From Paracoccaceae bacterium (GTDB lineage: Bacteria; Pseudomonadota; Alphaproteobacteria; Rhodobacterales; Rhodobacteraceae): a stretch of 64,000 nt of DNA. Each line of letters starts with the position of its first letter. The stretch's first letter is position 1. The notes beneath the pieces are model-generated. The model was not told the DNA's origin. It did no database searches and saw only the letters and a list, made by a program, of their open reading frames with translations. Where the stretch lies: positions 1-64,000 of the forward strand of contig JANSYP010000010.1 of assembly GCA_024742405.1 (NCBI GenBank). The letters run 5' to 3'. Made by a program: the position numbers and the translations under genes. Shown one piece after another: positions 1 through 64,000 of the stretch.

Positions 1-79
1 ACAACCCGCTCGTCTCGGTGCGCTCCACAGCCTGCCGCTTGAACTCGTCCGGAAAATGTCTGCGCTTCTTCTTCTCCAT
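1..79 (-). CDS. IS3-family transposase OrfA, N-terminus (partial)
   Basis: Only the first 26 codons are in the window. They read MEKKKRRHFPDEFKRQAVER and then an acidic/polar stretch, the usual opening of the helix-turn-helix protein OrfA of IS3-family elements, which binds the IS ends and is joined to OrfB by frameshifting. A good ribosome site (AGGAGTGTCTG then ATG) fixes the start at 79. The gene runs off the left edge, so no statement on function of this copy is possible. Confidence 0.7.
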   Translation of the reverse strand, partial: MEKKKRRHFPDEFKRQAVERTETSGL

Positions 80-142
80 CAGACACTCCTTCCGTTGGCC
101 CGAAAGCCTATCATGGGTGTCCACCAAGTCGGGGCAGGATCA
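1..142 (-). mobile_element. IS3-family insertion sequence, 5' end, cut by window edge
   Basis: Read leftward from 142, the sequence opens with TGATCCTGCCCCGACTTGG and continues GTGGACACCC. It has the TG start and C-rich block common to IS3-family terminal inverted repeats. About 60 bp further in comes a Shine-Dalgarno sequence and an OrfA-like start. The other end lies outside the window, so whether the copy is intact and whether it has a target duplication cannot be judged. The terminal-repeat assignment rests on recognising the pattern, not on an alignment. Confidence 0.6.
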
Positions 143-395
143 ACTGGCGACTCCGAGCAGTCGCGCTGCAAGGCGCAGGCTCGATCTCACACACCCAATA
201 GCGAAGCAACCGGGCTATGGCCGACCTCCAACAGCCTATCGATATGCTGCGGTAGCAGCCCGTATTGCTGCCGTTCGCTGCCTGCGAGTGCTCTGGGGCT
301 GCTCGAACTCACAGTATGCCGACTTAGCGATCATTTGAGGCGAAGGGTCGGACGATCGGTTCGAACCGAACGCAGGTGTTCAACCGAGCGGCATG

Positions 396-908
396 TCAGA
401 ACAGACTTACTATAATAAAGTCACGATGAGTGTCCGTCGAGACGAGCACCCCCTGATCGATCATCTGAGTTGCAGAAAGCCCGTAGTTCAAACCACTCTC
501 GAGCGCGTTGATGGTTGTGATTACATCGAATCCGTCCGCGAAGTTCAGGCCGGCTGCAGAAATGACCGTTGGCGCAACACCCGGCTGAAAGTGCATCGCC
601 GCGACCTCATCCGCCAGAAGAATGGTGATGCTCTCTCCCTCGGCCAAGCTGGAAACAATTGAGTCGTTCATGGTGTTTGCGGCATCATCCAACCAAGCCA
701 TCGACCAGCGATGATAATCTATGCCGGGAATGGACGGGTTGAAGACCCTTCCGTGAAGCGTGCCCGCTCTACGCGCGGCCGTATCAGCGTCAAAGACTTG
801 TTGAGCTTCTGGAACCCGATCAAAGAGCATTGTCCAGAGGAGCGGGTTACCGCAACTGAACGCAGGCGCCGCGCTCAGAACGGCAACTGCAAAAACGAAA
901 TGGCGCAT
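396..908 (-). CDS. Small exported protein of unknown function
   Basis: This 170-residue protein starts with a clear signal peptide (MRHFVFAVAVLSAAPAFSC), cleaved probably near residue 18-20; a lipobox is not convincing. The rest has no motif I recognise and no membrane segment, so it is probably periplasmic. It lies 13 bp downstream of the amidohydrolase gene on the same strand and has its own ribosome site (AAGGCAG, 4 nt before ATG), so the two are probably one operon and may act on the same substrate. No function is proposed. Confidence 0.6.
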   Translation of the reverse strand: MRHFVFAVAVLSAAPAFSCGNPLLWTMLFDRVPEAQQVFDADTAARRAGTLHGRVFNPSIPGIDYHRWSMAWLDDAANTMNDSIVSSLAEGESITILLADEVAAMHFQPGVAPTVISAAGLNFADGFDVITTINALESGLNYGLSATQMIDQGVLVSTDTHRDFIIVSLF

Positions 909-921
909 AGTTCTGCCTTCC

Positions 922-2655
922 CTACTCCGCGGAGTAATCCCAGGTCAGTCGCCCGTTCATCATCGTATATAGAACGTCAACCTCGTGGATCGTGCTGGGG
1001 TCGATCTTGTAGAGGTTCTCCGAAAGCACGACGAGGTCTGCCTTCTTGCCCACTTCGAGGCTGCCCACTTCATGGTCGCGTCCCATGCCTTTGGCGGCGT
1101 TGATCGTGTTTGCTCGGATCGCCAGATCAACTGGAACACGCGCTGCGTCGCCGCCAAGCGGAGGTACATCGTCGCGACCGGGAAGCTGGCGCATGACGGC
1201 GGTGCGGATCGCTACCAGTGGGCGCATCTCGGAAATGAACCCGGCTGCAGGCCAGTCTGAACCAAGCGATACGTTCCCGCCTGCATCAGCAATGGCCTTC
1301 ATAGGGTACAACTTGTCCACCCTTTCCCGGCCTAGTCTCGGTATGGAAACATTCTCCAATACCGGGTCGAAACTCATCCACGCACCGCTCGAGTCCCATG
1401 TCACACCAAGATCTGCGAAACGTGGAATATCGTCGGGATGGACGAGCAACCCATGACTGATCACATTCCGCCTGTCTCGAGGAGGGTTCTCAGCGATTGC
1501 GAGCTCGATCGCGTCGAGTACGTGGCGCACCGCGGCGTCCCCAAAACAATGGCAAATGACATTGAATCCAGCGGCGTCGGCGCGTTTTACCGCGTCATTG
1601 AGGATGTCGATCGGAATAATCGGTTCGGGGCTCGCTTCAGGATTGTCCGAATAAGGCGCGGTATAGAGGGCACTGTAGCCCTCGTCGTCCCCGTCCATGT
1701 TTATCTTTAGACTGCGGGCAGTTACGAGTTCGGAATCGAACTGATCGTTCAACGACCGGAGGGCAGCGACGGGATCGACATTCGGGTCATTCCAATAGAA
1801 TGAGCCTTGAAGCCGGAGAGGCATTTCTCCTGCGTCTTCGAGGTCGACGAAGATCTGAAACCCTTCTTCGGCGCCGAGACCTTGCACCCCGTAGTCATGA
1901 ACCGTCGTTATGCCCGCTTCGGAGAACTTCGGCAGCCATTCGGCAACGCCTTCGGCGGCGTAGTCATAGTTGAGGTCTATCAGCTTCGAGAGAACCTGTA
2001 GCTGTGCAGGAACTTCAACGATCCAGCCCTTTGGGTTGCCGGCCTCGTCACGCTCAAAAAACGAAAACCCGGGCACTGTATCAGGCGTGTCGGCATCGAC
2101 CCCTGCCAGTTCGAAAGCCTTTGAGTTGGCCCAGGCCGCGTGGCCATTCACGGCCCAAAGGAAGATCGGTCGATCCGGATCAATCTCGTCGAGCATCGCT
2201 GCCGTCGGGAAGCCGTCGCCGTCCAGCCAAATATGTGTGCGCACCCCGTACCCGTGAACGACGGGCAAGTCAGGGTTGGCCTCCGCATAGTCACTAAGAC
2301 GATCCAGAATCTCTTCCTTGTCGTCTGTCTGGAGGTCAACGCCTCGCATAATGAGCGCCCCGGCGGTCGGATGAATGTGGCCTTCGACAAATCCCGGAAG
2401 AACCATATGCCTTTCGAGGTCAATAACCTTGGTCCCAATTCCGATGACACTGGCCAGACCGGCGGCATGGCCGACATACACGATCTCGCCATCCTCGATC
2501 CCGATGGCTTCAGCGACCGTGCCTGCCTGGTCCATCGTGTGAATTTGGCCGTTGATGAATGCCCAGTCTGCACTTGGGTTCTCGCGACCCGACTGCGCAA
2601 GTGCTGGTGCTCCAATGGCGCAAAGGGTTGTCGCGATTAAGAGTGAGTTCCTCAA
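922..2655 (-). CDS. Exported metal-dependent amidohydrolase (YtcJ/Amidohydro_3 type)
   Basis: The protein is 577 residues and belongs to the amidohydrolase superfamily, YtcJ-like branch. Family features visible are the beta-sandwich opening (INGQIHTMD), the metal-binding HxH in GFVEGHIHPTAG near residue 90, the later histidines in ICHCFGDAAV and ISHGLLVHP, and the catalytic-type Asp in SLGSDWPAAG. It presumably hydrolyses a C-N or ester bond; the substrate is unknown. I use the TTG at 2655, because GGAGG lies 5 nt upstream and it gives a clean signal peptide (MRNSLLIATTLCAIGAPALA); another in-frame TTG lies at 2667. The signal peptide makes it a periplasmic member of a family that is often cytosolic. 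Confidence 0.85.
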   Translation of the reverse strand: MRNSLLIATTLCAIGAPALAQSGRENPSADWAFINGQIHTMDQAGTVAEAIGIEDGEIVYVGHAAGLASVIGIGTKVIDLERHMVLPGFVEGHIHPTAGALIMRGVDLQTDDKEEILDRLSDYAEANPDLPVVHGYGVRTHIWLDGDGFPTAAMLDEIDPDRPIFLWAVNGHAAWANSKAFELAGVDADTPDTVPGFSFFERDEAGNPKGWIVEVPAQLQVLSKLIDLNYDYAAEGVAEWLPKFSEAGITTVHDYGVQGLGAEEGFQIFVDLEDAGEMPLRLQGSFYWNDPNVDPVAALRSLNDQFDSELVTARSLKINMDGDDEGYSALYTAPYSDNPEASPEPIIPIDILNDAVKRADAAGFNVICHCFGDAAVRHVLDAIELAIAENPPRDRRNVISHGLLVHPDDIPRFADLGVTWDSSGAWMSFDPVLENVSIPRLGRERVDKLYPMKAIADAGGNVSLGSDWPAAGFISEMRPLVAIRTAVMRQLPGRDDVPPLGGDAARVPVDLAIRANTINAAKGMGRDHEVGSLEVGKKADLVVLSENLYKIDPSTIHEVDVLYTMMNGRLTWDYSAE

Positions 2656-3425
2656 TTTGTCCTCCAAGGCTCGTCAGGGGCGTCGCAAAGAGCGAGTCTT
2701 CGACGGAAAGCCATGGCCCATACAAAGCCGAGACTCTTGGAGCGTGTCAAAAGGCATTTTCGAAACCTTCGCGCATGGCGAAGTTGGCTGCGTCAGCGTC
2801 CGTTTTGTTCGCACTCCGAACATTGCTCGAAACTGGTGATTGTGCACGGTGCGCAGGTAATGAAACCTGGTGCTGAAACAGGTGAACGACCGGACAGTCC
2901 GCGACCTGTGATTTGGCAAGGTCAACTGCGCTGCGCGAAGTCTGAACGACCGGTTTTCTCGCCGCGCTGCGGTACAGCTAACAATGCGCTGGCAGCAAAT
3001 CTTCGCTGCGAGCGCGCGCAGCAAGAAAATCAAATTCGCAGGTTGGGCTCGTTGCGCACTTTGCGCATCGCATCCACCCTTGCAATGCTCTGGCCGACAA
3101 GCACATCAACCTGCCGTAACTTCCGAACGATCTCCGCGGGCTTGTACCGCTTGATCGGCGTTCCGGGTCCTCCGTTTCCTAGACATACCGATGGACCAAT
3201 CCAGATCAGGAGGCTCAGGCGGAAAGCTGTGGTTCGCAGCGGGTGCGACTGAAGCGGACTTCAAGTTGAAAGCTGACGTTCAACTTGTAAGGTTTTCTCG
3301 CCACTATCTGCACCACCGCAGGACATCCCTCAGCCCAGTCCGGGTCCCTACGCGCAAGAAGGTTTCACGGGTGCAGCATAGCGCCAGGACCGCATGCTAA
3401 CTCGCCGGCGATATGGGAAAAGCCC
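2656..3425. other. Gene-poor stretch with one IS fragment
   Basis: No convincing gene is seen here. Base composition is lower in GC than the flanking genes, and short open frames on both strands show no family features. The only recognisable content is an IS3 OrfA fragment listed separately at 3063-3152. The promoter of the amidohydrolase (leftward) and that of the regulator starting at 3426 (rightward) must lie here, but I cannot point to convincing boxes. Confidence 0.5.
3063..3152 (-). pseudogene. IS3-family OrfA fragment
   Basis: Read leftward, 30 codons encode KRYKPAEIVRKLRQVDVLVG followed by a short degenerate tail. This matches the start of OrfA proteins of the IS3 group that begin K-R-x-K-P-E-E-I-V-x-K-L-R-Q-V-D-V-L. 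An upstream ATG-led frame (MSRKRRT) is out of phase with it, so at least one frameshift has occurred, and nothing of OrfB is found next to it. A similar fragment lies at 9852-9959. Confidence 0.6.
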
Positions 3426-5030
3426 GTGAACTCCGCTACCGATGAGGTGAAAGTCTCTTCTTCCACTTCAATCGCCGAGCCTATGGATCAGATCCGTTTC
3501 GCAGATTTCGTTCTTGACCGTCGAAAGCGTCAGGTCCTGAGAGGGACCGATGTCCTCCGCATCGGTGCCCGCGCCTTCGATCTTCTGGAGATACTTCTGG
3601 TAAACCGGGACAGGGTCGTATCGCGGGACGAGATCATGCTGGCCGTCTGGCCCGACACGGTCGTGGGCGAAAACAATCTCAATGTGCAAGTTGCCAACCT
3701 GCGCCGCGTGATGGGGGCGGATGCGATCGTCACCGTGCCGGGCCGCGGCCTCCATTTCGCACTCGATGTCATGCACGACGCGCCGGCGCTTGCCTTGCCC
3801 GAAAGGCCGTCGGTCATTGTGCTGCCCTTCGACACGCTTGGGGGCGATCCGGCGTTCGAGTGGCTGGCCGACGGGTTCGTCGAGGACATCACGACCGAGT
3901 TGTCCCGCTTCCGCGACCTGTTTGTCGTCGCTCGCAACACCGCCTTCATCTATCGGCAGACGCCACGCGACCTGCGACGCATCTCGCGTGAGGTCGGCGT
4001 GCGCTATGTCGTCGAGGGCAGTGTGCGGGCACGGGCCGATCGCGTGCGGGTCACCGCCCAACTTATCGATGCGGCCAACGGCGGGCATGTCTGGGCGGAG
4101 AGCTTCGACCGCGACGTGGCCGACCACTTCGAGACGCAGGCGCTGGTTGCGCGTGCCATCGTCACATGCCTGTCTCCCCAGATCGAGCGGGCCGAGGGGG
4201 AGCGGGTTCGGGTGCTCGCCCCCGAAAACCTGACCGGCCACGGTCTTGCGCAACGGGCATGGTCGGCGATCTCGTCCGGCGAAATGGCATATGATCGCGG
4301 TCCGCGCGACGGGGCCGAGGCCCTGGCGCGGGAGGCGTTGGCGCTGGACGAAGCGTCCGCGCTCGCGTGGCGCGTTCTCGCGTGGGTCGCCTGGTGGAAC
4401 GTTTATCACGGCACCACAGAAAGCGTGCCGGACACGCTGTCCGCGGGAATCGACGCGGCGACCCGCGCCATCGCGATTGACAAGACAGACCATCACGCGC
4501 GGCGGCTCAGGGCGCAGCTTTACTTCATGAGGCAGGACGTCGAAGCCGGCCTGGCCGAGTTGCGGCGGGCCCACGACATGAACCCCAACTGCGCCGTGAC
4601 GCTATGCTGGTTGGGGTTTTACGAGGCGATCAACGGCGAGGCGGATATCGGCGTTTCGCGCGCAGCGGCAGGACTGCGGCGCAGTCCTCGCGATCCCGCG
4701 CGAGGCTCGATGCTCTGCGCTGTCGGCTTTGCAGAGTTCGCGGCGCACAACTACGCGGCGACCGTTGAAGCCGCGGAAGCGGCGCTCTCGGAGTCAGCGC
4801 ACAGCGCGACACCGCTTATCCTCTGCACCATCGGCCATGTCGGGGAGGGGCGGATCGAAAAGGCCACCGAGACCTTCCAAAGGGCCGCGCGGATCGCGCC
4901 GAAACTGGTTGAGTCGCGCCTGGCGGGGACCTGGCTCAGCGCCAACCGGGATTACCTCGAACGCGCACATACCTTCTTCCGCATCGCGGCCGGGTTTGCT
5001 CCGCCAAGTGCCGCCGATGCGCTTCGTTGA
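3426..5030 (+). CDS. Winged-HTH regulator with TolB-like and TPR domains
   Basis: The 534-residue protein has an OmpR/CadC-type winged-helix DNA-binding domain (about residues 23-112; RFADFVLDRRKRQVLRGTD and VWPDTVVGENNLNVQVANLR). Next comes a TolB/FlgO-like domain (about 125-235; VIVLPFDTLGGDPAFEWLAD). The C-terminal half is alanine-rich helical TPR repeats. No membrane segment separates the domains, unlike CadC. Such proteins act as cytoplasmic transcription regulators with unknown signals. The GTG at 3426 is preceded by GGGA; an alternative ATG is at 3483. It stands alone, so targets may be the neighbouring amidohydrolase or cupin genes. A second regulator of similar logic but a different DNA-binding head lies at 34018. 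Confidence 0.85.
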   Translation: MNSATDEVKVSSSTSIAEPMDQIRFADFVLDRRKRQVLRGTDVLRIGARAFDLLEILLVNRDRVVSRDEIMLAVWPDTVVGENNLNVQVANLRRVMGADAIVTVPGRGLHFALDVMHDAPALALPERPSVIVLPFDTLGGDPAFEWLADGFVEDITTELSRFRDLFVVARNTAFIYRQTPRDLRRISREVGVRYVVEGSVRARADRVRVTAQLIDAANGGHVWAESFDRDVADHFETQALVARAIVTCLSPQIERAEGERVRVLAPENLTGHGLAQRAWSAISSGEMAYDRGPRDGAEALAREALALDEASALAWRVLAWVAWWNVYHGTTESVPDTLSAGIDAATRAIAIDKTDHHARRLRAQLYFMRQDVEAGLAELRRAHDMNPNCAVTLCWLGFYEAINGEADIGVSRAAAGLRRSPRDPARGSMLCAVGFAEFAAHNYAATVEAAEAALSESAHSATPLILCTIGHVGEGRIEKATETFQRAARIAPKLVESRLAGTWLSANRDYLERAHTFFRIAAGFAPPSAADALR

Positions 5031-5167
5031 AACTGCACGTCTTTAGATCTTTTTAGCCGTGGCAGTAGCCAGGCGACCACAGAGCGCGAACGGTGGCCAC
5101 GTTTCGAGGCTTCGCCTTCGGTCGAAGGCAGGCTCAAACAGATCGCATGACGCAACGGAGACGCGAA

Positions 5168-5620
5168 ATGATCCCAGATTTCTCACGCATGCGGGACGCA
5201 GTTCTATCCGCAGCGCTCATTCTTGCGGCAAGCATGGCCAGCGCCGACGAGCCGCTGATCCTGGTGCACGAAGACATCGATTGGCGGGCAATGGGCGGCT
5301 CCGGCATGGAGATGGCGATCCTTTCGGGCGATCCCGCGGCGGCTGCGCCCTATTCGTTCATGGTCAGGGTGCCGCAGGGCACGCGTATTCCGCCGCATTC
5401 TCATCCCGACACCTGGCGTCACAGTACAATCATCTCAGGCACGATGCTCTGGGCATTCGGCGACACGTTCGATGAGGCTGCGATGGTCGCCCTGACCCCC
5501 GGCAGTTTCTGGACCGAGCCGCCCGGGGCGAACCATTACGGATGGGCGCGGGATGGGGACGTGCTCGCGGTCGGCACCGCGATGGGTCCAACCGGCATGA
5601 GCCCTGTGGGTGCTGAATGA
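5168..5620 (+). CDS. Exported cupin-domain protein
   Basis: The protein is 150 residues with a signal peptide (residues 1 to about 24, ending ASMASADEP) followed by one cupin barrel. The metal-binding motif is visible as IPPHSHPDTWRHSTIISG (two His, a later His) with the second motif around PGSFWTEPPGANHYGWA. The likely location is the periplasm; the activity could be a small-molecule oxygenase, isomerase or binding function, which the fold alone does not settle. The start chosen has ACGGAG about 6 nt upstream; earlier in-frame ATGs at 5093 and 5147 would bury the signal peptide. Confidence 0.75.
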   Translation: MIPDFSRMRDAVLSAALILAASMASADEPLILVHEDIDWRAMGGSGMEMAILSGDPAAAAPYSFMVRVPQGTRIPPHSHPDTWRHSTIISGTMLWAFGDTFDEAAMVALTPGSFWTEPPGANHYGWARDGDVLAVGTAMGPTGMSPVGAE

Positions 5621-5926
5621 CGCCTGTCCGGCGCAGGCGTAGGCATGAAGGACGCAGGCCGCTCGAACGGTGAGACCTTCAGTGTGATCTGTCCAAGCAA
5701 CACATCACGCCCAAGCGCGCCGGTGCCGGGGCCAGGTTGGTCTTCATCACACCGTCGGACGACCGGGCGCTGCTCCGACCGATCCCCAACGTCGACGTTT
5801 CGGACGGGCGGGGAGCGCCGAGCAACGCGCACGTGAATTCCTGCGGATGCGCGAGCGGGAGGCGGCCTGACGCGTGATCGACGCTGTCCTCCGATTGCCC
5901 GGCAGGACCAAAGGGAAGGAAGATCC
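5621..5926. other. Stretch without a supported gene
   Basis: No complete gene is visible. One rightward frame reads GARLVFITPSDDRALLRPIP before losing sense and might be a decayed coding fragment, but I cannot assign it to a family. The ribosome site of the following methyltransferase (GGAAGG) is at its right edge. Confidence 0.4.
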
Positions 5927-6727
5927 ATGACCACAACGCTCGACAAGCGGTCGTCAAAACTCAACGGCAGGCTCTGGGGCGCGCGCGCCCGCGACTGGGC
6001 GGAGGTACAGGAGGGGCAGTTCGCCGCTGCCTTCCACGCCGTTCTTGGGCGGGCCGAGGTCGGTCCCGGCACGCGTCATCTCGATGCCGGCTGCGGGTCC
6101 GGCATGGCCGCGGCGCTCTCGGCGACCCTCGGCGCCACGGTGTCCGGTCTCGACGCGTCGGAGGCCCTGCTGGAAATCGCGCGGGAACGCACACCGGCCG
6201 GTGACTTCCGGCAGGGCGATCTGGAGGCGTTGCCGTTTGACGACGATGGCTTCGATCTCGTCACCGGTTTCAACTCCTTCCAGTTTGCCGGTGACGCGAC
6301 GCAGGCTCTGCGCGAGGCCGGACGGGTGACACGCCCGGGCGGCAAGGTCGTCATCCTGACATGGGGCGATCCCGTCGGCATGGAGGCGGCCGGGCATATC
6401 GCGGCTCTGAAGCCGCTTCTGCCACCGCCGCCGCCTGGCGCGGCCGGCCCCTTCGCGCTCTCGGACGCAGCGAACCTGCGTGCATTCGCCGAAGCCGGTG
6501 GGCTGACCCCGGTTGAGCTGACCGACGTTGACGTTCCCTGGCACTACCCGGACCTCGAGACAGCCTTGAGGGGCCTGACATCTTCCGGCGTGGCCGTGAG
6601 GGCTGCCGAGCATTCCGGTGAGGATGCGCTCGTCGCTGCCTTGACCGAGTTCCTCACTCCCTACCGTAAACCAGATGGCAGCGTCGGCTTCGGGGCGCGG
6701 GCGCGGTATCTCGTTACCAAGGTCTGA
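5927..6727 (+). CDS. Class I SAM-dependent methyltransferase
   Basis: This 266-residue protein is a Rossmann-fold methyltransferase of the UbiE/Methyltransf_11 type. Motif I is HLDAGCGSGMAAALS near residue 49, followed by the acidic strand end GLDASEALLEIARER, a post-motif with LEALPFDDDGFDLVTGFNSF, and a motif-III-like RPGGKVVILTWGDP. The substrate cannot be inferred; relatives methylate quinones, lipids or small metabolites. The start ATG is preceded by GGAAGGAAGATCC. It is free-standing between a cupin and an exported protein, which gives no pathway hint. Confidence 0.85.
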   Translation: MTTTLDKRSSKLNGRLWGARARDWAEVQEGQFAAAFHAVLGRAEVGPGTRHLDAGCGSGMAAALSATLGATVSGLDASEALLEIARERTPAGDFRQGDLEALPFDDDGFDLVTGFNSFQFAGDATQALREAGRVTRPGGKVVILTWGDPVGMEAAGHIAALKPLLPPPPPGAAGPFALSDAANLRAFAEAGGLTPVELTDVDVPWHYPDLETALRGLTSSGVAVRAAEHSGEDALVAALTEFLTPYRKPDGSVGFGARARYLVTKV

Positions 6728-6847
6728 GGGCTCGGTTCGGAGCGCAACCCTGATGTTCGAGCAATCAGGCGGACGCCGCGCCCCGGCACCAGCGACGGAT
6801 CGGCCTCGCAGCGCCAGCGCGTTCATTTTCGAGACGAGGAGATTGCG

Positions 6848-7330
6848 GTGAGACCAGTAGTGAAAGCCATTGCGGTCGGCGCACTCGCTGTCGGAGCGGC
6901 GACCGGGGCCGTGAGCCTGATGCATCGGGATATTCCCGATCTCGCCGTGCCCGCGGGGCCTTGGCAGGCGGGCAGCGCGCTGGACGGGCGGGTTTTCCAC
7001 ACTGTCGACACCATCGTTGGGACCGGCAAAGTCGTGCAGGACGAACTGCATTTCGTAGATGGGCGTTTTCAGTCTGCAATGTGTCAGGAATACTGCGATT
7101 TCGGCTGGTCGGACTATGAAACGAAACAGGTTGGCGACACCTTCCATTTCACGGTGACGACCCGCTGCCCCGATGCCCCGCACACCGTCGTCTGGTATGG
7201 CATCGTCGACGGAGAAGAACTGCGGCTTGAGGCGACCTGGACCACGCGGCGCTGGTACTGGACTCACCAGATCGAAGTCGTGGGCGAGGGATCGACCGCA
7301 CCGCCGCCCGCCGCGGTCATCGCAGGGTGA
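6848..7330 (+). CDS. Exported or membrane-anchored protein of unknown function
   Basis: The protein has 160 residues. An N-terminal hydrophobic segment (about 6-23, KAIAVGALAVGAATGAVSL) is a signal peptide or anchor, and the remainder is a compact acidic/aromatic domain with cysteines in SAMCQEYCDFGW and TTRCPDAPH that could form disulfides. I do not recognise the family. GTG is used as start, with GAGGAG 6 nt upstream. Its stop overlaps the next start by four bases (GTGA), so it is translationally coupled to the membrane protein that follows. Confidence 0.6.
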   Translation: MRPVVKAIAVGALAVGAATGAVSLMHRDIPDLAVPAGPWQAGSALDGRVFHTVDTIVGTGKVVQDELHFVDGRFQSAMCQEYCDFGWSDYETKQVGDTFHFTVTTRCPDAPHTVVWYGIVDGEELRLEATWTTRRWYWTHQIEVVGEGSTAPPPAAVIAG

Positions 7331-7992
7331 GCGCCGCGTCGGCCCCGCCGCCCGTGCCCACTCCGGCGGGCATCGCGCTCCGGATCGCTGTACTGGTGGC
7401 TCTTGTCGTCGTCGCGACCTGGTGCGCGCACATCGTCCGTGACGCGATTGATTTTCAGATCATGCCCGAAAACGAGCAGCAGGTGCATCGGGCGATCATG
7501 CTCGGCGCCGTCGCCTATGTCGGGCTGCTCGCCATACCCTTCGTGCCGGGTGCGGAGATCGGGCTCGCGATGCTAGTGGCCTTCGGCGCTGCCATTGCCC
7601 CGCTGGTCTATGTCGCGACGGTGCTGGCACTGTGCTTGTCCTACACAATGGGTCGAATGGTACCCATGCCGGCGCTCGCGCGATTTCTGGCATCGCTGCG
7701 GATGCGCCGCGCGGCCGATCTGGTCAGGCGGGCCGCACCGTTGTCGCGGCAAGAACGGCTGGCGATGCTGCTCGACGGCGCGCCGCCCCGCATCTTGGCC
7801 CTCGCCCTGCGTCGCCGCTATGTGGCGCTTGCGCTGGCTCTGAACATCCCTGGGAACACTCTGATCGGCGGGGGCGGCGGGATCGCGCTCCTGGCCGGCC
7901 TGAGTGGGCTCTTTGCCCCTCTGCCAACGGTCTTGGCCTTCGCGATCGGGGTGTTGCCCGTCCCGCTGACCATTGTCCTCCTCGGTGCCTGA
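7327..7992 (+). CDS. Multi-pass membrane protein, possibly VTT/DedA-like
   Basis: The 221-residue protein has about five hydrophobic segments (roughly 13-36, 57-78, 80-105, 158-180 and 195-218). Glycine-rich stretches such as IPFVPGAEIGLAMLVAFGA and NIPGNTLIGGGGGIALLAGL resemble the re-entrant loops of the VTT (SNARE-associated) family, but the match is by eye only. A lipid scramblase or transport role would follow if right. The start GTG overlaps the preceding stop, so the two form an operon. Confidence 0.6.
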   Translation: MSAASAPPPVPTPAGIALRIAVLVALVVVATWCAHIVRDAIDFQIMPENEQQVHRAIMLGAVAYVGLLAIPFVPGAEIGLAMLVAFGAAIAPLVYVATVLALCLSYTMGRMVPMPALARFLASLRMRRAADLVRRAAPLSRQERLAMLLDGAPPRILALALRRRYVALALALNIPGNTLIGGGGGIALLAGLSGLFAPLPTVLAFAIGVLPVPLTIVLLGA

Positions 7993-8650
7993 CCCCGCGG
8001 CGCCCCTCCACGTTCTGCCGGGTCGGCACCCGGGATCCAGGCTGCGCGCGGGGTTCTGCGATATCCGGAAGACCATACGTTATGAGCAACGAGCTAGTGG
8101 CAGACTCAGCTGCAATTCGCGTAGCCAGAAGCAACTCACATCGTTTTCGAGGGCGCTTTCGCGGGTGAGGTGGAAACTGCGCGTGGTCCGCGAAGGACTG
8201 CGACTTCCGCGATTGAGACACCCGAGCATCGAATAGGCCGCGCCCGCGACCAAGGTCTGCTTAGCGGGGCGCCGCAACCCGGCGTTGGCTCGCCTCGCCA
8301 ATGGCCGTGATGGGCTCGCTCTACCTGTTGCAGCAGAACAGATATCCGTTCTGTCTAAGGTTTGTCGCTGTTGGGTGCTTACCATCGAGCGGCGATAAAC
8401 CTGACACGGAGGAAAGCGCGGGCGGATCTCGCTACTGCGGGGATTGTGGATCAGGGCAAGGGCAGTCGATGCCCAGAGCTGCGTGCCCTGTGACGACGAA
8501 CGACGCAGGCCCGTCGTTTTTCGCCCTGCGATGTCGGGGATCGCGATCTTTGTTCACCGTCATGGGCCTGTGGCGATTCTGCTTTTGATCTGACGGCCGC
8601 ACTGACTGGTCCGGGGCCTTCGGATGGCGGGGCCGGGTGTGACCGGTGTA
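7993..8650. other. Stretch without a supported gene, probably remnant DNA
   Basis: No gene is supported here. Several short frames exist on both strands but none carries a motif or a ribosome site. Its right end abuts the decayed IS91 transposase, so part of it may be the 3' flank (terminus side) of that element. I could not identify an IS91 end hairpin. Confidence 0.4.
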
Positions 8651-9246
8651 TCACGTAGTAGCCTCCCGTGGCGGAGTGCGGGACTTCGGGGGCTGGCCGC
8701 GGGCGAAGGTCTCGATGATACGCGTCGCGCCACCGCATCAGGGGCATGTCAGACGCAGGTCGCGCTCGTCCAGATCGGCGCGCCCGTCCTCACCGACGGT
8801 CTGATCCGGCACTGGCTCCTGATCCTGTCGCGGCGGATGCCGTTGGCCAGGAAGCCTGTGTGGCGAATTCGGTGCAAGCCAGATGGCAGGACATGGACGA
8901 TGAACCGGCAAGGGGCTTGGCGTAGACGACCCAGCCGGCCTTACGCAGCGGCGCGGGATGGGGCTGGAAGGTACCCGAGTCGAGCAGCTCCGACAGATCG
9001 CCGAAGAATACCAGTTTAGCGGGCCGGTGCAGCGCCGACAGTGCTTAGGGGACAGCCTCTACAGGACCTTCACCGGCAGGAAGAGCCCCGGGCGGCGGGC
9101 GATCCACCGAGTACCATCTGGCGACAGCCCCCCACTTGGCACGATGACATGCACGTGCGGATGGTGGGTCATGGTCGAGCACCCCGTGTGCAGCACGCTC
9201 GTCATGCCGATCCGGGCGCCGAGATGCTTGGGATCGACGGCGGTGT
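8651..9246 (-). pseudogene. Decayed IS91-family transposase
   Basis: Three separate blocks of an IS91/IS801-type Y2 transposase are recognisable leftward. The first is GMTSVLHTGCSTMTHHPHVH followed by an IVPSGGLSPDGTRWIA block. The second, in another frame, is HRPAKLVFFGDLSELLDSGT then LRKAGWVVYAKP joined directly to LPSG and a TGFLANGIRRDRI-like block. The third is the C-terminal zinc-binding end with CGG, RIIETFARGQPP and an internal stop after CP. Frameshifts, deletions and stops make it non-functional. Full-length relatives are about 350-400 residues, so half is missing, including the catalytic tyrosine region as far as I can see. Confidence 0.75.
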
Positions 9247-9658
9247 TCAGGAGCGTTTGAGCTGAGGCGTCGAGATCGGATCGATCCGGTTGCGCCTGGG
9301 AAAAAGCCAGTCCGCAGGCCGAGCTTCGAGGTAATAGTCGCGCAGAAGCCCAAGCAGGCTCGGCGACAACATCACATGGCGGTCCTTGCTCTGATCGATG
9401 CGGCAAAGCATCCGGCCGCTGTCGATGTCGCCGGTCTTGAGATGCGTGACCTCGCTCGCCCGCAACCCACCGCGATAGGCCACGCTGGAGGCGGCCCTGT
9501 ACCTGAGCCCAGGCCCAGGTGTTGTTTCGAGAATGCGCGTGACCTCCTCGACGCTCAGCACCACGGGGATCTTCTTCGCCGCCCGCTGGTGGCGCATGTG
9601 TCGCTTCATCTCGGGCTTGCGACTGGTGGTCGCGCAAAAGAAACTCGGCACCCTCCAC
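9247..9658 (-). pseudogene. Tyrosine recombinase fragment of an IS91-type element
   Basis: The leftward frame contains the central part of a tyrosine-type integrase: KKIPVVLSVEEVTRILETTP, then GGLRASEVTHLKTGDIDSGR, then DRHVMLSPSLLGLLRDYYLE and WLFPRRN. The arginine of box I is in GLRASEV. The C-terminal half, with the H-x-x-R box and the tyrosine nucleophile, is missing; the frame ends in KRS where the transposase fragment begins. In many proteobacterial IS91-like elements such an integrase gene precedes the Y2 transposase, so both pieces are remains of one element with a deletion across the junction. Confidence 0.75.
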
Positions 9659-9838
9659 CGAGGGCTGCCCGACGCTGAGTGGTTTGCGACCACCCGGCAG
9701 GCCCAGACCGTCGCCGATACTTGGCGCAGGCATTACAACGGGATCCGCCCGCGTGAGGTCCTCGCCATGCCACCCCCGGTGCCTGGGACGATCTAGAGAC
9801 AACCCGAGACCGTGCCTCAAAGGTAGGGGGAGTTTACA
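9659..9838 (+). pseudogene. IS3-family OrfB C-terminal fragment and IS end
   Basis: The rightward frame gives GLPDAEWFATTRQAQTVADT, WRRHYNGIRPREVLAM and PPVPGTI before a stop at 9796. It matches the last part of the IS3-family DDE transposase OrfB (the WRxxYNxxRPHxxL motif). It is followed by AGGTAGGGGGAGTTTACA ending at 9838, a plausible IS3 terminal repeat ending in CA. The left edge coincides with the break in the integrase fragment, so an IS3 insertion followed by deletion probably truncated the IS91-like element. Confidence 0.6.
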
Positions 9839-9851
9839 CGCGGGAAGCTGC

Positions 9852-9959
9852 TCACCCGCGATGAGCCATCGCCTCCGCCAGCTGGGCCCCCTGCGCCGTC
9901 AGCATGTCAACACGGCGCAGCTTCGCGACGATCTCCCCAGGCTTATGTCTCTTTCTCGG
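9852..9959 (-). pseudogene. IS3-family OrfA fragment
   Basis: Thirty-five codons and a stop read PRKRHKPGEIVAKLRRVDML then TAQGAQLAEAMAHRG. This is the N-terminal segment of an OrfA of the same group as the fragment at 3063-3152 (KRYKPAEIVRKLRQVD). No start codon and no continuation are present. The opposite strand of the preceding OrfB fragment shows that the two are not one intact element. Confidence 0.65.
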
Positions 9960-10129
9960 AATGGATCTTCCTTCTCGGCTCAGCCGAAATCACAGGTAGA
10001 TCCGTTCGCTGGGGGCAGGCCAAGGTGCAGGTTTGCATCGCCGTGGTGAAGGGCTACACCGCGCCTTGCTTCCCTGGCACTGCGGCCGTGGAATGACTCT
10101 GTCCGGGGAAAGGGAAGCCTCGGGCGCCA

Positions 10130-10390
10130 ATGGTTTTTTGCAACAGGGCCCTTGTGATCCTGCCCATAATATCGGACGCGTTTGAAGAAACCCGCGCCAT
10201 TCCGCTGACCCAGAGATACTTGGCGGAAATGTGGCGCTTGTCTCGAACTGTCTTCGCCAAACTGGTTGCGGAGTTGGAAGTCTATGGATCGGTTCAACAA
10301 GAATACGGATCACTTGTGGTCCTACCGCAGTGGCGGACCCAGGCACCGGAACGCTCTTTCGCCTTTGCGATCAGTTGCGGAGCGGTATAA
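10130..10390 (+). CDS. Possible Crp/Fnr-type HTH fragment
   Basis: An 86-codon frame contains IPLTQRYLAEMWRLSRTVFA followed by KLVAELEVYGSVQQEYGSLVVLP, which resembles the DNA-binding winged helix of Crp/Fnr regulators (LTQxxLAxxxGLSRxxVSxxLxxLE then a VxxxxGxIxVLD wing). There is no cyclic-nucleotide-binding barrel upstream, so if the reading is right it is a truncated gene. It has no good ribosome site. It sits between IS remains and the PPIase gene. Confidence 0.35.
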   Translation: MVFCNRALVILPIISDAFEETRAIPLTQRYLAEMWRLSRTVFAKLVAELEVYGSVQQEYGSLVVLPQWRTQAPERSFAFAISCGAV

Positions 10391-10415
10391 AATCGCATCA
10401 AACTCCGGATAACGC

Positions 10416-11258
10416 ATGCCTTTTTACAAAGAGCCGTTGTTTCATTTCTTTCTTCTCGGGCTGGCGATTTTTGGTTGGTTTTCTTTTCTCAATCCCGATG
10501 ATCAATCCCGGGCAGATCTAACCCAGATCACCGTTGATGACGTGGATGTCGACCGGCTGATCCTGCAATTCCAGACAACCTGGCGGCGCCCACCGACCCT
10601 GGATGAGCTGACGTCTCTATTGGACGGTTTGGTCCGCGAAGAAGTTCTTGTGCGTGAAGCACGTGAATTGGGTCTTGACCGTGGCGACAGTGTCATTCGT
10701 AGCAGATTGGCCCAGAAGATGAGCTTTCTGACGTTGTCGCTGGCACAATCCGCGGAACCTGAAGACGGGGTGCTGCAGGAGCATCTCAGCGAGAATTCCG
10801 AGCGGTTCCTACGTCCAGGAGAAATCGCGTTTCAACAGATCGGACTTGGACCTGATCCGGGCCCGGAAACCATCGATTCAGCCATTGTCGGGTTAAACTC
10901 AGGGGCGAGTCCGGATGAGTTTGGAGTACCAAGCTTGCTGCCGGCCATGCTTGAACTGACACGCGCACAACAGGTGGATGGCACGTTTGGGCGCGGTTTC
11001 TTTGACGCAATCAGCAGCCTGCCGCCCGGGCAATGGGCAGGCCCGGTCACTTCGGGATATGGCGCGCACATCGTGCGTGTCGATGCAATCCGGCAGCCTG
11101 CAGTGCCCGCGTTCGAAGATGTTCGTGACGAAGTTTTGTTTGATTGGCGGCGCGAACTGAAATCCGAATTGGCCGACGCGCAGATAAACGAGCTGAAGCG
11201 CAACTTCGACATTTCGATGCCTACTCAGGACCAGCTGAGCGAAAGGCTGTCGCAATGA
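10416..11258 (+). CDS. Membrane-anchored peptidyl-prolyl isomerase (parvulin type)
   Basis: The 280-residue protein opens with one membrane segment (about 7-27, PLFHFFLLGLAIFGWFSFL) and continues as a periplasmic SurA/PpiD-like helical region (30-125, VREEVLVREARELGLDRGD) and a parvulin-like domain (about 130-245, RFLRPGEIAFQQIG, DGTFGRGFFDAISSLPPGQW and SGYGAHIVRVDAI). It likely assists folding of exported proteins. The stop overlaps the hupE-like start (ATGA), so the pair is an operon, and the isomerase may serve the soluble N-terminal part of that membrane protein. GC content here is visibly lower than in the surrounding core genes. Confidence 0.8.
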   Translation: MPFYKEPLFHFFLLGLAIFGWFSFLNPDDQSRADLTQITVDDVDVDRLILQFQTTWRRPPTLDELTSLLDGLVREEVLVREARELGLDRGDSVIRSRLAQKMSFLTLSLAQSAEPEDGVLQEHLSENSERFLRPGEIAFQQIGLGPDPGPETIDSAIVGLNSGASPDEFGVPSLLPAMLELTRAQQVDGTFGRGFFDAISSLPPGQWAGPVTSGYGAHIVRVDAIRQPAVPAFEDVRDEVLFDWRRELKSELADAQINELKRNFDISMPTQDQLSERLSQ

Positions 11259-12265
11259 TCCTGCGCCGTTTGCTGGCAGCGCTTTGCATAATGCTGTCGC
11301 CGATGAGCGCCGCGTGGGGGCACGCGCTGGAACCCGCGTATCTCGACATTCGTCATCTTGCGGGCGACAGTTGGCAGGTGTTCTGGCGCAAACCCGATGT
11401 TGCCGGCAAACCGATGACCATCGACGTCAACCTGCCGGACAACTGCTTGCCTACACATGCTCCGGACCCCAGGTTTGACGGTGCAGCCTGGGTCGCTGCA
11501 TGGGTGTCGGACTGTCCCTTAGGTCTGGTGGGGCGAACGGTCGAAATCTCCGGCCTGGAAAGCCAACGTACCGATGCTCTGTTGCGTTTCCAGACACACA
11601 CAGGCGCGACAACCACCGTACGGCTGACGCCAACGCAAACGACATATCTGGTTCCGGCAGAGCCAACCGTGCTCAATGTTTTGACCAGTTACTTCCAGCT
11701 TGGTTTCGAACACATCCTCGAAGGCTGGGATCACCTGCTTTTTGTCTTTGCCCTACTGATCCTGATCCGTGATGTCTGGCGTCTGGTCGGGGCGATAACG
11801 GCCTTTACGCTGGCACATTCGATCACCCTTGCCCTTGCCGCGCTTGGTCATATCTCGATCCCGGGTCCCCCGGTCGAAGCGATCATAGCGCTGTCTATCG
11901 TCTTCCTGGCAATTGAGGTGCTCAAGCGGGACGACGGGCAGAAGCGTTTGTCCGAACGGTCGCCATGGCTGATTGCTTTTGCATTTGGCCTGTTGCACGG
12001 GCTCGGTTTCGCCGGGGCATTGCGCGATATCGGATTGCCTGAAAGTGACGTCCCGGCTGCGCTAGTCGCCTTCAACCTTGGGGTCGAGGCCGGCCAACTT
12101 GTATTTGTTTTGGGCGTCATAGCAATTGGGTCTGTTGTCCGTCTCGCCGTTCCGGTCCTTGCGCGCCAATGGCAACAGGCTTCCAGCGGCCTTAATTCTG
12201 CAATGGGATATGCCATTGGCGGCATGGCGACATACTGGCTGGCGGAACGGCTCGCCTACTTTTAA
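11255..12265 (+). CDS. HupE/UreJ-family membrane protein
   Basis: The 336-residue protein has a signal peptide (to about residue 23, SAAWGHA), a periplasmic domain of about 130 residues with three cysteines, and a C-terminal membrane part with about six to seven helices. The HupE/UreJ signature is present: GFEHILEGWDHLLFVFALL, FTLAHSITLALAALG and FAFGLLHGLGFAG, each with histidines inside helices that may bind metal. HupE proteins are nickel or cobalt permeases; the larger exported version seen here is a separate, less studied branch. The start is the ATG overlapping the PPIase stop. Confidence 0.8.
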   Translation: MILRRLLAALCIMLSPMSAAWGHALEPAYLDIRHLAGDSWQVFWRKPDVAGKPMTIDVNLPDNCLPTHAPDPRFDGAAWVAAWVSDCPLGLVGRTVEISGLESQRTDALLRFQTHTGATTTVRLTPTQTTYLVPAEPTVLNVLTSYFQLGFEHILEGWDHLLFVFALLILIRDVWRLVGAITAFTLAHSITLALAALGHISIPGPPVEAIIALSIVFLAIEVLKRDDGQKRLSERSPWLIAFAFGLLHGLGFAGALRDIGLPESDVPAALVAFNLGVEAGQLVFVLGVIAIGSVVRLAVPVLARQWQQASSGLNSAMGYAIGGMATYWLAERLAYF

Positions 12266-12981
12266 CCGCGGACGCCCGGCGGTCGCGTCAAGATCGGGGT
12301 GGCACGCTCAATAAATCGGAACCCGTTGATTTCATGAAATTTTTGACTGTCGAAACGCTCGACGACCATCGTTGGGCCGAGCTTCTCAAGGTTTTTTGCA
12401 AGTCGAAGGAAACTCCACTCCATGACGAGTCATCAAAACTCTAGAGGGTTTTCTGTCTTGTTGAATCTCAGCCCTGAACATCCAAATGAATGCAAGCGTA
12501 GTCCCACCAGTCAGAAACGTCGACATCCGCGAGTGAGCTCATAGGTTGTCTGCACAAGTCTTTCGAAAGCGAAACGCGCACAGGCTGTATCGGCACAAAT
12601 CACCGGACACCTGCTCCGGCATGATGCCCCAACGGGTTCGCCGCCGTCCCGATCACCATGCTTGATCCGCCTCACGATGCAGAGACTCCTGCGGGCCTCG
12701 CGCTTCATGGGGCCGGTTCGAGCAGACCGGCAAGCTTGGTCCTTCCAGTCCTGGCCAATCACTTCACGTGAAGCCTGAGGGAGGCGGAACAAGATTGCGG
12801 ACGTGGGAGCAATGATGTCTTTTGTGTCGTTGGTCCGCTCAGCAACCGCTTACGGCGGCTTTCTTTCCTTGGCATAGCTTCAAACGGTTTGAACTATTCA
12901 GGTTTGCGCCAGTTGCCGGACCAAATCCGGTCCGGATCATGTCGCATGATCGTCTTGGAGGGCATAAAGGGCTGATTTTTT
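12266..12981. other. Stretch without a supported gene next to tRNA-Pro
   Basis: No gene is supported. The composition is lower in GC (clearly A/T-rich around 12,330-12,480) than the core genes to the right. Leftward frames, for example at 12,511-12,792, have no recognisable motif. The right end carries two inverted repeats described separately. The stretch is the junction between the accessory region and the tRNA gene. Confidence 0.4.
12916..12951. repeat. Two adjacent perfect inverted repeats beside tRNA-Pro
   Basis: CCGGACC (12916-12922) pairs with GGTCCGG (12929-12935) across 6 nt, and GATCATG (12935-12941) pairs with CATGATC (12945-12951) across 3 nt. They lie 31 bp beyond the tRNA 3' end on its downstream side. 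They could act as transcription terminators for the tRNA or be recombinase sites at an island boundary. No T-run follows either stem in the tRNA direction. Confidence 0.55.
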
Positions 12982-13058
12982 TGGTCGGAGTGGCGAGATT
13001 CGAACTCACGACCCCTGCCTCCCGAAGACAGTGCTCTACCAGGCTGAGCTACACTCCG
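12982..13058 (-). tRNA. tRNA-Pro (anticodon CGG)
   Basis: Read leftward, the cloverleaf is complete. The acceptor CGGAGTG pairs with CACTCCG. The D-arm is GCTC/GAGC with the GCCTGGT loop. The anticodon stem CTGTC/GGCAG holds the loop TTCGGGA, giving anticodon CGG. The T-arm GTGAG/CTCGC has the TTCGAAT loop, and an A discriminator is followed by an encoded CCA. The 3' end faces the accessory region at lower coordinates, the usual orientation when an element has integrated at a tRNA 3' end. Confidence 0.95.
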
Positions 13059-13125
13059 ACCGAATGATGTGCGCTTAGACCGCGTCCCGGCGATTTGCAA
13101 GCGCTAGTCCCGCAGCGCCGAGGCG

Positions 13126-14127
13126 TCATTCGTCGGGGCTCTGGCCCTTGAACTTGTTCTGCTGCATGGCGGGCGAGATCCGCGGGTAGGTGCCGGTTTC
13201 GGTTCGGCTTCGGGTGCGCAGGACAGGCTGGTTTTCCGACACGCCTTCCGCGCTTTCACGCCATAGAATGAAGATACCGCTTGCGATGATGACGGCGGCG
13301 CCGAGCACTGTCGCTCCGTCGGGAAGTTCGTCGAAGAGCAGCGCGCCGAAAAGCGTCGCCCAGAGGATCTGCGAGTATTGCATCGGGGCGACCGACCCGG
13401 CCGTCCCGTTGCGGTACGCGTAGATCATCAGCGACATGCCGGCAAAGCCGAAGCACGCGACCAGGGCCGCGGCCCCGAGGTCCTGGATCGGCATGGGCTT
13501 GTAGACGATCGCGAGGCTCGCTCCCATCACGATGACATTGGCAAGCATCGGGTAGAGCAGCAGCACCGCGCTGCGCTCCTCTCGACCGATCTTGCGCACG
13601 ATCACCGAGGCGAGCGCCCCGCCGCAGGCCGCAAAGAGCGCGGCACCATGGGCGAGCGACAGACCCGAGGGCCCCGGGCGCAGCACGATCAGCACGCCGC
13701 AGAGGCCGGCGAACACCGCAATGCGGCGCTGCCAGCCGACCCGTTCGCCCAGCAGCGGGATCGCCAGCAGGGTGATCAGAAGCGGCTGGGTGAAGAGCAG
13801 CGCGTAGACTTCGGTCAGCGCCAGGTTGGAAAAGGCGTAGAATGTGCACGCGCCGGTGCAAACCACAGCGAGCGTGCGCAGCGCCGTCCAGCCGGGGTAT
13901 TTCGGGCGCAGCGTGCCGGGGCTGGCGTTCCCGATCAGGGTCACGTTCAACAGCGGAAACCCGAAGAGAACGCTGAAAAACACAATCTGGGTCGGTGCGT
14001 AGCTCGCGCCCAGGATCTTTACGATGACATCGTGGGTGGCGAAAAGCGCGAAAGCCGCCAGCGCAAAAAGGGGGCCCGAAGGCAGGTTGGCCGGCCGGCG
14101 CATCGCGTCCTCACAGTAAATTCGCAC
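13126..14127 (-). CDS. DMT-superfamily transporter (two EamA domains)
   Basis: The protein of 333 residues carries about ten membrane helices in two EamA repeats (roughly 20-150 and 160-295). Family traits are SGPLFALAAFALFATHDVIV at the start, ALTEVYALLFTQPLLITLLA in the fourth helix region and MQYSQILWATLFGALLFDEL in the second repeat, ending with a hydrophilic tail of about 45 residues. Such proteins export or import amino acids and related metabolites across the inner membrane; the substrate is not evident. It follows leuB on the same strand with about 57 bp between them. Confidence 0.85.
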   Translation of the reverse strand: MRIYCEDAMRRPANLPSGPLFALAAFALFATHDVIVKILGASYAPTQIVFFSVLFGFPLLNVTLIGNASPGTLRPKYPGWTALRTLAVVCTGACTFYAFSNLALTEVYALLFTQPLLITLLAIPLLGERVGWQRRIAVFAGLCGVLIVLRPGPSGLSLAHGAALFAACGGALASVIVRKIGREERSAVLLLYPMLANVIVMGASLAIVYKPMPIQDLGAAALVACFGFAGMSLMIYAYRNGTAGSVAPMQYSQILWATLFGALLFDELPDGATVLGAAVIIASGIFILWRESAEGVSENQPVLRTRSRTETGTYPRISPAMQQNKFKGQSPDE

Positions 14128-14184
14128 CCAGACTGGCGTGATGCGGGCCGTCGGTAAAGCCCGCTTCTCGTGGTCCGGTCGCTG

Positions 14185-15291
14185 CTAGAGGCTGTCGTCA
14201 AGCGCTGCGAGGACCGCCGTGCCCATCGCGGTGGTCGAGACCGGCGTGCTGCCATCCTCACCGATCAGATCGGCGGTGCGCAGACCGTCGGCCAGCACCT
14301 TCTCGACCGCGGCCTCCAGTCGGTCCGCCTCTTCGCCCGCATCGAAGGAATAGCGCAGCGCCATGGCGAAACTCAGAATGCAGGCGATCGGGTTGGCGAG
14401 CCCCTGGCCGGCGATGTCGGGTGCGGAGCCATGCACGGGCTCGTAGAGCGCTTTCGGCCGGCCGTTGGCCATCGGCGCCCCGAGGCTGGCCGACGGCAGC
14501 ATCCCGAGGCTGCCGGTCAGCATCGCAGCGGCGTCCGACAGAAGATCGCCAAAGAGGTTGTCGGTCACGATCACGTCGAACTGCTTGGGCCAACGGCAGA
14601 GCTGCATCGCGCCCGCGTCGGCATACATGTGGCTCAGTTCGACATCCGGATAGTCCTTGTCATGGACCTCCTGCACGACCTCGCGCCACAGGATACCGCT
14701 CTCCATCACATTGGCCTTCTCCATGGAGCAGACCTTGTTGGAGCGTCGCCGGGCCAGCTCGAAGGCGGAGCGCGCCACACGGTCGATCTCGGACTCCGTG
14801 TAGCGCTGCGTATTGATGCCGACGCGCTCGTTGCCCTCGGTGATGATCCCGCGCGGTTCGCCGAAATAGATCCCGCTCGTCAGCTCGCGGACGATGACGA
14901 TGTCGAGCCCGGCCACGACTTCGCGCTTGAGGCTGGAGAAGTCCGCCAGCGCGTCGAAACACTGCGCGGGGCGCAGGTTGGCATAGAGATCCATCTCCTT
15001 GCGCAGGCGCAGCAACCCGCGCTCGGGCTTCACCGAGAAATCCAGATCGTCGTATTTCGGGCCACCGACGGCACCCAGCAGAACCGCGTCCGCTTCCTGC
15101 GCGCGCGCCATCGTGTCGTCATGGAGCGGTGTGCCATGGGCATCATAGGCCGCGCCGCCGACCAGATCCTCGCTCACCTCGAATGCCATGCCGCGCTTTT
15201 CGCCATACCAGTCGATGATCCGGCGCACCTCGGCCATGACTTCGGGGCCGATGCCGTCACCCGGCAGGATCAGCAGAGTGGGCGTGGTCAT
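14185..15291 (-). CDS. leuB: 3-isopropylmalate dehydrogenase
   Basis: LeuB oxidatively decarboxylates 3-isopropylmalate to 2-oxoisocaproate with NAD+, the third specific step of leucine synthesis. The 368-residue length is typical. Diagnostic segments are the start [20 protein letters not shown], the substrate site in [35 protein letters not shown], and the metal/NAD region [20 protein letters not shown] followed by [18 protein letters not shown]. It lies downstream of leuC and leuD on the same strand but separated from leuD by an exported EEP-family gene. Confidence 0.97.
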
Positions 15292-15354
15292 GGGCGGGCT
15301 CCTCGATGTCCTGTTGTGGTCTCGGGCAGCGCCTATCGCGCACCCCCCGGAGCG

Positions 15355-16401
15355 TCAAGGCAAGGCCAGATCCACCCAGACGAGCCCATGGCGGAGCAGG
15401 TCCGGCCGTGTCTCGGGTGGCGGCCACAGGATGCCGGATTCCACGATCTGCAGTGTGGCGGCCGGCAGCACGTAGTCGACCCGGAGATATGCAGGGTCGG
15501 TGATGCCGGTCCAGTCGACCGTGGCCTCGGGCGTCCGCGCATCGGCGCGGGGGTAGGGGTCCTGCAAGCGTGGATCGTCGAGCAGATCTCGGATCGCGTC
15601 ACGCCGACCCTCGCCACGCCGCGGATCGACATTGCCGCCCCCGATGACCACCACAGGCGCTGCGGGCGGTGCCATCGGCAGCACACCGTCGAGATAGTTC
15701 TGCCAGAGCCGCAGTTCGTCTGCGTTGCGCAAACCATTCGCATCCTCGGGCCCGTCGAAGACCGGGGGGCTGGCATGGAACGCCAGAAGTTGCAGCCGCC
15801 CGCCGCCCGGAAGGACCAGCGGCACGTCCCAATGGCCGACCGAAGAGAGCCGCTGCGCCGCCTGCGCCTCCGCACTCGGAAACGGCGCACCATCGGCCGT
15901 GAGCGGCAGGCGTGCATCCGGCAGCATTGCCCACAACAGGCCGCTCAGGTCTTGAACCGCGGCCGTGTCGATGGGCAGGCGCGACAGCAGCGCCATGCCG
16001 TTTTGTCCCGCAAAGAGCCCATAACCCTGGGCATCTCGCGGTCCGCGCAGTCGCCCGTCGCCATCGAGGTCGTGCCCGCTGTCCAGCCCGGTGTTGGGGC
16101 GCAGCGCGAAACGGTGGGGATAGGACAGGCCGCGCGCCTCCAGCGTCCCGGCAAAAGCTGTGAGGGCGGCTAGCTCGGCGTCCCAGTCGACGCGCAGCAG
16201 CAACACTGCATCGGCATCGGCGCGCACCAGCAGCTCGGCCACCGCCGCGACCTGTGCATCCTCGCCCGAGGCGATGTCGCGCAGCAGCAGCCCGGGCCCC
16301 TTGCGGTGGAGTTCCGCGTTGAACAGCGCAAGCCGCAGCGCATCTGCTCCGGCCGTCCCTGCCGAAAGGCAGCACAGAAAAAAGAAAAGACCCCGCAGCA
16401 T
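15355..16401 (-). CDS. Exported endonuclease/exonuclease/phosphatase-fold protein
   Basis: A signal peptide (about 1-19, ending SAGTAGADA) precedes an EEP-fold domain covering the rest of 348 residues. Seen are FNAELHRKG near the start, an FHASPPVFDG strand, and LRVDYVLP near the end, which corresponds to the conserved R-x-D-Y of the family. The usual G-D-x-N motif reads GGGNVDP, with the Asp replaced by Gly, and the early metal-binding Glu is not obvious, so catalysis is uncertain. Homologues are phosphodiesterases acting on nucleic acid or lipid phosphates. Its place between leuD and leuB looks like an insertion into the leu genes. Confidence 0.75.
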   Translation of the reverse strand: MLRGLFFFLCCLSAGTAGADALRLALFNAELHRKGPGLLLRDIASGEDAQVAAVAELLVRADADAVLLLRVDWDAELAALTAFAGTLEARGLSYPHRFALRPNTGLDSGHDLDGDGRLRGPRDAQGYGLFAGQNGMALLSRLPIDTAAVQDLSGLLWAMLPDARLPLTADGAPFPSAEAQAAQRLSSVGHWDVPLVLPGGGRLQLLAFHASPPVFDGPEDANGLRNADELRLWQNYLDGVLPMAPPAAPVVVIGGGNVDPRRGEGRRDAIRDLLDDPRLQDPYPRADARTPEATVDWTGITDPAYLRVDYVLPAATLQIVESGILWPPPETRPDLLRHGLVWVDLALP

Positions 16402-16446
16402 CGCCGCAGGGTCTCGTGTTCATGGTTAACGAAGCCTTTCCGCGGG

Positions 16447-17052
16447 TCAGTGCCAGGGCAGATGCTTGGCGAAATGCTCCTCATGGCGATCGACATGATG
16501 GATTTTTTCCATCGTCAGTCCGATCTCGTCGAGCCCGTTGAGCAGGCAGTGCCGTTTGAACGGATCGACTTCGAAACCGATGGTGCCACCGTCCGGTCCC
16601 GTGATCGTCTGGCTTTCCAGATCCACGGTGACCGTGGCATTCGCGCCGCGCTCCGCATCGTCCATGAGCTTGTCGACCTCATCCTGGGGCAGCACGATCG
16701 GCAGGATGCCGTTCTTGAAGCAATTGTTGTAGAAGATATCGGCAAAGCTCGGCGCGATGACGCAGCGGATGCCGAAATCCAGCAGCGCCCAGGGTGCATG
16801 TTCACGGCTCGACCCGCAGCCGAAATTCTCGCCCGCGATCAGGATTTCCGCATTGCGATAGGCAGGCTTGTTGAGCAGAAAATGCTCAATTTCCTGATCG
16901 AGATGGTCATAGCGCATTTCGTGGAACAGGTTCTTGCCCAGCCCGGTACGCTTAATCGTTTTCAGAAACTGCTTGGGGATGATCATGTCGGTGTCGACAT
17001 TGATCAGGGGCAGCGGAGCTGCGACGCCCGTCAGTTTGGTGAATTTGTCCAT
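16447..17052 (-). CDS. leuD: 3-isopropylmalate dehydratase small subunit
   Basis: LeuD pairs with LeuC to isomerise 2-isopropylmalate to 3-isopropylmalate via dehydration. The 201-residue length and the motifs [20 protein letters not shown] and [20 protein letters not shown] are diagnostic of the aconitase swivel domain. The start ATG has a GGGAGAAACAAG-type ribosome site. It is transcribed with leuC and leuB on the minus strand, although about 1 kb with an HdeD gene and an oppositely oriented small gene separates it from leuC. Confidence 0.97.
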
Positions 17053-17182
17053 CTTGTTTCTCCCACGTTGGGGTGGCGGGCTGTCCCGCCTGTGTGAATT
17101 GCAGCGCCTGTCAAACGGCTGATAAACAGGCGCTCTACTGTGTCGTGGCGCGCGGAACGCGCGGCGAAGAAAAGGGGTCCGA

Positions 17183-17458
17183 ATGGCAAGTTACAGTTTC
17201 ACCGTGATGCATGGGCGGCGCGACGCCCATGGTACCTACAGTTTCGAGGCGGCCGACGACCTGATGACCCAGTCGCCGGTCCGGATCATGAAGATGGCCA
17301 TGCAGCATATGGATGAGCAGGCTCATATCGGACATATCGACTACCATCTGTTTTCCTGCCTCAAGGACAAGGAGACCGGCATCGTCACTGCACTTGGAGA
17401 CTTTGTTTTCCATGGCGACGACACCCAGCCTTTCACAGCTCTTATCAACCGCGCGTGA
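17183..17458 (+). CDS. Small protein of unknown function
   Basis: This 91-residue acidic, soluble protein ([20 protein letters not shown], then [20 protein letters not shown]) has no signal peptide or membrane segment and no motif I recognise. The ATG at 17183 has a strong AAAAGGGG ribosome site, and the frame is uninterrupted with core-like codon use, so I take it as real. It is the only plus-strand gene between leuC and leuD; its end is 24 bp from the convergent HdeD gene. Confidence 0.6.
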
Positions 17459-17482
17459 CCCTGTCCCGCAGTGCCTGCCGGC

Positions 17483-18004
17483 CTAGGCCGAGCTGGCTTT
17501 GCGGATCACGAAGGCGAGCACGATCAGACCCGCGCCGTTGAACAGCAGCTCGATCCCAAGCAGAATTCCCAGAAGCTGAGGCGCAACCTCGAAGAAGTTC
17601 GCCGCGATGAACCCCGCCAGCAACACCGACAGCGCGCCCGACAGCAGCATCGGCCAGAAAAACTCGCTCTGCTTCATCCGGAACGCCAGTATCAGCCGCA
17701 GAATCCCGCCGGCGGCGAAGATGATCGTGACCAGAAGCGCCAGCGACAGAACACCCTGAAGCGGATGGAAGGTCAGCGACACGCCCAAAAAGATCATCAA
17801 CAGGCCCAGAGCGATCCCGAGCAGCTTTGCGCCCGCGCCCACCTGCTGAAACCCGATCACGGTCTGGAACACGCCCGAGACGAGAAACAGGATGCCGGCC
17901 AGCGTCGTTACCGCGATCGAGGCTGCAAAGGGATGCGCGAGCACGAAGATGCCGAACGCGAGGGACAAAAGGCCGAGCAACAGCCATGAGATCCAGGTTT
18001 TCAT
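17483..18004 (-). CDS. HdeD-family membrane protein (DUF308)
   Basis: The 173-residue protein has six hydrophobic helices in three hairpins, with short polar loops, the pattern of HdeD/DUF308 proteins (LLLGLLSLAFGIFVLAHPFA; LGIALGLLMIFLGVSLTFHP; LSGALSVLLAGFIAANFFEV). In enterics HdeD is linked to acid resistance, but the molecular role is unknown and the name should be read as a family label. It starts 27 bp after leuC ends, on the same strand, so it may be read through from leuC. Confidence 0.85.
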   Translation of the reverse strand: MKTWISWLLLGLLSLAFGIFVLAHPFAASIAVTTLAGILFLVSGVFQTVIGFQQVGAGAKLLGIALGLLMIFLGVSLTFHPLQGVLSLALLVTIIFAAGGILRLILAFRMKQSEFFWPMLLSGALSVLLAGFIAANFFEVAPQLLGILLGIELLFNGAGLIVLAFVIRKASSA

Positions 18005-18031
18005 AGGGGAATTCCTTTCGGGGTCAGCCCT

Positions 18032-19441
18032 TTACATCAACTCACGCACATCGGTCAGACGGCCGGTGACGGCGGCCGCCGCGGCCATGGCGGGGCTGAG
18101 CAGATGGGTGCGCCCGCCGCGCCCTTGCCGGCCTTCAAAATTGCGGTTCGACGTCGCCGCACAGCGCTCTCCGGGGGCCAGCTGGTCGGGATTCATGGCC
18201 AGGCACATCGAGCAGCCCGCAAGGCGCCATTCGAATCCGGCCTCCTTGAACACATCGGCGAGACCTTCTTCCTCGGCCTGGGCCCGGACTAGGCCGGAGC
18301 CTGGCACCACCATCGCGCGCAGCCCGTCCTTGATTTTCTTGCCGCGCAGGATCTCGGCAGCGGCGCGCAGATCCTCGATGCGCCCGTTGGTGCAGGAGCC
18401 GATAAAGACCGTGTCGATCTCGATCTCACTCAGCTTGGTCCCCGGCGTCAGGCCCATATAGTCGAGCGACCGGCGCGCGGCCTCGACCTTGCCGCCCTCG
18501 AAATCCTCCGGGGCGGGTACAGTGTCGGTGATCGGCAGCACATCCTCGGGCGAGGTGCCCCAGGTGACGACCGGCGCGATATCCTCGCCGCGAATGGTGA
18601 CGACCTTGTCCCAATGCGCATCGTCGTCGCTATAGAGCGTCTTCCACCAGGCCATCGCCTTGTCCCAATGCTCCTCGTCGGGCGCGTTGGGGCGGCCTTT
18701 GACATACTCGAAGGTCTTTTCGTCCGGCGCGATTAGTCCGGCGCGCGCGCCGCCTTCGATCGCCATGTTGCAGACGGTCATCCGCCCTTCCATGCTGAGG
18801 TCGCGGATCGCCTCGCCGCAATACTCGATCACGTATCCTGTGCCGCCCGCCGTACCGGTTTTGCCGATGATCGAGAGTGTTATGTCCTTGGCCGTTACTC
18901 CGGGGCGCAATTTCCCGGTGATCTCGACCTTCATGTTCTTGGATTTTTTCTGGATCAGCGTCTGGGTGGCGAGCACATGCTCCACCTCCGAGGTCCCGAT
19001 CCCGTGGGCTAGCGCACCGAATGCGCCGTGGGTCGCCGTGTGGCTGTCGCCGCACACCACCGTCATGCCCGGCAGGGTCCAGCCCTGTTCCGGCCCGACG
19101 ATGTGCACGATCCCCTGGCGCACATCGCTCACCGGATAGTAGTGAATGCCGAAATCCTTGGCGTTCTTGTCGAGAGCTGCCACCTGGACGCGGCTGTCCT
19201 CGGGCATCTGCTCGGGGTCGTGGCGGCCATGGGTCGTCGGCACGTTATGGTCGGGCACCGCGATGGTCTTGTGCGGCGCGCGCACCGGCCGGCCAGCCAT
19301 GCGCAGCCCCTCGAAGGCCTGCGGGCTGGTCACCTCATGTACGAGGTGGCGGTCGATATAGAGCAGGCTGGTGCCGTCCTCTTCCTCATGGGCGAGATGG
19401 GCATCCCAGATCTTGTCGTAGAGCGTCTTGGCCATTGTCAT
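18032..19441 (-). CDS. leuC: 3-isopropylmalate dehydratase large subunit
   Basis: LeuC is the aconitase-like Fe-S subunit of isopropylmalate isomerase. It shows [20 protein letters not shown], the substrate segment [49 protein letters not shown] with the first cluster cysteine, and the [10 protein letters not shown] pair that binds the [4Fe-4S] cluster. I start it at the ATG at 19441, because AGGA lies 8 nt upstream and it gives 469 codons, the family length; an in-frame ATG 12 codons earlier has no site. It is the first gene of the leuC-hdeD / leuD-EEP-leuB run. Confidence 0.97.
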
Positions 19442-19697
19442 GTCCGTTCCTGCAGTCTGATGTGATCCGTCGGTCATGCGGCAGGTTTGCCGTGCACAGG
19501 ATCAGAGTCGGGCCGTCGCGGTCCGCGTCTGGCCATAGAACCGCCAGGGGAGGCGCGACCGGTCATCGATGTTGAAAATAGGCTGCATAGCGTCGCCTAC
19601 CGCGCCCATGCGCCGCAATCAAGGGACAAGCCGGCCAGAACAGAGTGATCCAGGCCGCCCGGTGCGACGTAAACCTTCCGATCAACCAGGGCAGACC

Positions 19698-20303
19698 ATG
19701 CACGCACTTATCAGAACCCTCCATCTTGCCCTCGCGGGCGTCCTCGTGATTGCCGCGATTTCCGTTTCCGTATCCGCGGGCTCCACCATGTATAAAGGCT
19801 ACGAGACACCGGATTTCACCATCTCCGCCGCAGACGGTCCGTTCGAGCTGCGCCGCTACGAGCCGCATCTGGTGGCCGAGGTCCATGTCGATGGGGAGCG
19901 GGGTGCCGCGATCCGGCGCGGGTTTCGCACCCTTGCGGGCTTCATCTTCGGCAAGAACGCCGAGGAGACCAAGATCGCGATGACGGCGCCGGTCGCCCAG
20001 GCGCCTGCGGAAGGCGTATGGCAGGTGCAGTTCATGATGCCCGACGGCTACGATCTCGACACGCTGCCGACGCCGGACGATGAGCGCATCCGGTTTCGCA
20101 TGACCGACGCGGAAACGCAGGCCGTCATGCAATTCTCGGGCTGGTGGAACGACCGCAAGCTGACCGAGAAAGCGGACGAGCTGCGCCGCTGGACCGAAGC
20201 GCGGGGACTGCAGATCGCGGATGGCCCGCGGTTTTACTTCTATGACGATCCGTTCACGCTCCCGATGAGGCGCCGCAACGAGGTCGCGTTCCAGATCCAG
20301 TAG
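19698..20303 (+). CDS. SOUL heme-binding family protein, exported
   Basis: The protein has 201 residues: a signal peptide or N-terminal anchor (about 5-28, HLALAGVLVIAAISVSVSAG) and a SOUL/HBP domain with YETPDFTISAADGPFELRRY, FGKNAEETKIAMTAPVAQ and a C-terminal RRRNEVAFQIQ. SOUL proteins bind heme or porphyrins weakly; the bacterial role is unclear. The hydrophobic N-terminus places it in the periplasm. The ATG at 19698 was preferred to one at 19569 because only then does the hydrophobic segment lie at the very start. Confidence 0.85.
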   Translation: MHALIRTLHLALAGVLVIAAISVSVSAGSTMYKGYETPDFTISAADGPFELRRYEPHLVAEVHVDGERGAAIRRGFRTLAGFIFGKNAEETKIAMTAPVAQAPAEGVWQVQFMMPDGYDLDTLPTPDDERIRFRMTDAETQAVMQFSGWWNDRKLTEKADELRRWTEARGLQIADGPRFYFYDDPFTLPMRRRNEVAFQIQ

Positions 20304-20324
20304 TTCCGGGCCGGGCAGGGACCG

Positions 20325-20531
20325 TTACTCAGGTTCCGCTTGCAGCAGATCGCCGGGCTGGCACTCAAGCGCCTCGCAGATCTTGGCCAGCGTCTCGAAC
20401 CGTATCCCCTTGACCTTGCCCGATTTCAGCAGGCTGAGATTCTGTTCGGTGATGCCGATTATCGCCGCGAGCTCCCGTGACCGCATCTTGCGCTGCGCCA
20501 GCATCACGTCGAGCCGTACCACAATCTGCAT
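20325..20531 (-). CDS. XRE-type HTH regulator (YozG-like)
   Basis: A 68-residue protein consisting of one HTH_26/XRE domain: MQIVVRLDVMLAQRKMRSRE, LAAIIGITEQNLSLLKSGKV and FETLAKICEALECQPGDLL. Its start overlaps the stop of the DUF2975 gene by one base (TGATG), so the two are translationally coupled. Pairs of a DUF2975 membrane protein and such a small repressor are widespread; the repressor is thought to control its own operon. The AT-rich dyad upstream of the pair (21080-21105) is a candidate target. Confidence 0.85.
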   Translation of the reverse strand: MQIVVRLDVMLAQRKMRSRELAAIIGITEQNLSLLKSGKVKGIRFETLAKICEALECQPGDLLQAEPE

Positions 20532-21061
20532 CAGATGATCGCGCGCAGGTCTTCGGCCTGGCGCGCGGCCTCGGCCATCACCTGACCGATCAGCCACAGC
20601 AACCCGCCGCAGAGCAGCAAACCGACATCGTTGCTGCTGAAGCTGACCACCATCGACCCGTTTTCGTGCCCGATGGACGCAAGAACCGTGAGGGTCGGAT
20701 CGCTGATGAGCGACAGGCATCCCAAGGCGATGAGCCCATAGCCGACCCGCCGGATCGCCGCCGCACAGGCCGCCGTGAACGCCTCATGGCGCGCATAGCG
20801 CCGGAACAGGCGCCACATCTGCCACAATGTCCATTCCGCCGCGACAAAGGTCGTGGCCCCGATCGTCAGCAAGCCCGCCTGTGCCGGCCAGCCGAGCGTT
20901 CGGGCGGCGCTGCTGCCCAGCAAAACCTGGTAGACGATGTCCGGCTGCCACATGATCCAAGCCGACAGCACGGCCAACAGGACCATCGCGGCGATGGTGA
21001 CATACCCGAGGATTCCGGCCAGGCGGGCGGTGCGTTCCGTGAGCGGCATCGTTCTCTCCAT
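20531..21061 (-). CDS. DUF2975 four-helix membrane protein
   Basis: The 176-residue protein has four hydrophobic helices (about 16-40, 62-80, 106-125 and 145-165) with the family layout: a long first loop (WMQPDIVYQ-type region), then FVAAEWTLWQMWRLFRRYA and VGYGLIALGCLSLISD. Function is unknown. Start 21061 has CAGGAGCAGA just upstream; ATG codons at 21079 and 21049 are alternatives. It is the promoter-proximal gene of the pair with the XRE regulator. Confidence 0.75.
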   Translation of the reverse strand: MERTMPLTERTARLAGILGYVTIAAMVLLAVLSAWIMWQPDIVYQVLLGSSAARTLGWPAQAGLLTIGATTFVAAEWTLWQMWRLFRRYARHEAFTAACAAAIRRVGYGLIALGCLSLISDPTLTVLASIGHENGSMVVSFSSNDVGLLLCGGLLWLIGQVMAEAARQAEDLRAII

Positions 21062-21079
21062 TCTGCTCCTGCGAATCAA

Positions 21080-21105
21080 TTTACACGACTAAAATTTAAT
21101 GTAAA
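21080..21105. promoter_or_regulatory. AT-rich dyad between divergent genes
   Basis: TTTACA (21080-21085) and its complement TGTAAA (21100-21105) flank an A/T-only core, in the 76-bp space between the DUF2975 gene and a divergent lipoprotein gene. It is a candidate binding site for the small XRE regulator of the DUF2975 operon. This rests only on symmetry and position. Confidence 0.35.
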
Positions 21106-21137
21106 ACAATAAAAAATGATCTCTGTAAGGTAACCAC

Positions 21138-21692
21138 ATGCGTTCTCTCCTTGTAAAGCCCGTCCTCCTGGTTCTCCTGATCGGCTGCACGTCGTTTGTG
21201 CCTTCCACGGCTGCCCGGGTGAGTACGCTCTCGCCGGTCACGGCCGATCCGGGCGCGATTGCCGTGGCCCTGATGCTGCCCGACGGGGCCGGTGTGCAAC
21301 CCGGCGGCGCGCAGCTTTTCCTTGGCGCGCGCCGGACGGATACCGGGGCGGAAACGGGGCTCTCCGTCGCGCTGGCGCGCCGCAGCGACGGCGAGGTCGG
21401 CGAGGTGTTCGAGATCGCGCCCGGGGACCGTGCGGCCTTTCGCGCCGAACAGGCCCGTATCGCCGCGTGGCAGGCCGAAGCGCCGGACGCCACCAAGGGC
21501 ACACTGTCGATGGCCGTCGCGCCTTGCCGCGTCGGTACCGGTCCGGCGCCAAGGGCGCGCAGCTCCGTTGCGATCCGGTTCGCGCCCGACGAGCCGTTCA
21601 GCCCGCTGTTGCGGGACGTCCCGCTGTCGCGAATCGCCAACGAGAGTGACATCGCCGCCTGGCCGCCCTGCGGCGACGGCTCTTCGTCCTAA
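21138..21692 (+). CDS. Lipoprotein of unknown function
   Basis: The protein of 184 residues has a lipoprotein signal ending LLIGC (lipobox cysteine at residue 17, +2 Thr). The mature part is alanine- and arginine-rich with no recognisable domain; two further cysteines (APCRVG and PPCGDG) may pair. It is likely outer-membrane anchored. A GTAAGG ribosome site lies 7 nt before the ATG. It is divergent from the DUF2975 pair and shares its AT-rich promoter region. Confidence 0.65.
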   Translation: MRSLLVKPVLLVLLIGCTSFVPSTAARVSTLSPVTADPGAIAVALMLPDGAGVQPGGAQLFLGARRTDTGAETGLSVALARRSDGEVGEVFEIAPGDRAAFRAEQARIAAWQAEAPDATKGTLSMAVAPCRVGTGPAPRARSSVAIRFAPDEPFSPLLRDVPLSRIANESDIAAWPPCGDGSSS

Positions 21693-21722
21693 ACCCCAGC
21701 CATGACACTTTCGGCACCGTCA

Positions 21723-21751
21723 TTGAGCGGTTACGCGGGAAGTGCTACCTT
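21723..21751 (+). promoter_or_regulatory. Candidate sigma-70 promoter of rsfS-rlmH
   Basis: TTGAGC (21723-21728) and TACCTT (21746-21751) are separated by 17 bp, 37 bp before the rsfS start. The match to TTGACA/TATAAT is 4 of 6 and 3 of 6. It would serve rsfS and the following rlmH and rnr genes. Confidence 0.4.
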
Positions 21752-21787
21752 AGAAAGGGTAGGCCGGGGGATGAGCTCCCGGCGCAT

Positions 21788-22213
21788 ATGGAGGACGCTA
21801 TCCTGACTGCTACTGCAGACGCGGCCGTCAAGCAGGCCGTACCCGCCGCTCCCGTGGCCGGAGCAACCGCTGCTCTCGAAGGCGATGACCTTCTCGCGCA
21901 GATCCTACACACTCTCGATCAGAACAAAGCCGAAGACGTGGTGTCGATTGACCTCCGCGGCCGGTCGGAAATGGCCGATCATCTTGTGATCGCGTCCGGA
22001 CGCTCGACCCGGCAGGTCGTTGCCATTGCCGAGAAGCTGACCGAGGTGCTCAAGCGCGACGTGGGCATTTCCTGCAAGACCGAGGGCAAGGATGCCGGCG
22101 ACTGGGTGCTGATCGACGCAGGCGATGTGATCGTTCATCTTTTCCGGCCCGAAGTGCGTGAGTTCTATCAGCTCGAAAAGATGTGGATGCCGACCGGGAC
22201 ACAGACCGCCTGA
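21788..22213 (+). CDS. rsfS: Ribosome silencing factor
   Basis: RsfS (DUF143) binds L14 of the 50S subunit and blocks subunit joining under starvation. The 141-residue protein has a 30-residue alanine-rich extension, then the conserved domain: LDQNKAEDVVSIDLRGRSEM, ADHLVIASGRSTRQVVAIAE, KTEGKDAGDWVLIDAGDVIV and HLFRPEVREFYQLEKMW. It is 7 bp upstream of rlmH, the common rsfS-rlmH pairing. Confidence 0.95.
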   Translation: MEDAILTATADAAVKQAVPAAPVAGATAALEGDDLLAQILHTLDQNKAEDVVSIDLRGRSEMADHLVIASGRSTRQVVAIAEKLTEVLKRDVGISCKTEGKDAGDWVLIDAGDVIVHLFRPEVREFYQLEKMWMPTGTQTA

Positions 22214-22220
22214 CCGTCCC

Positions 22221-22688
22221 GTGCGCATCACGATCTGCGCGGTAGGGCGCCTGCGAAAGGGGCCCGCGGCCACGCTGCTGGACGACTATCTGACCCGGTT
22301 CGACCGGACCGGGCGGGGCTTGGGGCTGAGCTTCGCAAAGCTGCGCGAGGTGGAGCCGAAGCCCGCGACCCCGCCGGTCGAGGCCGAGGCGCTGCTGCGT
22401 CAGGCCCCAGAAGGCGCCGTGCAACTCGCGCTCGACGAACGGGGCCGGGCGCTCACCTCACCCGAATTCGCAACGCTCCTGGCCCGCTGGCGCGATGCCG
22501 GCGACCGTGATCTGGCGATTTACATCGGCGGCGCGGACGGTCTGGATCCGGGCCTGCGCGACAGCTGCCGCGAACGGCTTTCCTTCGGACCCATGGTCTG
22601 GCCGCACATGCTGGCACGCGTCATGCTCGCCGAACAGCTCTACCGCGCGGCCACGATCCTGTCCGGCAGCCCATACCACCGCGCCTGA
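22221..22688 (+). CDS. rlmH: 23S rRNA pseudouridine-1915 N3-methyltransferase
   Basis: RlmH methylates pseudouridine 1915 in helix 69 of 23S rRNA. The 155-residue SPOUT-class protein shows ITICAVGRLRKGPAATLLDD, LALDERGRALTSPEFATLLA, FYIGGADG-type knot residues (IYIGGADGLDPGLRD) and the C-terminal MLARVMLAEQLYRAATILSG with PYHR. GTG at 22221 is the start; the next gene is 46 bp downstream. Cotranscription with rsfS is likely. Confidence 0.95.
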   Translation: MRITICAVGRLRKGPAATLLDDYLTRFDRTGRGLGLSFAKLREVEPKPATPPVEAEALLRQAPEGAVQLALDERGRALTSPEFATLLARWRDAGDRDLAIYIGGADGLDPGLRDSCRERLSFGPMVWPHMLARVMLAEQLYRAATILSGSPYHRA

Positions 22689-22734
22689 GCCGTTTGGCGA
22701 TGACGCCTGTGCGCCCCCATGTTAGACCCCCCCC

Positions 22735-25014
22735 ATGACCGCCATCCCCAGCAAAAAAGACGTGCTCGCCTGGATTGCCGACAATCCGGGCCAGAGCTCG
22801 AAGCGCGACATCGCCAAGGCCTTTGGCATAAAGGGTGCGGCGCGGATCGACCTCAAGAAACTGCTCAAGACACTGGAAGTCGAAGGGCATCTGGAGCGCA
22901 AGCGCCGCACCTACCGTGATCCCGACCGGCTGCCCCCGGTCAGCGTGCTGGAGATCATGCCGCCAACGCCCGGCGGAGATCTCTTTGCCAAGCCACTGGA
23001 ATGGCACGGCGAAGGGCCGGCGCCCGTGGTCCTGTTCCTGCCGCGCACGGCCGACCCCGCGCTCGGAGAAGGCGACCGGATCCTGGGCCGGCTCACCCAT
23101 GTCGGCGCCGACGGCCACGCCTACGAGGCCCGGCTAATGCGCCGGATCGGCACCACGCAACGGCGCATTCTGGGCATCTTCCGCAAAAGCGCCGAAGGCG
23201 GCCGGATCCAGCCCATCGACAAGAAGAACGACCGCGACTGGCACGTGCCTCCCGGTGCCACCGGTGGTGCGAGGGACGGCGATCTGGTCGAGGCCGAAAA
23301 CGCCGGACCGGGCGCTCGGCTCGGCCTGCCGTCGGCACGGGTTCTGGTGCGGCTTGGCGATGCCAGCGCACCCCGCGCGGTGTCGCTGATTGCGATCCAC
23401 GAACACGGCATCCCCGACGCGTTCCCAGACGAGGTGATGGCGGAAGCCGACGCCCGAAAGCCGGCACCTCTAGGCACCCGCGAAGACCTGCGTGATCTGC
23501 CGCTCGTCACCATCGACCCGGCCGATGCGCGAGACCATGACGATGCTGTGCATGCCCATCCCGATGACGCCTCCGACAATCCCGGCGGCCATGTCGTCTG
23601 GGTCGCCATCGCCGATGTCGCCCATTATGTGCCGCCGGGCTCTCAGCTCGACCGCGAGGCACGCAAGCGCGGCAACTCCACCTACTTTCCCGACCGGGTG
23701 GTGCCGATGCTGCCGGACCGGCTGTCTGCGGACCTCTGTTCGCTGCACGAGGGCGTCCCGCGTCCCTGCATCGCGGTGCGGATGCGCTTGAGCGCGGGGG
23801 GAGACAAGCTCGACCACCGGTTCGTGCGTGGCATGATGCGCTCTGCCGCCTCGCTGACCTACGAAGAAGTGCAGGCAGCGATTGATGGCGATCCGACCGA
23901 ACGCGCCGCGGCGCTGCTGCCAGACGTGATCGCGCCGCTCTATGACGCATACGGCGCGGCGCGGGCGGCCCGCGAGCGTCGTCAGCCGCTGGCGCTCGAC
24001 CTGCCGGAGCGGCGCATCGCGCTCACCGATGACGGTCGCGTCGCCTCTGTCGCCTTCCGCGACCGGCTCGATGCGCACCGGCTGATCGAGGAGTTCATGG
24101 TGCTGGCCAATGTCTGTGCCGCCGAGACGCTCAGCGCCGCCCGCGTCCCGCTGCTCTATCGCATCCATGAAGAGCCCGCGCCGGAGAAGCTCGACGCGCT
24201 ACGCGAGACCGCCCAGGCGGCGGGGCTTACGCTGGCCAAGGGGCAGGTGCTGCAGACCCGCCATCTGAACCGGCTGCTCGAACAGGCGGCCGACCATGAC
24301 GATGCCGAAGTCATCAACATGGCCACGCTGCGGTCGATGACCCAGGCCTATTACGGCACTGACAGCATTGGTCATTTCGGCCTGGCGTTGCGCAAATACG
24401 CCCATTTCACCTCGCCGATCCGGCGCTATGCGGACCTCGTCGTGCATCGCGGCCTGATTGCCGCTCATGGCTGGGGCGACGGGGCGGGCGGCAAACCCGA
24501 CGGCCAGACCGAGGCGGATATAGAACGGCTCGACGAAACCGGTAAGCATATCTCCGACACCGAGCGACGCTCGATGCAGGCCGAGCGCGACACCACCGAC
24601 CGTTACCTCGCCTCGTATCTGTCGGAGCGCGTGGGCAGCGAGATGACCGGCCGGATCACTGGCGTCACACGCTTCGGGCTGTTCGTGCGACTCGACGGAA
24701 CCGGCGCCGACGGTCTGGTGCCGATCCGGTCGCTGGGGCGCGAGTTCTTCCATTTCGACGCCAAGGCGCAGACGCTGATGGGGGCCGACAGCGGGCAGAC
24801 CCTCGGGCTCGGCCAGCACGCGCTGGTGCGTCTGTCCGAGGCCGTGCCGGTCACCGGGGGCATCGCATTGGAGATGCTGGAAGTCGACGGCGTCGCGCTT
24901 GCGCGCGGCCCGACCGGCGCGGCGCGGCGCGGACGTGGCGGGCGCGGCCCCAAGCCCCGCGGCAAACCGAAACCTGCCGCCAAGCGCAAGGTCGTCCGCA
25001 CAAGGCGAAAGTAA
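22735..25014 (+). CDS. rnr: Ribonuclease R
   Basis: This 759-residue 3'-5' exoribonuclease degrades structured RNA. An N-terminal winged-helix (about 5-65, WIADNPGQSSKRDIAKAFGI) and cold-shock-like domains precede the RNB catalytic domain, where the metal-binding Asp cluster is in DPADARDHDDAV near residue 267; HYVPPGSQLDREARKRGNST and FTSPIRRYADLVVHR follow. An S1 domain is at about 630-715 (MTGRITGVTRFGLFVRLDGT), and a basic Arg/Lys-rich tail closes the protein. It follows rlmH closely. Confidence 0.95.
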   Translation: MTAIPSKKDVLAWIADNPGQSSKRDIAKAFGIKGAARIDLKKLLKTLEVEGHLERKRRTYRDPDRLPPVSVLEIMPPTPGGDLFAKPLEWHGEGPAPVVLFLPRTADPALGEGDRILGRLTHVGADGHAYEARLMRRIGTTQRRILGIFRKSAEGGRIQPIDKKNDRDWHVPPGATGGARDGDLVEAENAGPGARLGLPSARVLVRLGDASAPRAVSLIAIHEHGIPDAFPDEVMAEADARKPAPLGTREDLRDLPLVTIDPADARDHDDAVHAHPDDASDNPGGHVVWVAIADVAHYVPPGSQLDREARKRGNSTYFPDRVVPMLPDRLSADLCSLHEGVPRPCIAVRMRLSAGGDKLDHRFVRGMMRSAASLTYEEVQAAIDGDPTERAAALLPDVIAPLYDAYGAARAARERRQPLALDLPERRIALTDDGRVASVAFRDRLDAHRLIEEFMVLANVCAAETLSAARVPLLYRIHEEPAPEKLDALRETAQAAGLTLAKGQVLQTRHLNRLLEQAADHDDAEVINMATLRSMTQAYYGTDSIGHFGLALRKYAHFTSPIRRYADLVVHRGLIAAHGWGDGAGGKPDGQTEADIERLDETGKHISDTERRSMQAERDTTDRYLASYLSERVGSEMTGRITGVTRFGLFVRLDGTGADGLVPIRSLGREFFHFDAKAQTLMGADSGQTLGLGQHALVRLSEAVPVTGGIALEMLEVDGVALARGPTGAARRGRGGRGPKPRGKPKPAAKRKVVRTRRK

Positions 25015-25100
25015 TGCGCGAGGGCCTATGCGGACGGCGCAACTTGCGGTAGTCTGGTCGGCAAAACAAGGTTAACCGCCATACCGAGCAGGGTATTCAT

Positions 25101-26375
25101 ATGCGTCGCGTTTTCACCGCTCTCGCCGCCATTCTGGCCGTCCAAACCATGCCTGCGCCGATCCAGGCCACCGAAGCCGTCATGCGCGCCGCGACGCTCT
25201 CGCCGCGTCCGCTGCTGAGGCCGCAAGCGTCGGACCTGGTGCCTGTCGCAGCCTCCAATCTGGGCTTCCAGCGCTGGATCGAAGGCTTCTGGCCGCGCGC
25301 CAGTGCCGCCGGGATCAGGTCGCAGACCTTCAACGCCGCGTTTGCGGGCGTGCAGTACAATTCCAGCGTCATCTCCAACGACCGCAACCAGTCCGAGTTT
25401 TCCAAGCAGGTCTGGGAATATCTCGATGGTGCGGTCTCGGCCAACCGGATCAACACCGGGCGCGCCCTGGTCCAGCGCTACGGGTCGGTGCTCGACCGGA
25501 TCGAGAGGCGCTACGGTGTCGAGAAAGAGGTCGTCGTGGCGATCTGGGGGCTGGAGAGTTCCTATGGCGGCTATCGCGGCAGCACGCCGATCGTGGAGGC
25601 TCTGGCGACGCTGGCCTATGACGGGCGGCGTGGAGAATTCTTTGAAGATCAATTGGTTGCAGCGCTCAAGATCCTGCAGGCCGGCGATGTCAGCCCGCGC
25701 GGCATGCGCGGCTCCTGGGCCGGCGCGATGGGCCACACGCAGTTCATGCCGACGAGCTACCTCGACCATGCGGTGGATTTCACCGGCGACGGCCGACGTG
25801 ACATCTGGTCGGACGACCCGACCGATGCGCTGGCCAGCACGGCCTCCTATCTGAAGGATTTCAAATGGAAAAAGGGTCAGCCCTGGGCCGTGGAGGTGCG
25901 TCTGCCTCAAGGGTTCAACTATGCGCAATCGGGACCTGAGACCGTAAAGGCGACGCGCGCCTGGAACCGGATGGGCGTGCGCGGGATCGACGGGCGCGAA
26001 GTGCCGAACTACGGCCGCGGTGCCATCCTGCTGCCCGCAGGCGCGCGCGGTCCGGCATTCATGATCTTCAGCAATTTCAATGCGATAAAGGCCTATAACA
26101 GCTCCACGGCCTATGTTCTGGCGGTGGGGCATCTGAGCGACCGGATCGCCGGACGTCCGAGCATTCAGGCGGGCTGGCCCCGGCAGGACCGCGCGCTGCG
26201 CACCTCCGAGAAACGTGAGTTGCAGCAAAGACTTACGGCGGCTGGATTTTCCACGAATGGGATCGATGGCAAAGTCGGCCCCGACACGATCGCCGCGATC
26301 AAGCGCTGGCAGAAGGCCGCGGGCCTTGTCCCGGATGGCTATGCAAACACCGCCCTGCTGCAGCGCATGCGGTGA
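25101..26375 (+). CDS. MltB-type lytic murein transglycosylase with PG-binding domain
   Basis: The protein has 424 residues: a signal peptide (to about 23), an SLT_2/MltB catalytic domain (about 50-345), and a peptidoglycan-binding domain_1 at the end (about 365-422, ELQQRLTAAGFSTNGIDGKV). The catalytic Glu is in VVAIWGLESSYGGYRG, and MGHTQFMPTSY is the usual second motif. It cleaves glycan strands to 1,6-anhydro-muropeptides in the periplasm. No lipobox is seen, unlike E. coli MltB, so it is probably soluble. The repeated dyad at 26386 begins 11 bp after its stop. Confidence 0.92.
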   Translation: MRRVFTALAAILAVQTMPAPIQATEAVMRAATLSPRPLLRPQASDLVPVAASNLGFQRWIEGFWPRASAAGIRSQTFNAAFAGVQYNSSVISNDRNQSEFSKQVWEYLDGAVSANRINTGRALVQRYGSVLDRIERRYGVEKEVVVAIWGLESSYGGYRGSTPIVEALATLAYDGRRGEFFEDQLVAALKILQAGDVSPRGMRGSWAGAMGHTQFMPTSYLDHAVDFTGDGRRDIWSDDPTDALASTASYLKDFKWKKGQPWAVEVRLPQGFNYAQSGPETVKATRAWNRMGVRGIDGREVPNYGRGAILLPAGARGPAFMIFSNFNAIKAYNSSTAYVLAVGHLSDRIAGRPSIQAGWPRQDRALRTSEKRELQQRLTAAGFSTNGIDGKVGPDTIAAIKRWQKAAGLVPDGYANTALLQRMR

Positions 26376-26385
26376 CCGTTAAGCT

Positions 26386-26419
26386 TTGTACGAAACGTCC
26401 AAATGGACATTTCGTACAA
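26386..26419. repeat. Near-perfect 34-bp inverted repeat, copy 1 of a shared motif
   Basis: TTGTACGAAACGTCCA (26386-26401) and TGGACATTTCGTACAA (26404-26419) are complementary at 15 of 16 positions around a central AA. The 19 bases TTTGTACGAAACGTCCAAA (26385-26403) recur identically at 62515-62533. It starts 11 bp after the MltB-like gene and lies 169 bp before the GYF/RDD gene. No T-run follows, so an intrinsic terminator is not clearly indicated. Confidence 0.75.
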
Positions 26420-26587
26420 GCATGTTCATGTTATATCCCTGCTTTTGATCCAGGAGAACGAGCTCTCCTGCGGTAGCGCGGACCAGATTTTTACGACCAA
26501 ACGATTTCGATATGTCGAACCTCGCCTTTGACCAGGTCGGCTGGCGTGGCCGATCGGTAGCGGCCGCGAATTTTGGGGGAACATACT

Positions 26588-27493
26588 TTGTATTTCTATC
26601 ATGACGGCGACACGCCGGTCGGCCCATTCAGTCGTGAACGCCTGGCCCAACTCGCGGAGAGTGGGCTTATCGGGACTGGCACCCTTGTGAGCAACGACGC
26701 GAAGAGGGAGTGGGTCCCCTATCACGCGCTTCTGGATGGCGGGGACCCGTGGACCGTGAGCGAGGCTTTGCCCGAGCTTTCACCCGCGACGGCTTCGATT
26801 GAACAGGTGGAGGTGAATGATCCCGCGTCAGGGGTTTCCGACAATGCCCAGTGTCGCCTGCCCGACCCGTCTTCGGCGACGACCGAGGCACCCGCCGCAG
26901 ATCAAGACGCCGTTTCGACCGGTTCCGTGGCTCCCGTTGCCGGGTGGACCAGCGAGCCGCCTGCGCCCTGGCACCGCTACGGCGCACGCGTTTTCGACAC
27001 GATGTTCAATGGCAGTATCGGATTCTTCCTTCTGAGCGTCGCATTCTATGCCATCGCGCCGGCGACCGCCGATGAAGTGTTTGAGCTTTTCGAAGCCGGA
27101 ATCGGGCCACTCGTCGACGTTTTCGTGACGGGGTTGATGGCCTCGCTTGTCAGCGGTGTCTTGATCGGTGCGACTGGCGCCACGCTTGGAAAATGGATCT
27201 TCGGGATCAAGGTGACCCGCCTGGACGGGACGCGTCTGGGCCTCTCAGCCGGCGTCGTCCGTGATCTCGAGGTCTTTTTGAAAGGCCTGGGATTGGGCAT
27301 GCCGCTGGTCTCCCTGGTGACGGTGTTCCTGTCGTACAGGCGCCTGGTCCGTCGAAAGGCGACATCCTGGGACGCGGGTCAATACCTCGTTTGGCGGCGT
27401 CCCGGCGGAACATCGCAGACATTGCTCAACATCGTCGGAATTCTACTCATCGTGCTGATGATTGCCGCCGTTTCCGCGATCAGTGCGCTGTGA
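26588..27493 (+). CDS. GYF_2 and RDD domain membrane protein
   Basis: The protein of 301 residues has an N-terminal GYF_2 domain (about 2-55, YFYHDGDTPVGPFSRERLAQ), a low-complexity acidic linker (to about 120), and a C-terminal RDD domain with three or four membrane helices (WHRYGARVFDTMFNGSIGFF; LGKWIFGIKVTRLDGTRLGL). The TTG at 26588 has GGGGGA 7 nt upstream; a TTG at 26573 is the alternative. GYF domains bind proline-rich peptides. RDD proteins are often transporters of unknown substrate, so this may be a scaffold or transporter. Its stop overlaps the next start (GTGA). Confidence 0.75.
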   Translation: MYFYHDGDTPVGPFSRERLAQLAESGLIGTGTLVSNDAKREWVPYHALLDGGDPWTVSEALPELSPATASIEQVEVNDPASGVSDNAQCRLPDPSSATTEAPAADQDAVSTGSVAPVAGWTSEPPAPWHRYGARVFDTMFNGSIGFFLLSVAFYAIAPATADEVFELFEAGIGPLVDVFVTGLMASLVSGVLIGATGATLGKWIFGIKVTRLDGTRLGLSAGVVRDLEVFLKGLGLGMPLVSLVTVFLSYRRLVRRKATSWDAGQYLVWRRPGGTSQTLLNIVGILLIVLMIAAVSAISAL

Positions 27494-28335
27494 CAGTGCG
27501 CGCGATATCGAACCCCAAGCGTCATGTCCTGGCTGTTCTTGCCATGCTTCTGGGCGGAATTCTGAGTTTCTTGGGCCGGTTCTCTACCGTGGACGGTCCA
27601 GAGGTGCTGGTCGGCTATATCCTTCTGACGGCGCTTGTCTGTGTGTTCTTTCTGCTTGGGCTTGCCATTGTCATCGTCGCCAATACGGATGCGAGCGGCG
27701 CGCTGCGTGCCCCGGCCTCGCTTGCCGCGGTTGTCGGGTGGGCCACGCTCATACCGCTTGGCGGCATGGCCATCGGTGCGCTCGTGAATTTCTCGTCCGG
27801 ACTGGCAATTCTGAACGCGTCGGTCGAAACCCAGGGCAACGAAGTGCTCCAAATGGACAATGGCGCCGTATTGCTTGATGGAGTGATCGGGCCAGCGACC
27901 CTGCGGTCGCTGCTTGAGGTTCAGGCCAGTCGGCCGGTGGAATTCCTTCTGCTGCGAAGCGGGGGTGGCAGTCTGCAAACTGCGACCGAGATCGCCCGGA
28001 TCGTGGAAGGCGAGGCCATCCCAACGATGGTGGTGGAGGAATGCAGCAGCGCCTGCGTCGTTATCGCCCTTTCGGGCGTAGATCCCGTGGTGGAGCCCGG
28101 TTCGAAAATTGGCTTTCACCGCGCCAGCGTCGCGGTGGGCAACCGGTCGCAGCTTGGCCGGTTCTTCGGCAATTCCGGAACCGAAAGCATGGTCGCCGAG
28201 CTGCGGCGGCTTGGTGTGCCCGGCTGGCTGCTGGAGATCACCGAAAACACGCCGGCCGACCAGATGCATTACGTTTCGGGCGAGAAAATGGTCGAACTCG
28301 GGCTGTTTGCGCGGCTGACCGGATCGGCCCGATAG
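27490..28335 (+). CDS. Membrane-anchored ClpP-fold protein (COG3904-like)
   Basis: The 281-residue protein has three hydrophobic helices (about 12-32, 40-65 and 75-95) and then a soluble ClpP/crotonase-like domain: VLLDGVIGPATLRSLLEVQA, FLLLRSGGGSLQTATEIARI with the oxyanion-type GGG, MVVEECSSACVVIALSG with a serine in the nucleophile position, and SKIGFHRASVA with a histidine. This matches the periplasmic ClpP-like family rather than true ClpP. A serine protease role in the envelope is likely but untested. GTG at 27490 overlaps the previous stop; a second GTG is at 27496. Confidence 0.75.
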   Translation: MTVRAISNPKRHVLAVLAMLLGGILSFLGRFSTVDGPEVLVGYILLTALVCVFFLLGLAIVIVANTDASGALRAPASLAAVVGWATLIPLGGMAIGALVNFSSGLAILNASVETQGNEVLQMDNGAVLLDGVIGPATLRSLLEVQASRPVEFLLLRSGGGSLQTATEIARIVEGEAIPTMVVEECSSACVVIALSGVDPVVEPGSKIGFHRASVAVGNRSQLGRFFGNSGTESMVAELRRLGVPGWLLEITENTPADQMHYVSGEKMVELGLFARLTGSAR

Positions 28336-28843
28336 GTCGCGCCCGGCGCGGAAGCCATTGGTCCGAATGTCTTTGGGGCGGCATCGCGGATTTGCTCGCC
28401 CTGCCGGGTTCAGCAGGCCGCGCCCCCCGATGAGCCGGGAGGGCGCCTGCCGCGACGCCGCAAGCACCCATGGAGAGATTCCCGCGCGGGCCGGTGGTCG
28501 GGTGCGTCCGCCCCCGTCGACGTCGCCCTGCGACGAGGATCGACGGGACCTGTCCGGCTGCACCGGGGGCGTCCATGCCTCCAGCCGGGCTGCTTTCCGC
28601 CCACGGCCACGGATCATCGTCCGAGATCGGGGGCAGCGCGGACCGGAGCATGGCGGCCTGACCACGTCCGACAGGGCGGGGACGGTCCGACAGAGATCCG
28701 GGGCCGCCCCGGTCAGCGTGTCCGTGCCGGGATCGACGGCTGTTCTCGGCTGCGGCGCGCATTATGTGCTGGGCGGGGGCCCCGCCCGGGTAACGTGCTT
28801 GCGCGGGTCCGTCGCGAGTGCCAAACACCGGGCAAAGAGGGAG
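28336..28843. other. Stretch without a supported gene before the sigma factor
   Basis: No gene is supported. Very GC-rich sequence with a G/C inverted repeat (GGGCGGGG then CCCCGCCC around 28,773-28,790) that could end transcription from the ClpP-fold gene. The promoter of the sigma factor should lie in the right part, but I see no convincing boxes. Confidence 0.4.
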
Positions 28844-29410
28844 ATGCCGATCCGAACGACACGGGTCTCCGGGGCGAGGATGGCAGACGACCGCGAACTC
28901 TTGCAGCGCATTTCGGTCAGCGACAGGGAGGCGATGCGCGCCTTCTACGAGCGCTATCACACTGCGCTTTTTGCGTTCATTCGCGGGCGCGGCACCGATC
29001 CCGCAGCCGCCGCCGATACGGTGCAGGATGCGATGCTGGAGGTCTGGCGGTCCGCCGGGCGGTACAGGGGCGAGGCCGCCGCCAAGACCTGGCTCTTTTC
29101 CATCGCCCGCAACAAGCTCATCGACCGGACTCGGAAGGGCGCCCGGCTGAGCCATGTCGAGGATGTCCCGGAGACCGTCGACGAAGCGCCCGATCCCGAA
29201 GCGGTGATGATCGCAAGCTCGGAGGCGGCGCGCGTGCGCGCCTGTCTGGGCAGGTTGAAGCCGGCGCATCTCAGCGTGATCCGGCTGGCCTTCTACGAGG
29301 ACCTGACCTACGGCGAAATCTCCGAAATCGAGGATGTTCCGGCGGGTACCGTCAAGACGCGGATCTTCCACGCCAAGAAGCTGCTGCTGCGGTGCCTCGG
29401 CAAACGGTGA
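28844..29410 (+). CDS. ECF-type RNA polymerase sigma factor
   Basis: The 188-residue protein has sigma region 2 (about 35-100, MRAFYERYHTALFAFIRGRG, AADTVQDAMLEVWRSAGRYR and TWLFSIARNKLIDRTRKGA) and sigma region 4 (about 130-185, LTYGEISEIEDVPAGTVKTR). It would direct core polymerase to envelope-stress-like promoters. AGAGGGAG precedes the chosen ATG; a second ATG at 28880 is an alternative. The anti-sigma candidate lies head-to-head at the 3' end, on the opposite strand, rather than in the usual co-directional order. Confidence 0.9.
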   Translation: MPIRTTRVSGARMADDRELLQRISVSDREAMRAFYERYHTALFAFIRGRGTDPAAAADTVQDAMLEVWRSAGRYRGEAAAKTWLFSIARNKLIDRTRKGARLSHVEDVPETVDEAPDPEAVMIASSEAARVRACLGRLKPAHLSVIRLAFYEDLTYGEISEIEDVPAGTVKTRIFHAKKLLLRCLGKR

Positions 29411-29429
29411 GCGCGGCGCCGCCCCGGTT

Positions 29430-30002
29430 TCATTCGCTGGTGACCGTGTCCACGAGATCCGGGCGGTCGGCGAGGGCCGCGCTCGCCGCGGTCCGTCGCG
29501 CGGCGTCCGGGAAGGCGATGCGGTAGAGGCCCAGCGCGCTCGGCCCGTCCAGAATCGTGCCGTCATGGCTGCGCAACAGGGCGGAGATTTCCCCCATGCT
29601 GGCGTCCGCGTCAAAGATCACCTGCAGGACCGGGCCGGTGCGGTCCTCGGTCACCGTCTGGTATTCGGCGTCGCCCGGGTCGGTCAGGTTCGGCACGATG
29701 GCGATCTGCCAGAGCATCACGGCGGCCACCACGAGACCCGCAGCCTGCCACAGCGATAGCCGCACGGGCCGGTTCAGGTTCGCGGGTTCGCTCTCGGCGT
29801 CGAGGGCCGCGGAGAGCCGGGCCCATCCCGCATCGGGCCGGGATAGGCCGTCTTCGGCGGCCAGTTCGGCGCGGACCGCACGCAGGGCCGCGACTTCCGC
29901 CGCCAGTCCCCGATTCGCTGCCATCTCGGCCTCGAACTCCTCCCGCTCCTCGGCCGGGAGCCTGTTCTGCAGATAGGCAAGAAGCCGGTCCTCGCGATCC
30001 AT
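29430..30002 (-). CDS. Membrane-anchored anti-sigma factor candidate
   Basis: The protein of 190 residues has a cytoplasmic N-terminal part with an anti-sigma-like start (MDREDRLLAYLQNRLPAEER) but without a zinc-finger HxxxCxxC motif. One membrane helix follows (about 86-105, WQAAGLVVAAVMLWQIAIVP), and a periplasmic C-terminal domain of about 85 residues ends the protein. Position next to an ECF sigma and a secreted protease is the main argument: the protease or its substrate could signal through the C-terminal domain. It ends 19 bp from the sigma stop in convergent orientation. Confidence 0.6.
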   Translation of the reverse strand: MDREDRLLAYLQNRLPAEEREEFEAEMAANRGLAAEVAALRAVRAELAAEDGLSRPDAGWARLSAALDAESEPANLNRPVRLSLWQAAGLVVAAVMLWQIAIVPNLTDPGDAEYQTVTEDRTGPVLQVIFDADASMGEISALLRSHDGTILDGPSALGLYRIAFPDAARRTAASAALADRPDLVDTVTSE

Positions 30003-30210
30003 ATCCTAGCCCTTCCTCGCCAACGTCGGTCTCGTTCGGTCCCGGGACACATACAGACCTCCGCCGTCCCCCGCATGCCGAACTTATTCCTTTGACGCGG
30101 GACACGCGACACCGGTTCAATAAATCGGACCGGGCGCTGTTTTCAGATTGAACCATAGCTCTTTCCGAGTCGACCTAATGGATGACACGGCCAACGATCA
30201 GGGGACGCGA

Positions 30211-31404
30211 ATGGGAAGGCTGACAATATCAAACCGCTTCCGCCTGCCGGCTGGGGGCTTTGGGCGATCGGTCCTGATTGTCGCGGCGGTCCTGCTGGCC
30301 GGGTGTGCGGCGGATTTTCGGGGCTTTCCGGGCGGCCAGGCCCAGAGAGCTGACCTCGTCGACGATCGCGAGGTGATTGCGCTGATGCCTAGGACAGTGT
30401 CCCGGGACGCTCTGCTCCGGGCGGCCGACGTGCAAGGCTACCGATTGCTCGACACCACGTCGCTGCCCGCGCTCGGGCAGGTGATGGTCACCTTCGCGAA
30501 ACCCGACGACGTGACTGGCGCCGAGGCCATTGCCGCGCTCGAAGCCGCCGAACCCGCCTCGACCGTTGGCATCAACCACGCCTATCGGCTGCAACTGGGC
30601 GCCCCGGCAGCGGACCCGCGAACCTATGCCCAGGCGCTGATCGAGTGGCCGGCCGCAGGCTGTCAGGCACGCGGGCCCGTTGGGCTCATCGACACGGCCG
30701 TGGATCCGGGCGCACCGAACCTCGGGGGCGCGGCGCTCATCTCGCGCCAGTTTGCCAGCGGTCAGGGCGTCTCGTCGCGCCACGGAACCGAGGTCGCGAG
30801 CCTGCTGGCGGATCCGCGTCTGTTGCGCGACGTGACGATCTACAGCGCCGGCGTGGTGGGCCGGACCCGGAACGGCGGCGTTGCGGCCGGCGCGGACGAC
30901 ATGATCCGCGCGCTCGACTGGCTTGCGGGCCAAGGGGTCGAGGTCGTCAACATGTCCCTGGCGGGGCCCTATAACAAGCTGCTCGACCTGGCCGTGAACG
31001 AGGCCACATCCCGTGGCTTGATCCTGGTGGCCGCGGTGGGCAACGCGGGCCCCGATGTAGCACCCCTCTATCCGGCGGCCTTTCCATCGGTCATTGCCGT
31101 CACCGCGATCGATGCCGACCGCGACGTGTACGAGAATGCCGTGCGCGGCGCCTTCGTCGATTTCGCGGCGCCCGGCGTCGACGTGTTCGTGCGGTCGGAC
31201 GAGACAGGGCGCTTTGTGACGGGCACATCGATCGCCGCGCCGTTCGTGACCGCGCGCATTGTGGCCGATGAAGCCCTGATGAGGACGCCGAGCGCGGCCG
31301 AGACCCGGGGGCGACTGGCTGGCGCAAGCGAGGACCTGGGACCGCGCGGCAATGACCCGGTGTTCGGGGCGGGGCTGCTCAAGGCCGGCGGGCGCTGCGG
31401 CTGA
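30211..31404 (+). CDS. Subtilisin-like (S8) serine protease lipoprotein
   Basis: The 397-residue protein has a lipoprotein signal ending VLLAGC near residue 32, a propeptide-like region of about 100 residues, and an S8 domain. The catalytic triad is visible as Asp161 (GLIDTAVDP), His191 (SSRHGTEVASLLA) and Ser340 (FVTGTSIAAPFV), with the oxyanion Asn278 in AVGNAGPDVAP. It is probably tethered to the outer membrane facing the periplasm. The ATG at 30211 has AGGGGA upstream; an in-frame ATG at 30178 has none. It is divergent from the anti-sigma gene, with 208 bp between them. Confidence 0.88.
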   Translation: MGRLTISNRFRLPAGGFGRSVLIVAAVLLAGCAADFRGFPGGQAQRADLVDDREVIALMPRTVSRDALLRAADVQGYRLLDTTSLPALGQVMVTFAKPDDVTGAEAIAALEAAEPASTVGINHAYRLQLGAPAADPRTYAQALIEWPAAGCQARGPVGLIDTAVDPGAPNLGGAALISRQFASGQGVSSRHGTEVASLLADPRLLRDVTIYSAGVVGRTRNGGVAAGADDMIRALDWLAGQGVEVVNMSLAGPYNKLLDLAVNEATSRGLILVAAVGNAGPDVAPLYPAAFPSVIAVTAIDADRDVYENAVRGAFVDFAAPGVDVFVRSDETGRFVTGTSIAAPFVTARIVADEALMRTPSAAETRGRLAGASEDLGPRGNDPVFGAGLLKAGGRCG

Positions 31405-31773
31405 GGGCGCATCCTGGCCGAGCGGAAGGCCGGGCGCGCCGGTGTCCGGTCCGTTTCAAGGGGATTGCGGCGCAGCCTTTCATCGCAGGTCCGGCAGGTG
31501 CGCGGCGGGCCGTCGAACGGAGCTCGCGCGCCATGGGCGGCGCCGCGTGCCGGCCCGACCGCCGTCGCTGACCCGGTTGCGGCGTTCATGCCCGCGCAGG
31601 CAAGCAAGGCATACCGAAGCCGGTTTCTCGGAAACCGCCTGCGCCGACGGCCCGGATCAGGCAGGGTCGCGGCGCGGGAACGCGCTGACGGCCTCGGGCG
31701 GTGCGCGCGTGCGTGGCGGTGCCCCGCTGGGGGCGGAGCACCGGGTTTTCGGGTCGATTGTGCCGGACGGCGC
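31405..31773. other. Stretch without a supported gene
   Basis: No gene is supported between the convergent protease and sulfatase genes. It is GC-rich; several short overlapping frames exist in both directions but none has a motif or ribosome site. Confidence 0.4.
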
Positions 31774-33522
31774 TTAGTTTCCGGCGCCCCATCGGGCGTC
31801 GAGATTGTCCCATTCCGGCACACGTGTGATCACCTCCCGCGGGTCGAATGGCAGGTCTTCGGGATTGATCCGGGGCTTGCTCGCCGCGGCCACTTCGGGG
31901 CGCGGGTCGACGACATCCACAAAGGGGAAATCGCGGTTCTGACCCTGGTGGGGGTATTTCTCGGCCCAGATTTCATGGCGCAGCTTCATCTGGTTGAACA
32001 TGCCCTTGGCCGGAAACATCGGCAGCATCTGGCCGCTGGCTTCGCGCGGATCGTTGTAGAGGTCGTAGAACTCCGGCCCGGACAGTCCGAGCTTCGCCCC
32101 CGCCAGATGACGCTTGTATCGCCCCTTGACCAGCGCTGCGAGCTCCGGTCCGGTATAGACAAAGGCGTAGTCCCTGCGGCTGAACGTATCGCCATTCAGA
32201 AGCAGTGAGGTCTGATCCACCCCGTCGATGATCCGGTCCGTCGGGATGTTTTCGCTCGCGCCGCCGAGCCGCGCGAAGGTCGTGTAGAGGTCGGTGATAT
32301 GGATGATGTCGCCGACGGTCTGCCCGGGTTCGATCACCCCTGGCCACCAGGCGATTGCGGGAACGCGCAGGCCGCCTTCGAGATAGTCGCCCTTGCCGCC
32401 CCTGTAGAGCGTTTCGACGAAGCCCGCAGGTCCGTCATGCACCATCGGGCCATTGTCGGCCATGAGGACGACAAGCGTGTTTTCCGCGATGCCGAGCGTT
32501 TCCAGTTCGGCCTTGAGCCGTCCGATGCGCACATCCAGCCGGGCCAGAGCCTCCTGAATAAGCCCTCCGGACGTCGTCACGCGGTCGGGAAAGCCGAGAA
32601 ACGAGGTGATCTGCGGCCACCAGGCGACAAAGAATGGCTGGTCCCCGGACGCATTGCGCCGAATGAAATCCAGCGTCGCGTCCTCGAAGGAATCCTCCAG
32701 CGCCATGTAGCCGTCATGATCGAACGGAGGCGTGCCGAACTCGCGCACCTCGCCGCCTTTCTTGCCCTCCAGCGCCCAGACATAGCCCGTGGGGCGCCAG
32801 CCGGGGTCCATATCGTAGCGATCCTCGGGGAACATGTCGGGCAAGATCACGGCCGGTGAAAGCGCATTGAGCTGCCCGGCGGGCACATAAAGGCTGGGAA
32901 CCTGATTGTAGGGTGTCCAGATCGCCTCGTCGAAGCCCTGATTGTTGAGATTTGCCGAGGACACGTCGCCCAGGTGCGACTTGCCGAAAAACGCCGTTGC
33001 ATAGCCGGCGTCGCTCAGAACCTCCGCGATCGTCACCTCGTCGGCTGCCAGACCGCCGTATTCGTAAGGAAACCCGACATTGTACATGCCGTTTCGCACG
33101 GCGTGCCGGCCGGTCATTGCGGCCGCGCGGCTCGGCGTGCAGGAGGGTTCGGTGTACATCCGAAGCAGGTTCATGCCGTCGGCGGCGATCTCGTTCATCG
33201 CGGGGGTTTCCCACCCGCGTATCTGCTGGATCTCGGGAATGCCGATCTCTCCGACCGGCGTATCGTCCCACATGACGTGGATGATGTTGGGCGGTTTGCC
33301 GAACTGCTCGCGGAGGTCGGCGAGCTTTGCGTCGATCTCGGCGTCTTCCGTCATCCAGCGGTCGCCATGCATGGCCGCCAGTACGTAATGCTCGGCGTCG
33401 TGAATGATCCCGCCGCTGTGGCCGGTGTCCTGGGCGAGGGCGAGGTGGGGCAATCCGGCGACAAGGCAGATCGCGGCTGCCGCCACGCCTATCCGGTCCG
33501 CCATGCAGTGTCGTGTTTTCAT
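31774..33522 (-). CDS. Exported formylglycine-dependent sulfatase
   Basis: The protein of 582 residues has a signal peptide (about 1-30, ending PHLALAQD) and an alkaline-phosphatase-fold sulfatase domain. The active-site signature CTPSR (Cys128, to be converted to formylglycine) followed by AAAMTGRH is intact, and GKSHLGD, MADNGPMVHDG and the first metal-binding stretch NIIHVMWDDTPV are present. The last has HVMWDD where most have the pattern IxxDD. It would release sulfate from a sulfate ester in the periplasm. An AGGAAAGATC ribosome site supports the ATG at 33522 over an ORF extension upstream. SulP and regulator genes nearby suggest a sulfate-ester locus. Confidence 0.9.
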   Translation of the reverse strand: MKTRHCMADRIGVAAAAICLVAGLPHLALAQDTGHSGGIIHDAEHYVLAAMHGDRWMTEDAEIDAKLADLREQFGKPPNIIHVMWDDTPVGEIGIPEIQQIRGWETPAMNEIAADGMNLLRMYTEPSCTPSRAAAMTGRHAVRNGMYNVGFPYEYGGLAADEVTIAEVLSDAGYATAFFGKSHLGDVSSANLNNQGFDEAIWTPYNQVPSLYVPAGQLNALSPAVILPDMFPEDRYDMDPGWRPTGYVWALEGKKGGEVREFGTPPFDHDGYMALEDSFEDATLDFIRRNASGDQPFFVAWWPQITSFLGFPDRVTTSGGLIQEALARLDVRIGRLKAELETLGIAENTLVVLMADNGPMVHDGPAGFVETLYRGGKGDYLEGGLRVPAIAWWPGVIEPGQTVGDIIHITDLYTTFARLGGASENIPTDRIIDGVDQTSLLLNGDTFSRRDYAFVYTGPELAALVKGRYKRHLAGAKLGLSGPEFYDLYNDPREASGQMLPMFPAKGMFNQMKLRHEIWAEKYPHQGQNRDFPFVDVVDPRPEVAAASKPRINPEDLPFDPREVITRVPEWDNLDARWGAGN

Positions 33523-33610
33523 GATCTTTCCTGTCACTGTTGAAGGGATGGCAAGAAGTGCCGTGCAGAGCCCGTATCGAGGGCGCGGGGGTGCCGTGCG
33601 TCGCCCCGGA

Positions 33611-33865
33611 TCATCCTTCCGGCGGTTCGGGCCGGGTGTTGGAAGCGGCTGCCGTCGCCAGATGCCGCTCGATTTCGCGCCGAAGGTCATCGAAACTGGC
33701 GATCAGGTCCGTCGTGCCGGCATCCAGCGTGCCAAAACGGTTTTCGGCCTGCCGAAGAAGGATTTCGAAATGGGCGCAGATCTCGTCGAACGCCGCGTCG
33801 GTGCTCCGGAGATCCCGCAACCTTGTCCGGTGACCGGCAAACAGCGTTTCTAGATCTTCGGCCAC
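33611..33865 (-). CDS. Small helical protein of unknown function
   Basis: This 84-residue protein is predicted helical throughout (ETLFAGHRTRLRDLRSTDAA, LLRQAENRFGTLDAGTTDLI), with no signal peptide. It looks like a soluble coiled protein. It starts with GTG preceded by AAGGCG and lies 88 bp upstream of the sulfatase on the same strand, so it may be cotranscribed with it. I do not recognise the family. Confidence 0.5.
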   Translation of the reverse strand: MAEDLETLFAGHRTRLRDLRSTDAAFDEICAHFEILLRQAENRFGTLDAGTTDLIASFDDLRREIERHLATAAASNTRPEPPEG

Positions 33866-33933
33866 GATGTCGCCTTGCTGGCAGCCAGTGTGTTTCCATG
33901 TTGCTTGACGGCGTTCACGCGCGGCTGAAACGT

Positions 33934-33953
33934 ATGTTACGGTGATGTTACGG
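33934..33953. promoter_or_regulatory. Direct repeat spaced one helical turn
   Basis: ATGTTACGG occurs at 33934-33942 and again at 33945-33953, an 11-bp period, in the space between the divergent small gene/sulfatase operon and the DNA-binding/TPR regulator. Tandem half-sites on one face of the helix are typical for OmpR-like or winged-helix regulators. It may be an operator for the regulator starting at 34018. Confidence 0.45.
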
Positions 33954-34017
33954 CATGACTCGGATCGTACCGGGCGGTGGGGCCACCATCTGGATGGGCG
34001 CGAGCAAGGGAGACGGA

Positions 34018-35370
34018 ATGCCGATGCGCGTCAGACCAACGGAGCCAGACGAAAAGCAAAAGCGCGACGCGTTGGAGGCCATCCTGTCGAGCGTGTCCTT
34101 TGCCGATGCCAACAGGCTCAAGGCGTTTCTCACCTACATCGTCGAGGAAACACTCGGCGGGCGCGAAGCGGGTATCCGGGCCAAGACCATCGCGTCGGAC
34201 GTCTATGGGCGCCGCCCGGAGGTCGGCGCCGAGCAGGAAGCCATCGTGCGCGTCGATGCCGGGCGGCTCCGGCGCAGGCTGGACGTGTACTATGCCGAAG
34301 AGGGCAGCGCCGCCCCGGTCCGCATTCACGTCCTGCCCGGCGGGTATCTTCCGACATTCGAGCTCCGCGATGTCGGCCCGTCCGAGGAGACCTCGGATGC
34401 AGGCGCCGGTGGGGCCTATGCGGTCGCGCGAATCGCGGGCGCCCTGGTATGTGCCGGCGGCGTCGGGCTTGCCATCGGATGGGCCTTCTTCGCACCATCA
34501 TCCGAGACATTGCACGCGGCCGTCGCGCCGGAGGGCACGGCGGCCATCGAACGGGTCGGCACCATTCGGCACTCCGTGAACCAGGTGTCGTCGGCATCCT
34601 TGCTGGCACGCACCTTCGTGGAAGAGGCCAGCGATCTGATCTTCCCGTCGATTGATCCCGCCAGACTGAATGCGGCGGAAATCCTCTGCGCGCGGGCCAT
34701 CGAACTCGCGCCCGAGATCTCGGACGGACATGCCTGCCTGTCGCTGGCGCAAGCCTTCCTCGCCTTCCTCATGCCACCCGGGGAACCCAGACGGGAGCTG
34801 CTTGACCGCGCGACCCGCGAGGCGGACCTGGCTCTGCGGATCGATCCTGCCGGAGCATATTCGCAGATGGCCTCGGCCTGGGCGCTCTTTGCCGGCGGGG
34901 ACCGCGCGACGGCGCTGGGGCGCGCGAGTATCGCGGTCGGGCTTGCCCCCGATCAGCCGCTCCTGAGAAACTTCTACGGTATGATGATGGTGTTCGACGG
35001 GCATTCCGCCGAGTTGCTGACAGCGGACGTCCCGCTGACGGGCAACGGACCCGTTGCGCAGCAGTATCACCCGTTCATCATTGCCGCGGCACGTCTCCTG
35101 ACCGAGGAGTATCAGGACACCATCGATGCGGTCGAAGCGGCGGTCCAGATCGAGGGCCGCACCAGCGCGCTGATGTCCGCCATCTATATCGCGGCGCTCG
35201 AGAACACGCGAAACGGAAAAGCGGCCGAGCAGTCCGCACGCAACCTGGTGCAGTCCTGGCCCGCCTCGAACATCGGCGCCGCACTGCCGCAATACTTCAC
35301 CCACGACGAGGATGTGCTGGCAATCGTGGCGCCGCTGGAGACTGTCCTCGGCCGGCTCGATCGAGAGTAG
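34018..35370 (+). CDS. DNA-binding and TPR-repeat regulator, membrane-anchored
   Basis: The 450-residue protein has an N-terminal domain (about 10-105) with ANRLKAFLTYIVEETLGGRE, IASDVYGRRPEVGAEQEAIV, RVDAGRLRRRLDVYYAEEGS and HVLPGGYLPTFE, a winged-helix-like head frequently fused to TPR or cyclase modules. One membrane helix follows (about 121-140, ARIAGALVCAGGVGLAIGWA), and then an outer part of TPR-like helices. The layout is CadC-like: cytoplasmic DNA binding with a periplasmic sensor. AGGGAGACGG precedes the ATG at 34018; an ATG at 33955 has no site. Location between sulfatase and SulP suggests it controls them. Confidence 0.75.
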   Translation: MPMRVRPTEPDEKQKRDALEAILSSVSFADANRLKAFLTYIVEETLGGREAGIRAKTIASDVYGRRPEVGAEQEAIVRVDAGRLRRRLDVYYAEEGSAAPVRIHVLPGGYLPTFELRDVGPSEETSDAGAGGAYAVARIAGALVCAGGVGLAIGWAFFAPSSETLHAAVAPEGTAAIERVGTIRHSVNQVSSASLLARTFVEEASDLIFPSIDPARLNAAEILCARAIELAPEISDGHACLSLAQAFLAFLMPPGEPRRELLDRATREADLALRIDPAGAYSQMASAWALFAGGDRATALGRASIAVGLAPDQPLLRNFYGMMMVFDGHSAELLTADVPLTGNGPVAQQYHPFIIAAARLLTEEYQDTIDAVEAAVQIEGRTSALMSAIYIAALENTRNGKAAEQSARNLVQSWPASNIGAALPQYFTHDEDVLAIVAPLETVLGRLDRE

Positions 35371-35671
35371 CTGACGCGGCCTCACGCCGGCTGTGCCCGC
35401 TGACGCAGTGTGCCCGCACCGTCGGTCCCCCGCAGGGCCGTCTGGTGGGTGGCTCGGCGGACGGGAGCGGGTCCGGATCGGTCGCACGATCGCCGTCCAT
35501 CGTTCCCGGATCCGGATCTGGCCATCGCCGAATGGAGCTATTGTTCGTGCTCAATGCCCCGCTGTGCCGCCGCGCCGGTCCGGAGGCATCCTGTCGATGG
35601 ACCAATGGCCGGGCATGCACTAACACTTCAATTGGACCAACCACTTGGGGCTCGCCAGAAAGCTAACCCTC
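35371..35671. other. Stretch without a supported gene before the SulP transporter
   Basis: No gene is supported. It should contain the promoter for the SulP gene or read-through from the regulator. I see no convincing promoter boxes. A TTG at 35645 could extend the SulP protein by 9 residues. Confidence 0.4.
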
Positions 35672-37534
35672 ATGACATGGCGTTTCGGACGACCTGCGGA
35701 CGAGGCGCCGCATATCGCACCTTCTGCGACCAAGCAGAAATTCGACGCGGCCGCACGTCTGCGGCGGATGATGCCGTTCCTCGACTGGCTTCCCATGGTC
35801 AACCGAACGACGTTTCGGGCGGACCTGTTCGCGGGCATGACCAACGCGGCCATCGTGCTTCCCCAGGGGATCGCCTTTGCCGCGATTGCCGGCCTGCCGC
35901 CGCAATACGGTCTCTACACAGCCATGGTGACGCCGGTCATTGCCGCACTCTTCGGCAGTTCCTGGCACCTAGTCTCCGGCCCGACGACGGCGATCTCGGT
36001 CGTGATCTTCGCCACGCTGTCCGAGCAGTTCGTTCCCGGCTCGCCCGAGTTCATCGCCGCGGTGCTCAGCATCACCTTTCTGGCCGGCTTCTTCCAGTTC
36101 TGCCTCGGGTTGGTCAATCTGGGACAGCTGGTCAGCCTGGTCTCGCACTCGGTCATGGTGGGGTTCACCGCCGGGGCCGCCATTCTGATATTTCTCAGCC
36201 AGTTGCCGGGCTTCATCGGGAAATCGCTGCCCAGACCGGATGACTTATACGCGTTCGGCAAAGAGCTTTTACACGCCCTGCCGGACCTCAATCTCTACGT
36301 TCTGGCCGTGTCGCTGACGACGCTGTTCGTGGCCGTAATAATAAAGAAAATCAAGCCTTTATGGCCGAACTACCTGATCGCGCTGGTCGTTGGCAGCGCG
36401 TTGGCTTACGGGGTCGACGCCCAATCCCACGGCGTGGCCTTCGTCCAGGCCATCGAGTCCGGCGTCCCGCCCTTCGCCGTGCCGGAACTATCGTTCGAAG
36501 TGGTTCGGACACTGTCGCAGGGCGCCTTCGCGCTGGCGCTCATCGGTCTTCTGGAGGCCGTGTCGATTGCGCGCGCCATGTCGCTGCAGTCCCACCAGTC
36601 GCTCAATTCCAATCAGGAGATCATCGGCCAGGGCCTGTCGAACATGGGCGGGTCGTTCTTTTCGGCCTACATGGGATCGGGGTCGTTCACGCGCAGTTCG
36701 CTCAACATGGAGGCGGGGGCCAGAACACCGCTCGCCGCCATTCTGGCCGCGGGTTTTCTGTTGCTGATCCTGCTCGTCGTCAGCCCTCTGATCGCCTACA
36801 TCCCGATCCCCGCGATGGCTGGGCTTATCATGCTGGTTGCCTGGAAGCTCATCGACATCAAGGAGATCCGCCACATCCTGACCACCAGCGGATCGGAAAC
36901 CGCGATCTTCCTGATCACGTTCGGCGTGGTTCTGTTGGTGAATCTCGAATTCGCGATCTATGCCGGCGTCATCGTCTCGCTGGCGCTGTTCCTGCGCCAG
37001 ACCATGCAGCCCGGTCTGCCGGTCAATGTGCCGAACGCGAAACTCGAAGGGCGCCCCTTCATGAGCCCGATCCACTGGCGGCTGCCGGAATGCCCCCAGT
37101 CGCTCTTCATCCGCGTTCAGGGACCGATGTATTTCGGGGCGGTGGAGTATCTTGAGCGGGAGTTCCGACGGCTCGAAGAGAAACGCCCAGGACAGAAGCA
37201 TATGGGGCTGCTGGTTGATGGGTCCGTGGGCATCGATCTGGCCGGGGCCGAGTGGCTGATCGAGGAAAGCCGCAACCGCAAGGAGCTTGGCGGCGGGCTC
37301 TATATCGTCGGGCGGTACCCTCCGCTCCGACGGCAGATGGACCAGTTCCATGTGATCCGGCAGATCGGCAAGGAAAACGTGTTCCGGCGCAAGCGCGAGA
37401 TGCTGGAGACGATGGTGCCGAAACTCGACCGGAGCATTTGCGCGACTTGCACGGCGCGCGTGTTTCTGGAGTGCCGGAACATGCCCGACAATACGGCGGG
37501 CGCGCCGGACTTGGCCGACAGCGAGGGCCGCTGA
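35672..37534 (+). CDS. SulP-family inorganic anion transporter with STAS domain
   Basis: The 620-residue protein has the SulP membrane domain (about 45-450, with AAIVLPQGIAFAAIAGLPPQ, VSGPTTAISVVIFATLSEQF and GLLEAVSIARAMSLQSHQSL) and a C-terminal STAS domain (about 465-570). A short Cys-rich tail follows (DRSICATCTARVFLECRNMP) that could bind metal, which is unusual. SulP proteins take up sulfate or bicarbonate, sometimes with Na+ or H+. Next to a sulfatase, recovery of released sulfate is the simplest reading. The ATG at 35672 was taken; upstream spacing leaves no overlap with the regulator. Confidence 0.9.
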   Translation: MTWRFGRPADEAPHIAPSATKQKFDAAARLRRMMPFLDWLPMVNRTTFRADLFAGMTNAAIVLPQGIAFAAIAGLPPQYGLYTAMVTPVIAALFGSSWHLVSGPTTAISVVIFATLSEQFVPGSPEFIAAVLSITFLAGFFQFCLGLVNLGQLVSLVSHSVMVGFTAGAAILIFLSQLPGFIGKSLPRPDDLYAFGKELLHALPDLNLYVLAVSLTTLFVAVIIKKIKPLWPNYLIALVVGSALAYGVDAQSHGVAFVQAIESGVPPFAVPELSFEVVRTLSQGAFALALIGLLEAVSIARAMSLQSHQSLNSNQEIIGQGLSNMGGSFFSAYMGSGSFTRSSLNMEAGARTPLAAILAAGFLLLILLVVSPLIAYIPIPAMAGLIMLVAWKLIDIKEIRHILTTSGSETAIFLITFGVVLLVNLEFAIYAGVIVSLALFLRQTMQPGLPVNVPNAKLEGRPFMSPIHWRLPECPQSLFIRVQGPMYFGAVEYLEREFRRLEEKRPGQKHMGLLVDGSVGIDLAGAEWLIEESRNRKELGGGLYIVGRYPPLRRQMDQFHVIRQIGKENVFRRKREMLETMVPKLDRSICATCTARVFLECRNMPDNTAGAPDLADSEGR

Positions 37535-38277
37535 AGCTTTCGGCGTCTTGGGCACGGATTGCGGCTGGGTACGGTCGGTGCGGCACGCTCCGCGCAGGCC
37601 GACGCGCCGCGCGATTGGTATTCAGGCCTGAGATGAAACTGCGTGGCAGTGGGGTTCCGGTGCAAGCACTCAAGGCAGGCGTTCCTGCTGCTTCAATGGG
37701 TTGGCCTGCTTGCGATGGGACGCGATGTGCGGACCCTGTCCGGCGGATGTAAGGGGTGTGATCGGGAAATGCGCGTTCGATTAAGCCTGTCAGGCAAGGT
37801 CGTTTCCTGGCGCCGGTTTGCGCCGGGACAGCGGGCCTGGGGCAGGAAATTGCGTGCGCGGGCGGCAAGGGGCCGATTTCGTCACCGCCAGGCTGTTTTA
37901 ACAAGGAAATGCCGTGAGTTAGAGCCGGAAATGCGACGCGCGCCATTGACCTGACTGCCCTGAGATGAAACCCTGAAATTGTGCGCGATAGGTCGGTTTC
38001 CCGACCGCTGGGGCGCAGGATCTCAACAGAGCCGCAACCACTTTCACCGCATGACGCCACCACAGAAAACCGAGCTACCGCAAAGAGCGATGACCCATGG
38101 CGGTATCGGCAGACCGGGCATGCGCGGCCTCGTCCGGATCACCGGGCCGAAGGGCGCGGCAGTCTGTTCTGCGACGCCGCGCGCGCGCGCGCGACCTGGC
38201 AATGCGCCCATCCGGGTGCGGCGCCGCGATCCCGCCCTGTCTCGCGGTGCTGCGGGCCTTAACGGGACCATGGCGTG
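37535..38277. other. Long stretch without a supported gene
   Basis: No gene is supported in these 743 bases. Frames on both strands are shadows without motif or ribosome site. A simple (GC)n run lies near 38,176-38,193. A short inverted repeat, GGTCGG with CCGACC, lies at about 37,991-38,007. It separates the sulfatase locus from the sugar locus and should hold the promoter of the PfkB gene at 38278. Confidence 0.4.
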
Positions 38278-39201
38278 ATGGCGGCGCAGGCGCCAGAACT
38301 GCTCTGTGTCGGCGATATCGACATGGATCTCGTCATCCGGGTGCCGCATCTGCCCGGCCGCGACGAAAAGATCAGCGGTGATCCCGTCGCGCGCGCCCCC
38401 GGGGGGATGGCGGCAAACGTGGCGGTCGGTGCAAACCGGCTCGGTACGCCGACGCGGCTGGTCGGTGCGGTCGGCGATGACGCGATGGGCCGCGAGGCGC
38501 TGGGCTATCTCGCACGGGAAGGTGTCGATCTTTCCCATGTCGAGACCCGGGCCGGGGCGGCGACGTTCTTTTGCGTGATCCTGCTCGATGAAAGCGGGGA
38601 AAAGGCGCTGGTCCGTGCGGTGAGCGACACGTTTCTTCCCGACCCTGCGCGGCTGCGATCTGCGGCATTCAAGGGCATCCGGCATGTGCACATGACCTTC
38701 ACAGATCCCGTGCTCTCCCGCCGGACGGTCGCTCTGGCGCAGGAGGCCGGCGCGGGCCTCTCGCTCGATCTGGAGGCGGCGGACTGGATCGAGGATCCGG
38801 CCCATATGCGCCAGCTCGTGGACGCGGTGGACCTGTTGTTCACCAGCGCTACCTCTCGCGCGGCGGTCGAGGCCCGGCTGGGACCCCTGACCGCGGGGCC
38901 GGGCAAGACGATCGTGACCACGGCCGGGGCCGAGGGCGCCATGGTGGAGCACGCGGCCGGCACCGCGCGCGTCGACGGCCACCGCGTCGATGTTGTCGAC
39001 ACGCTGGGGGCGGGCGACGCGTTCGCGGCGGCGTTTCTGCACAGCTTGCTCGGTGGTGCGGCCCCCGCCGATGCGCTTGGTTTTGCCAATGCCGCAGCGG
39101 CGCTTTCGGTGCGGGCCTACGGCGCGCAGACCGGCATGGCACGGCCGGGCGAGGTGGAGAGGCTGGACGCCCAACTGTCGGGGGAGCCTCATCATGCCTG
39201 A
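38278..39201 (+). CDS. PfkB-family carbohydrate kinase
   Basis: The protein of 307 residues is a ribokinase-fold sugar or nucleoside kinase. It has the N-terminal GDIDMDLVIRVPHLPGRDEK, the glycine pair in APGGMAANVAVGANRLGTPT, and the catalytic C-terminal signature DTLGAGDAFAAAFLHSLLGG, whose Asp is the base. Substrate identity cannot be read from these; ribose, fructose, nucleosides and related sugars are all possible. It opens a three-gene plus-strand operon; the next start overlaps its stop by 8 bp. It is one of three PfkB domains within 10 kb. Confidence 0.9.
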   Translation: MAAQAPELLCVGDIDMDLVIRVPHLPGRDEKISGDPVARAPGGMAANVAVGANRLGTPTRLVGAVGDDAMGREALGYLAREGVDLSHVETRAGAATFFCVILLDESGEKALVRAVSDTFLPDPARLRSAAFKGIRHVHMTFTDPVLSRRTVALAQEAGAGLSLDLEAADWIEDPAHMRQLVDAVDLLFTSATSRAAVEARLGPLTAGPGKTIVTTAGAEGAMVEHAAGTARVDGHRVDVVDTLGAGDAFAAAFLHSLLGGAAPADALGFANAAAALSVRAYGAQTGMARPGEVERLDAQLSGEPHHA

Positions 39202-40165
39202 GCGTCGGTTCGAGTTTCAGCACCTGCTCAGCGCCCGCGGTCTGCCGGAAGCGGACGTCGCGACCATGGCGGGGCTGCACGACATCGTCGACGAGGGCGT
39301 GCTCGGGGCGTCGAACCATGTCGCGCTTGCGCTGCCTCTGGTCGCGCGGCTCGCTCGGGCCGACCGGGCCACGGCGCTGGACGAAGCGCGCGCGCTGGCC
39401 GGGTTCATCGCCGCGACGCGCGGGTCGGCGGCCCCCATCGTTGCCAATGCGCTGGCCTGGCAGACCCGCGCCATCGACGGTCTGGCGCAAGGGGACGCCG
39501 CGGATCTGCTCGCCGCGCGGGCGGCGGAATGGGACGGCAATGCCAAGGCGCGCCGCAGCCAGCTCATTTCCCATGCGGTCGAGAAACTGTCATCGATGCG
39601 CGTCCCGCTGCTGTTCGACTATTCGAGCACGGTTGCGGATGTGGTCCGCGCCTGCGCCGACCAGGGGTGCCTCGACCGGCTGGTGATCCCCGAGAGCCGC
39701 GCCATCGACGGCGGCCGGCGCTACATGACGGCGCTGTCCGATCTTGGCGTGCCGATCCTGTTTTTGCCGGATGCCGCGATGGAGTATGCCGCAGGGCATT
39801 CCGATGCGCTGCTGCTCGGCGCCGAGAGCGTGACGCGCGACGGTGGCGTGATCAACACCGTGGGCTCGCTGCCCGCGGCGCGCGCGGCCAGGGCCCGCGG
39901 CATTCCGGTCTATGGTGCGGCGGATCTCTACAAGGTGGGTGCGGCGGACGCGGCGGACGTGCCGCCACCGCCGCCGCGCAGCTACCCGTTCCTGCTGGCC
40001 GAGGGCGAGACCGCGACGACCGAGGCGCCGGAGCTGGAGATCGTGCCGCCCGGGCTGGTGACCGCTCTGCTGACCGAAGTGGGCCCGCTTGCCCCCGACG
40101 CCCTGTCGCAAGCCCTGTCACAGGCGGTGTCGGGCGTGGTGAACACCGATCCGGCGGGGGCGTGA
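39194..40165 (+). CDS. eIF2B-like protein (sugar-phosphate isomerase superfamily)
   Basis: The 323-residue protein matches the eIF2B alpha/beta/delta fold that also includes methylthioribose-1-phosphate isomerase and ribose-1,5-bisphosphate isomerase. The C-terminal Rossmann part shows IPESRAIDGGRRYMTALSDL, DAAMEYAAGHSDALLLGAES and VINTVGSLPAARAARARGIP. In the enzymes a catalytic Cys follows a short strand and a catalytic Asp sits in VGAD; here the corresponding places read FDYSST (Tyr143/Ser144) and GAES (Glu211), as in eIF2B regulatory subunits. So either the chemistry differs or it binds a sugar phosphate as a sensor. It is coupled to the preceding kinase. Confidence 0.8.
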   Translation: MPERRFEFQHLLSARGLPEADVATMAGLHDIVDEGVLGASNHVALALPLVARLARADRATALDEARALAGFIAATRGSAAPIVANALAWQTRAIDGLAQGDAADLLAARAAEWDGNAKARRSQLISHAVEKLSSMRVPLLFDYSSTVADVVRACADQGCLDRLVIPESRAIDGGRRYMTALSDLGVPILFLPDAAMEYAAGHSDALLLGAESVTRDGGVINTVGSLPAARAARARGIPVYGAADLYKVGAADAADVPPPPPRSYPFLLAEGETATTEAPELEIVPPGLVTALLTEVGPLAPDALSQALSQAVSGVVNTDPAGA

Positions 40166-40172
40166 TCTGATC

Positions 40173-41180
40173 GTGGACAGCGCGGAACTCAGCTGGGCCT
40201 TGATGCGGCGGGAGCTTGACGAACAGCCGGCGCTTCTAACGGGGATCGCCGCGGCGCTGGCGGAGGCCGCCGCGCCCTTGCGACCCACAGCCGGGACAGT
40301 CTGGGCAGGCGGCTGCGGCGACTCCATCTTCGCCGCCGAAGCGCTCGCGCCCCATTTCCGCGCGCAGGGCCACAGCTTTCGCCCCGCTTCGGCGGCGGAG
40401 CTGCTCTGGGACGCCGACATCCGCCCCGGCGACACGGTCATCGGCATTTCGATCTCCGGCTCGACGCGCCGGACGGTCGATGCGCTCCGGACCGCGCGAG
40501 ACCGGGAGGCGCGGACCATCGCCGTCACGATCAACGCAGACAGCGCGCTGGCGCAGGCTGCGGACGCGACGCTGCTGCTGCCTTACACCCCGATCAGCCG
40601 GGCGATCCCCCACGGGTTCGACTACCATGTGACGCTGCTCGCGCTGGCGGCGCTGGCAGGACCTCTGGACGGGTTCGACCCCGGGGCGCTTCTTGCCTCG
40701 GCCACGGAACCCGCGCGCGCCGATGCGGCGCGGATTGCCGAAACGCTGGCAGAGGGGGCGCGGTTTTTCTTCCTTGGCAGCGGCGGGGCGGCACGCGGCA
40801 CGGCGGCCTTTGCGGCGGCGAAGATGCATGAGGCGGGGGGGCTGGCGGCCTGGTCCTTCGAGGCCGAGAACTTCTGCCATGGCGCGCAATTCATGCTGAC
40901 GCCCGGCGACTATGTCGGGCTTTTCGGCACCGGGGGGCCGGCCGATGCCCGCACCCGCGCGTTGAAACCCGGGCTCGAACGGCTCGGCGCGACGGTCGGC
41001 GCGGCCGGGTTTGGGGCGAAAGATCCCCATGCCGGGTTGCGGGCGGCACTTCTCGGCGCGCTCCACGCCCAGGCGCTGTGCCTCGCGGTGGCCGAACGGC
41101 GCGGGCTCGACGTGACCGATCCGGCCCGGGGCAGTGCGGCCGCGGAGGTTCAGAAGGACTGGTTCGGCTGGGAGGCGTGA
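40173..41180 (+). CDS. SIS-domain sugar-phosphate isomerase-like protein
   Basis: The protein of 335 residues contains two SIS domains: the first with WAGGCGDSIFAAEALAPHFR and GISISGSTRRTVDALRTARD (serine/threonine phosphate-binding loop), the second with FFLGSGGAARGTAAFAAAKM and EAENFCHGAQF. The layout resembles GlmS/AgaS/FrlB-type ketose-aldose isomerases or deaminases. It starts with GTG, 7 bp after the eIF2B-like gene. Its stop and that of the opposing permease gene form the palindrome TGAGCGCTCA. Confidence 0.85.
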   Translation: MDSAELSWALMRRELDEQPALLTGIAAALAEAAAPLRPTAGTVWAGGCGDSIFAAEALAPHFRAQGHSFRPASAAELLWDADIRPGDTVIGISISGSTRRTVDALRTARDREARTIAVTINADSALAQAADATLLLPYTPISRAIPHGFDYHVTLLALAALAGPLDGFDPGALLASATEPARADAARIAETLAEGARFFFLGSGGAARGTAAFAAAKMHEAGGLAAWSFEAENFCHGAQFMLTPGDYVGLFGTGGPADARTRALKPGLERLGATVGAAGFGAKDPHAGLRAALLGALHAQALCLAVAERRGLDVTDPARGSAAAEVQKDWFGWEA

Positions 41181-41184
41181 GCGC

Positions 41185-42150
41185 TCAGCCGCGCTGCCTG
41201 AGCCGCGCCTTGATCCGCGCACCGATGGCGTTGTCGGTCATCACCGATCCGATCAGCAGCACCCCGATCGCCGCGAGCTGCCAGGCCTGGGAGATATTGG
41301 CGAGCTGCAGCGCGGCCTGAAGCGTCGTGACGATCAGCACTGCGAGCACCGTGCCCGAGATCCGCCCGATCCCGCCGAAGATATGCGTGCCGCCCAGCAC
41401 CGCGACCGTCACGGACAGCAGCTCCATCCCGTCGCCCGCATCGGGCCGGGCGGCCTGGAACCACGACAGCGTCATGATCGCGGCCACCGCCGCCACCGCA
41501 CCGCTCAGACAATAGAGCGCAAAGCGCAGCCGCCAGACGCGCACGCCGGACAGGAATGCCGCGCGCTCGTCATTGCCGGCGGAATAGATGTGGCTGCCAA
41601 TCCGGGTCTGCGACAGCAGGATGTGAAAGACGACGGCCATCGGGATGAAGATCACCCACATATGCACCGGCACGCCGAGCACGCGGCCCTGCGCCAGCAT
41701 GCCGAACCATTCCGGCAGCCCGCCGATCGGCGTGCCCCCGGTCAGCGCCAGCGCGAGCCCGGAATAGGCGAACATCGTCGCCAGCGTCGCCATCAGCGAC
41801 GGCACCTGCAGCACGCAGATCAGCACCGCGTTCACGGCCCCCAGCCCGGTGCCGAGCGCGAGCCCGATGAGGCAGGCGAAGCCCAGCGGCACCCCGGCGG
41901 AGAAAAGAGCGGCGATGGCCAGCCCCACCAGCGACATGATCGCGCCGATGGAGAGGTCGATCCCCGGCCCGCCCGACAGCATCACGAGCGTCTGCGCCAT
42001 GCCGAGCACACCGAGCACCGGCACGTATTGCAGGAGATAGGCGACGGTGGAGACCTGCAGAAAGCTCGGCGACAGAACCGCGCCGAGCAGGATCGCGGCC
42101 GCCAGAAGACCGACAAGCAGCAGGAACCGCTGGTGCATCGGATCGCTCAT
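41185..42150 (-). CDS. Sugar ABC transporter permease (RhaQ/LsrD-like)
   Basis: The 321-residue protein has about nine membrane helices of the BPD_transp_2 family, with VMLSGGPGIDLSIGAIMSLV near residue 57, the coupling-type segment AGNDERAAFLSGVRVWRLRF, and the C-terminal AVLGGTHIFGGIGRISGTVL. It forms the channel of a sugar importer with the second permease upstream. The start ATG overlaps the stop of that permease (ATGA). It is the last gene of the ten-gene leftward array. Confidence 0.88.
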   Translation of the reverse strand: MSDPMHQRFLLLVGLLAAAILLGAVLSPSFLQVSTVAYLLQYVPVLGVLGMAQTLVMLSGGPGIDLSIGAIMSLVGLAIAALFSAGVPLGFACLIGLALGTGLGAVNAVLICVLQVPSLMATLATMFAYSGLALALTGGTPIGGLPEWFGMLAQGRVLGVPVHMWVIFIPMAVVFHILLSQTRIGSHIYSAGNDERAAFLSGVRVWRLRFALYCLSGAVAAVAAIMTLSWFQAARPDAGDGMELLSVTVAVLGGTHIFGGIGRISGTVLAVLIVTTLQAALQLANISQAWQLAAIGVLLIGSVMTDNAIGARIKARLRQRG

Positions 42151-43088
42151 GCCGTTCGGCGCCCTTCGAGCGCATCGAGCACCAGCACGGTGATCAGCAG
42201 GCCGCCGATGATGACGGTCTCCCACAGCGAGGAGACGCCGATCAGCACCAGCCCGTTCTGGGTCAGCTTGATGAAGATCACGCCGAGCAGCGTGCCGATC
42301 AGGCTGCCGACCCCGCCTCGGATATTGGCGCCGCCGAGGATCGTGGCGGCAATTGCCTCCAGCGCGATGTTTGTGCCGATATTGACCTCGACGTTGCGCA
42401 GCCGCGCGACATAGAGCACCGCGGCAAAGCCCGCGAGCAGGCCGAGCAGCGCATAGGCCTGGATCTTGGTGCGGTCGACCCGAATGCCGACGAGCCGTGC
42501 GGAGGCTTCGTCGCAACCGACGGCCACGACCCGCTGGCCCCAGGGCATGTGCCGCAGCAGCAGATAGCAGGCGCCGTAGACCCCGCCGATGATCCAGATG
42601 CCGGCGGGCAGGCCGGCGAATTCGCCCAGCACCAGAAAGGAGAGCGTGCCGGGCAGCCCGCTGATCCAGACGCCGCCGATCACCAGAAAGAGCACGGCGA
42701 TGTAGATATACATCGTGCCCAGAGTGGCGACGATGGGCGGGACGCGGGATTTCGCGATGATGTAGCCGTTGATCGCGCCGAGCATCGCGCCCACCGCGAG
42801 GCCGACCGGGACGATCACCCAGTCCGGCATCCCCAGCTGGTAGGCCCGGCCGATGAAGACGGCCGACACCGCAACGATGCCGCCCACGCTCACGTCGATC
42901 CCGCCGAGGATGATGATGATCGTCATGCCGGCGCAGACCACGGCCAGATCGACGGAGTTGCGCAGCACGGTCGTCAGGTTGCGCTCGGTCAGAAAGAATT
43001 CCGACTGGCTCGCGAAGACCACGCAGATCGCGATCAGTGCGACCACGATCAGTGCCTCCCGTCCGACGCGTTTCGGACGGGAGGGCAA
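42147..43088 (-). CDS. Sugar ABC transporter permease (RhaP/LsrC-like)
   Basis: This protein of about 313 residues belongs to the BPD_transp_2 family: GMTIIIILGGIDVSVGGIVA, VGCDEASARLVGIRVDRTKI and the C-terminal ATILGGANIRGGVGSLIGTL. The start is uncertain. No ATG is available after the binding-protein gene; TTG at 43088 is used, while a GTG further in, preceded by GGGAGG, is also possible. Two permease genes with one ATPase and a RhaS/LsrB-like binding protein match the rhamnose and AI-2 importer layout. Confidence 0.85.
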   Translation of the reverse strand: MPSRPKRVGREALIVVALIAICVVFASQSEFFLTERNLTTVLRNSVDLAVVCAGMTIIIILGGIDVSVGGIVAVSAVFIGRAYQLGMPDWVIVPVGLAVGAMLGAINGYIIAKSRVPPIVATLGTMYIYIAVLFLVIGGVWISGLPGTLSFLVLGEFAGLPAGIWIIGGVYGACYLLLRHMPWGQRVVAVGCDEASARLVGIRVDRTKIQAYALLGLLAGFAAVLYVARLRNVEVNIGTNIALEAIAATILGGANIRGGVGSLIGTLLGVIFIKLTQNGLVLIGVSSLWETVIIGGLLITVLVLDALEGRRTA

Positions 43089-43116
43089 CGTGGCGCGCAG
43101 CCAGGAGGTCAGGGTT

Positions 43117-44103
43117 TCAGAAATCGAAACTGTCCACGTTGTCCGCGGTGAAGACCGACGGCGGGCCGAGCAGGATGATATCGTTCTCGGGCAGATACCG
43201 GATCGTCTGCTCCAGCCCGTCGATCTCGAAATCGCCTGTGATCTCGCCGCCATTCGCCAGATGGTCGCCGACCCACACGGTCAGATACCCCAGATCCGCG
43301 GGGTTCCAGAGCACCGAAAACGGCATCGCACCGGACTTGATGTAGTCGCGCGCCGTGTTGGGAGAGCAGTAGCCCGCGCTCACCACCTCGCCGATCACGC
43401 CCCCGGCCTCGACCGCCTGCGCGATGCCCGGGCAGGTGGTGGACGCCATGCCGAGCACGGCCTTCAGGTCCGGATTGCGCGTCATCGCGTCGGTGGCGAA
43501 CTGATAGGCGCGCGCGGCGGTGCCGTCGGTATGATCGACCGAGACGATCTCGATCTCGGGATAGCTGGAGGCCGCGCGTTCCTGAATCGCCGCGATCCAG
43601 TTCTGCATCGACTGGATCGTCGGGCTGTCGGACACGATGGCGATCTTGCCGGCGTCGCCGACCCGCGCGACGGTCTCGTCGAGCAGGGTATAACCCAGAT
43701 CCTGATCCAGCGCCTGGGCCACAAAGAATTGCCGGTCGGCGCCGGGCGCATCGGCGTCGGAGGTCAGAACCACGATGCCCTGTTCGCGGGCCCGGGCGAT
43801 GGCGGGTTTCAGCGTCTCCTCGTCGAGCGGCGAGATCGCGATCACGTCGAAGCCCTGGTTCACGAAGCTCTCGAAAATGCGCAGCTGGTCGGCGGCGTTG
43901 GTGCTGGTGGGCCCTTCCTGCACATATTCGACGCCGAGCGCTTCGGCGGCGCGGTCGGCGCCTTCGCGCATGGCGACATAGTAGGGAATGCCCGCGATCT
44001 GCGGGATGAAGGCGATCTGGGTGGTGTCGTCCTGGGCCGCGGCGGGCAGGGCCGCCATCAGTCCGATGGCGAGCGATGCGGGAAGCAGAGTGTTGGGTCG
44101 CAT
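43117..44103 (-). CDS. Periplasmic sugar-binding protein, RhaS/LsrB-like
   Basis: The 328-residue protein has a signal peptide (to about 24, ending ALPAAAQ) and a Peripla_BP_4 fold: FIPQIAGIPYYVAMREGADR, NAADQLRIFESFVNQGFDVI, VLTSDADAPGADRQFFVAQA and, near the end, TADNVDSFDF, which is the typical close of rhamnose and AI-2 binding proteins. The ligand is not determinable by eye. It lies 25 bp downstream of its ATPase and is followed by the two permeases, so it is the binding component of importer 1. Confidence 0.88.
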   Translation of the reverse strand: MRPNTLLPASLAIGLMAALPAAAQDDTTQIAFIPQIAGIPYYVAMREGADRAAEALGVEYVQEGPTSTNAADQLRIFESFVNQGFDVIAISPLDEETLKPAIARAREQGIVVLTSDADAPGADRQFFVAQALDQDLGYTLLDETVARVGDAGKIAIVSDSPTIQSMQNWIAAIQERAASSYPEIEIVSVDHTDGTAARAYQFATDAMTRNPDLKAVLGMASTTCPGIAQAVEAGGVIGEVVSAGYCSPNTARDYIKSGAMPFSVLWNPADLGYLTVWVGDHLANGGEITGDFEIDGLEQTIRYLPENDIILLGPPSVFTADNVDSFDF

Positions 44104-44128
44104 GAGCGGTCTCCTTGGGGCTGGTGAG

Positions 44129-44902
44129 TTAAGGGGTGGCGTCGGCGGTGCGTCGGGCGACCGAGGCGCCGGTGATCAGTCCGACCACATCCTCGGGCGT
44201 GGCCGCTGCGGTGTCGACAAGGCCCGCGTTGCGGCCGCGCCGGAGCACGGTGATCCGGTCGGCGACCTCGAACACGTCTTGGATATTGTGGGAGATCAGG
44301 ATCACGGACTTGCCCTGGGCGCGCAGCGTCTTGATGAAGCCGAGCACCTTGCGCACCTCGGCCACGGCGAGGGCTGCGGTGGGTTCGTCCATCACGATCA
44401 GATCGGCGTCGATATTGAGCGCGCGGGCGATGGCCACGCCCTGGCGCTGTCCGCCGGACAGGTATTCGACCCAGATCTGGATGTCGGGGATCTCGACATC
44501 GAGCTCGTCGAGAAGTTCGCGGGACCGGCGCTGCATGGCACGACGGTCGAGGAACGGCACGCCGGCGACAGGGCGGATGATCTCGCGGCCCAGAAAGATG
44601 TTGTCGGCCACCGTCATCTTGCCGGCCAGCGCGAGTTCCTGAAAGATCGTGGCAACCCCGCGCGACCAGGCGTCCTGGGGCGTTGCGAAATGCACCTCGC
44701 GGCCGTCCAGCTCGATCCGGCCGCCATCGGGCTGGTGTGCGCCCGCGAGCGTCTTGATCAGTGTCGACTTGCCCGCGCCATTGTCGCCCACCAGCGCCAT
44801 GACTTCGCCGCGGCGCACCTCGAAATCGACCGCATCGAGCGCCGTCACCCCGCCAAAGCGTTTGACGAGCCCGCGCATCGAGAGCTTCAGATCCTGGCTC
44901 AC
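44129..44902 (-). CDS. Sugar ABC transporter ATP-binding protein
   Basis: The protein of 257 residues is a single ABC ATPase. It has Walker A GDNGAGKST, the ABC signature LSGGQRQGVAIARAL, Walker B LIVMDEPTAAL and the H-loop ISHNIQD. Most sugar importers of this class have a double ATPase of about 500 residues; a single-domain one would work as a homodimer. GTG is the start. It is 25 bp upstream of the binding protein of importer 1 and 132 bp downstream of the TenA-like gene. Confidence 0.92.
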   Translation of the reverse strand: MSQDLKLSMRGLVKRFGGVTALDAVDFEVRRGEVMALVGDNGAGKSTLIKTLAGAHQPDGGRIELDGREVHFATPQDAWSRGVATIFQELALAGKMTVADNIFLGREIIRPVAGVPFLDRRAMQRRSRELLDELDVEIPDIQIWVEYLSGGQRQGVAIARALNIDADLIVMDEPTAALAVAEVRKVLGFIKTLRAQGKSVILISHNIQDVFEVADRITVLRRGRNAGLVDTAAATPEDVVGLITGASVARRTADATP

Positions 44903-45034
44903 TGTCTGCGACCTCCATGCGGGAGTCTGGCGCCCGCGCGCGGATCCCCGCCACGCCGTGTGTGCCCGTCAGGCGTGCGCCGCGGCGCGGCGGGCTGCCC
45001 GACAGGCCCCGCGCTCCGCCCGCGGCGGTGGTCC

Positions 45035-45664
45035 TCAGGCACGGATCGGTTCGGCATGAAACTCTATCTCCAGATCGATGGCACGGGCAAAGGCCGCGTC
45101 GATGGCTGCGCTGTTGGTTTCGGTCTGCACCGCGTCGAGCTCTGCACAAAGCCAGTCGACACCGGCAAGGAACCGGGGCTCGGCATGGAGCGCGAACCAG
45201 TCCCGCAACGTCGGATCGGGGGCGGCCGCCCAGCCGCCGCGCTGAGCGACCTGTCCATAGCTCCATTCCGCGGCACTCATTGCCGCGATCCCGGCTGCGT
45301 AGGGGCCGGCGCGGGCGATGTCGGTCATGCCGTCGGCCAGGGCTGCCGCCGCGGGGCTGGGGCAGGGTGGGTCGCTGAGCCCGAGTGTGGCGTAGATCCG
45401 GTCGAAGAGCGCCTCCTGCTCGTTCACCAGCCCGTCGAGGATCGACACGATATGGCGGGCCGACGCCCGTGTCGGGGCCTGGGCGAGCAAGTGGGCGAAA
45501 ATTACCCGCGCGGCCCGGACGAAATAGCGTTCGTTCACGAAATACGCGTCGCGGGCCTCGGTGCTGAGCGCGCCCCGCTCCGCCGCGCGAAAGAAGGGAT
45601 GCCCGACGAACGCGTCCAGACCGGCCGCGTGGCGATGGCGCAGATCTTCGCTGAAGCGCGTCAT
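45035..45664 (-). CDS. TenA/THI-4-like helical protein lacking the usual cysteine
   Basis: The protein of 209 residues has the TenA helical fold: GLDAFVGHPFFRAAERGALS, AYFVNERYFVRAARVIFAHL, GLVNEQEALFDRIYATLGL and the C-terminal FARAIDLEIEFHAEPI with the conserved Glu. In thiaminase II the nucleophile Cys precedes a W-x-Y; here the segment reads MSAAEWSYGQV (about residues 129-139) with Ala/Glu instead, as in the cysteine-free TenA_E group. A thiamine role is therefore not assumed. It overlaps the PfkB stop (ATGA), so it belongs to the sugar operon, where a C-N bond hydrolase would fit an N-glycoside substrate. Confidence 0.75.
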   Translation of the reverse strand: MTRFSEDLRHRHAAGLDAFVGHPFFRAAERGALSTEARDAYFVNERYFVRAARVIFAHLLAQAPTRASARHIVSILDGLVNEQEALFDRIYATLGLSDPPCPSPAAAALADGMTDIARAGPYAAGIAAMSAAEWSYGQVAQRGGWAAAPDPTLRDWFALHAEPRFLAGVDWLCAELDAVQTETNSAAIDAAFARAIDLEIEFHAEPIRA

Positions 45665-46566
45665 GCGATCGGCCCCGCGGAGCCCAGGCATCGCGACATC
45701 TCCTCGCGGCTGGGAAAGGCCGAGTGCGTCCCGCGGCGCGATACGGTCAGGGCGGCGGCGGCCGCCGCTGCACGCAACGCGGCCACAGCCCGTATCCCGC
45801 GAAGGCGCGCCGCGACAAAGGTGGCGGCAAACGTATCGCCGGCCCCTGCGGTGTCGACCGTATCGACGCGCACAGCCGGCGTGGCCAGCTCGCCGTCGGC
45901 GTCATAGAGCAGCGCCCCGGCGCTGCCGAGGGTCAGCAGCACGCCGCCTGTTCCGGCCCGGTGCAGCACGGCCACGGCGCGCGCGGTGTCCTTTTGGCCG
46001 GTCAGACCCTCCAGTTCGGGCCGGTTCACGACTGCGAGGTCCACGAGCGGCCACAACGCGTCCCAGGACCAGCGGATCGGCGATGGATTGGCGACGGTCC
46101 ACGCGCCCGCTGTCCGCGCCGCCGCCAGCGCCGCGCGCGTTGTGTCCTGCGGCAGGTTGCCCTGAACGATCAGCGTATCGTCCGCGCGGATTTCGGCCAG
46201 GGTCGTCGCGGCGTCCTCCGGCGACACGGTATCGGCCGCGAAGCTGGTGGACAGGATGTGGTTTTCCCCGGCATGCGAGACATAGATGATGGATTGATCC
46301 GTCGGGATCTCGGCGACCCTAAGGGTGGCTCCGGGGATCTCGCGGCTCAGGACGGCGCTTGCGCGCGCGCCGGCCTCGTCCGCGCCGACAGCCGCCAGAA
46401 GCTGCACGTCGCAGCCCGCGCGCGCCAGCAGCAGCGCCTGGTTCAAGCCCTTGCCACCGATGTCCGCAAGCCGGCTTTCGGCGATCAGCGTCTCGCCGTC
46501 CCGCGGCAGGTGCGGCATCGTAAAGACCAGATCCTCGGTCACATTGCCCACGACATAGACCGTCAT
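45661..46566 (-). CDS. PfkB-family kinase, ribokinase-like
   Basis: The 301-residue protein shows the ribokinase fold: VVGNVTEDLVFTMPHLPRDG, SRLADIGGKGLNQALLLARA, NPSPIRWSWDALWPLVDLAV, and the catalytic signature DTAGAGDTFAATFVAARLRG. Ribokinase itself has GGKGANQA where this has GGKGLNQA. The start overlaps the stop of the LacI-PfkB fusion gene, and its stop overlaps the TenA-like start. It probably phosphorylates the imported sugar or nucleoside. Confidence 0.9.
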   Translation of the reverse strand: MTVYVVGNVTEDLVFTMPHLPRDGETLIAESRLADIGGKGLNQALLLARAGCDVQLLAAVGADEAGARASAVLSREIPGATLRVAEIPTDQSIIYVSHAGENHILSTSFAADTVSPEDAATTLAEIRADDTLIVQGNLPQDTTRAALAAARTAGAWTVANPSPIRWSWDALWPLVDLAVVNRPELEGLTGQKDTARAVAVLHRAGTGGVLLTLGSAGALLYDADGELATPAVRVDTVDTAGAGDTFAATFVAARLRGIRAVAALRAAAAAAALTVSRRGTHSAFPSREEMSRCLGSAGPIA

Positions 46567-47738
46567 GGCGTCGCTCTCAGGGTTGGTGCAGCGGCGTCCG
46601 GTCCAAGCTCGGCCGCTGGCACGCGCCGTCCCTGGGCGCCTTCGGCGGTCATCGACAGGCTCGCCGCCACGCAGGCGCCCGCGGCTGCGGTCTGCCGGTC
46701 GAAATCGTGCAAGCGCTGGCCGAGATACGCCCCGACGAAACAGTCCCCCGCGCCGGTCCCGTCCACAACGCGGACCGACGGGGCGCGCACGCGGATCGGT
46801 TCCGTCCGGTCGGCTTCGAACACCGCCGCGCCATCGGGACCAAGGGTCAGCACGACATCGCCGCGCTCGGGCAGGCCGGCGAGATAGCCCGCCATGGCGC
46901 CGACGAGATGCTCGGACGCCAGGCCGCGGCCCAGGATACGCGCCGCCGAGCGCCGGTTCACGAACACGATGTCGAGCGCCGCGACCAGTTTGGCGAACCC
47001 GTCGGCCGAGCGGTAGCGGTTGTCCATGCCGGTGTCGTGAGCGCTGACCTGCCAGCCGAGGGCGCGCAGCTGCGGCAGGACGGGCAGCAGCGCGTCCAAC
47101 TGGTAGCCGTCGGCATGCAGATGGCTTGGCCGGCGCGCCGGCAGGGTCGGCAGTTGCGGCAGCAGGTCCTGGCCGGTGAAGGTCAGCGGTTCGTTGATCT
47201 TGGTGCGGCTGCCGTCGGCCTCCAGCAGCACGATGCAGCGCGAGAGGCGTTCGCGAAACGGGCTGCGCACCGCGCGGGCGCGCACGCCGCTGCGCGAGAG
47301 CTGCTCCAGCGCCCAGAGGCTGTCGGGATCCTTGCCGATGGCCGTCGCAAGCTCCACGTCGAGCGGGCAGGGCGGCCCGAGCGCCGACGCCGCCACAGCG
47401 ACATTCGCCGCCGGTCCGCCCAGATGCTTGGAGATCCGCTCGCCGGTGATCCGGTCGTTGCGGTGGGGCATCACCTCGATCCGGGCGATCAGGTCGACCG
47501 AGATATAGCCCAGCGTCATCAGGTGGGGCCGGTCCTCGGTAATTTCGGGCTCGGGATGGGCGACCTCCGCCGGAAAGACGAACCCTTTCGGCCCGTAGCC
47601 GAGCCGCCGCATCACAGCATAGACCCGCTCGCGCGTTGCCGGCCGGACCCGTTCCGGGGCGTTCATCACGTTGGACGCCGTGCCCAGCGAAACGCCGGCT
47701 TCGCGCGCGACGTCGGCGAGGCTCGGGCGCCGGCTCAT
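46563..47738 (-). CDS. LacI-type DNA-binding domain fused to PfkB sugar kinase
   Basis: The protein of 391 residues starts with a complete LacI HTH and hinge-like head (residues 1 to about 50: RPSLADVAREAGVSLGTASN and ATRERVYAVMRRLGYGPKG). After a linker of about 20 residues comes a full PfkB domain in place of the usual sugar-binding fold (LGYISVDLIARIEVMPHRND; GGPAANVAVAASALG; LLEADGSRTKINEPL; VDGTGAGDCFVGAYLG). A kinase-fold sensor bound to a LacI head suggests an autoregulating transcription factor that senses or phosphorylates its sugar. There is no frameshift at the join. It sits mid-operon with four-base overlaps on both sides. Confidence 0.92.
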   Translation of the reverse strand: MSRRPSLADVAREAGVSLGTASNVMNAPERVRPATRERVYAVMRRLGYGPKGFVFPAEVAHPEPEITEDRPHLMTLGYISVDLIARIEVMPHRNDRITGERISKHLGGPAANVAVAASALGPPCPLDVELATAIGKDPDSLWALEQLSRSGVRARAVRSPFRERLSRCIVLLEADGSRTKINEPLTFTGQDLLPQLPTLPARRPSHLHADGYQLDALLPVLPQLRALGWQVSAHDTGMDNRYRSADGFAKLVAALDIVFVNRRSAARILGRGLASEHLVGAMAGYLAGLPERGDVVLTLGPDGAAVFEADRTEPIRVRAPSVRVVDGTGAGDCFVGAYLGQRLHDFDRQTAAAGACVAASLSMTAEGAQGRRVPAAELGPDAAAPTLRATP

Positions 47739-48505
47739 GCCGCTTCCCCGCCGGACAGGCGCGGATCGCGCCCGGTGACGATCATCTCGACGATCTCGGC
47801 GTTTTCGGTATCGCCGACATGCCGCCGTCCGACGACGCGGCCCTGTTTCATCACCACGAAATGGTCTCCGATAGCGAAGATATCCTCCAGCCGGTGGCTG
47901 ATGATGATGACCGACACGCCGTTGGATTTCAGCTGCGTGATCGTCTCGCGGACCTTCTCGATGGCGGGCGCGCCGAGATTGGCGGTGGGCTCGTCCATGA
48001 TCACCAGCCGCGCGTCGAACCCCGTCGCCCGCGCGATGGCCACCGCCTGCTGCTGGCCGCCCGAGAGCGACAGCACCGGCAGCCGCACCGACGGCACGCG
48101 CAGGCCGAGCGCGCCGAACAGCGCCTCGGAGCGCGCATTCATCGTCTGCCGGTCGAGCACGGTGAGCCCGGCGACCTTGCGCGTCAGCTCGCGGCCCAGA
48201 AAGATGTTCTGCGCGACGGTCAGATCCGGCACCAGCGCGAAATCCTGGTAGATCATCTCGATGCCCGCATCGCGTGCGCCGATCGGATGGGTGTAGCTGG
48301 CGCGCGCGCCGTCGATCAGGATCTCGCCCCGGTCGGGCAGGATGGCGCCGGCGAGCACCTTCATCAGCGTCGATTTTCCGGCCGCATTGTCGCCCACGAG
48401 GCCCAGCACGCTGCCGGGATCGAGCGCGATGCTGACATCGTTGAGTGCCGTGACCGCGCCGAAGCTCTTGGAGATGTGGCGCATCTCGACCAGAGGCGCG
48501 GTCAT
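47735..48505 (-). CDS. Sugar ABC transporter ATP-binding protein, importer 2
   Basis: The 256-residue protein is a single-domain ATPase with Walker A GDNAAGKST, signature LSGGQQQAVAIARAT, Walker B LVIMDEPTANL and H-loop ISHRLED. It overlaps the permease stop upstream and the fusion-gene start downstream (ATGA type overlaps). Together with the next permease and binding protein it forms a second, ribose-type importer. The Ala in the Walker A loop (NAAGKST) in place of the usual Gly is a minor deviation. Confidence 0.92.
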   Translation of the reverse strand: MTAPLVEMRHISKSFGAVTALNDVSIALDPGSVLGLVGDNAAGKSTLMKVLAGAILPDRGEILIDGARASYTHPIGARDAGIEMIYQDFALVPDLTVAQNIFLGRELTRKVAGLTVLDRQTMNARSEALFGALGLRVPSVRLPVLSLSGGQQQAVAIARATGFDARLVIMDEPTANLGAPAIEKVRETITQLKSNGVSVIIISHRLEDIFAIGDHFVVMKQGRVVGRRHVGDTENAEIVEMIVTGRDPRLSGGEAA

Positions 48506-49518
48506 TTCGCGTCCTCCTCTGTGCTGGCGCGGGCCCAGCTTTCGACCTTGCGGTTCAGCACCGTGTTCATCAGCACCGCCAGAACCAGAATGATGCCGGT
48601 GACGACCTGCACCCAGTAGGGGTTCACGCCCAGCAGGTTCAGCCCGTTGCGCACGAAATTCAACAGAAGCGCGCCCGCGACGGTGCCCGCGATGGTCGCG
48701 CGCCCGCCGAAAAGGCTTGTGCCGCCCAGCACGACCGCGGCGATCACCTCGAGCTCCAGCATCACCCCGGCATTGGGCGAGCCGTTCGAGAGTCGCGCCG
48801 AAATCACCACACCGCCGAGGGCCGCGAGGCAGCCGGTTAGCGCGTAGACCTTGATCTTGATCCGGTTGATGGCCAGCCCCATCACGCGGGCGGCTTCCTC
48901 GCGCCCGCCGGTGGCGAGCGCATGGAGGCCGAAGCGGGTGCGGTTCAGCAGGAACCAGCCGAGGATCGCCACAACAACGGCAATCAGAAAGGGCGCGTTG
49001 ATCCCGAAAAGGTCGCCGCGCCCGATCCAGACAAAGACCGGGTCGTTGATCGGCGTCGCGTAGCCGTCGGAATAGACGAAGGCCACACCGCGGATCGAGG
49101 TCAGCCCGGCCAGCGTCACCACGAAGGCCGGCACGCCGAGCGTGATGATCCAGCCGTTGCAGGCCCCGATCGCCGCGCCCACCACCAGCACCAGGGGGAT
49201 GACCAGCAGCGCGGGCAGGCCGAGCCCCAGCCAGCTTGCCGTCAGAACCGACACCAGCGCCACGGTCGAGCCCACCGACAGGTCGATCCCCGCCGTCGCC
49301 ATCACGAAGGTCATGCCGACCCCGATGATGATCAGCGGCGCGGACTGGCGCAGCACGTTGAGCAGGTTGGTCGTGGTCAGGAAATGCTCCGACGCCAGGC
49401 TCATCGCCACGAGCCAGAGCCCGAGCGCGATGAACATGCCGTAGCGCACCAGCGCCACGATCATCCGGCGCTGTGCCCGGGGCAGGAGGCCCGCGCTCGC
49501 CGGGGCGCTGGCGGTCAC
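48502..49518 (-). CDS. Sugar ABC transporter permease, importer 2
   Basis: This protein of 338 residues has about nine to ten membrane helices, with GVGMTFVMATAGIDLSVGST near residue 72, ATGGREEAARVMGLAINRIK and VLGGTSLFGGRATIAGTVAG, the BPD_transp_2 signatures. Only one permease gene is present for this importer, so the channel would be a homodimer. The start is GTG at 49518; the stop overlaps the ATPase start. Confidence 0.9.
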   Translation of the reverse strand: MTASAPASAGLLPRAQRRMIVALVRYGMFIALGLWLVAMSLASEHFLTTTNLLNVLRQSAPLIIIGVGMTFVMATAGIDLSVGSTVALVSVLTASWLGLGLPALLVIPLVLVVGAAIGACNGWIITLGVPAFVVTLAGLTSIRGVAFVYSDGYATPINDPVFVWIGRGDLFGINAPFLIAVVVAILGWFLLNRTRFGLHALATGGREEAARVMGLAINRIKIKVYALTGCLAALGGVVISARLSNGSPNAGVMLELEVIAAVVLGGTSLFGGRATIAGTVAGALLLNFVRNGLNLLGVNPYWVQVVTGIILVLAVLMNTVLNRKVESWARASTEEDAK

Positions 49519-49570
49519 GCCTGTGGTCCGTTTTCTGCGCGGCCCAGTGCGGGCCGGGCGGGCGTGGGGG

Positions 49571-50503
49571 TCACTGGATGTCGTCGATGTTGAACGGCGT
49601 CACGATGGTCGGGATGTAGGACACGCGCGGAGAGATCTCTTCGCCGCCCAGATGCTGGACCAGCAGCCGCACGCCCTGGTCGCCGTTGAACTCCGGCGCC
49701 TGCATCAGGAAGCCTTGCAGCCGGCCTTCCTTGATCGGGGCGACGAAATAGTCCGGGATATCGTCCCAGCCGAAGAAGGCGATATCGCGGTTCTGGCTGA
49801 GCCCGGCGGCGAGCGCGCCCTGAAGCTGCGGGTCGCCCGTGGCATAGATCAGATCGATATCCGGGTTCGCGGTGAGCATGTTCTCGGCCTCGGCGGTCGC
49901 CCGCTCCAGGATATTCCGGCCATCGCCCTCGGCAGCGAATGTGACGTTGGGCAGCACGCTCTTGATGGCATCCACGAACCCGTCGCGCCGGGCGATCTGG
50001 ACCTCGGAGGATGCGATCATGAGCCCGATGGTGGCCTCACCGTCCATCTTGCCGGCAATGTAGCCCGCCACGTAGCGGCCGAACTGGACCGAGGTGTCAT
50101 ACTGCTCCACCCCGATCAGGCTGAGGATGTTGGGATGGTCGATGCGGGTGTCCAGCGTCACCATCGGGATGCCGGCCTCCTGCGCCTGCTCGATGGGACC
50201 TGCCAGCGAGCCGCTTTCGATCGGGTCGAGCACGATCGCGTCGGCCTGCCGGGCGATGCAATCCTCCACCAGCGTGACCTGGCGCGCCGCGTCGGCCTGG
50301 GGGTCGAAAACCACCAGCTCGACGCCCAGTTCCTCGGCCGCGCGCTCCGCGCCTTCGACGGTCTTCTGGAAGTACTCGATCTGCAGCGAGAAGGTCACGA
50401 AACAGATCGTCGTGTCGCTGTCCTGCGCGGCGGCGCCCTGCGGTGCAAGTGCGGCGACGCTCAGCGCTGTTGCGGCAGTGATCGCTTTGATACGGTTCGA
50501 CAT
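49571..50503 (-). CDS. Periplasmic sugar-binding protein, ribose type, importer 2
   Basis: The 310-residue protein has a signal peptide (to about 26, APQGAAAQ) and a Peripla_BP_4 domain: FVTFSLQIEYFQKTVEGAER, DPQADAARQVTLVEDCIARQ, VTLDTRIDHPNILSLIGVEQ and the hinge region FFGWDDIPDYFVAPIKEGRL. It is the first gene of the leftward array, directly under the divergent control region with two TTGAA-N4-TTCAA dyads. Confidence 0.92.
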   Translation of the reverse strand: MSNRIKAITAATALSVAALAPQGAAAQDSDTTICFVTFSLQIEYFQKTVEGAERAAEELGVELVVFDPQADAARQVTLVEDCIARQADAIVLDPIESGSLAGPIEQAQEAGIPMVTLDTRIDHPNILSLIGVEQYDTSVQFGRYVAGYIAGKMDGEATIGLMIASSEVQIARRDGFVDAIKSVLPNVTFAAEGDGRNILERATAEAENMLTANPDIDLIYATGDPQLQGALAAGLSQNRDIAFFGWDDIPDYFVAPIKEGRLQGFLMQAPEFNGDQGVRLLVQHLGGEEISPRVSYIPTIVTPFNIDDIQ

Positions 50504-50524
50504 GGATTCAGCCCCCCATCGGCT

Positions 50525-50538
50525 TTGAAACTTTTCAA
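50525..50538. promoter_or_regulatory. TTGAA-N4-TTCAA dyad, copy 1
   Basis: TTGAAACTTTTCAA lies 22 bp upstream of the importer 2 binding-protein start, in the divergent space with the BtpA-family gene. The same TTGAA-N4-TTCAA pattern recurs at 50688-50701, inside a longer perfect dyad. Its position over the promoter of the array that encodes the LacI-PfkB fusion makes it a candidate operator for that protein. Confidence 0.5.
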
Positions 50539-50561
50539 TTCTTGAACTGCTTATCGACGGT

Positions 50562-50586
50562 GATCAACGATTTGTTGATCTTTTTT
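50562..50586. promoter_or_regulatory. Stem-loop followed by T-run in divergent region
   Basis: GATCAAC (50562-50568) pairs with GTTGATC (50574-50580) over a 5-nt loop and is followed by six T (50581-50586). This has the shape of a weak intrinsic terminator for rightward transcription, yet it lies upstream of a rightward gene, so it might attenuate transcription or be another protein-binding dyad. Confidence 0.45.
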
Positions 50587-50648
50587 CCGCCGCATCGCAA
50601 AACGGCGGGCATAAGAAATCCCAAAAAGCAATAACGGAGTGCAGAGTC

Positions 50649-51500
50649 TTGGCAATTTCATCGAAAGCGGACGCGGGTGACCAAATTTTGAACATATTCA
50701 AAATTCGCCGTGCGGTGATCGGTGTGATCCATTGCCCGGCCTTCCCCGGAACGCCACGCCATGACGGGCGCGATCCCGAGCAGATCTATGACGCGGCCCT
50801 GCGCGATGCCCTGGCCTATGCCGAAGGCGGTGTCGATGGGCTGATCGTGGAAAACCACGGCGATATCCCGTTCCTGCGGCCCGGCGATATTGGACCCGAG
50901 ACGGTGGCCTACATGACGGCCGTGACCCGGCGCGTGTTGGACGAGGCGGGACTGCCCACGGGCATCAACATCCTGGCCAATGCGCCGATCCCGGCCTTTG
51001 CCGTGGCCGCGGCGAGCGGCGCCAGCTTCATCCGCGTGAACCAGTGGGCCAACGCCTATGTCGCCAACGAAGGGTTGCTCGACGGTGACGCGGCGCGCGC
51101 CCTGCGCTACCGCAAGCAGATCGCGGCGGAGGGCGTCGCGGTCTTTGCCGACGCCCATGTCAAGCACGGCGCCCATGCCATCACCGCCGACCGCTCCGTC
51201 GAGGAGCTGACCCGCGATCTGGAGTTCTTCGACGCCGACGTGGTCATCGCCACGGGCCAGCGCACCGGCGACGCTGTGACCGATGCGGAGCTGCAGACAG
51301 TGACAGGGGCGACGGGCCTGCCGGTCATCGTGGGCTCCGGCGTCACGCAAGAGAATGTCGGGCGGATCCTGTCTCAGTCCCGCGGCGCCATCATCGGCTC
51401 TTCGTTGAAGGAGGGCGGCGTCTGGTGGAACCCGGTGGAGACCGCGCGGGTCGCGCGCTTCATGGAGACCGTGCGCGAGGTCCGCGAGGCACATCCATGA
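50649..51500 (+). CDS. BtpA/SgcQ-family TIM-barrel protein
   Basis: The protein of 283 residues belongs to the BtpA family: IRRAVIGVIHCPAFPGTPRH, GVDGLIVENHGDIPFLRPGD, ASFIRVNQWANAYVANEGLL and VIVGSGVTQENVGRILSQSR. Cyanobacterial BtpA is needed for photosystem I stability and SgcQ lies in an enteric sugar operon; no enzymatic activity is established to my knowledge. The TTG at 50649 has ACGGAG upstream; the operator-like dyad 50684-50705 then falls in codons 12-19, or in the leader if a later TTG is used. It is divergent from the sugar array. Confidence 0.85.
   Translation: MAISSKADAGDQILNIFKIRRAVIGVIHCPAFPGTPRHDGRDPEQIYDAALRDALAYAEGGVDGLIVENHGDIPFLRPGDIGPETVAYMTAVTRRVLDEAGLPTGINILANAPIPAFAVAAASGASFIRVNQWANAYVANEGLLDGDAARALRYRKQIAAEGVAVFADAHVKHGAHAITADRSVEELTRDLEFFDADVVIATGQRTGDAVTDAELQTVTGATGLPVIVGSGVTQENVGRILSQSRGAIIGSSLKEGGVWWNPVETARVARFMETVREVREAHP
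50684..50705. promoter_or_regulatory. Perfect 9-bp-arm dyad containing TTGAA-N4-TTCAA, copy 2
   Basis: AATTTTGAA (50684-50692) and TTCAAAATT (50697-50705) are exact complements around CATA. Its core repeats the TTGAA-N4-TTCAA pattern found at 50525. It lies at the very start of the BtpA-family frame, 163 bp from copy 1, a layout compatible with repression through a DNA loop. Confidence 0.55.
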
Positions 51501-51775
51501 GGCGTCTGGGTGCTGCGTGCGCTCTGGCTCTGGCTGCTGCGGCACCGGTCTGGGGCGATGCAGACTCTGCGGATCTTCAGGCTTGTGCGGCGAGCCTGAA
51601 GCGCAGCCTTGAGGTGATGGAGGCCGCGCCGCTGCTGAAGGAAGAGGTGGCCACGGGGTTGATGTGGCTCCGCCTTGATGCCGAAACGGCGCTCGAGGCG
51701 GGCGATGCGCCGGGCTGTCTGGAGCGGGCGCGGACCGTGGAGAGCATCCTCGGCCTCGCCCCCGCCAAGGGCTAG
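51497..51775 (+). CDS. Small exported protein of unknown function
   Basis: This 92-residue protein has a signal peptide (to about 20, ending AAAAPVWGD) and a short helical mature part with two cysteines (LQACAASLKRSLEVMEAAPL and GDAPGCLERARTVESILGL). It overlaps the BtpA stop by four bases (ATGA) and is therefore coupled to it. I do not recognise the family. An exported partner of a cytosolic TIM-barrel protein is unexpected. Confidence 0.6.
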   Translation: MRRLGAACALALAAAAPVWGDADSADLQACAASLKRSLEVMEAAPLLKEEVATGLMWLRLDAETALEAGDAPGCLERARTVESILGLAPAKG

Positions 51776-51832
51776 GGGCGCCTTACGCAGCGCCCCTCGG
51801 GATGCGCGGGGTCCCGAACCGGCCCGCCGGTC

Positions 51833-53362
51833 CTAGGTGGCCTTGTCGCTCTTGCCCGCCACGATCCGGTCGAGGATCAGCGCACAGAAGAGGATCGCGA
51901 GACCCGCAAGGATACCCTGCCCGGCGGCCGCATATTGCAGCGCCTCCAGCACGTCCTCGCCCAGCCCCTTGGCACCAATGAGCGACGCGACCACCACCAT
52001 TGCCAGCGACAGCAGGATCGTCTGGTTCACGCCGGCCATGATCGTCTTCGCCGCCAGCGGCAGGTCGACGCGCCAGAGCAGGTAGCGCGGCGTCGCGCCA
52101 AAGGCCATAGCGGCCTCGCGCACGGCGCCAGGCACCTGCTGCAGCCCGAGCACCGTGAAGCGGATCACAGGCGGGCTGCCGAAGATCATGGTGGCCACGA
52201 CGCCCGCGGGCTTGCCCGAGCCGATGAAGGCGACCACGGGGATCAGATAGACGAAGGATGGCATCGACTGCATGAAATCAAGGATGGGGCGGACCACGGC
52301 AAAGACCTTTGGCCGCCGCGCGCAATAGATCCCCAGCGGGATGCCGAAGCTGATCGAAATCAGCGCCGCGGCCCCGAGCAGTGCCACGGTCGTCATCGCC
52401 TTTTCCCAGAAGTCGAGCAGGCCCAGATAGGCCAGCGCCGCACCGGTGAAAATCGCGACCCGGGGGCCCGCCGACAGGTAGGCCAGCATGACGATGACCA
52501 GCGCCACGACGGGCCAGGGGGTCTGGACCAGCACCACCTCGATCGCGTCGAGCAGCGTCCGCATGCCGTAGGTGATGCTGTCAAAGAACCCGCGCCCGAC
52601 ATCCTTGGTCCAGTCGAACGCCGCCTGCACCCCGTCGCCGACATTCAGCCGCCAGTTGCGGTTGGTCGGAAACTCGTTGAGCAGTGCGAAGGCATCGGGC
52701 TGGGCGAACTTTACCATCGACAGGATGCCCGTGACGGCAAAGAGCCCGCAGGCCACCATCAGCCGCTGGGGCGACCAGCCATGGGCCACGCTGCGGTCCG
52801 ACCGCCAGCGCGCGAACTGGCCCTCGAGCGTCCAGTTGGCGAGCGCCGCCGCGGCGAACTTGAACAGCAGCAGCAGGCCGAGACCGAAGGCAAGAAAGCC
52901 AAGGCCGGTCGCGTCGGCCTGGGCTGCAGCTGCCTGGGCATCAGCAAGCGCGGTTTCCAGCGAGGCCGCAGCGCGCTGCAGCGCATCGAGCGAGCCGGAT
53001 CCGGAGGATTCCGCGGCCGCGATCTGCTGGCGGCGCAATTCCAGCGTCTCGGCGATGCTCGCCGCACGCTCGCGCTGTTCGCGCCCGAGATCGCCGAAGA
53101 GCCCCTTGCCGATCTGAATGAGCGCGAAGGTCTCCAGAATCATGAAGCCCAGAAACCAGTTCCAGAGCCCCCGTGCGCCGAACCAGACCGGGCCGAGCAG
53201 ACCCGCGGCCATGTTCAGGGTGAAACGGTAACCCGGCGCCTCCATCACATAGGCGAAGACCTTGCGGTAATAGTCTGCGCTGCGGCCGACGAAATCATCG
53301 ACCAGCGCGTCGAGCCGTTCTGCCGTTTCGGGGCGGATTGTGACTTGGCTGTCGTCTTTCAT
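51833..53362 (-). CDS. Betaine-type ABC transporter permease with long N-terminal extension
   Basis: The 509-residue protein is a ProW-like permease. The C-terminal 280 residues carry the binding-protein-dependent domain (GLQQVPGAVREAAMAFGATP is the EAA loop; LSLAMVVVASLIGAKGLGED is typical). The first 220 residues are unusual: membrane segments near 55-80 are followed by a charged helical segment of about 65 residues, alanine-rich and likely coiled coil (ASIAETLELRRQQIAAAESS and LETALADAQAAAAQADATGL), and another membrane helix. Family permeases are mostly 280-390 residues. Its start overlaps the ATPase stop. Confidence 0.88.
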   Translation of the reverse strand: MKDDSQVTIRPETAERLDALVDDFVGRSADYYRKVFAYVMEAPGYRFTLNMAAGLLGPVWFGARGLWNWFLGFMILETFALIQIGKGLFGDLGREQRERAASIAETLELRRQQIAAAESSGSGSLDALQRAAASLETALADAQAAAAQADATGLGFLAFGLGLLLLFKFAAAALANWTLEGQFARWRSDRSVAHGWSPQRLMVACGLFAVTGILSMVKFAQPDAFALLNEFPTNRNWRLNVGDGVQAAFDWTKDVGRGFFDSITYGMRTLLDAIEVVLVQTPWPVVALVIVMLAYLSAGPRVAIFTGAALAYLGLLDFWEKAMTTVALLGAAALISISFGIPLGIYCARRPKVFAVVRPILDFMQSMPSFVYLIPVVAFIGSGKPAGVVATMIFGSPPVIRFTVLGLQQVPGAVREAAMAFGATPRYLLWRVDLPLAAKTIMAGVNQTILLSLAMVVVASLIGAKGLGEDVLEALQYAAAGQGILAGLAILFCALILDRIVAGKSDKAT

Positions 53363-54408
53363 GCCTGGCTCTCCTGAATCGCGCGGATCAGTCCGACCCT
53401 GTTGATGACGCCCACGGTCTTGCCGTCGTCGACCACCGCGACGACGCCGTGCCCGTCGGTGGCCAGCGACATCAGATCGCTCAGATCCATCTCGGGATGC
53501 GCCTCATGGACATCCTCAGGGACCGATCCGTGCTTCGCTTCGAACTCGTCCACCGGCTTCATCACCGAATGGGCAAAGATCATCTTGAGCTTGGAGATCC
53601 CGGCCACGAAATCGGCGACATACTCGTCCGCGGGGTTGAGTATGATCTCTTCCGGCGTGCCGATCTGGACGATCCGCCCGTCCTTCATGATGGCAATGCG
53701 GTTGCCGATGCGGATCGCCTCATCAAGGTCGTGGGTGATGAACATCGTGGTCTTCTTGAGCGTCTGGCTGAGCGCCATGAACTGGTCCTGAAGCTGCTTG
53801 CGGATCAGCGGATCGAGCGCCGAGAAGGGCTCGTCCATCAGCAGGATCTCGGGGTCCGCCGCAATCGCGCGGGCCAGCCCGACGCGCTGCTGCATGCCGC
53901 CGGACAACTCGTGGGCGTATTTGTCCTCCCAGCCGGTCAGATCGACCAGGGACAGCACGCGGTCGGCCTCCTCCCAGCGGCGCGCCTTGCCGGTGCCGCG
54001 GATCTCCAGCGGCATTGCGACGTTGTCGCGCACGGTCCGGTGCGGCATCAGCCCGAAATTCTGGAACACCATCGCCACGCGGCGATTGCGCAGGTCGCGC
54101 AGGCCCTCCGCGTCCAGTTTCATCACGTCATCGTCGCCGATCAGGATCTGGCCCGCCGTAGGCTCCAGCAATCGGTTCACATGGCGCACCAGGGTCGATT
54201 TGCCGGACCCCGAAAGGCCCATGACGCAAAAGAGCTCGCCCGCCTCGATCTGAAAGGTCGCGTCCGCCACGCCGACGACGCAGCCAAAGCGCGACAGCAC
54301 CTCCGGCTTTCCCAGCCCCTCGGCATGGATCGCGGCGAGCGCTTCGTCCGCGCGTTCCCCGAAGACCTTCCAGACGCCCCTCGCGTCGATCGCTATCTCT
54401 TGACCCAT
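53359..54408 (-). CDS. Betaine-type ABC transporter ATP-binding protein with CBS region
   Basis: The protein of 349 residues is ProV-like: Walker A GLSGSGKST, signature LSGGMQQRVGLARAI, Walker B ILLMDEPFSAL, H-loop FITHDLDEA, and at the end one CBS-type repeat (DLMSLATDGHGVVAVVDDGK and VGVINRVGLIRAIQE). It energises quaternary-amine uptake with the permease and binding protein. It lies 61 bp downstream of the binding-protein gene. Confidence 0.92.
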   Translation of the reverse strand: MGQEIAIDARGVWKVFGERADEALAAIHAEGLGKPEVLSRFGCVVGVADATFQIEAGELFCVMGLSGSGKSTLVRHVNRLLEPTAGQILIGDDDVMKLDAEGLRDLRNRRVAMVFQNFGLMPHRTVRDNVAMPLEIRGTGKARRWEEADRVLSLVDLTGWEDKYAHELSGGMQQRVGLARAIAADPEILLMDEPFSALDPLIRKQLQDQFMALSQTLKKTTMFITHDLDEAIRIGNRIAIMKDGRIVQIGTPEEIILNPADEYVADFVAGISKLKMIFAHSVMKPVDEFEAKHGSVPEDVHEAHPEMDLSDLMSLATDGHGVVAVVDDGKTVGVINRVGLIRAIQESQA

Positions 54409-54469
54409 GGTGCCCCCGCATCCGTTCTGGAGAAATGCCCCGCGCCGGCGTGGCGCGGGGACCGTGGCA

Positions 54470-55438
54470 TCAGTTCAGTCCGAGCCAGCCATCGATCGTG
54501 TCGCTGTTCTCGGCGATCCAGTCGCCGACCACCGTGTCGATCTCGTTGCCTTGCACGACCACCTCATAGGTCAGGCCCGACAGCGTATCGGCATCCATGT
54601 CGATATTCGCCAGGAAGGAAGCCGCGGCCGCGTTGCGGTCCTCGAGCGACTTCGAGTAGGCCACCTTGACGGTTTTGACCTCGTCGCCGGTGAAGACGCT
54701 GGATTTGTTGAACCAGTCGGCGTCCTCGTCCGGCGTGACCATGGCGTACTGGGCCGGATCGTAGTCGGGCTCTTCGATCATCGTGACGTCGTAGAGCGCG
54801 TGGACGTAGTGCGGCTCATAGCAATAGAACACCACGCCCTCCTTGCGGTCGACCGCATCCTTGAGCCGGGCGTAGAAGACCGTTTCGTCCTCGGTCGTGG
54901 GCTCCAGGAACGTATCGATCCCGTAGTCGCGCACCTTGACCTGATGCACGCTGGTCGAGGCCCATCCCGGCGCGCCGACCCAGATCTCGCCCATGCCGTT
55001 GCCGTCGCTGTCGAACAGCGTCTGGGCGTCGGGCGTGCCGAGATCGAAGACCGACCGGATATTATGCTCTTCGGCCATGTAGGTCGGAGTGCAAAAGCCC
55101 GTGCGGCCCTCGTAGAACCCTTCGGACAGCGCGACCGTGCCCTTTTGATCGACATATTCATCGACAAAGGATTGCTGGTTCGGCAGCCAGACGTCGGGAT
55201 GCACGTCGATATCGCCGCGCCCGCCATCCATGGCAGCAAAGATCACCGCATTCGCGCCCGGGGCATAGTCAACCTGCCCGCCGAGCCGTGTTTCGATCAC
55301 TTGGCCGATCAGGTTCGCCATGATCTTCGCCCCGGGCCAGCTCGGCTCGCCCACCATGACCTTGTCTTGTGCCGAGGCGGACGGTGCTGCGGCCGCCAGG
55401 ATCATCGCCGACAGAGCGGCGGCTCCGATGGTCTTCAT
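54470..55438 (-). CDS. Betaine-type ABC transporter substrate-binding protein
   Basis: The 322-residue protein has a signal peptide (to about 23, APSASAQD) and an OpuAC/ProX domain: MVGEPSWPGAKIMANLIGQV, GDIDVHPDVWLPNQQSFVDE and WVGAPGWASTSVHQVKVRDY. Its tryptophan and tyrosine residues (PSWPG, GAPGWAS, YCYEPHYVH) could form the aromatic cage that binds quaternary ammonium groups. It is followed by its ATPase and permease and preceded by the DUF1989-GcvT gene, which suggests uptake of the substrate of that enzyme. Confidence 0.9.
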   Translation of the reverse strand: MKTIGAAALSAMILAAAAPSASAQDKVMVGEPSWPGAKIMANLIGQVIETRLGGQVDYAPGANAVIFAAMDGGRGDIDVHPDVWLPNQQSFVDEYVDQKGTVALSEGFYEGRTGFCTPTYMAEEHNIRSVFDLGTPDAQTLFDSDGNGMGEIWVGAPGWASTSVHQVKVRDYGIDTFLEPTTEDETVFYARLKDAVDRKEGVVFYCYEPHYVHALYDVTMIEEPDYDPAQYAMVTPDEDADWFNKSSVFTGDEVKTVKVAYSKSLEDRNAAAASFLANIDMDADTLSGLTYEVVVQGNEIDTVVGDWIAENSDTIDGWLGLN

Positions 55439-55488
55439 GTTGCTCTCTCCTGTTGCTCTCGGTTCTTTGGTTTGGGGACCCGCGCCGC

Positions 55489-57813
55489 TCAGGCGCGCGT
55501 CCGCTCGCGTTTGGGATCGATGAAAGGCACCGAAGCGACGGTGGCGCTGAGCCGCTTCATCCGTCCGTCCATGCGCCCGACATCCAGGGCCGTTCCGTCA
55601 GTGGCGTGTTCCACCGCGATCCGTGCCATGGCGATGCCGCATTCCAGACTGGGCGACCGGGTGGCCGAGGTCACGACGCCGACCTGCCGCTCGCCCGCCA
55701 GTACGGGGGCGCCGTGGGGCGGAACGTCGTCGCCTGCCATCAGCAGGCCCTTGAGCAGCCGTCGGGGATCGCGGGCATTGCGCTCCAGCGCGGCGCGGCC
55801 GACGAAGGCGTCCTTGCGCATGTCCACGGCAAAACCGAGGCCCGCCTCGAACGCATCGACGCCGGGGGCGAACTCATGGCCCGCCGCGGCCAGCCCGGCC
55901 TCGATCCGGATGGTTTCCAGCGCGTCGGTGCCCATGGGTGTGATGCCCAGATCCGCGCCCGCCGCCATCACCGCATCCCAGACCTCCAGCGCGTCGGACT
56001 TCGCACAGAAAAGCTCATAGCCGAGCTCGCCCGTATAACCCGAACGCGACAGCATGAAGGGCCGCCCGTCGCGATCATGGAGCCGCGCCATGGTCACGCC
56101 GAACCATTTCACATGCTCCAGCGCCGGTACGCCGGGATGGGTGTGGACGATCCGTGCCAGCAGCTCGCGCGACCGCGGCCCCTGCAGCGCAAGGTTCGGG
56201 AGCGCGCTGCCCATGGCCGTGATGCGGACCTGCAGGCCCGCGGCCTCGGCCAGGGCACCCAGCTGCCGCGCGCTCGCCTCGCTGCCGCAGCACCAGCGGA
56301 AGAGATGCTCGCCCAGCCGGAATAGCGTACCGTCGTCGATCACCTCGCCCTGCTCGTCGCACATCAGCGCATAGGTGCCGCGCCAGACCGCGAGCCTCGC
56401 GATGTCCCGCGTCATCGCCTGTTGCAGCAGCCGTTCCGCGTCCGGGCCGACAATGTCGTATTTGCGCAGCCCGCTCATGTCCTGCAGCGTCACCGCGTTG
56501 CGGCAGGCCCAGTATTCGCCGAGCGTTCCCACCTCGGGAAAGGTCACCGCCGCCCAGAGGTCGCGAGCTGGCGCGAATTGCTGTGTCAGGGTTTCCAGCC
56601 GGGGGTGAAAGGCGGAGTCCTCGCTGATGGCCACCGGCGCATCCTCTCTCTCGCGATAGGCAACGGCGCGGCGCACCCGCGTCTTGGGCCCGTAGATCCG
56701 GACATGGATATCGGTCGGGTTCCAGCCATTGATCGGATCGATATCGTCCGGGCAGGCGGTGGAGACACAGACCAAGTCGTCGAGCGCCCGCATCGCCACA
56801 TAGTCGCCCGGGCGCGACCAGGCCTCTTCGACCTGGATGCGGTTGTCGGCCCGGTCGATCCAGGAGTTGAAGAAGAAATTGATCGCGGGCCAGGCCGCCC
56901 GTGCCCTGACACCGTAGTCGGCCATCTCAGCACTGATATTGTCCGAACAGTTCACATGGCCCGGAAAGCCGCGTTCCTCGTAGCCGCGCGCGGTGCAGGC
57001 CAGCGCGAACGTGTCGTGGCGCCCCACCGTGTCCTGCACCAGCGACAGCATCGGGCGCATGTCGCTGTCGACGAACTTGTCGAAGAGCCCGGGCCGGGGA
57101 TAGGCGCCGCCGACGACCGTCCGGGTCACGGTGCTGTCGATCATCTGCTCCAGCCCCTGGTCCAGGCCGGCGCTGCGAAAGGCCATGAAGTCGGAGCATT
57201 GCTGCCCCTCGGCGTCGATGATCTGGACGACCTCACCCTTGCGCAGCCGGTAGGCTCGTGCCGTCGCGCGGGAGACGGTGAATTCCTCGCGCATGGGGCC
57301 GAGCGGCGGCGGCAGGCTTAGCGTGCTCACACGGGCGGGTTGATGGACGACCTCCACTGGTGCCGAGGCTGCTCCGCAGACGAGATCGCCGGGGACCGCG
57401 CCCGACAGCAACCAGACGTCGCAGGGGGTGGCCGCCTTCAGCACCAGGATCTCGGCCTCCGGGTCGAGCCGCGCCACCGGGGGATCGCGGTCCGATGTGC
57501 CGCCCTGACCCGCGATCCAGCCCCGCATCGGGGTCGTGTCCGTCACCGTCGGGTCGCGCTGCGCCGCGCCGGTCAGGCCGAGTGCGCCGAGCGCATCCGC
57601 GCCGCGATCGTCAAACGCCGCGATCCAGACCGGCGGCCCCATGGGCAGTCCGCGCACCGAGATCACGTCGCCTGCAGCCAGCCGGACCTGGCGTGCACCC
57701 CGCGGCGGCAGAGGCAGGGCGGTCGGAGCCGCTCCGGGAAATCCCGGAAATGCCCGCGCACCAGTCGCGGACTCGATATTGCTGAATTGCCGGATCAAAC
57801 CGGGTGAAAACAT
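55489..57813 (-). CDS. DUF1989-GcvT fusion enzyme (aminomethyltransferase family)
   Basis: The protein of 774 residues has an N-terminal unknown part, a DUF1989 (urea-carboxylase-associated) domain at about 170-365 (CSDFMAFRSAGLDQGLEQMI; GYEERGFPGHVNCSDNISAE; CVSTACPDDIDPINGWNPTD), and a complete GcvT/DmdA-like domain at about 400-770 (LQDMSGLRKYDIVGPDAERL; SRSGYTGELGYELFCAKSDA; DALETIRIEAGLAAAGHEF). GcvT folds move a methyl or methylene group to tetrahydrofolate. With a betaine transporter alongside, demethylation of a methylated amine is a fair inference. ATG 57813 is taken over a TTG at 57837, which would extend the protein to the edge of the operator. Confidence 0.85.
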   Translation of the reverse strand: MFSPGLIRQFSNIESATGARAFPGFPGAAPTALPLPPRGARQVRLAAGDVISVRGLPMGPPVWIAAFDDRGADALGALGLTGAAQRDPTVTDTTPMRGWIAGQGGTSDRDPPVARLDPEAEILVLKAATPCDVWLLSGAVPGDLVCGAASAPVEVVHQPARVSTLSLPPPLGPMREEFTVSRATARAYRLRKGEVVQIIDAEGQQCSDFMAFRSAGLDQGLEQMIDSTVTRTVVGGAYPRPGLFDKFVDSDMRPMLSLVQDTVGRHDTFALACTARGYEERGFPGHVNCSDNISAEMADYGVRARAAWPAINFFFNSWIDRADNRIQVEEAWSRPGDYVAMRALDDLVCVSTACPDDIDPINGWNPTDIHVRIYGPKTRVRRAVAYREREDAPVAISEDSAFHPRLETLTQQFAPARDLWAAVTFPEVGTLGEYWACRNAVTLQDMSGLRKYDIVGPDAERLLQQAMTRDIARLAVWRGTYALMCDEQGEVIDDGTLFRLGEHLFRWCCGSEASARQLGALAEAAGLQVRITAMGSALPNLALQGPRSRELLARIVHTHPGVPALEHVKWFGVTMARLHDRDGRPFMLSRSGYTGELGYELFCAKSDALEVWDAVMAAGADLGITPMGTDALETIRIEAGLAAAGHEFAPGVDAFEAGLGFAVDMRKDAFVGRAALERNARDPRRLLKGLLMAGDDVPPHGAPVLAGERQVGVVTSATRSPSLECGIAMARIAVEHATDGTALDVGRMDGRMKRLSATVASVPFIDPKRERTRA

Positions 57814-57837
57814 CGCTTCGGCCCCTGCGAATCGCAA

Positions 57838-57851
57838 TGTAACTAGTTACA
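57838..57851. promoter_or_regulatory. Perfect 14-bp palindrome, LacI-type operator candidate
   Basis: TGTAACTAGTTACA is fully self-complementary. It lies 25 bp upstream of the GcvT-fusion start and 78 bp upstream of the divergent LacI-family gene, in a 115-bp shared control region. A LacI-family dimer is the obvious ligand. The central TA rather than CG is less common for the family. Confidence 0.65.
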
Positions 57852-57928
57852 AAGAGTCTCGCGGCGGCTTTGACCTGTCAATGATTGATGCGGTAAGGCT
57901 GGCAGATGCGAGCAAAAGGGCATGGTGT

Positions 57929-58948
57929 TTGACGCAAAAAGTGACACGCAAGAGGCGCGCGACGCTGCGCGACGTTGCTCAGGCCGCGGAGGTTTCGGTT
58001 GCCACGGTATCGCGGGTGCTGAATGCCCCGGCCACGGTCTCGCCGATCACGCGGGAGCGTGTGGAGGGGGCCATCGACAATCTGCGGTTCATGCGCAGTC
58101 CGGCCGCCCGCGCGATCAATTCCGGCCGCACCCGCGCCGTCGCGGCGCTGGTCCCGACTCTCGATCACGCGATCTTCGCGCGCTTTCTGGGCGCGATGGA
58201 AACCCGGCTGGGCGAGCTCGGCCTGTCGCTGCTGGTCGCCACAACCGGTGGAGACCCGGATCTTGAGGAGCGTAAGGCCTGGGGGCTGGTGGAGATCGGG
58301 GCCGAAGGGCTGATCGTCTCCGGTGTCTCCCACAGCACCGGGCTCGACCGTCTCGCCGACCGCCATGACCTGCCGATCGTTGCGACCTCCTTTTTCGACC
58401 CCGACGCCACAATGCCGACCATCGGCTATGACAATCGGGCCGTGGCGCGGACCGCGCTCGATCATCTGACCGCTCTCGGCCACCGGCGGATCGGCGTTAT
58501 CCACGGGCCGCTGGAGGGCAATGACCGCACCCAGGCGCGGCTCGATGCGCTGAAGGCGTCGTCTGATCGCGCCCAACTGAGCTTTCATGCGGGTGATCTC
58601 GGGGTCGGGGGCGGCTGCCGTGCCACCGCCGCGGCGCTCGCACTGCCGGACCGTCCCACAGCACTGCTCTGCCTGTCGGACGTGATCGCCCTCGGCGCGA
58701 TGTTCGAACTACAGCGCGCAGGTCTCGGCATACCCGGTGACATGTCGGTGATCGGTATCGACGATCTCTCCTGGTCCAAACACAGTGCGCCCGGTCTGAC
58801 ATCGGTCAGCCTGCCGGTCTCCGAGATGGGGGCCGAGGCCGCCGCGGCCCTGGCCTCCTGGATCGAAACGCAGGAACGGCCCGACCACCGCATCCTCTCC
58901 CACCTGCTGGTTCCGCGCGGCTCCACCGGCCCGCCCTCCGGGGTGTGA
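57929..58948 (+). CDS. LacI-family transcriptional regulator
   Basis: The protein of 339 residues has a LacI HTH and hinge (about 10-60: ATLRDVAQAAEVSVATVSRV, LNAPATVSPITRERVEGAID) and a periplasmic-binding-protein-like effector domain (about 70-335: ALVPTLDHAIFARFLGAMET, ALGHRRIGVIHGPLEGNDRT, LLCLSDVIALGAMFELQRAG). The TTG at 57929 has AAAAGGG upstream and gives the usual family length; an ATG at 57881 lacks a ribosome site. It is divergent from the GcvT-transporter operon and probably represses it through the palindrome at 57838. Confidence 0.9.
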   Translation: MTQKVTRKRRATLRDVAQAAEVSVATVSRVLNAPATVSPITRERVEGAIDNLRFMRSPAARAINSGRTRAVAALVPTLDHAIFARFLGAMETRLGELGLSLLVATTGGDPDLEERKAWGLVEIGAEGLIVSGVSHSTGLDRLADRHDLPIVATSFFDPDATMPTIGYDNRAVARTALDHLTALGHRRIGVIHGPLEGNDRTQARLDALKASSDRAQLSFHAGDLGVGGGCRATAAALALPDRPTALLCLSDVIALGAMFELQRAGLGIPGDMSVIGIDDLSWSKHSAPGLTSVSLPVSEMGAEAAAALASWIETQERPDHRILSHLLVPRGSTGPPSGV

Positions 58949-59035
58949 CGGCATGCGCACCTGCGCCTGTCGGCTTGGCCTTGTTCCATCCCGGCGGGAA
59001 AGCTAGGTCACAGGGAAACCACGCGGAGGGCGCTC

Positions 59036-60022
59036 ATGTCCAAGATGCTCACGATCTTCGGCGGCTCCGGCTTTGTCGGGCGCTACATCACGCGCCGCAT
59101 GGCCAAGGCGGGTTGGCGCGTCCGCGTCGCGGTGCGGCGCCCGAACGAGGCGCTCTTCGTCAAGACCTATGGGGTCGTCGGCCAGGTGGAGCCTGTCTTC
59201 TGCAATATCCGCGACGACGCGTCGGTGGCCGCGGTGCTGACCGAGGCCGATGCCGTCGTCAATTGCGTGGGTATCCTCAACGAGACCGGCAAGAACCGGT
59301 TCGACAGCGTTCAGGGCGAAGGCGCGACCCGGATCGCCCGCCTCGCGTCCGAGGCCGGGATCACCTCCATGGTGCAGCTCTCGGCCATCGGGGCCGATAC
59401 CGAGAGTGATAGCGATTACGCGCGGACAAAGGCGGAAGGCGAGGCCGGCGTTCTGCGCTACATGCCTGCTGCGATGATCCTGCGTCCCTCGATCATCTTC
59501 GGTCCCGAAGACCAGTTCTTCAACCGCTTCGCCGGCATGGCCCGTTCGGGCCCCGTGGTGCCGGTCGTCGGCGCCGAGACGAAATTCCAGCCTGTTTATG
59601 TCGATGACGTGGCCCAGGCGGCAGAGAAATACCTGCTCGGTCAGGCGCCCGGCGGTATCTACGAGCTTGGTGGGCCCGAAGTGAAGAGCTTCCGCGCGCT
59701 CATGGAGATGATGCTCCAGATGATCCGCCGTCGCCGTATCGTCATGTCGGTGCCGATGTTCGCCGGACGGATAATGGGGACGGGCTTCGATCTGTTGCAG
59801 ACCGTCAGCCTCGGGGTGATCGAGAACAAGATGATCACTCGCGACCAGGTCAGAAACCTCGCGCGCGACAGTATCGTGGCGCCGGAGGCGCGCGGCTTTG
59901 CGGATCTCGGCATCACGCCCACGGCGATGGAGGCCGTGCTGCCCGATTATCTCTGGCGGTTCCGGCCCGAGGGTCAGTACGCGACCCAGATCGACAGCGC
60001 TGAGAACCTCAAATCGGACTGA
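59036..60022 (+). CDS. Complex I NDUFA9-like NAD(P)-binding protein
   Basis: The protein of 328 residues is an atypical short-chain dehydrogenase: the Rossmann start LTIFGGSGFVGRYITRRMAK carries the GGSGFVG dinucleotide loop, then NCVGILNETGKNRFDSVQGE, YARTKAEGEAGVLRYMPAAM and ILRPSIIFGPEDQFFNRFA. It resembles the NDUFA9 accessory subunit of complex I found in alphaproteobacteria. It is probably bound to the membrane complex rather than acting as a free enzyme. GGAGGG lies upstream of the ATG. Confidence 0.88.
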   Translation: MSKMLTIFGGSGFVGRYITRRMAKAGWRVRVAVRRPNEALFVKTYGVVGQVEPVFCNIRDDASVAAVLTEADAVVNCVGILNETGKNRFDSVQGEGATRIARLASEAGITSMVQLSAIGADTESDSDYARTKAEGEAGVLRYMPAAMILRPSIIFGPEDQFFNRFAGMARSGPVVPVVGAETKFQPVYVDDVAQAAEKYLLGQAPGGIYELGGPEVKSFRALMEMMLQMIRRRRIVMSVPMFAGRIMGTGFDLLQTVSLGVIENKMITRDQVRNLARDSIVAPEARGFADLGITPTAMEAVLPDYLWRFRPEGQYATQIDSAENLKSD

Positions 60023-60046
60023 GCCGGGCGCGAGCGTTGGTCTGGT

Positions 60047-60859
60047 CTACCAGCCGTAGCCGTAGGCCAGCACCAGCAGCACAACGCCCAGGACGACCCT
60101 GTAGATCACGTAAGGCGTGAAGCTCACCGACTTCAGCAGACGGAACATCAGCGCCAGTGCGGCCAGGGCCGACAGAAAGGCAAATCCGGCCGCGATGGCA
60201 CCGTCTCGGGCCGCTTGCATGTCGGCCTCGCCGATCACATCGACCGCGAGCAGGAGCCCCGCCATGGCAATCGTCGGGATCGACATCAGCATCGCCAGCC
60301 GGGCGCCGTCTTCGCGGCTGTAGCCCAGTCTGCGGGCCGCGGTGATCGTGATGCCCGACCGCGAGGTGCCGGGGATCAGTGCCAGCACCTGCCAGAGCCC
60401 CATGATGAGGGCATCCTTGAGCGTCCATTGCTCCGCTCGCCGGGACTCGGCCCCGGTCTGGTCGGCCCAGTAGAGCACCAGGCCGAAGCCCAGCATCGTC
60501 CAGCCGATAACCGCGGTGGAGCGCAGCGCCTCGTCGAATCCCGAGAGTTTCAGCGCACCGCCGGCGATGACCACCGGGACCGTTGCCACCAGCAGGCAGA
60601 GCGCCAGAAACCCACCGCGGCTGGTGACCTGGCCGCGCAGCAGCTCTCCGGTCCCGAAAAACGCCAGTTTCACGTCGCTCCAGAAGTAGATCACCACCGC
60701 GAAAAGCGTGCCGACATGGACGGCCACATCAATGGCGAGTCCCTGGTCCTGTGTCCCGGTGAGGTTCGGAAACAGGATCAAATGCCCCGAAGACGAGATT
60801 GGGAGGAACTCGGTCACGCCCTGGATGACTGCGAGAAGGAAGAGATGAAAAAGAGGCAT
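60047..60859 (-). CDS. uppP: Undecaprenyl-diphosphatase
   Basis: UppP (BacA) dephosphorylates undecaprenyl diphosphate to recycle the lipid carrier for peptidoglycan. The 270-residue protein has about eight membrane helices and the two catalytic motifs, QGVTEFLPISSSGHL (residues 14-28) with Glu and Ser, and LIPGTSRSGITITAARRLGY with the arginine. It is convergent with the NDUFA9-like gene, 24 bp between stops. No clear ribosome site precedes its ATG. Confidence 0.95.
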   Translation of the reverse strand: MPLFHLFLLAVIQGVTEFLPISSSGHLILFPNLTGTQDQGLAIDVAVHVGTLFAVVIYFWSDVKLAFFGTGELLRGQVTSRGGFLALCLLVATVPVVIAGGALKLSGFDEALRSTAVIGWTMLGFGLVLYWADQTGAESRRAEQWTLKDALIMGLWQVLALIPGTSRSGITITAARRLGYSREDGARLAMLMSIPTIAMAGLLLAVDVIGEADMQAARDGAIAAGFAFLSALAALALMFRLLKSVSFTPYVIYRVVLGVVLLVLAYGYGW

Positions 60860-61036
60860 TTATATGAGAACCAGATACTTGCTCATCACTATGTCAGCGA
60901 GCATGACTTAAAATACACAAAAAGCCACGGCGATGCAGAGATTATCGATTTTTCTCTCGCACATGGGTAACTCTTTCTGACTTTTCTTTTCGCCGACACT
61001 CTAGTATCTCCCACGCGTTGGCCTGGGAGGCGTACA

Positions 61037-62491
61037 ATGTCGAAACAACCTATGCTTCAGTTTGTGTCCGTAGCACGGTACATGCCAGAGAAGCGTGCGC
61101 CTAATCTACGCAACCAGGATTTTCAAGAGATCTATGCCGAGTATGCGGAGGAGAAGGCCGCGGAGCAGGCCGCGCGCTGTTCGCAATGCGGCGTGCCCTA
61201 CTGCCAGTCCCACTGTCCGTTACACAACAATATTCCAGACTGGTTGCAGCTGACGGCCCAAGGACGGCTGCAGGAAGCCTATGAGCTTAGCCAGGAGACC
61301 AACACCTTCCCCGAAATCTGTGGCCGGATCTGTCCCCAGGACAGGCTTTGCGAAGGCAATTGCGTGATCGAGAAGTCGGGCCACGGCACCGTGACCATCG
61401 GGTCGGTGGAGAAATACATCACCGACACGGCGTGGGAAAAAGGCTGGGTCAAGCCGATCTCCCCTGCGCGGGAACGCCCCGAGAGCGTCGGCATCATCGG
61501 CGCGGGGCCCGGCGGGCTGGCCGCGGCGGACGTTCTGCGGCGCGCGGGTGTGCAGGTCACGATCTATGACCGCTACGACCGCGCCGGCGGGCTGATGACC
61601 TACGGCATTCCCGGCTTCAAGCTGGAAAAGCCCATCGTGATGCGGCGCAACGAACAGCTCGAGCAGGGCGGTGTGTCCTTCCGGCTGAACTGTGAGGTCG
61701 GGCAGGATATCGGGTTCGAGGACATCCGCGCGGCCCATGATGCGGTCCTGATTGCCACCGGGGTCTATCGGTCGCGCAATCTGGAAGCGCCCGGCGTGGG
61801 GGTGTCCGGCATCGTCAAGGCCCTTGATTTCCTGACTGCGTCGAACCGCAAGAGCTTTGGCGACGATGTGCCGGAGTTTGACAGCGGCACGCTGGATGCC
61901 GAGGGCAAGAAGGTGGTCGTGATCGGCGGCGGTGACACGGCGATGGACTGCGTGCGGACCGCCGTGCGGCAGGGGGCCACGAGTGTCAAATGTCTCTATC
62001 GCCGGGACCGTGCGAACATGCCGGGCAGCCAGCGCGAGACGCAGAATGCCGAGGAAGAAGGCGTGGAGTTCGTCTGGCTGACCGCGCCGCGCGGGTTCAC
62101 GGGCGATCCGGTCAGCGGCGTGATGGTCCAGCGGATGCGGCTCGGGGCGCCGGATGCGACCGGCCGCCAGGTGCCGGAGCTGATCGAGGGCGCGGACTAT
62201 GTCGAGGAAGCCGATCTGGTGATCCAGGCGCTCGGCTTCGAGCCGGAAGATCTGCCGCGGCTCTGGGATCAGCCGGGCCTCGAGGTCACCCGCTGGGGCA
62301 CCGTGAAGGCCGATTTCCGCACCCACGCCACGAGCATCGACGGTGTCTATGCGGTGGGCGATATCGTGCGCGGGGCGAGCCTCGTGGTCTGGGCGATCCG
62401 CGACGGGCGCGAGGCGGCCGACGCGATGCTGGAGCGGTTCGCGGCCCGCGCGGACTCGGGGGCTGCGGCCGCATCGGTCGCGGCGGAATAG
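61037..62491 (+). CDS. gltD: Glutamate synthase small subunit
   Basis: GltD passes electrons from NADPH to GltB for glutamate synthesis. The 484-residue protein begins with a cysteine-rich N-terminal part (CSQCGVPYCQSHCPLHNNIP, then GRICPQDRLCEGNCV) that binds iron-sulfur clusters, then the FAD site GIIGAGPGGLAAADVLRRAG and the NADPH site VVIGGGDTAMDCVRTAVRQG, and finally YAVGDIVRGASLVVWAIRDG. GGGAGG precedes the ATG. The large subunit gltB is not in the window; three GFA genes follow instead. Confidence 0.95.
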   Translation: MSKQPMLQFVSVARYMPEKRAPNLRNQDFQEIYAEYAEEKAAEQAARCSQCGVPYCQSHCPLHNNIPDWLQLTAQGRLQEAYELSQETNTFPEICGRICPQDRLCEGNCVIEKSGHGTVTIGSVEKYITDTAWEKGWVKPISPARERPESVGIIGAGPGGLAAADVLRRAGVQVTIYDRYDRAGGLMTYGIPGFKLEKPIVMRRNEQLEQGGVSFRLNCEVGQDIGFEDIRAAHDAVLIATGVYRSRNLEAPGVGVSGIVKALDFLTASNRKSFGDDVPEFDSGTLDAEGKKVVVIGGGDTAMDCVRTAVRQGATSVKCLYRRDRANMPGSQRETQNAEEEGVEFVWLTAPRGFTGDPVSGVMVQRMRLGAPDATGRQVPELIEGADYVEEADLVIQALGFEPEDLPRLWDQPGLEVTRWGTVKADFRTHATSIDGVYAVGDIVRGASLVVWAIRDGREAADAMLERFAARADSGAAAASVAAE

Positions 62492-62879
62492 AGCAGCGTA
62501 AGGGTCCGGTCATGTTTGTACGAAACGTCCAAACTGTCTTTTTGTACATGTGTGTTCGCGGTTTGATCGCGCCACGGACGGGTGGCGCGGGCATTGCGGC
62601 GGCAGCGCCTGTGTTAACGGACAGGTCATATTCCGGGGCAGAGGCACTGACCTAAATTCCGGGGGCGCCGCGTCGGGCCGGGCGCCGGTGGACGCGACCC
62701 GCCCGCGGCGCGAGGCCAGGGGCGGGATCTGTGGCAGCGGCCCTGCGCGGTGAGGGCCGGATGAAATTCGAAAGGGCGGATCCCGGCGGGCCGGACCGCA
62801 TGGTGGTGGCGGACGCATCGGGGGTGCGGGCCTGGACGGAGATGCCGGCAGAGACACCGGTAAAGACACGGAGGCGGCG
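62492..62879. other. Intergenic stretch with repeated dyad after gltD
   Basis: No gene is supported. It contains copy 2 of the 19-bp motif found after the MltB-like gene, listed separately, and the GTAAAG-type leader of the first GFA gene. A short plus-strand frame within it lacks a ribosome site. Confidence 0.5.
62515..62549. repeat. Copy 2 of the 19-bp shared motif, with partial dyad
   Basis: TTTGTACGAAACGTCCAAA (62515-62533) equals copy 1 at 26385-26403. The following bases differ, but TTGTAC (62516-62521) still faces GTACA (62544-62548) at the same spacing, and A/T blocks pair between them. It begins 24 bp after the gltD stop. The same distance rule and symmetry in both copies argue for a functional site rather than chance identity. 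Confidence 0.7.
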
Positions 62880-63335
62880 ATGGCTGAGGATGACGACAAG
62901 AGACTGACCGGAGGCTGCCTGTGCGGCGCAGTACGCTATCGGCTGGCCGAGGTGCCCGAGAAGTACGGTGCCTGCCATTGCGCGATGTGCCGCAAGTTCT
63001 CGGGCGGGATCGAGCTGGGGCTCGAAGTGCCGCCGGGGGGCGTGACCTGGGAGGACAAGACCCATCTGAAGGTCTACAAATCCTCCGAGTGGGCCGAACG
63101 CGGCTTCTGCGACGTCTGCGGGTCGAGCCTCTTTTGGAAGCTGACGGCGCCGGGGCCGATGCAGGGGCTGCTGAGCCTCAGCGCCGGGTCGCTCGACACG
63201 ATGGAGGGCCTCGAGTTCGTCAACGAGGTCTATATCGACGCCAAACCCGCGAGCTATGCCTTTGCCGGGGAGCGCACGCGGATGACCGAGGCCGAGGTGA
63301 TGGCGATGGTTGCCAAGATGGAAAACCCGGAGTGA
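62880..63335 (+). CDS. GFA-family zinc-binding protein, copy 1
   Basis: The protein of 151 residues is of the GFA (glutathione-dependent formaldehyde-activating enzyme-like, CENP-V) family: GGCLCGAVRYRLAEVPEKYG, ACHCAMCRKFSGGIELGLEV and FCDVCGSSLFWKL carry the paired cysteines that bind zinc. The name is historical: most members have no proven formaldehyde role. It starts a run of three GFA genes; its stop lies next to the GTG/ATG of the second. Confidence 0.9.
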   Translation: MAEDDDKRLTGGCLCGAVRYRLAEVPEKYGACHCAMCRKFSGGIELGLEVPPGGVTWEDKTHLKVYKSSEWAERGFCDVCGSSLFWKLTAPGPMQGLLSLSAGSLDTMEGLEFVNEVYIDAKPASYAFAGERTRMTEAEVMAMVAKMENPE

Positions 63336-63349
63336 GCGAGGCGCCGGAC

Positions 63350-63811
63350 ATGTCCTGGCTTGATGTCTATCGGCGTTCGGATGCGCTGGAGGGGCATTGC
63401 CTCTGCGGGGCGGTGACGATCCGCGTGTCGGGCGATCATGTCGGCGCGGTGGGCATCTGCCATTGCCGCCTCTGCCAGCGCTGGAACGGCACGGTCTGGG
63501 GCGCGTTTGAAGCGGCGCCCGAGGCCGTGGAGGTCACGGGCGAGGTTACGGCATACGCCTCCACTCCGTTCTCCGAAGGGGCGTTCTGTCCGCGCTGCGG
63601 CACGCATCTGTGGCTGCGGGACACCGACGATCCGCACGCGCGCTATGAGCTGATGCCGGGCCTGTTCGACGGGGCGACGGCGTTTCCGCTGATCTCGGAG
63701 ATCTACACCGACCGCGCCCCGGCCTATGCGCCGCTGACGGGCGATCACCGGCGCAAGACCCGCGCCGAATATGAGACGAAGAACCGCCATATCGAGGGGG
63801 ATCTGCCGTGA
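63350..63811 (+). CDS. GFA-family zinc-binding protein, copy 2
   Basis: The 153-residue protein has the same layout: GHCLCGAVTIRVSGDHVGAV, ICHCRLCQRWNGTVWGAFEA and FCPRCGTHLWLRD, with a basic tail (GDHRRKTRAEYETKNRHI). The ATG at 63350 has GAGG about 8 nt upstream; a GTG at 63332 overlapping the previous stop would add six residues. It is clearly diverged from copy 1, so the tandem is not a recent duplication. Confidence 0.9.
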   Translation: MSWLDVYRRSDALEGHCLCGAVTIRVSGDHVGAVGICHCRLCQRWNGTVWGAFEAAPEAVEVTGEVTAYASTPFSEGAFCPRCGTHLWLRDTDDPHARYELMPGLFDGATAFPLISEIYTDRAPAYAPLTGDHRRKTRAEYETKNRHIEGDLP

Positions 63812-63869
63812 CCTCACATCCGTTGAGTTTGACCGGGCCGCGGCGGGCCAAGGCCGGGATGATGGCAGA

Positions 63870-64000
63870 ATGAGCGGCGCAGAGCGACGGTCCGGCCAGT
63901 GCCTGTGCGGCGCTGTGCGGGTTTCGGCCGAGGTCACCGGACCTGGCATCCAGGCCTGTCATTGCCACGATTGCCAGCGCTGGACCGGGGGCGGACCCTT
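63870..64000 (+). CDS. GFA-family zinc-binding protein, copy 3 (partial)
   Basis: Forty-three codons are visible before the window ends: GQCLCGAVRVSAEVTGPGIQ and ACHCHDCQRWTGGGP carry the first two cysteine pairs of the GFA family. It closely follows copy 2 (58 bp), with no terminator between, so all three genes probably share a transcript. The closest motif spacing is to copy 2 (CHCxxCQRW). Confidence 0.85.
   Translation, partial: MSGAERRSGQCLCGAVRVSAEVTGPGIQACHCHDCQRWTGGGP

Follow-up and report, generated by a model that had tools for sequence, protein, structure and literature searches.

LacI-type regulators are a textbook case of a transport-protein fold turned into a sensor. The ROK regulators, such as NagC and Mlc, combine a winged helix-turn-helix (HTH) with an actin-like sugar-kinase fold as sensor, and YeiI of Escherichia coli has the layout HTH-PfkB. 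We know of no operator for YeiI or for RikA/STM3547 of Salmonella. YeiI is listed as a hypothetical regulator (PMC6055005), and RikA is active as a ribose kinase and has a DeoR HTH that is possibly left untranslated (PMC13432705). BzdR consists of an XRE HTH and a shikimate-kinase domain that has lost its kinase activity (PMC3602430). Yeast Gal3p is a kinase-like protein that acts as a sensor by binding sugar and ATP, with no catalysis (PMC3409070). Our literature search, whose coverage mostly excluded subscription papers, found no description of a LacI-PfkB protein.

The fusion protein analysed here is encoded in a window of 64,000 nucleotides (the whole stretch of DNA that was studied). Like the GalR-LacI regulators, it has an N-terminal LacI HTH and a palindromic operator-like dyad by a sugar operon, and most related fusions also have the hinge helix and the central CG; unlike them, it has a PfkB kinase domain instead of the periplasmic-binding-protein domain, and the clade of the window lacks both hinge helix and central CG. 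With the PfkB/ribokinase kinases it shares the Pfam family and the motifs GG..N, TLG..G and DxTGAGD, but it has the LacI HTH at its N-terminus, and no fusion has the Glu of the NXXE motif. BzdR would be alike in its working, with a small-molecule kinase recruited as the sensor of a pathway regulator, but its HTH is of another class and its kinase fold is unrelated to PfkB; neither the XRE HTH nor the shikimate-kinase domain has a match in the fusion in Pfam or among the NCBIfam matches listed. The ROK regulators also join an HTH to a sugar-kinase fold as sensor, but the winged HTH and the actin-like fold are theirs and not the fusion's, and the ROK domain has no match in it in Pfam or among the NCBIfam matches listed. 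In RikA and YeiI an HTH precedes a PfkB kinase, as in the fusion, but it is not of the LacI type. Gal3p resembles the proposed protein in using a kinase fold as small-molecule sensor, but has another fold and works through Gal80p rather than by binding DNA. Because the LacI HTH and the PfkB profile with its signature motifs are present, and the LacI effector domain and the NXXE motif are not, we would file LacI-PfkB as an architecture of its own and not as a plain member of either family.

A LacI-type head and a PfkB kinase domain in one frame

Pfam places the LacI HTH and the PfkB kinase in one frame, each above its cut-off (56 bits against a cut-off of 27 for PF00356), as a preliminary description made from the sequence had proposed (Table 1). 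These are the only Pfam matches of the protein, and it has no periplasmic-binding-protein-like effector domain. The PfkB body that stands where LacI proteins carry that domain has the motifs GGPAAN, TLGPDG and DGTGAGD, which bears out the earlier reading on this point too. In sequence comparison, solved ribokinases are the closest to the kinase part, and CcpA and LacI to the head. The head had been described as a full LacI HTH with a hinge-like part: the HTH stands, but the canonical hinge helix (xARSL) is replaced by PKGFVFPAE. The segment after the HTH is similar in the two nearest relatives, reading PKGFVFP, PKGFVYP and PKSLVFP in the window, L009 and L049, and the canonical helix is kept in the Rhizobiaceae, L040 and L042 homologues. 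AlphaFold models (2 and 5 sequences) were of low confidence (mean pLDDT 42 and 45), the HTH alone being fair.

Table 1. Coordinates of the fusion gene, its neighbours and the operator-like dyads in the window.
Feature	Position	Strand	Basis
LacI HTH - PfkB kinase fusion protein, 391 aa	46563..47738	-	ORF and Pfam; 15 intact fusions
LacI-type helix-turn-helix, residues 7-50	47589..47720	-	Pfam PF00356, E 2.8e-15
Linker, residues 51-71; canonical LacI hinge helix absent	47526..47588	-	Alignments
PfkB/ribokinase-family domain, residues 72-370	46629..47525	-	Pfam PF00294, E 2.2e-33
Position of the Mg-binding NXXE motif, here NRRS, residues 261-264	46947..46958	-	
Catalytic motif DGTGAGD, residues 326-332	46743..46763	-	
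RbsB-like substrate-binding protein, first gene of the operon	49571..50503	-	
ABC permease	48502..49518	-	
ABC ATPase	47735..48505	-	
Separate ribokinase-like PfkB kinase, intact NXXE motif (NRPE)	45661..46566	-	
TenA-family protein	45035..45691	-	
Second ABC set: ATPase, substrate-binding protein, two permeases	41185..44902	-	
BtpA/SgcQ-family protein, divergent from the operon	50649..51500	+	
Cassette PfkB kinase, ribose-1-phosphate-kinase-like, below cut-off	38275..39201	+	
IF-2B-like sugar-phosphate isomerase of the cassette	39197..40165	+	
SIS-domain protein of the cassette	40173..41180	+	
Predicted operator TTGAA-ACTT-TTCAA, 21 bp before the ATG of the substrate-binding protein	50525..50538	.	
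Second dyad TTGAA-CATA-TTCAA, within the first codons of btpA as called	50688..50701	.	

The sugar-kinase and sugar ABC surroundings are as first described. The operon begins at 50503, has the fusion as its fourth gene, and runs through substrate-binding protein, permease, ATPase, fusion, ribokinase-like PfkB, TenA and the second ABC set; the ATPase and fusion genes overlap by 4 bp. A cassette of PfkB, IF-2B-like and SIS genes faces this operon from the side opposite btpA. Three neighbourhoods recur among the fusion loci, each with ABC genes: the PfkB/IF-2B/SIS cassette (window, L040, L072, L073, L075, L077), a GATase1-like gene with a DapE deacylase (L041, L050, L051, L065, L074, L076), and BtpA/ribokinase/TenA (window, L009, L049). 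L042 has a peptide-type ABC set and a GATase1-like gene as neighbours. In 10 of the 15 loci (window, L009, L049, L040, L041, L072, L073, L075, L076, L077), the stretch read also contains a separate PfkB kinase. The IF-2B-like cassette enzyme was found in 2/200 Rhizobiaceae and 2/246 Rhodobacterales, in these samples only in genomes with the fusion. The cassette enzymes are nearest to ribose-1-phosphate kinase and ribose-1,5-bisphosphate isomerase; since these NCBIfam matches lie below cut-off, a pentose or pentose phosphate as the sugar is a lead only. The cassette itself (38275-41180 in the window) is rare in both sampled groups and possibly represents an undescribed sugar-phosphate pathway.

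We found 15 intact single-ORF fusions, the window copy included, in Rhodobacterales and Rhizobiaceae. Those of the Rhodobacterales beyond the window are from Oceaniglobus indicus (69%), a Roseivivax marinus plasmid (66%), L040, L041 and L042, the last being a second copy in Oceaniglobus. The nine from Rhizobiaceae include Rhizobium etli 8C-3. The fusion occurs in 4/395 sampled Rhodobacterales genomes (counting the genome of the window) and 7/299 Rhizobiaceae genomes. No further fusions came from 385 genomes drawn across the class, and a phylum-wide draw of 299 genomes gave one more, in a Rhizobiaceae genome. The family is thus rare, at about 1-2% of sampled genomes, and it is concealed in databases, where annotated copies carry only the name "PfkB family carbohydrate kinase". 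A profile of the fusion family scores fusions at 466-648 bits and stand-alone kinases at most at about 120. In a quick tree (LG+G4, rooted by midpoint only), a branch with SH-aLRT 100 separates the kinase domains of the fusions from those of 50 stand-alone kinases. The simplest reading of this tree is one fusion event.

Operator-like dyads at the fusion loci

A scan of upstream regions brought up the dyad TTGAA-N4-TTCAA. Its exact form occurs twice in the 64-kb window, compared with 0 occurrences in 100 shuffles, and both copies lie within the operon's divergent promoter region, in the interval 50525-50705 that had been proposed earlier for DNA-binding experiments. The whole 5.0 Mb genome has 5 exact sites. 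For the dyad at 50525-50538, each of the two nearest relatives has an aligned copy with one mismatch. The one at 50688 overlaps btpA codons that are partly conserved as protein, a constraint that in part accounts for this dyad, and we rejected giving the two dyads equal weight.

The same kind of site accompanies the fusion elsewhere. Each of the nine Rhizobiaceae loci has TTGAA-nCGn-TTCAA some 12-16 bp ahead of the fusion's start codon (the start in L065 is uncertain), with transporter genes downstream; the candidate operator in Rhizobium is TTGAAGCGCTTCAA. Across spacings of 0-12, the fusion loci have 15 matches at spacing 4, nine at spacing 5, and 0-1 at the others, compared with 0 at spacing 4 and 1 at spacing 5 in the control loci (222 kb). 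No exact spacing-4 dyad was found in the 49 control loci, which have no intact fusion. In L040, L041 and L042 the sites are at the promoters of the ABC genes. The L040 site has one mismatch and no exact one was found there; the promoter region of L049 likewise has one-mismatch sites and no exact dyad. An exact L049 dyad at 17926 was set aside as chance, as it lies inside a nikB-type permease gene.

The hinge helix of LacI reads the central CG of the operator. This CG is present in the sites of the Rhizobiaceae, L040 and L041 and absent from the window's own, and the clade of the window also lacks the hinge-helix motif. The joint loss fits binding of these dyads by the fusion, because the part of the protein that reads the CG is missing together with the CG. 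Both losses are, however, one evolutionary event.

Two further elements were seen near the sites. In 9/9 Rhizobiaceae loci (L050, L051, L065, L072-L077), a second dyad, TTGAA-N5-TTCAA, lies 84-136 bp beyond the spacing-4 site, in distance classes of 84-95 and 132-136 bp; the odd spacing and the two classes might reflect looping or another protein. In the window, the inverted repeat GATCAACGATTTGTTGATC at 50562-50580, with a T run after it, lies between btpA and the ABC operon. It is terminator-like on the + strand, yet lies within the promoter region.

In our assessment, the fusion is best explained as a one-component LacI-type regulator, most likely a repressor, whose sensor is a recruited PfkB kinase of the pathway, a reading to which we assign a probability of roughly 0.6. 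The broader proposal of the preliminary description, a regulator with a kinase-fold sensor, is well supported at the sequence level by the conserved operator-like dyad, purifying selection on the HTH (see below), and the cassette enzyme found only with the fusion. The LacI-type HTH would bind, as a dimer, the TTGAA-N4-TTCAA dyads next to its own operon, and binding would repress because of the short distance between the site and the first gene of the operon. A promoter scan found no sigma-70 consensus promoter at the window or L051 operators, so the repressor sign is taken from the position of the site. The PfkB ribokinase-fold domain, probably derived from a kinase of the same sugar pathway, would replace the periplasmic-binding-protein domain as sensor. 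It would bind the imported sugar and probably ATP, and closure of the kinase lid, relayed to the HTH, would release the operator; the ABC transporter and catabolic genes would then be made only when the sugar is present. Catalysis by the fused kinase is probably weak or lost, and bulk phosphorylation may fall to the separate kinase nearby. We see a slightly better than even chance that these proteins are an undescribed class of transcription factors, with a LacI HTH and a ribokinase-fold sensor that derives from the kinase of the pathway itself and binds sugar and ATP, possibly with turnover as a timer, and with a subclade devoid of hinge and CG. If the regulator reading is true, the same LacI head has been re-used with an enzyme of the regulated pathway as sensor.

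Kinase site, HTH and competing readings

The preliminary description held that the fusion might also phosphorylate its sugar, and had allowed for a kinase site without the residues for its ligands. By alignment, the substrate-site and GAGD residues are present. The protein could then be truly bifunctional, an efficient sugar kinase and a repressor at once, with substrate binding or turnover, or the phosphorylated product, setting DNA binding. This agrees with the conservation of the substrate (base) Asp and of DxTGAGD in 14/15 fusions each and of GG..N in 15/15, and with purifying selection on the kinase domain. The retention of GAGD and the sugar base counts against our preferred reading, since it exceeds what a pure sensor would seem to need unless ATP binding matters. 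However, the NXXE Glu is present in 0/15 fusions compared with 40/50 stand-alone kinases from the same searches. The motif takes part in Mg binding in the PfkB family (PMC5931981), and a change of its Glu, E242K, abolishes adenosine kinase activity (PMC3118340). The separate PfkB kinases at 10 of the 15 loci also speak against a catalytic role. Phosphorylation by the fusion is thus a conjecture, even with the catalytic Asp kept, and we regard efficient bifunctionality as unlikely, though a serious contender.

The loss of the Glu was at first taken as the mark of a dead kinase, a view that we softened because related kinases also lack it. These are the cassette kinases of the window (38275), L040, L072, L073, L075 and L077, together with L056, and in the midpoint-rooted tree their branches adjoin those of the fusions, though support is modest (80-93). 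The six cassette kinases sit in catabolic operons, in favour of the bifunctional reading, and are presumably active, so the loss of Glu does not prove inactivity. Their position points to this kinase subfamily as the source of the fused domain, which may hence see the same substrate. In L042 (3828-5165), the catalytic motif has degenerated to DEGGMDD and the base Asp has become Glu. This fusion lies beside an oligopeptide-type ABC operon, with two dyads, one exact and one mismatched, in the divergent promoter. Loss of the motif with retention of the dyads is as expected of a regulator freed from catalysis. The fusions thus provide a natural series, from an intact catalytic motif through NXXE loss to the loss of the catalytic motif in L042, with operator-like sites retained, which makes the question of how an enzyme becomes a regulator directly testable.

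An ordinary kinase, with the HTH as a passenger or untranslated, is a quite improbable reading. Its precedent is Salmonella RikA, in which the annotated DeoR-type HTH is seemingly skipped (PMC13432705), and the window protein has a Met ahead of the kinase domain (MTLGY), but no conserved position across the family holds an internal Met. Close pairs have a dN/dS of 0-0.12 in the HTH and 0.01-0.31 in the kinase domain (Nei-Gojobori counts, with some synonymous sites saturated), and the linker is under weaker constraint than either. Both domains are thus under purifying selection. The HTH is the best-conserved part (85% identity and dN/dS 0.09 between window and L009), which indicates that it is selected as protein and speaks against the untranslated HTH proposed for RikA. 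The dyads, moreover, track the fusion.

It is highly improbable that another LacI-family regulator acts at the dyads and that the fusion has other targets. Half-sites of this sort are plausible for several LacI proteins, and the genome encodes others of this type, one of them at about 57950 in the window. The dyad is, however, directly before the fusion gene in the nine Rhizobiaceae loci and has no exact copy in the 49 control loci. An artefact, i.e., a sequencing error joining two genes, is refuted by the same in-frame join in the 15 intact ORFs from different genomes, and none of the homologues was found split into two separate genes.

The regulator at 57947-58945 in the window is an ordinary LacI-type protein whose HTH shares 51% identity with the fusion's over 45 residues. 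Rhizobium sp. T1473 was considered as a case of a head without kinase and rejected, as its gene is a fusion that breaks off near residue 156. In T1473 and T1470 (L052, 6900-7435), the fusion gene stops after about 156 residues and is 95% identical to that of R. etli up to the break. A BtpA/ribokinase/TenA cluster adjoins the cut-off gene.
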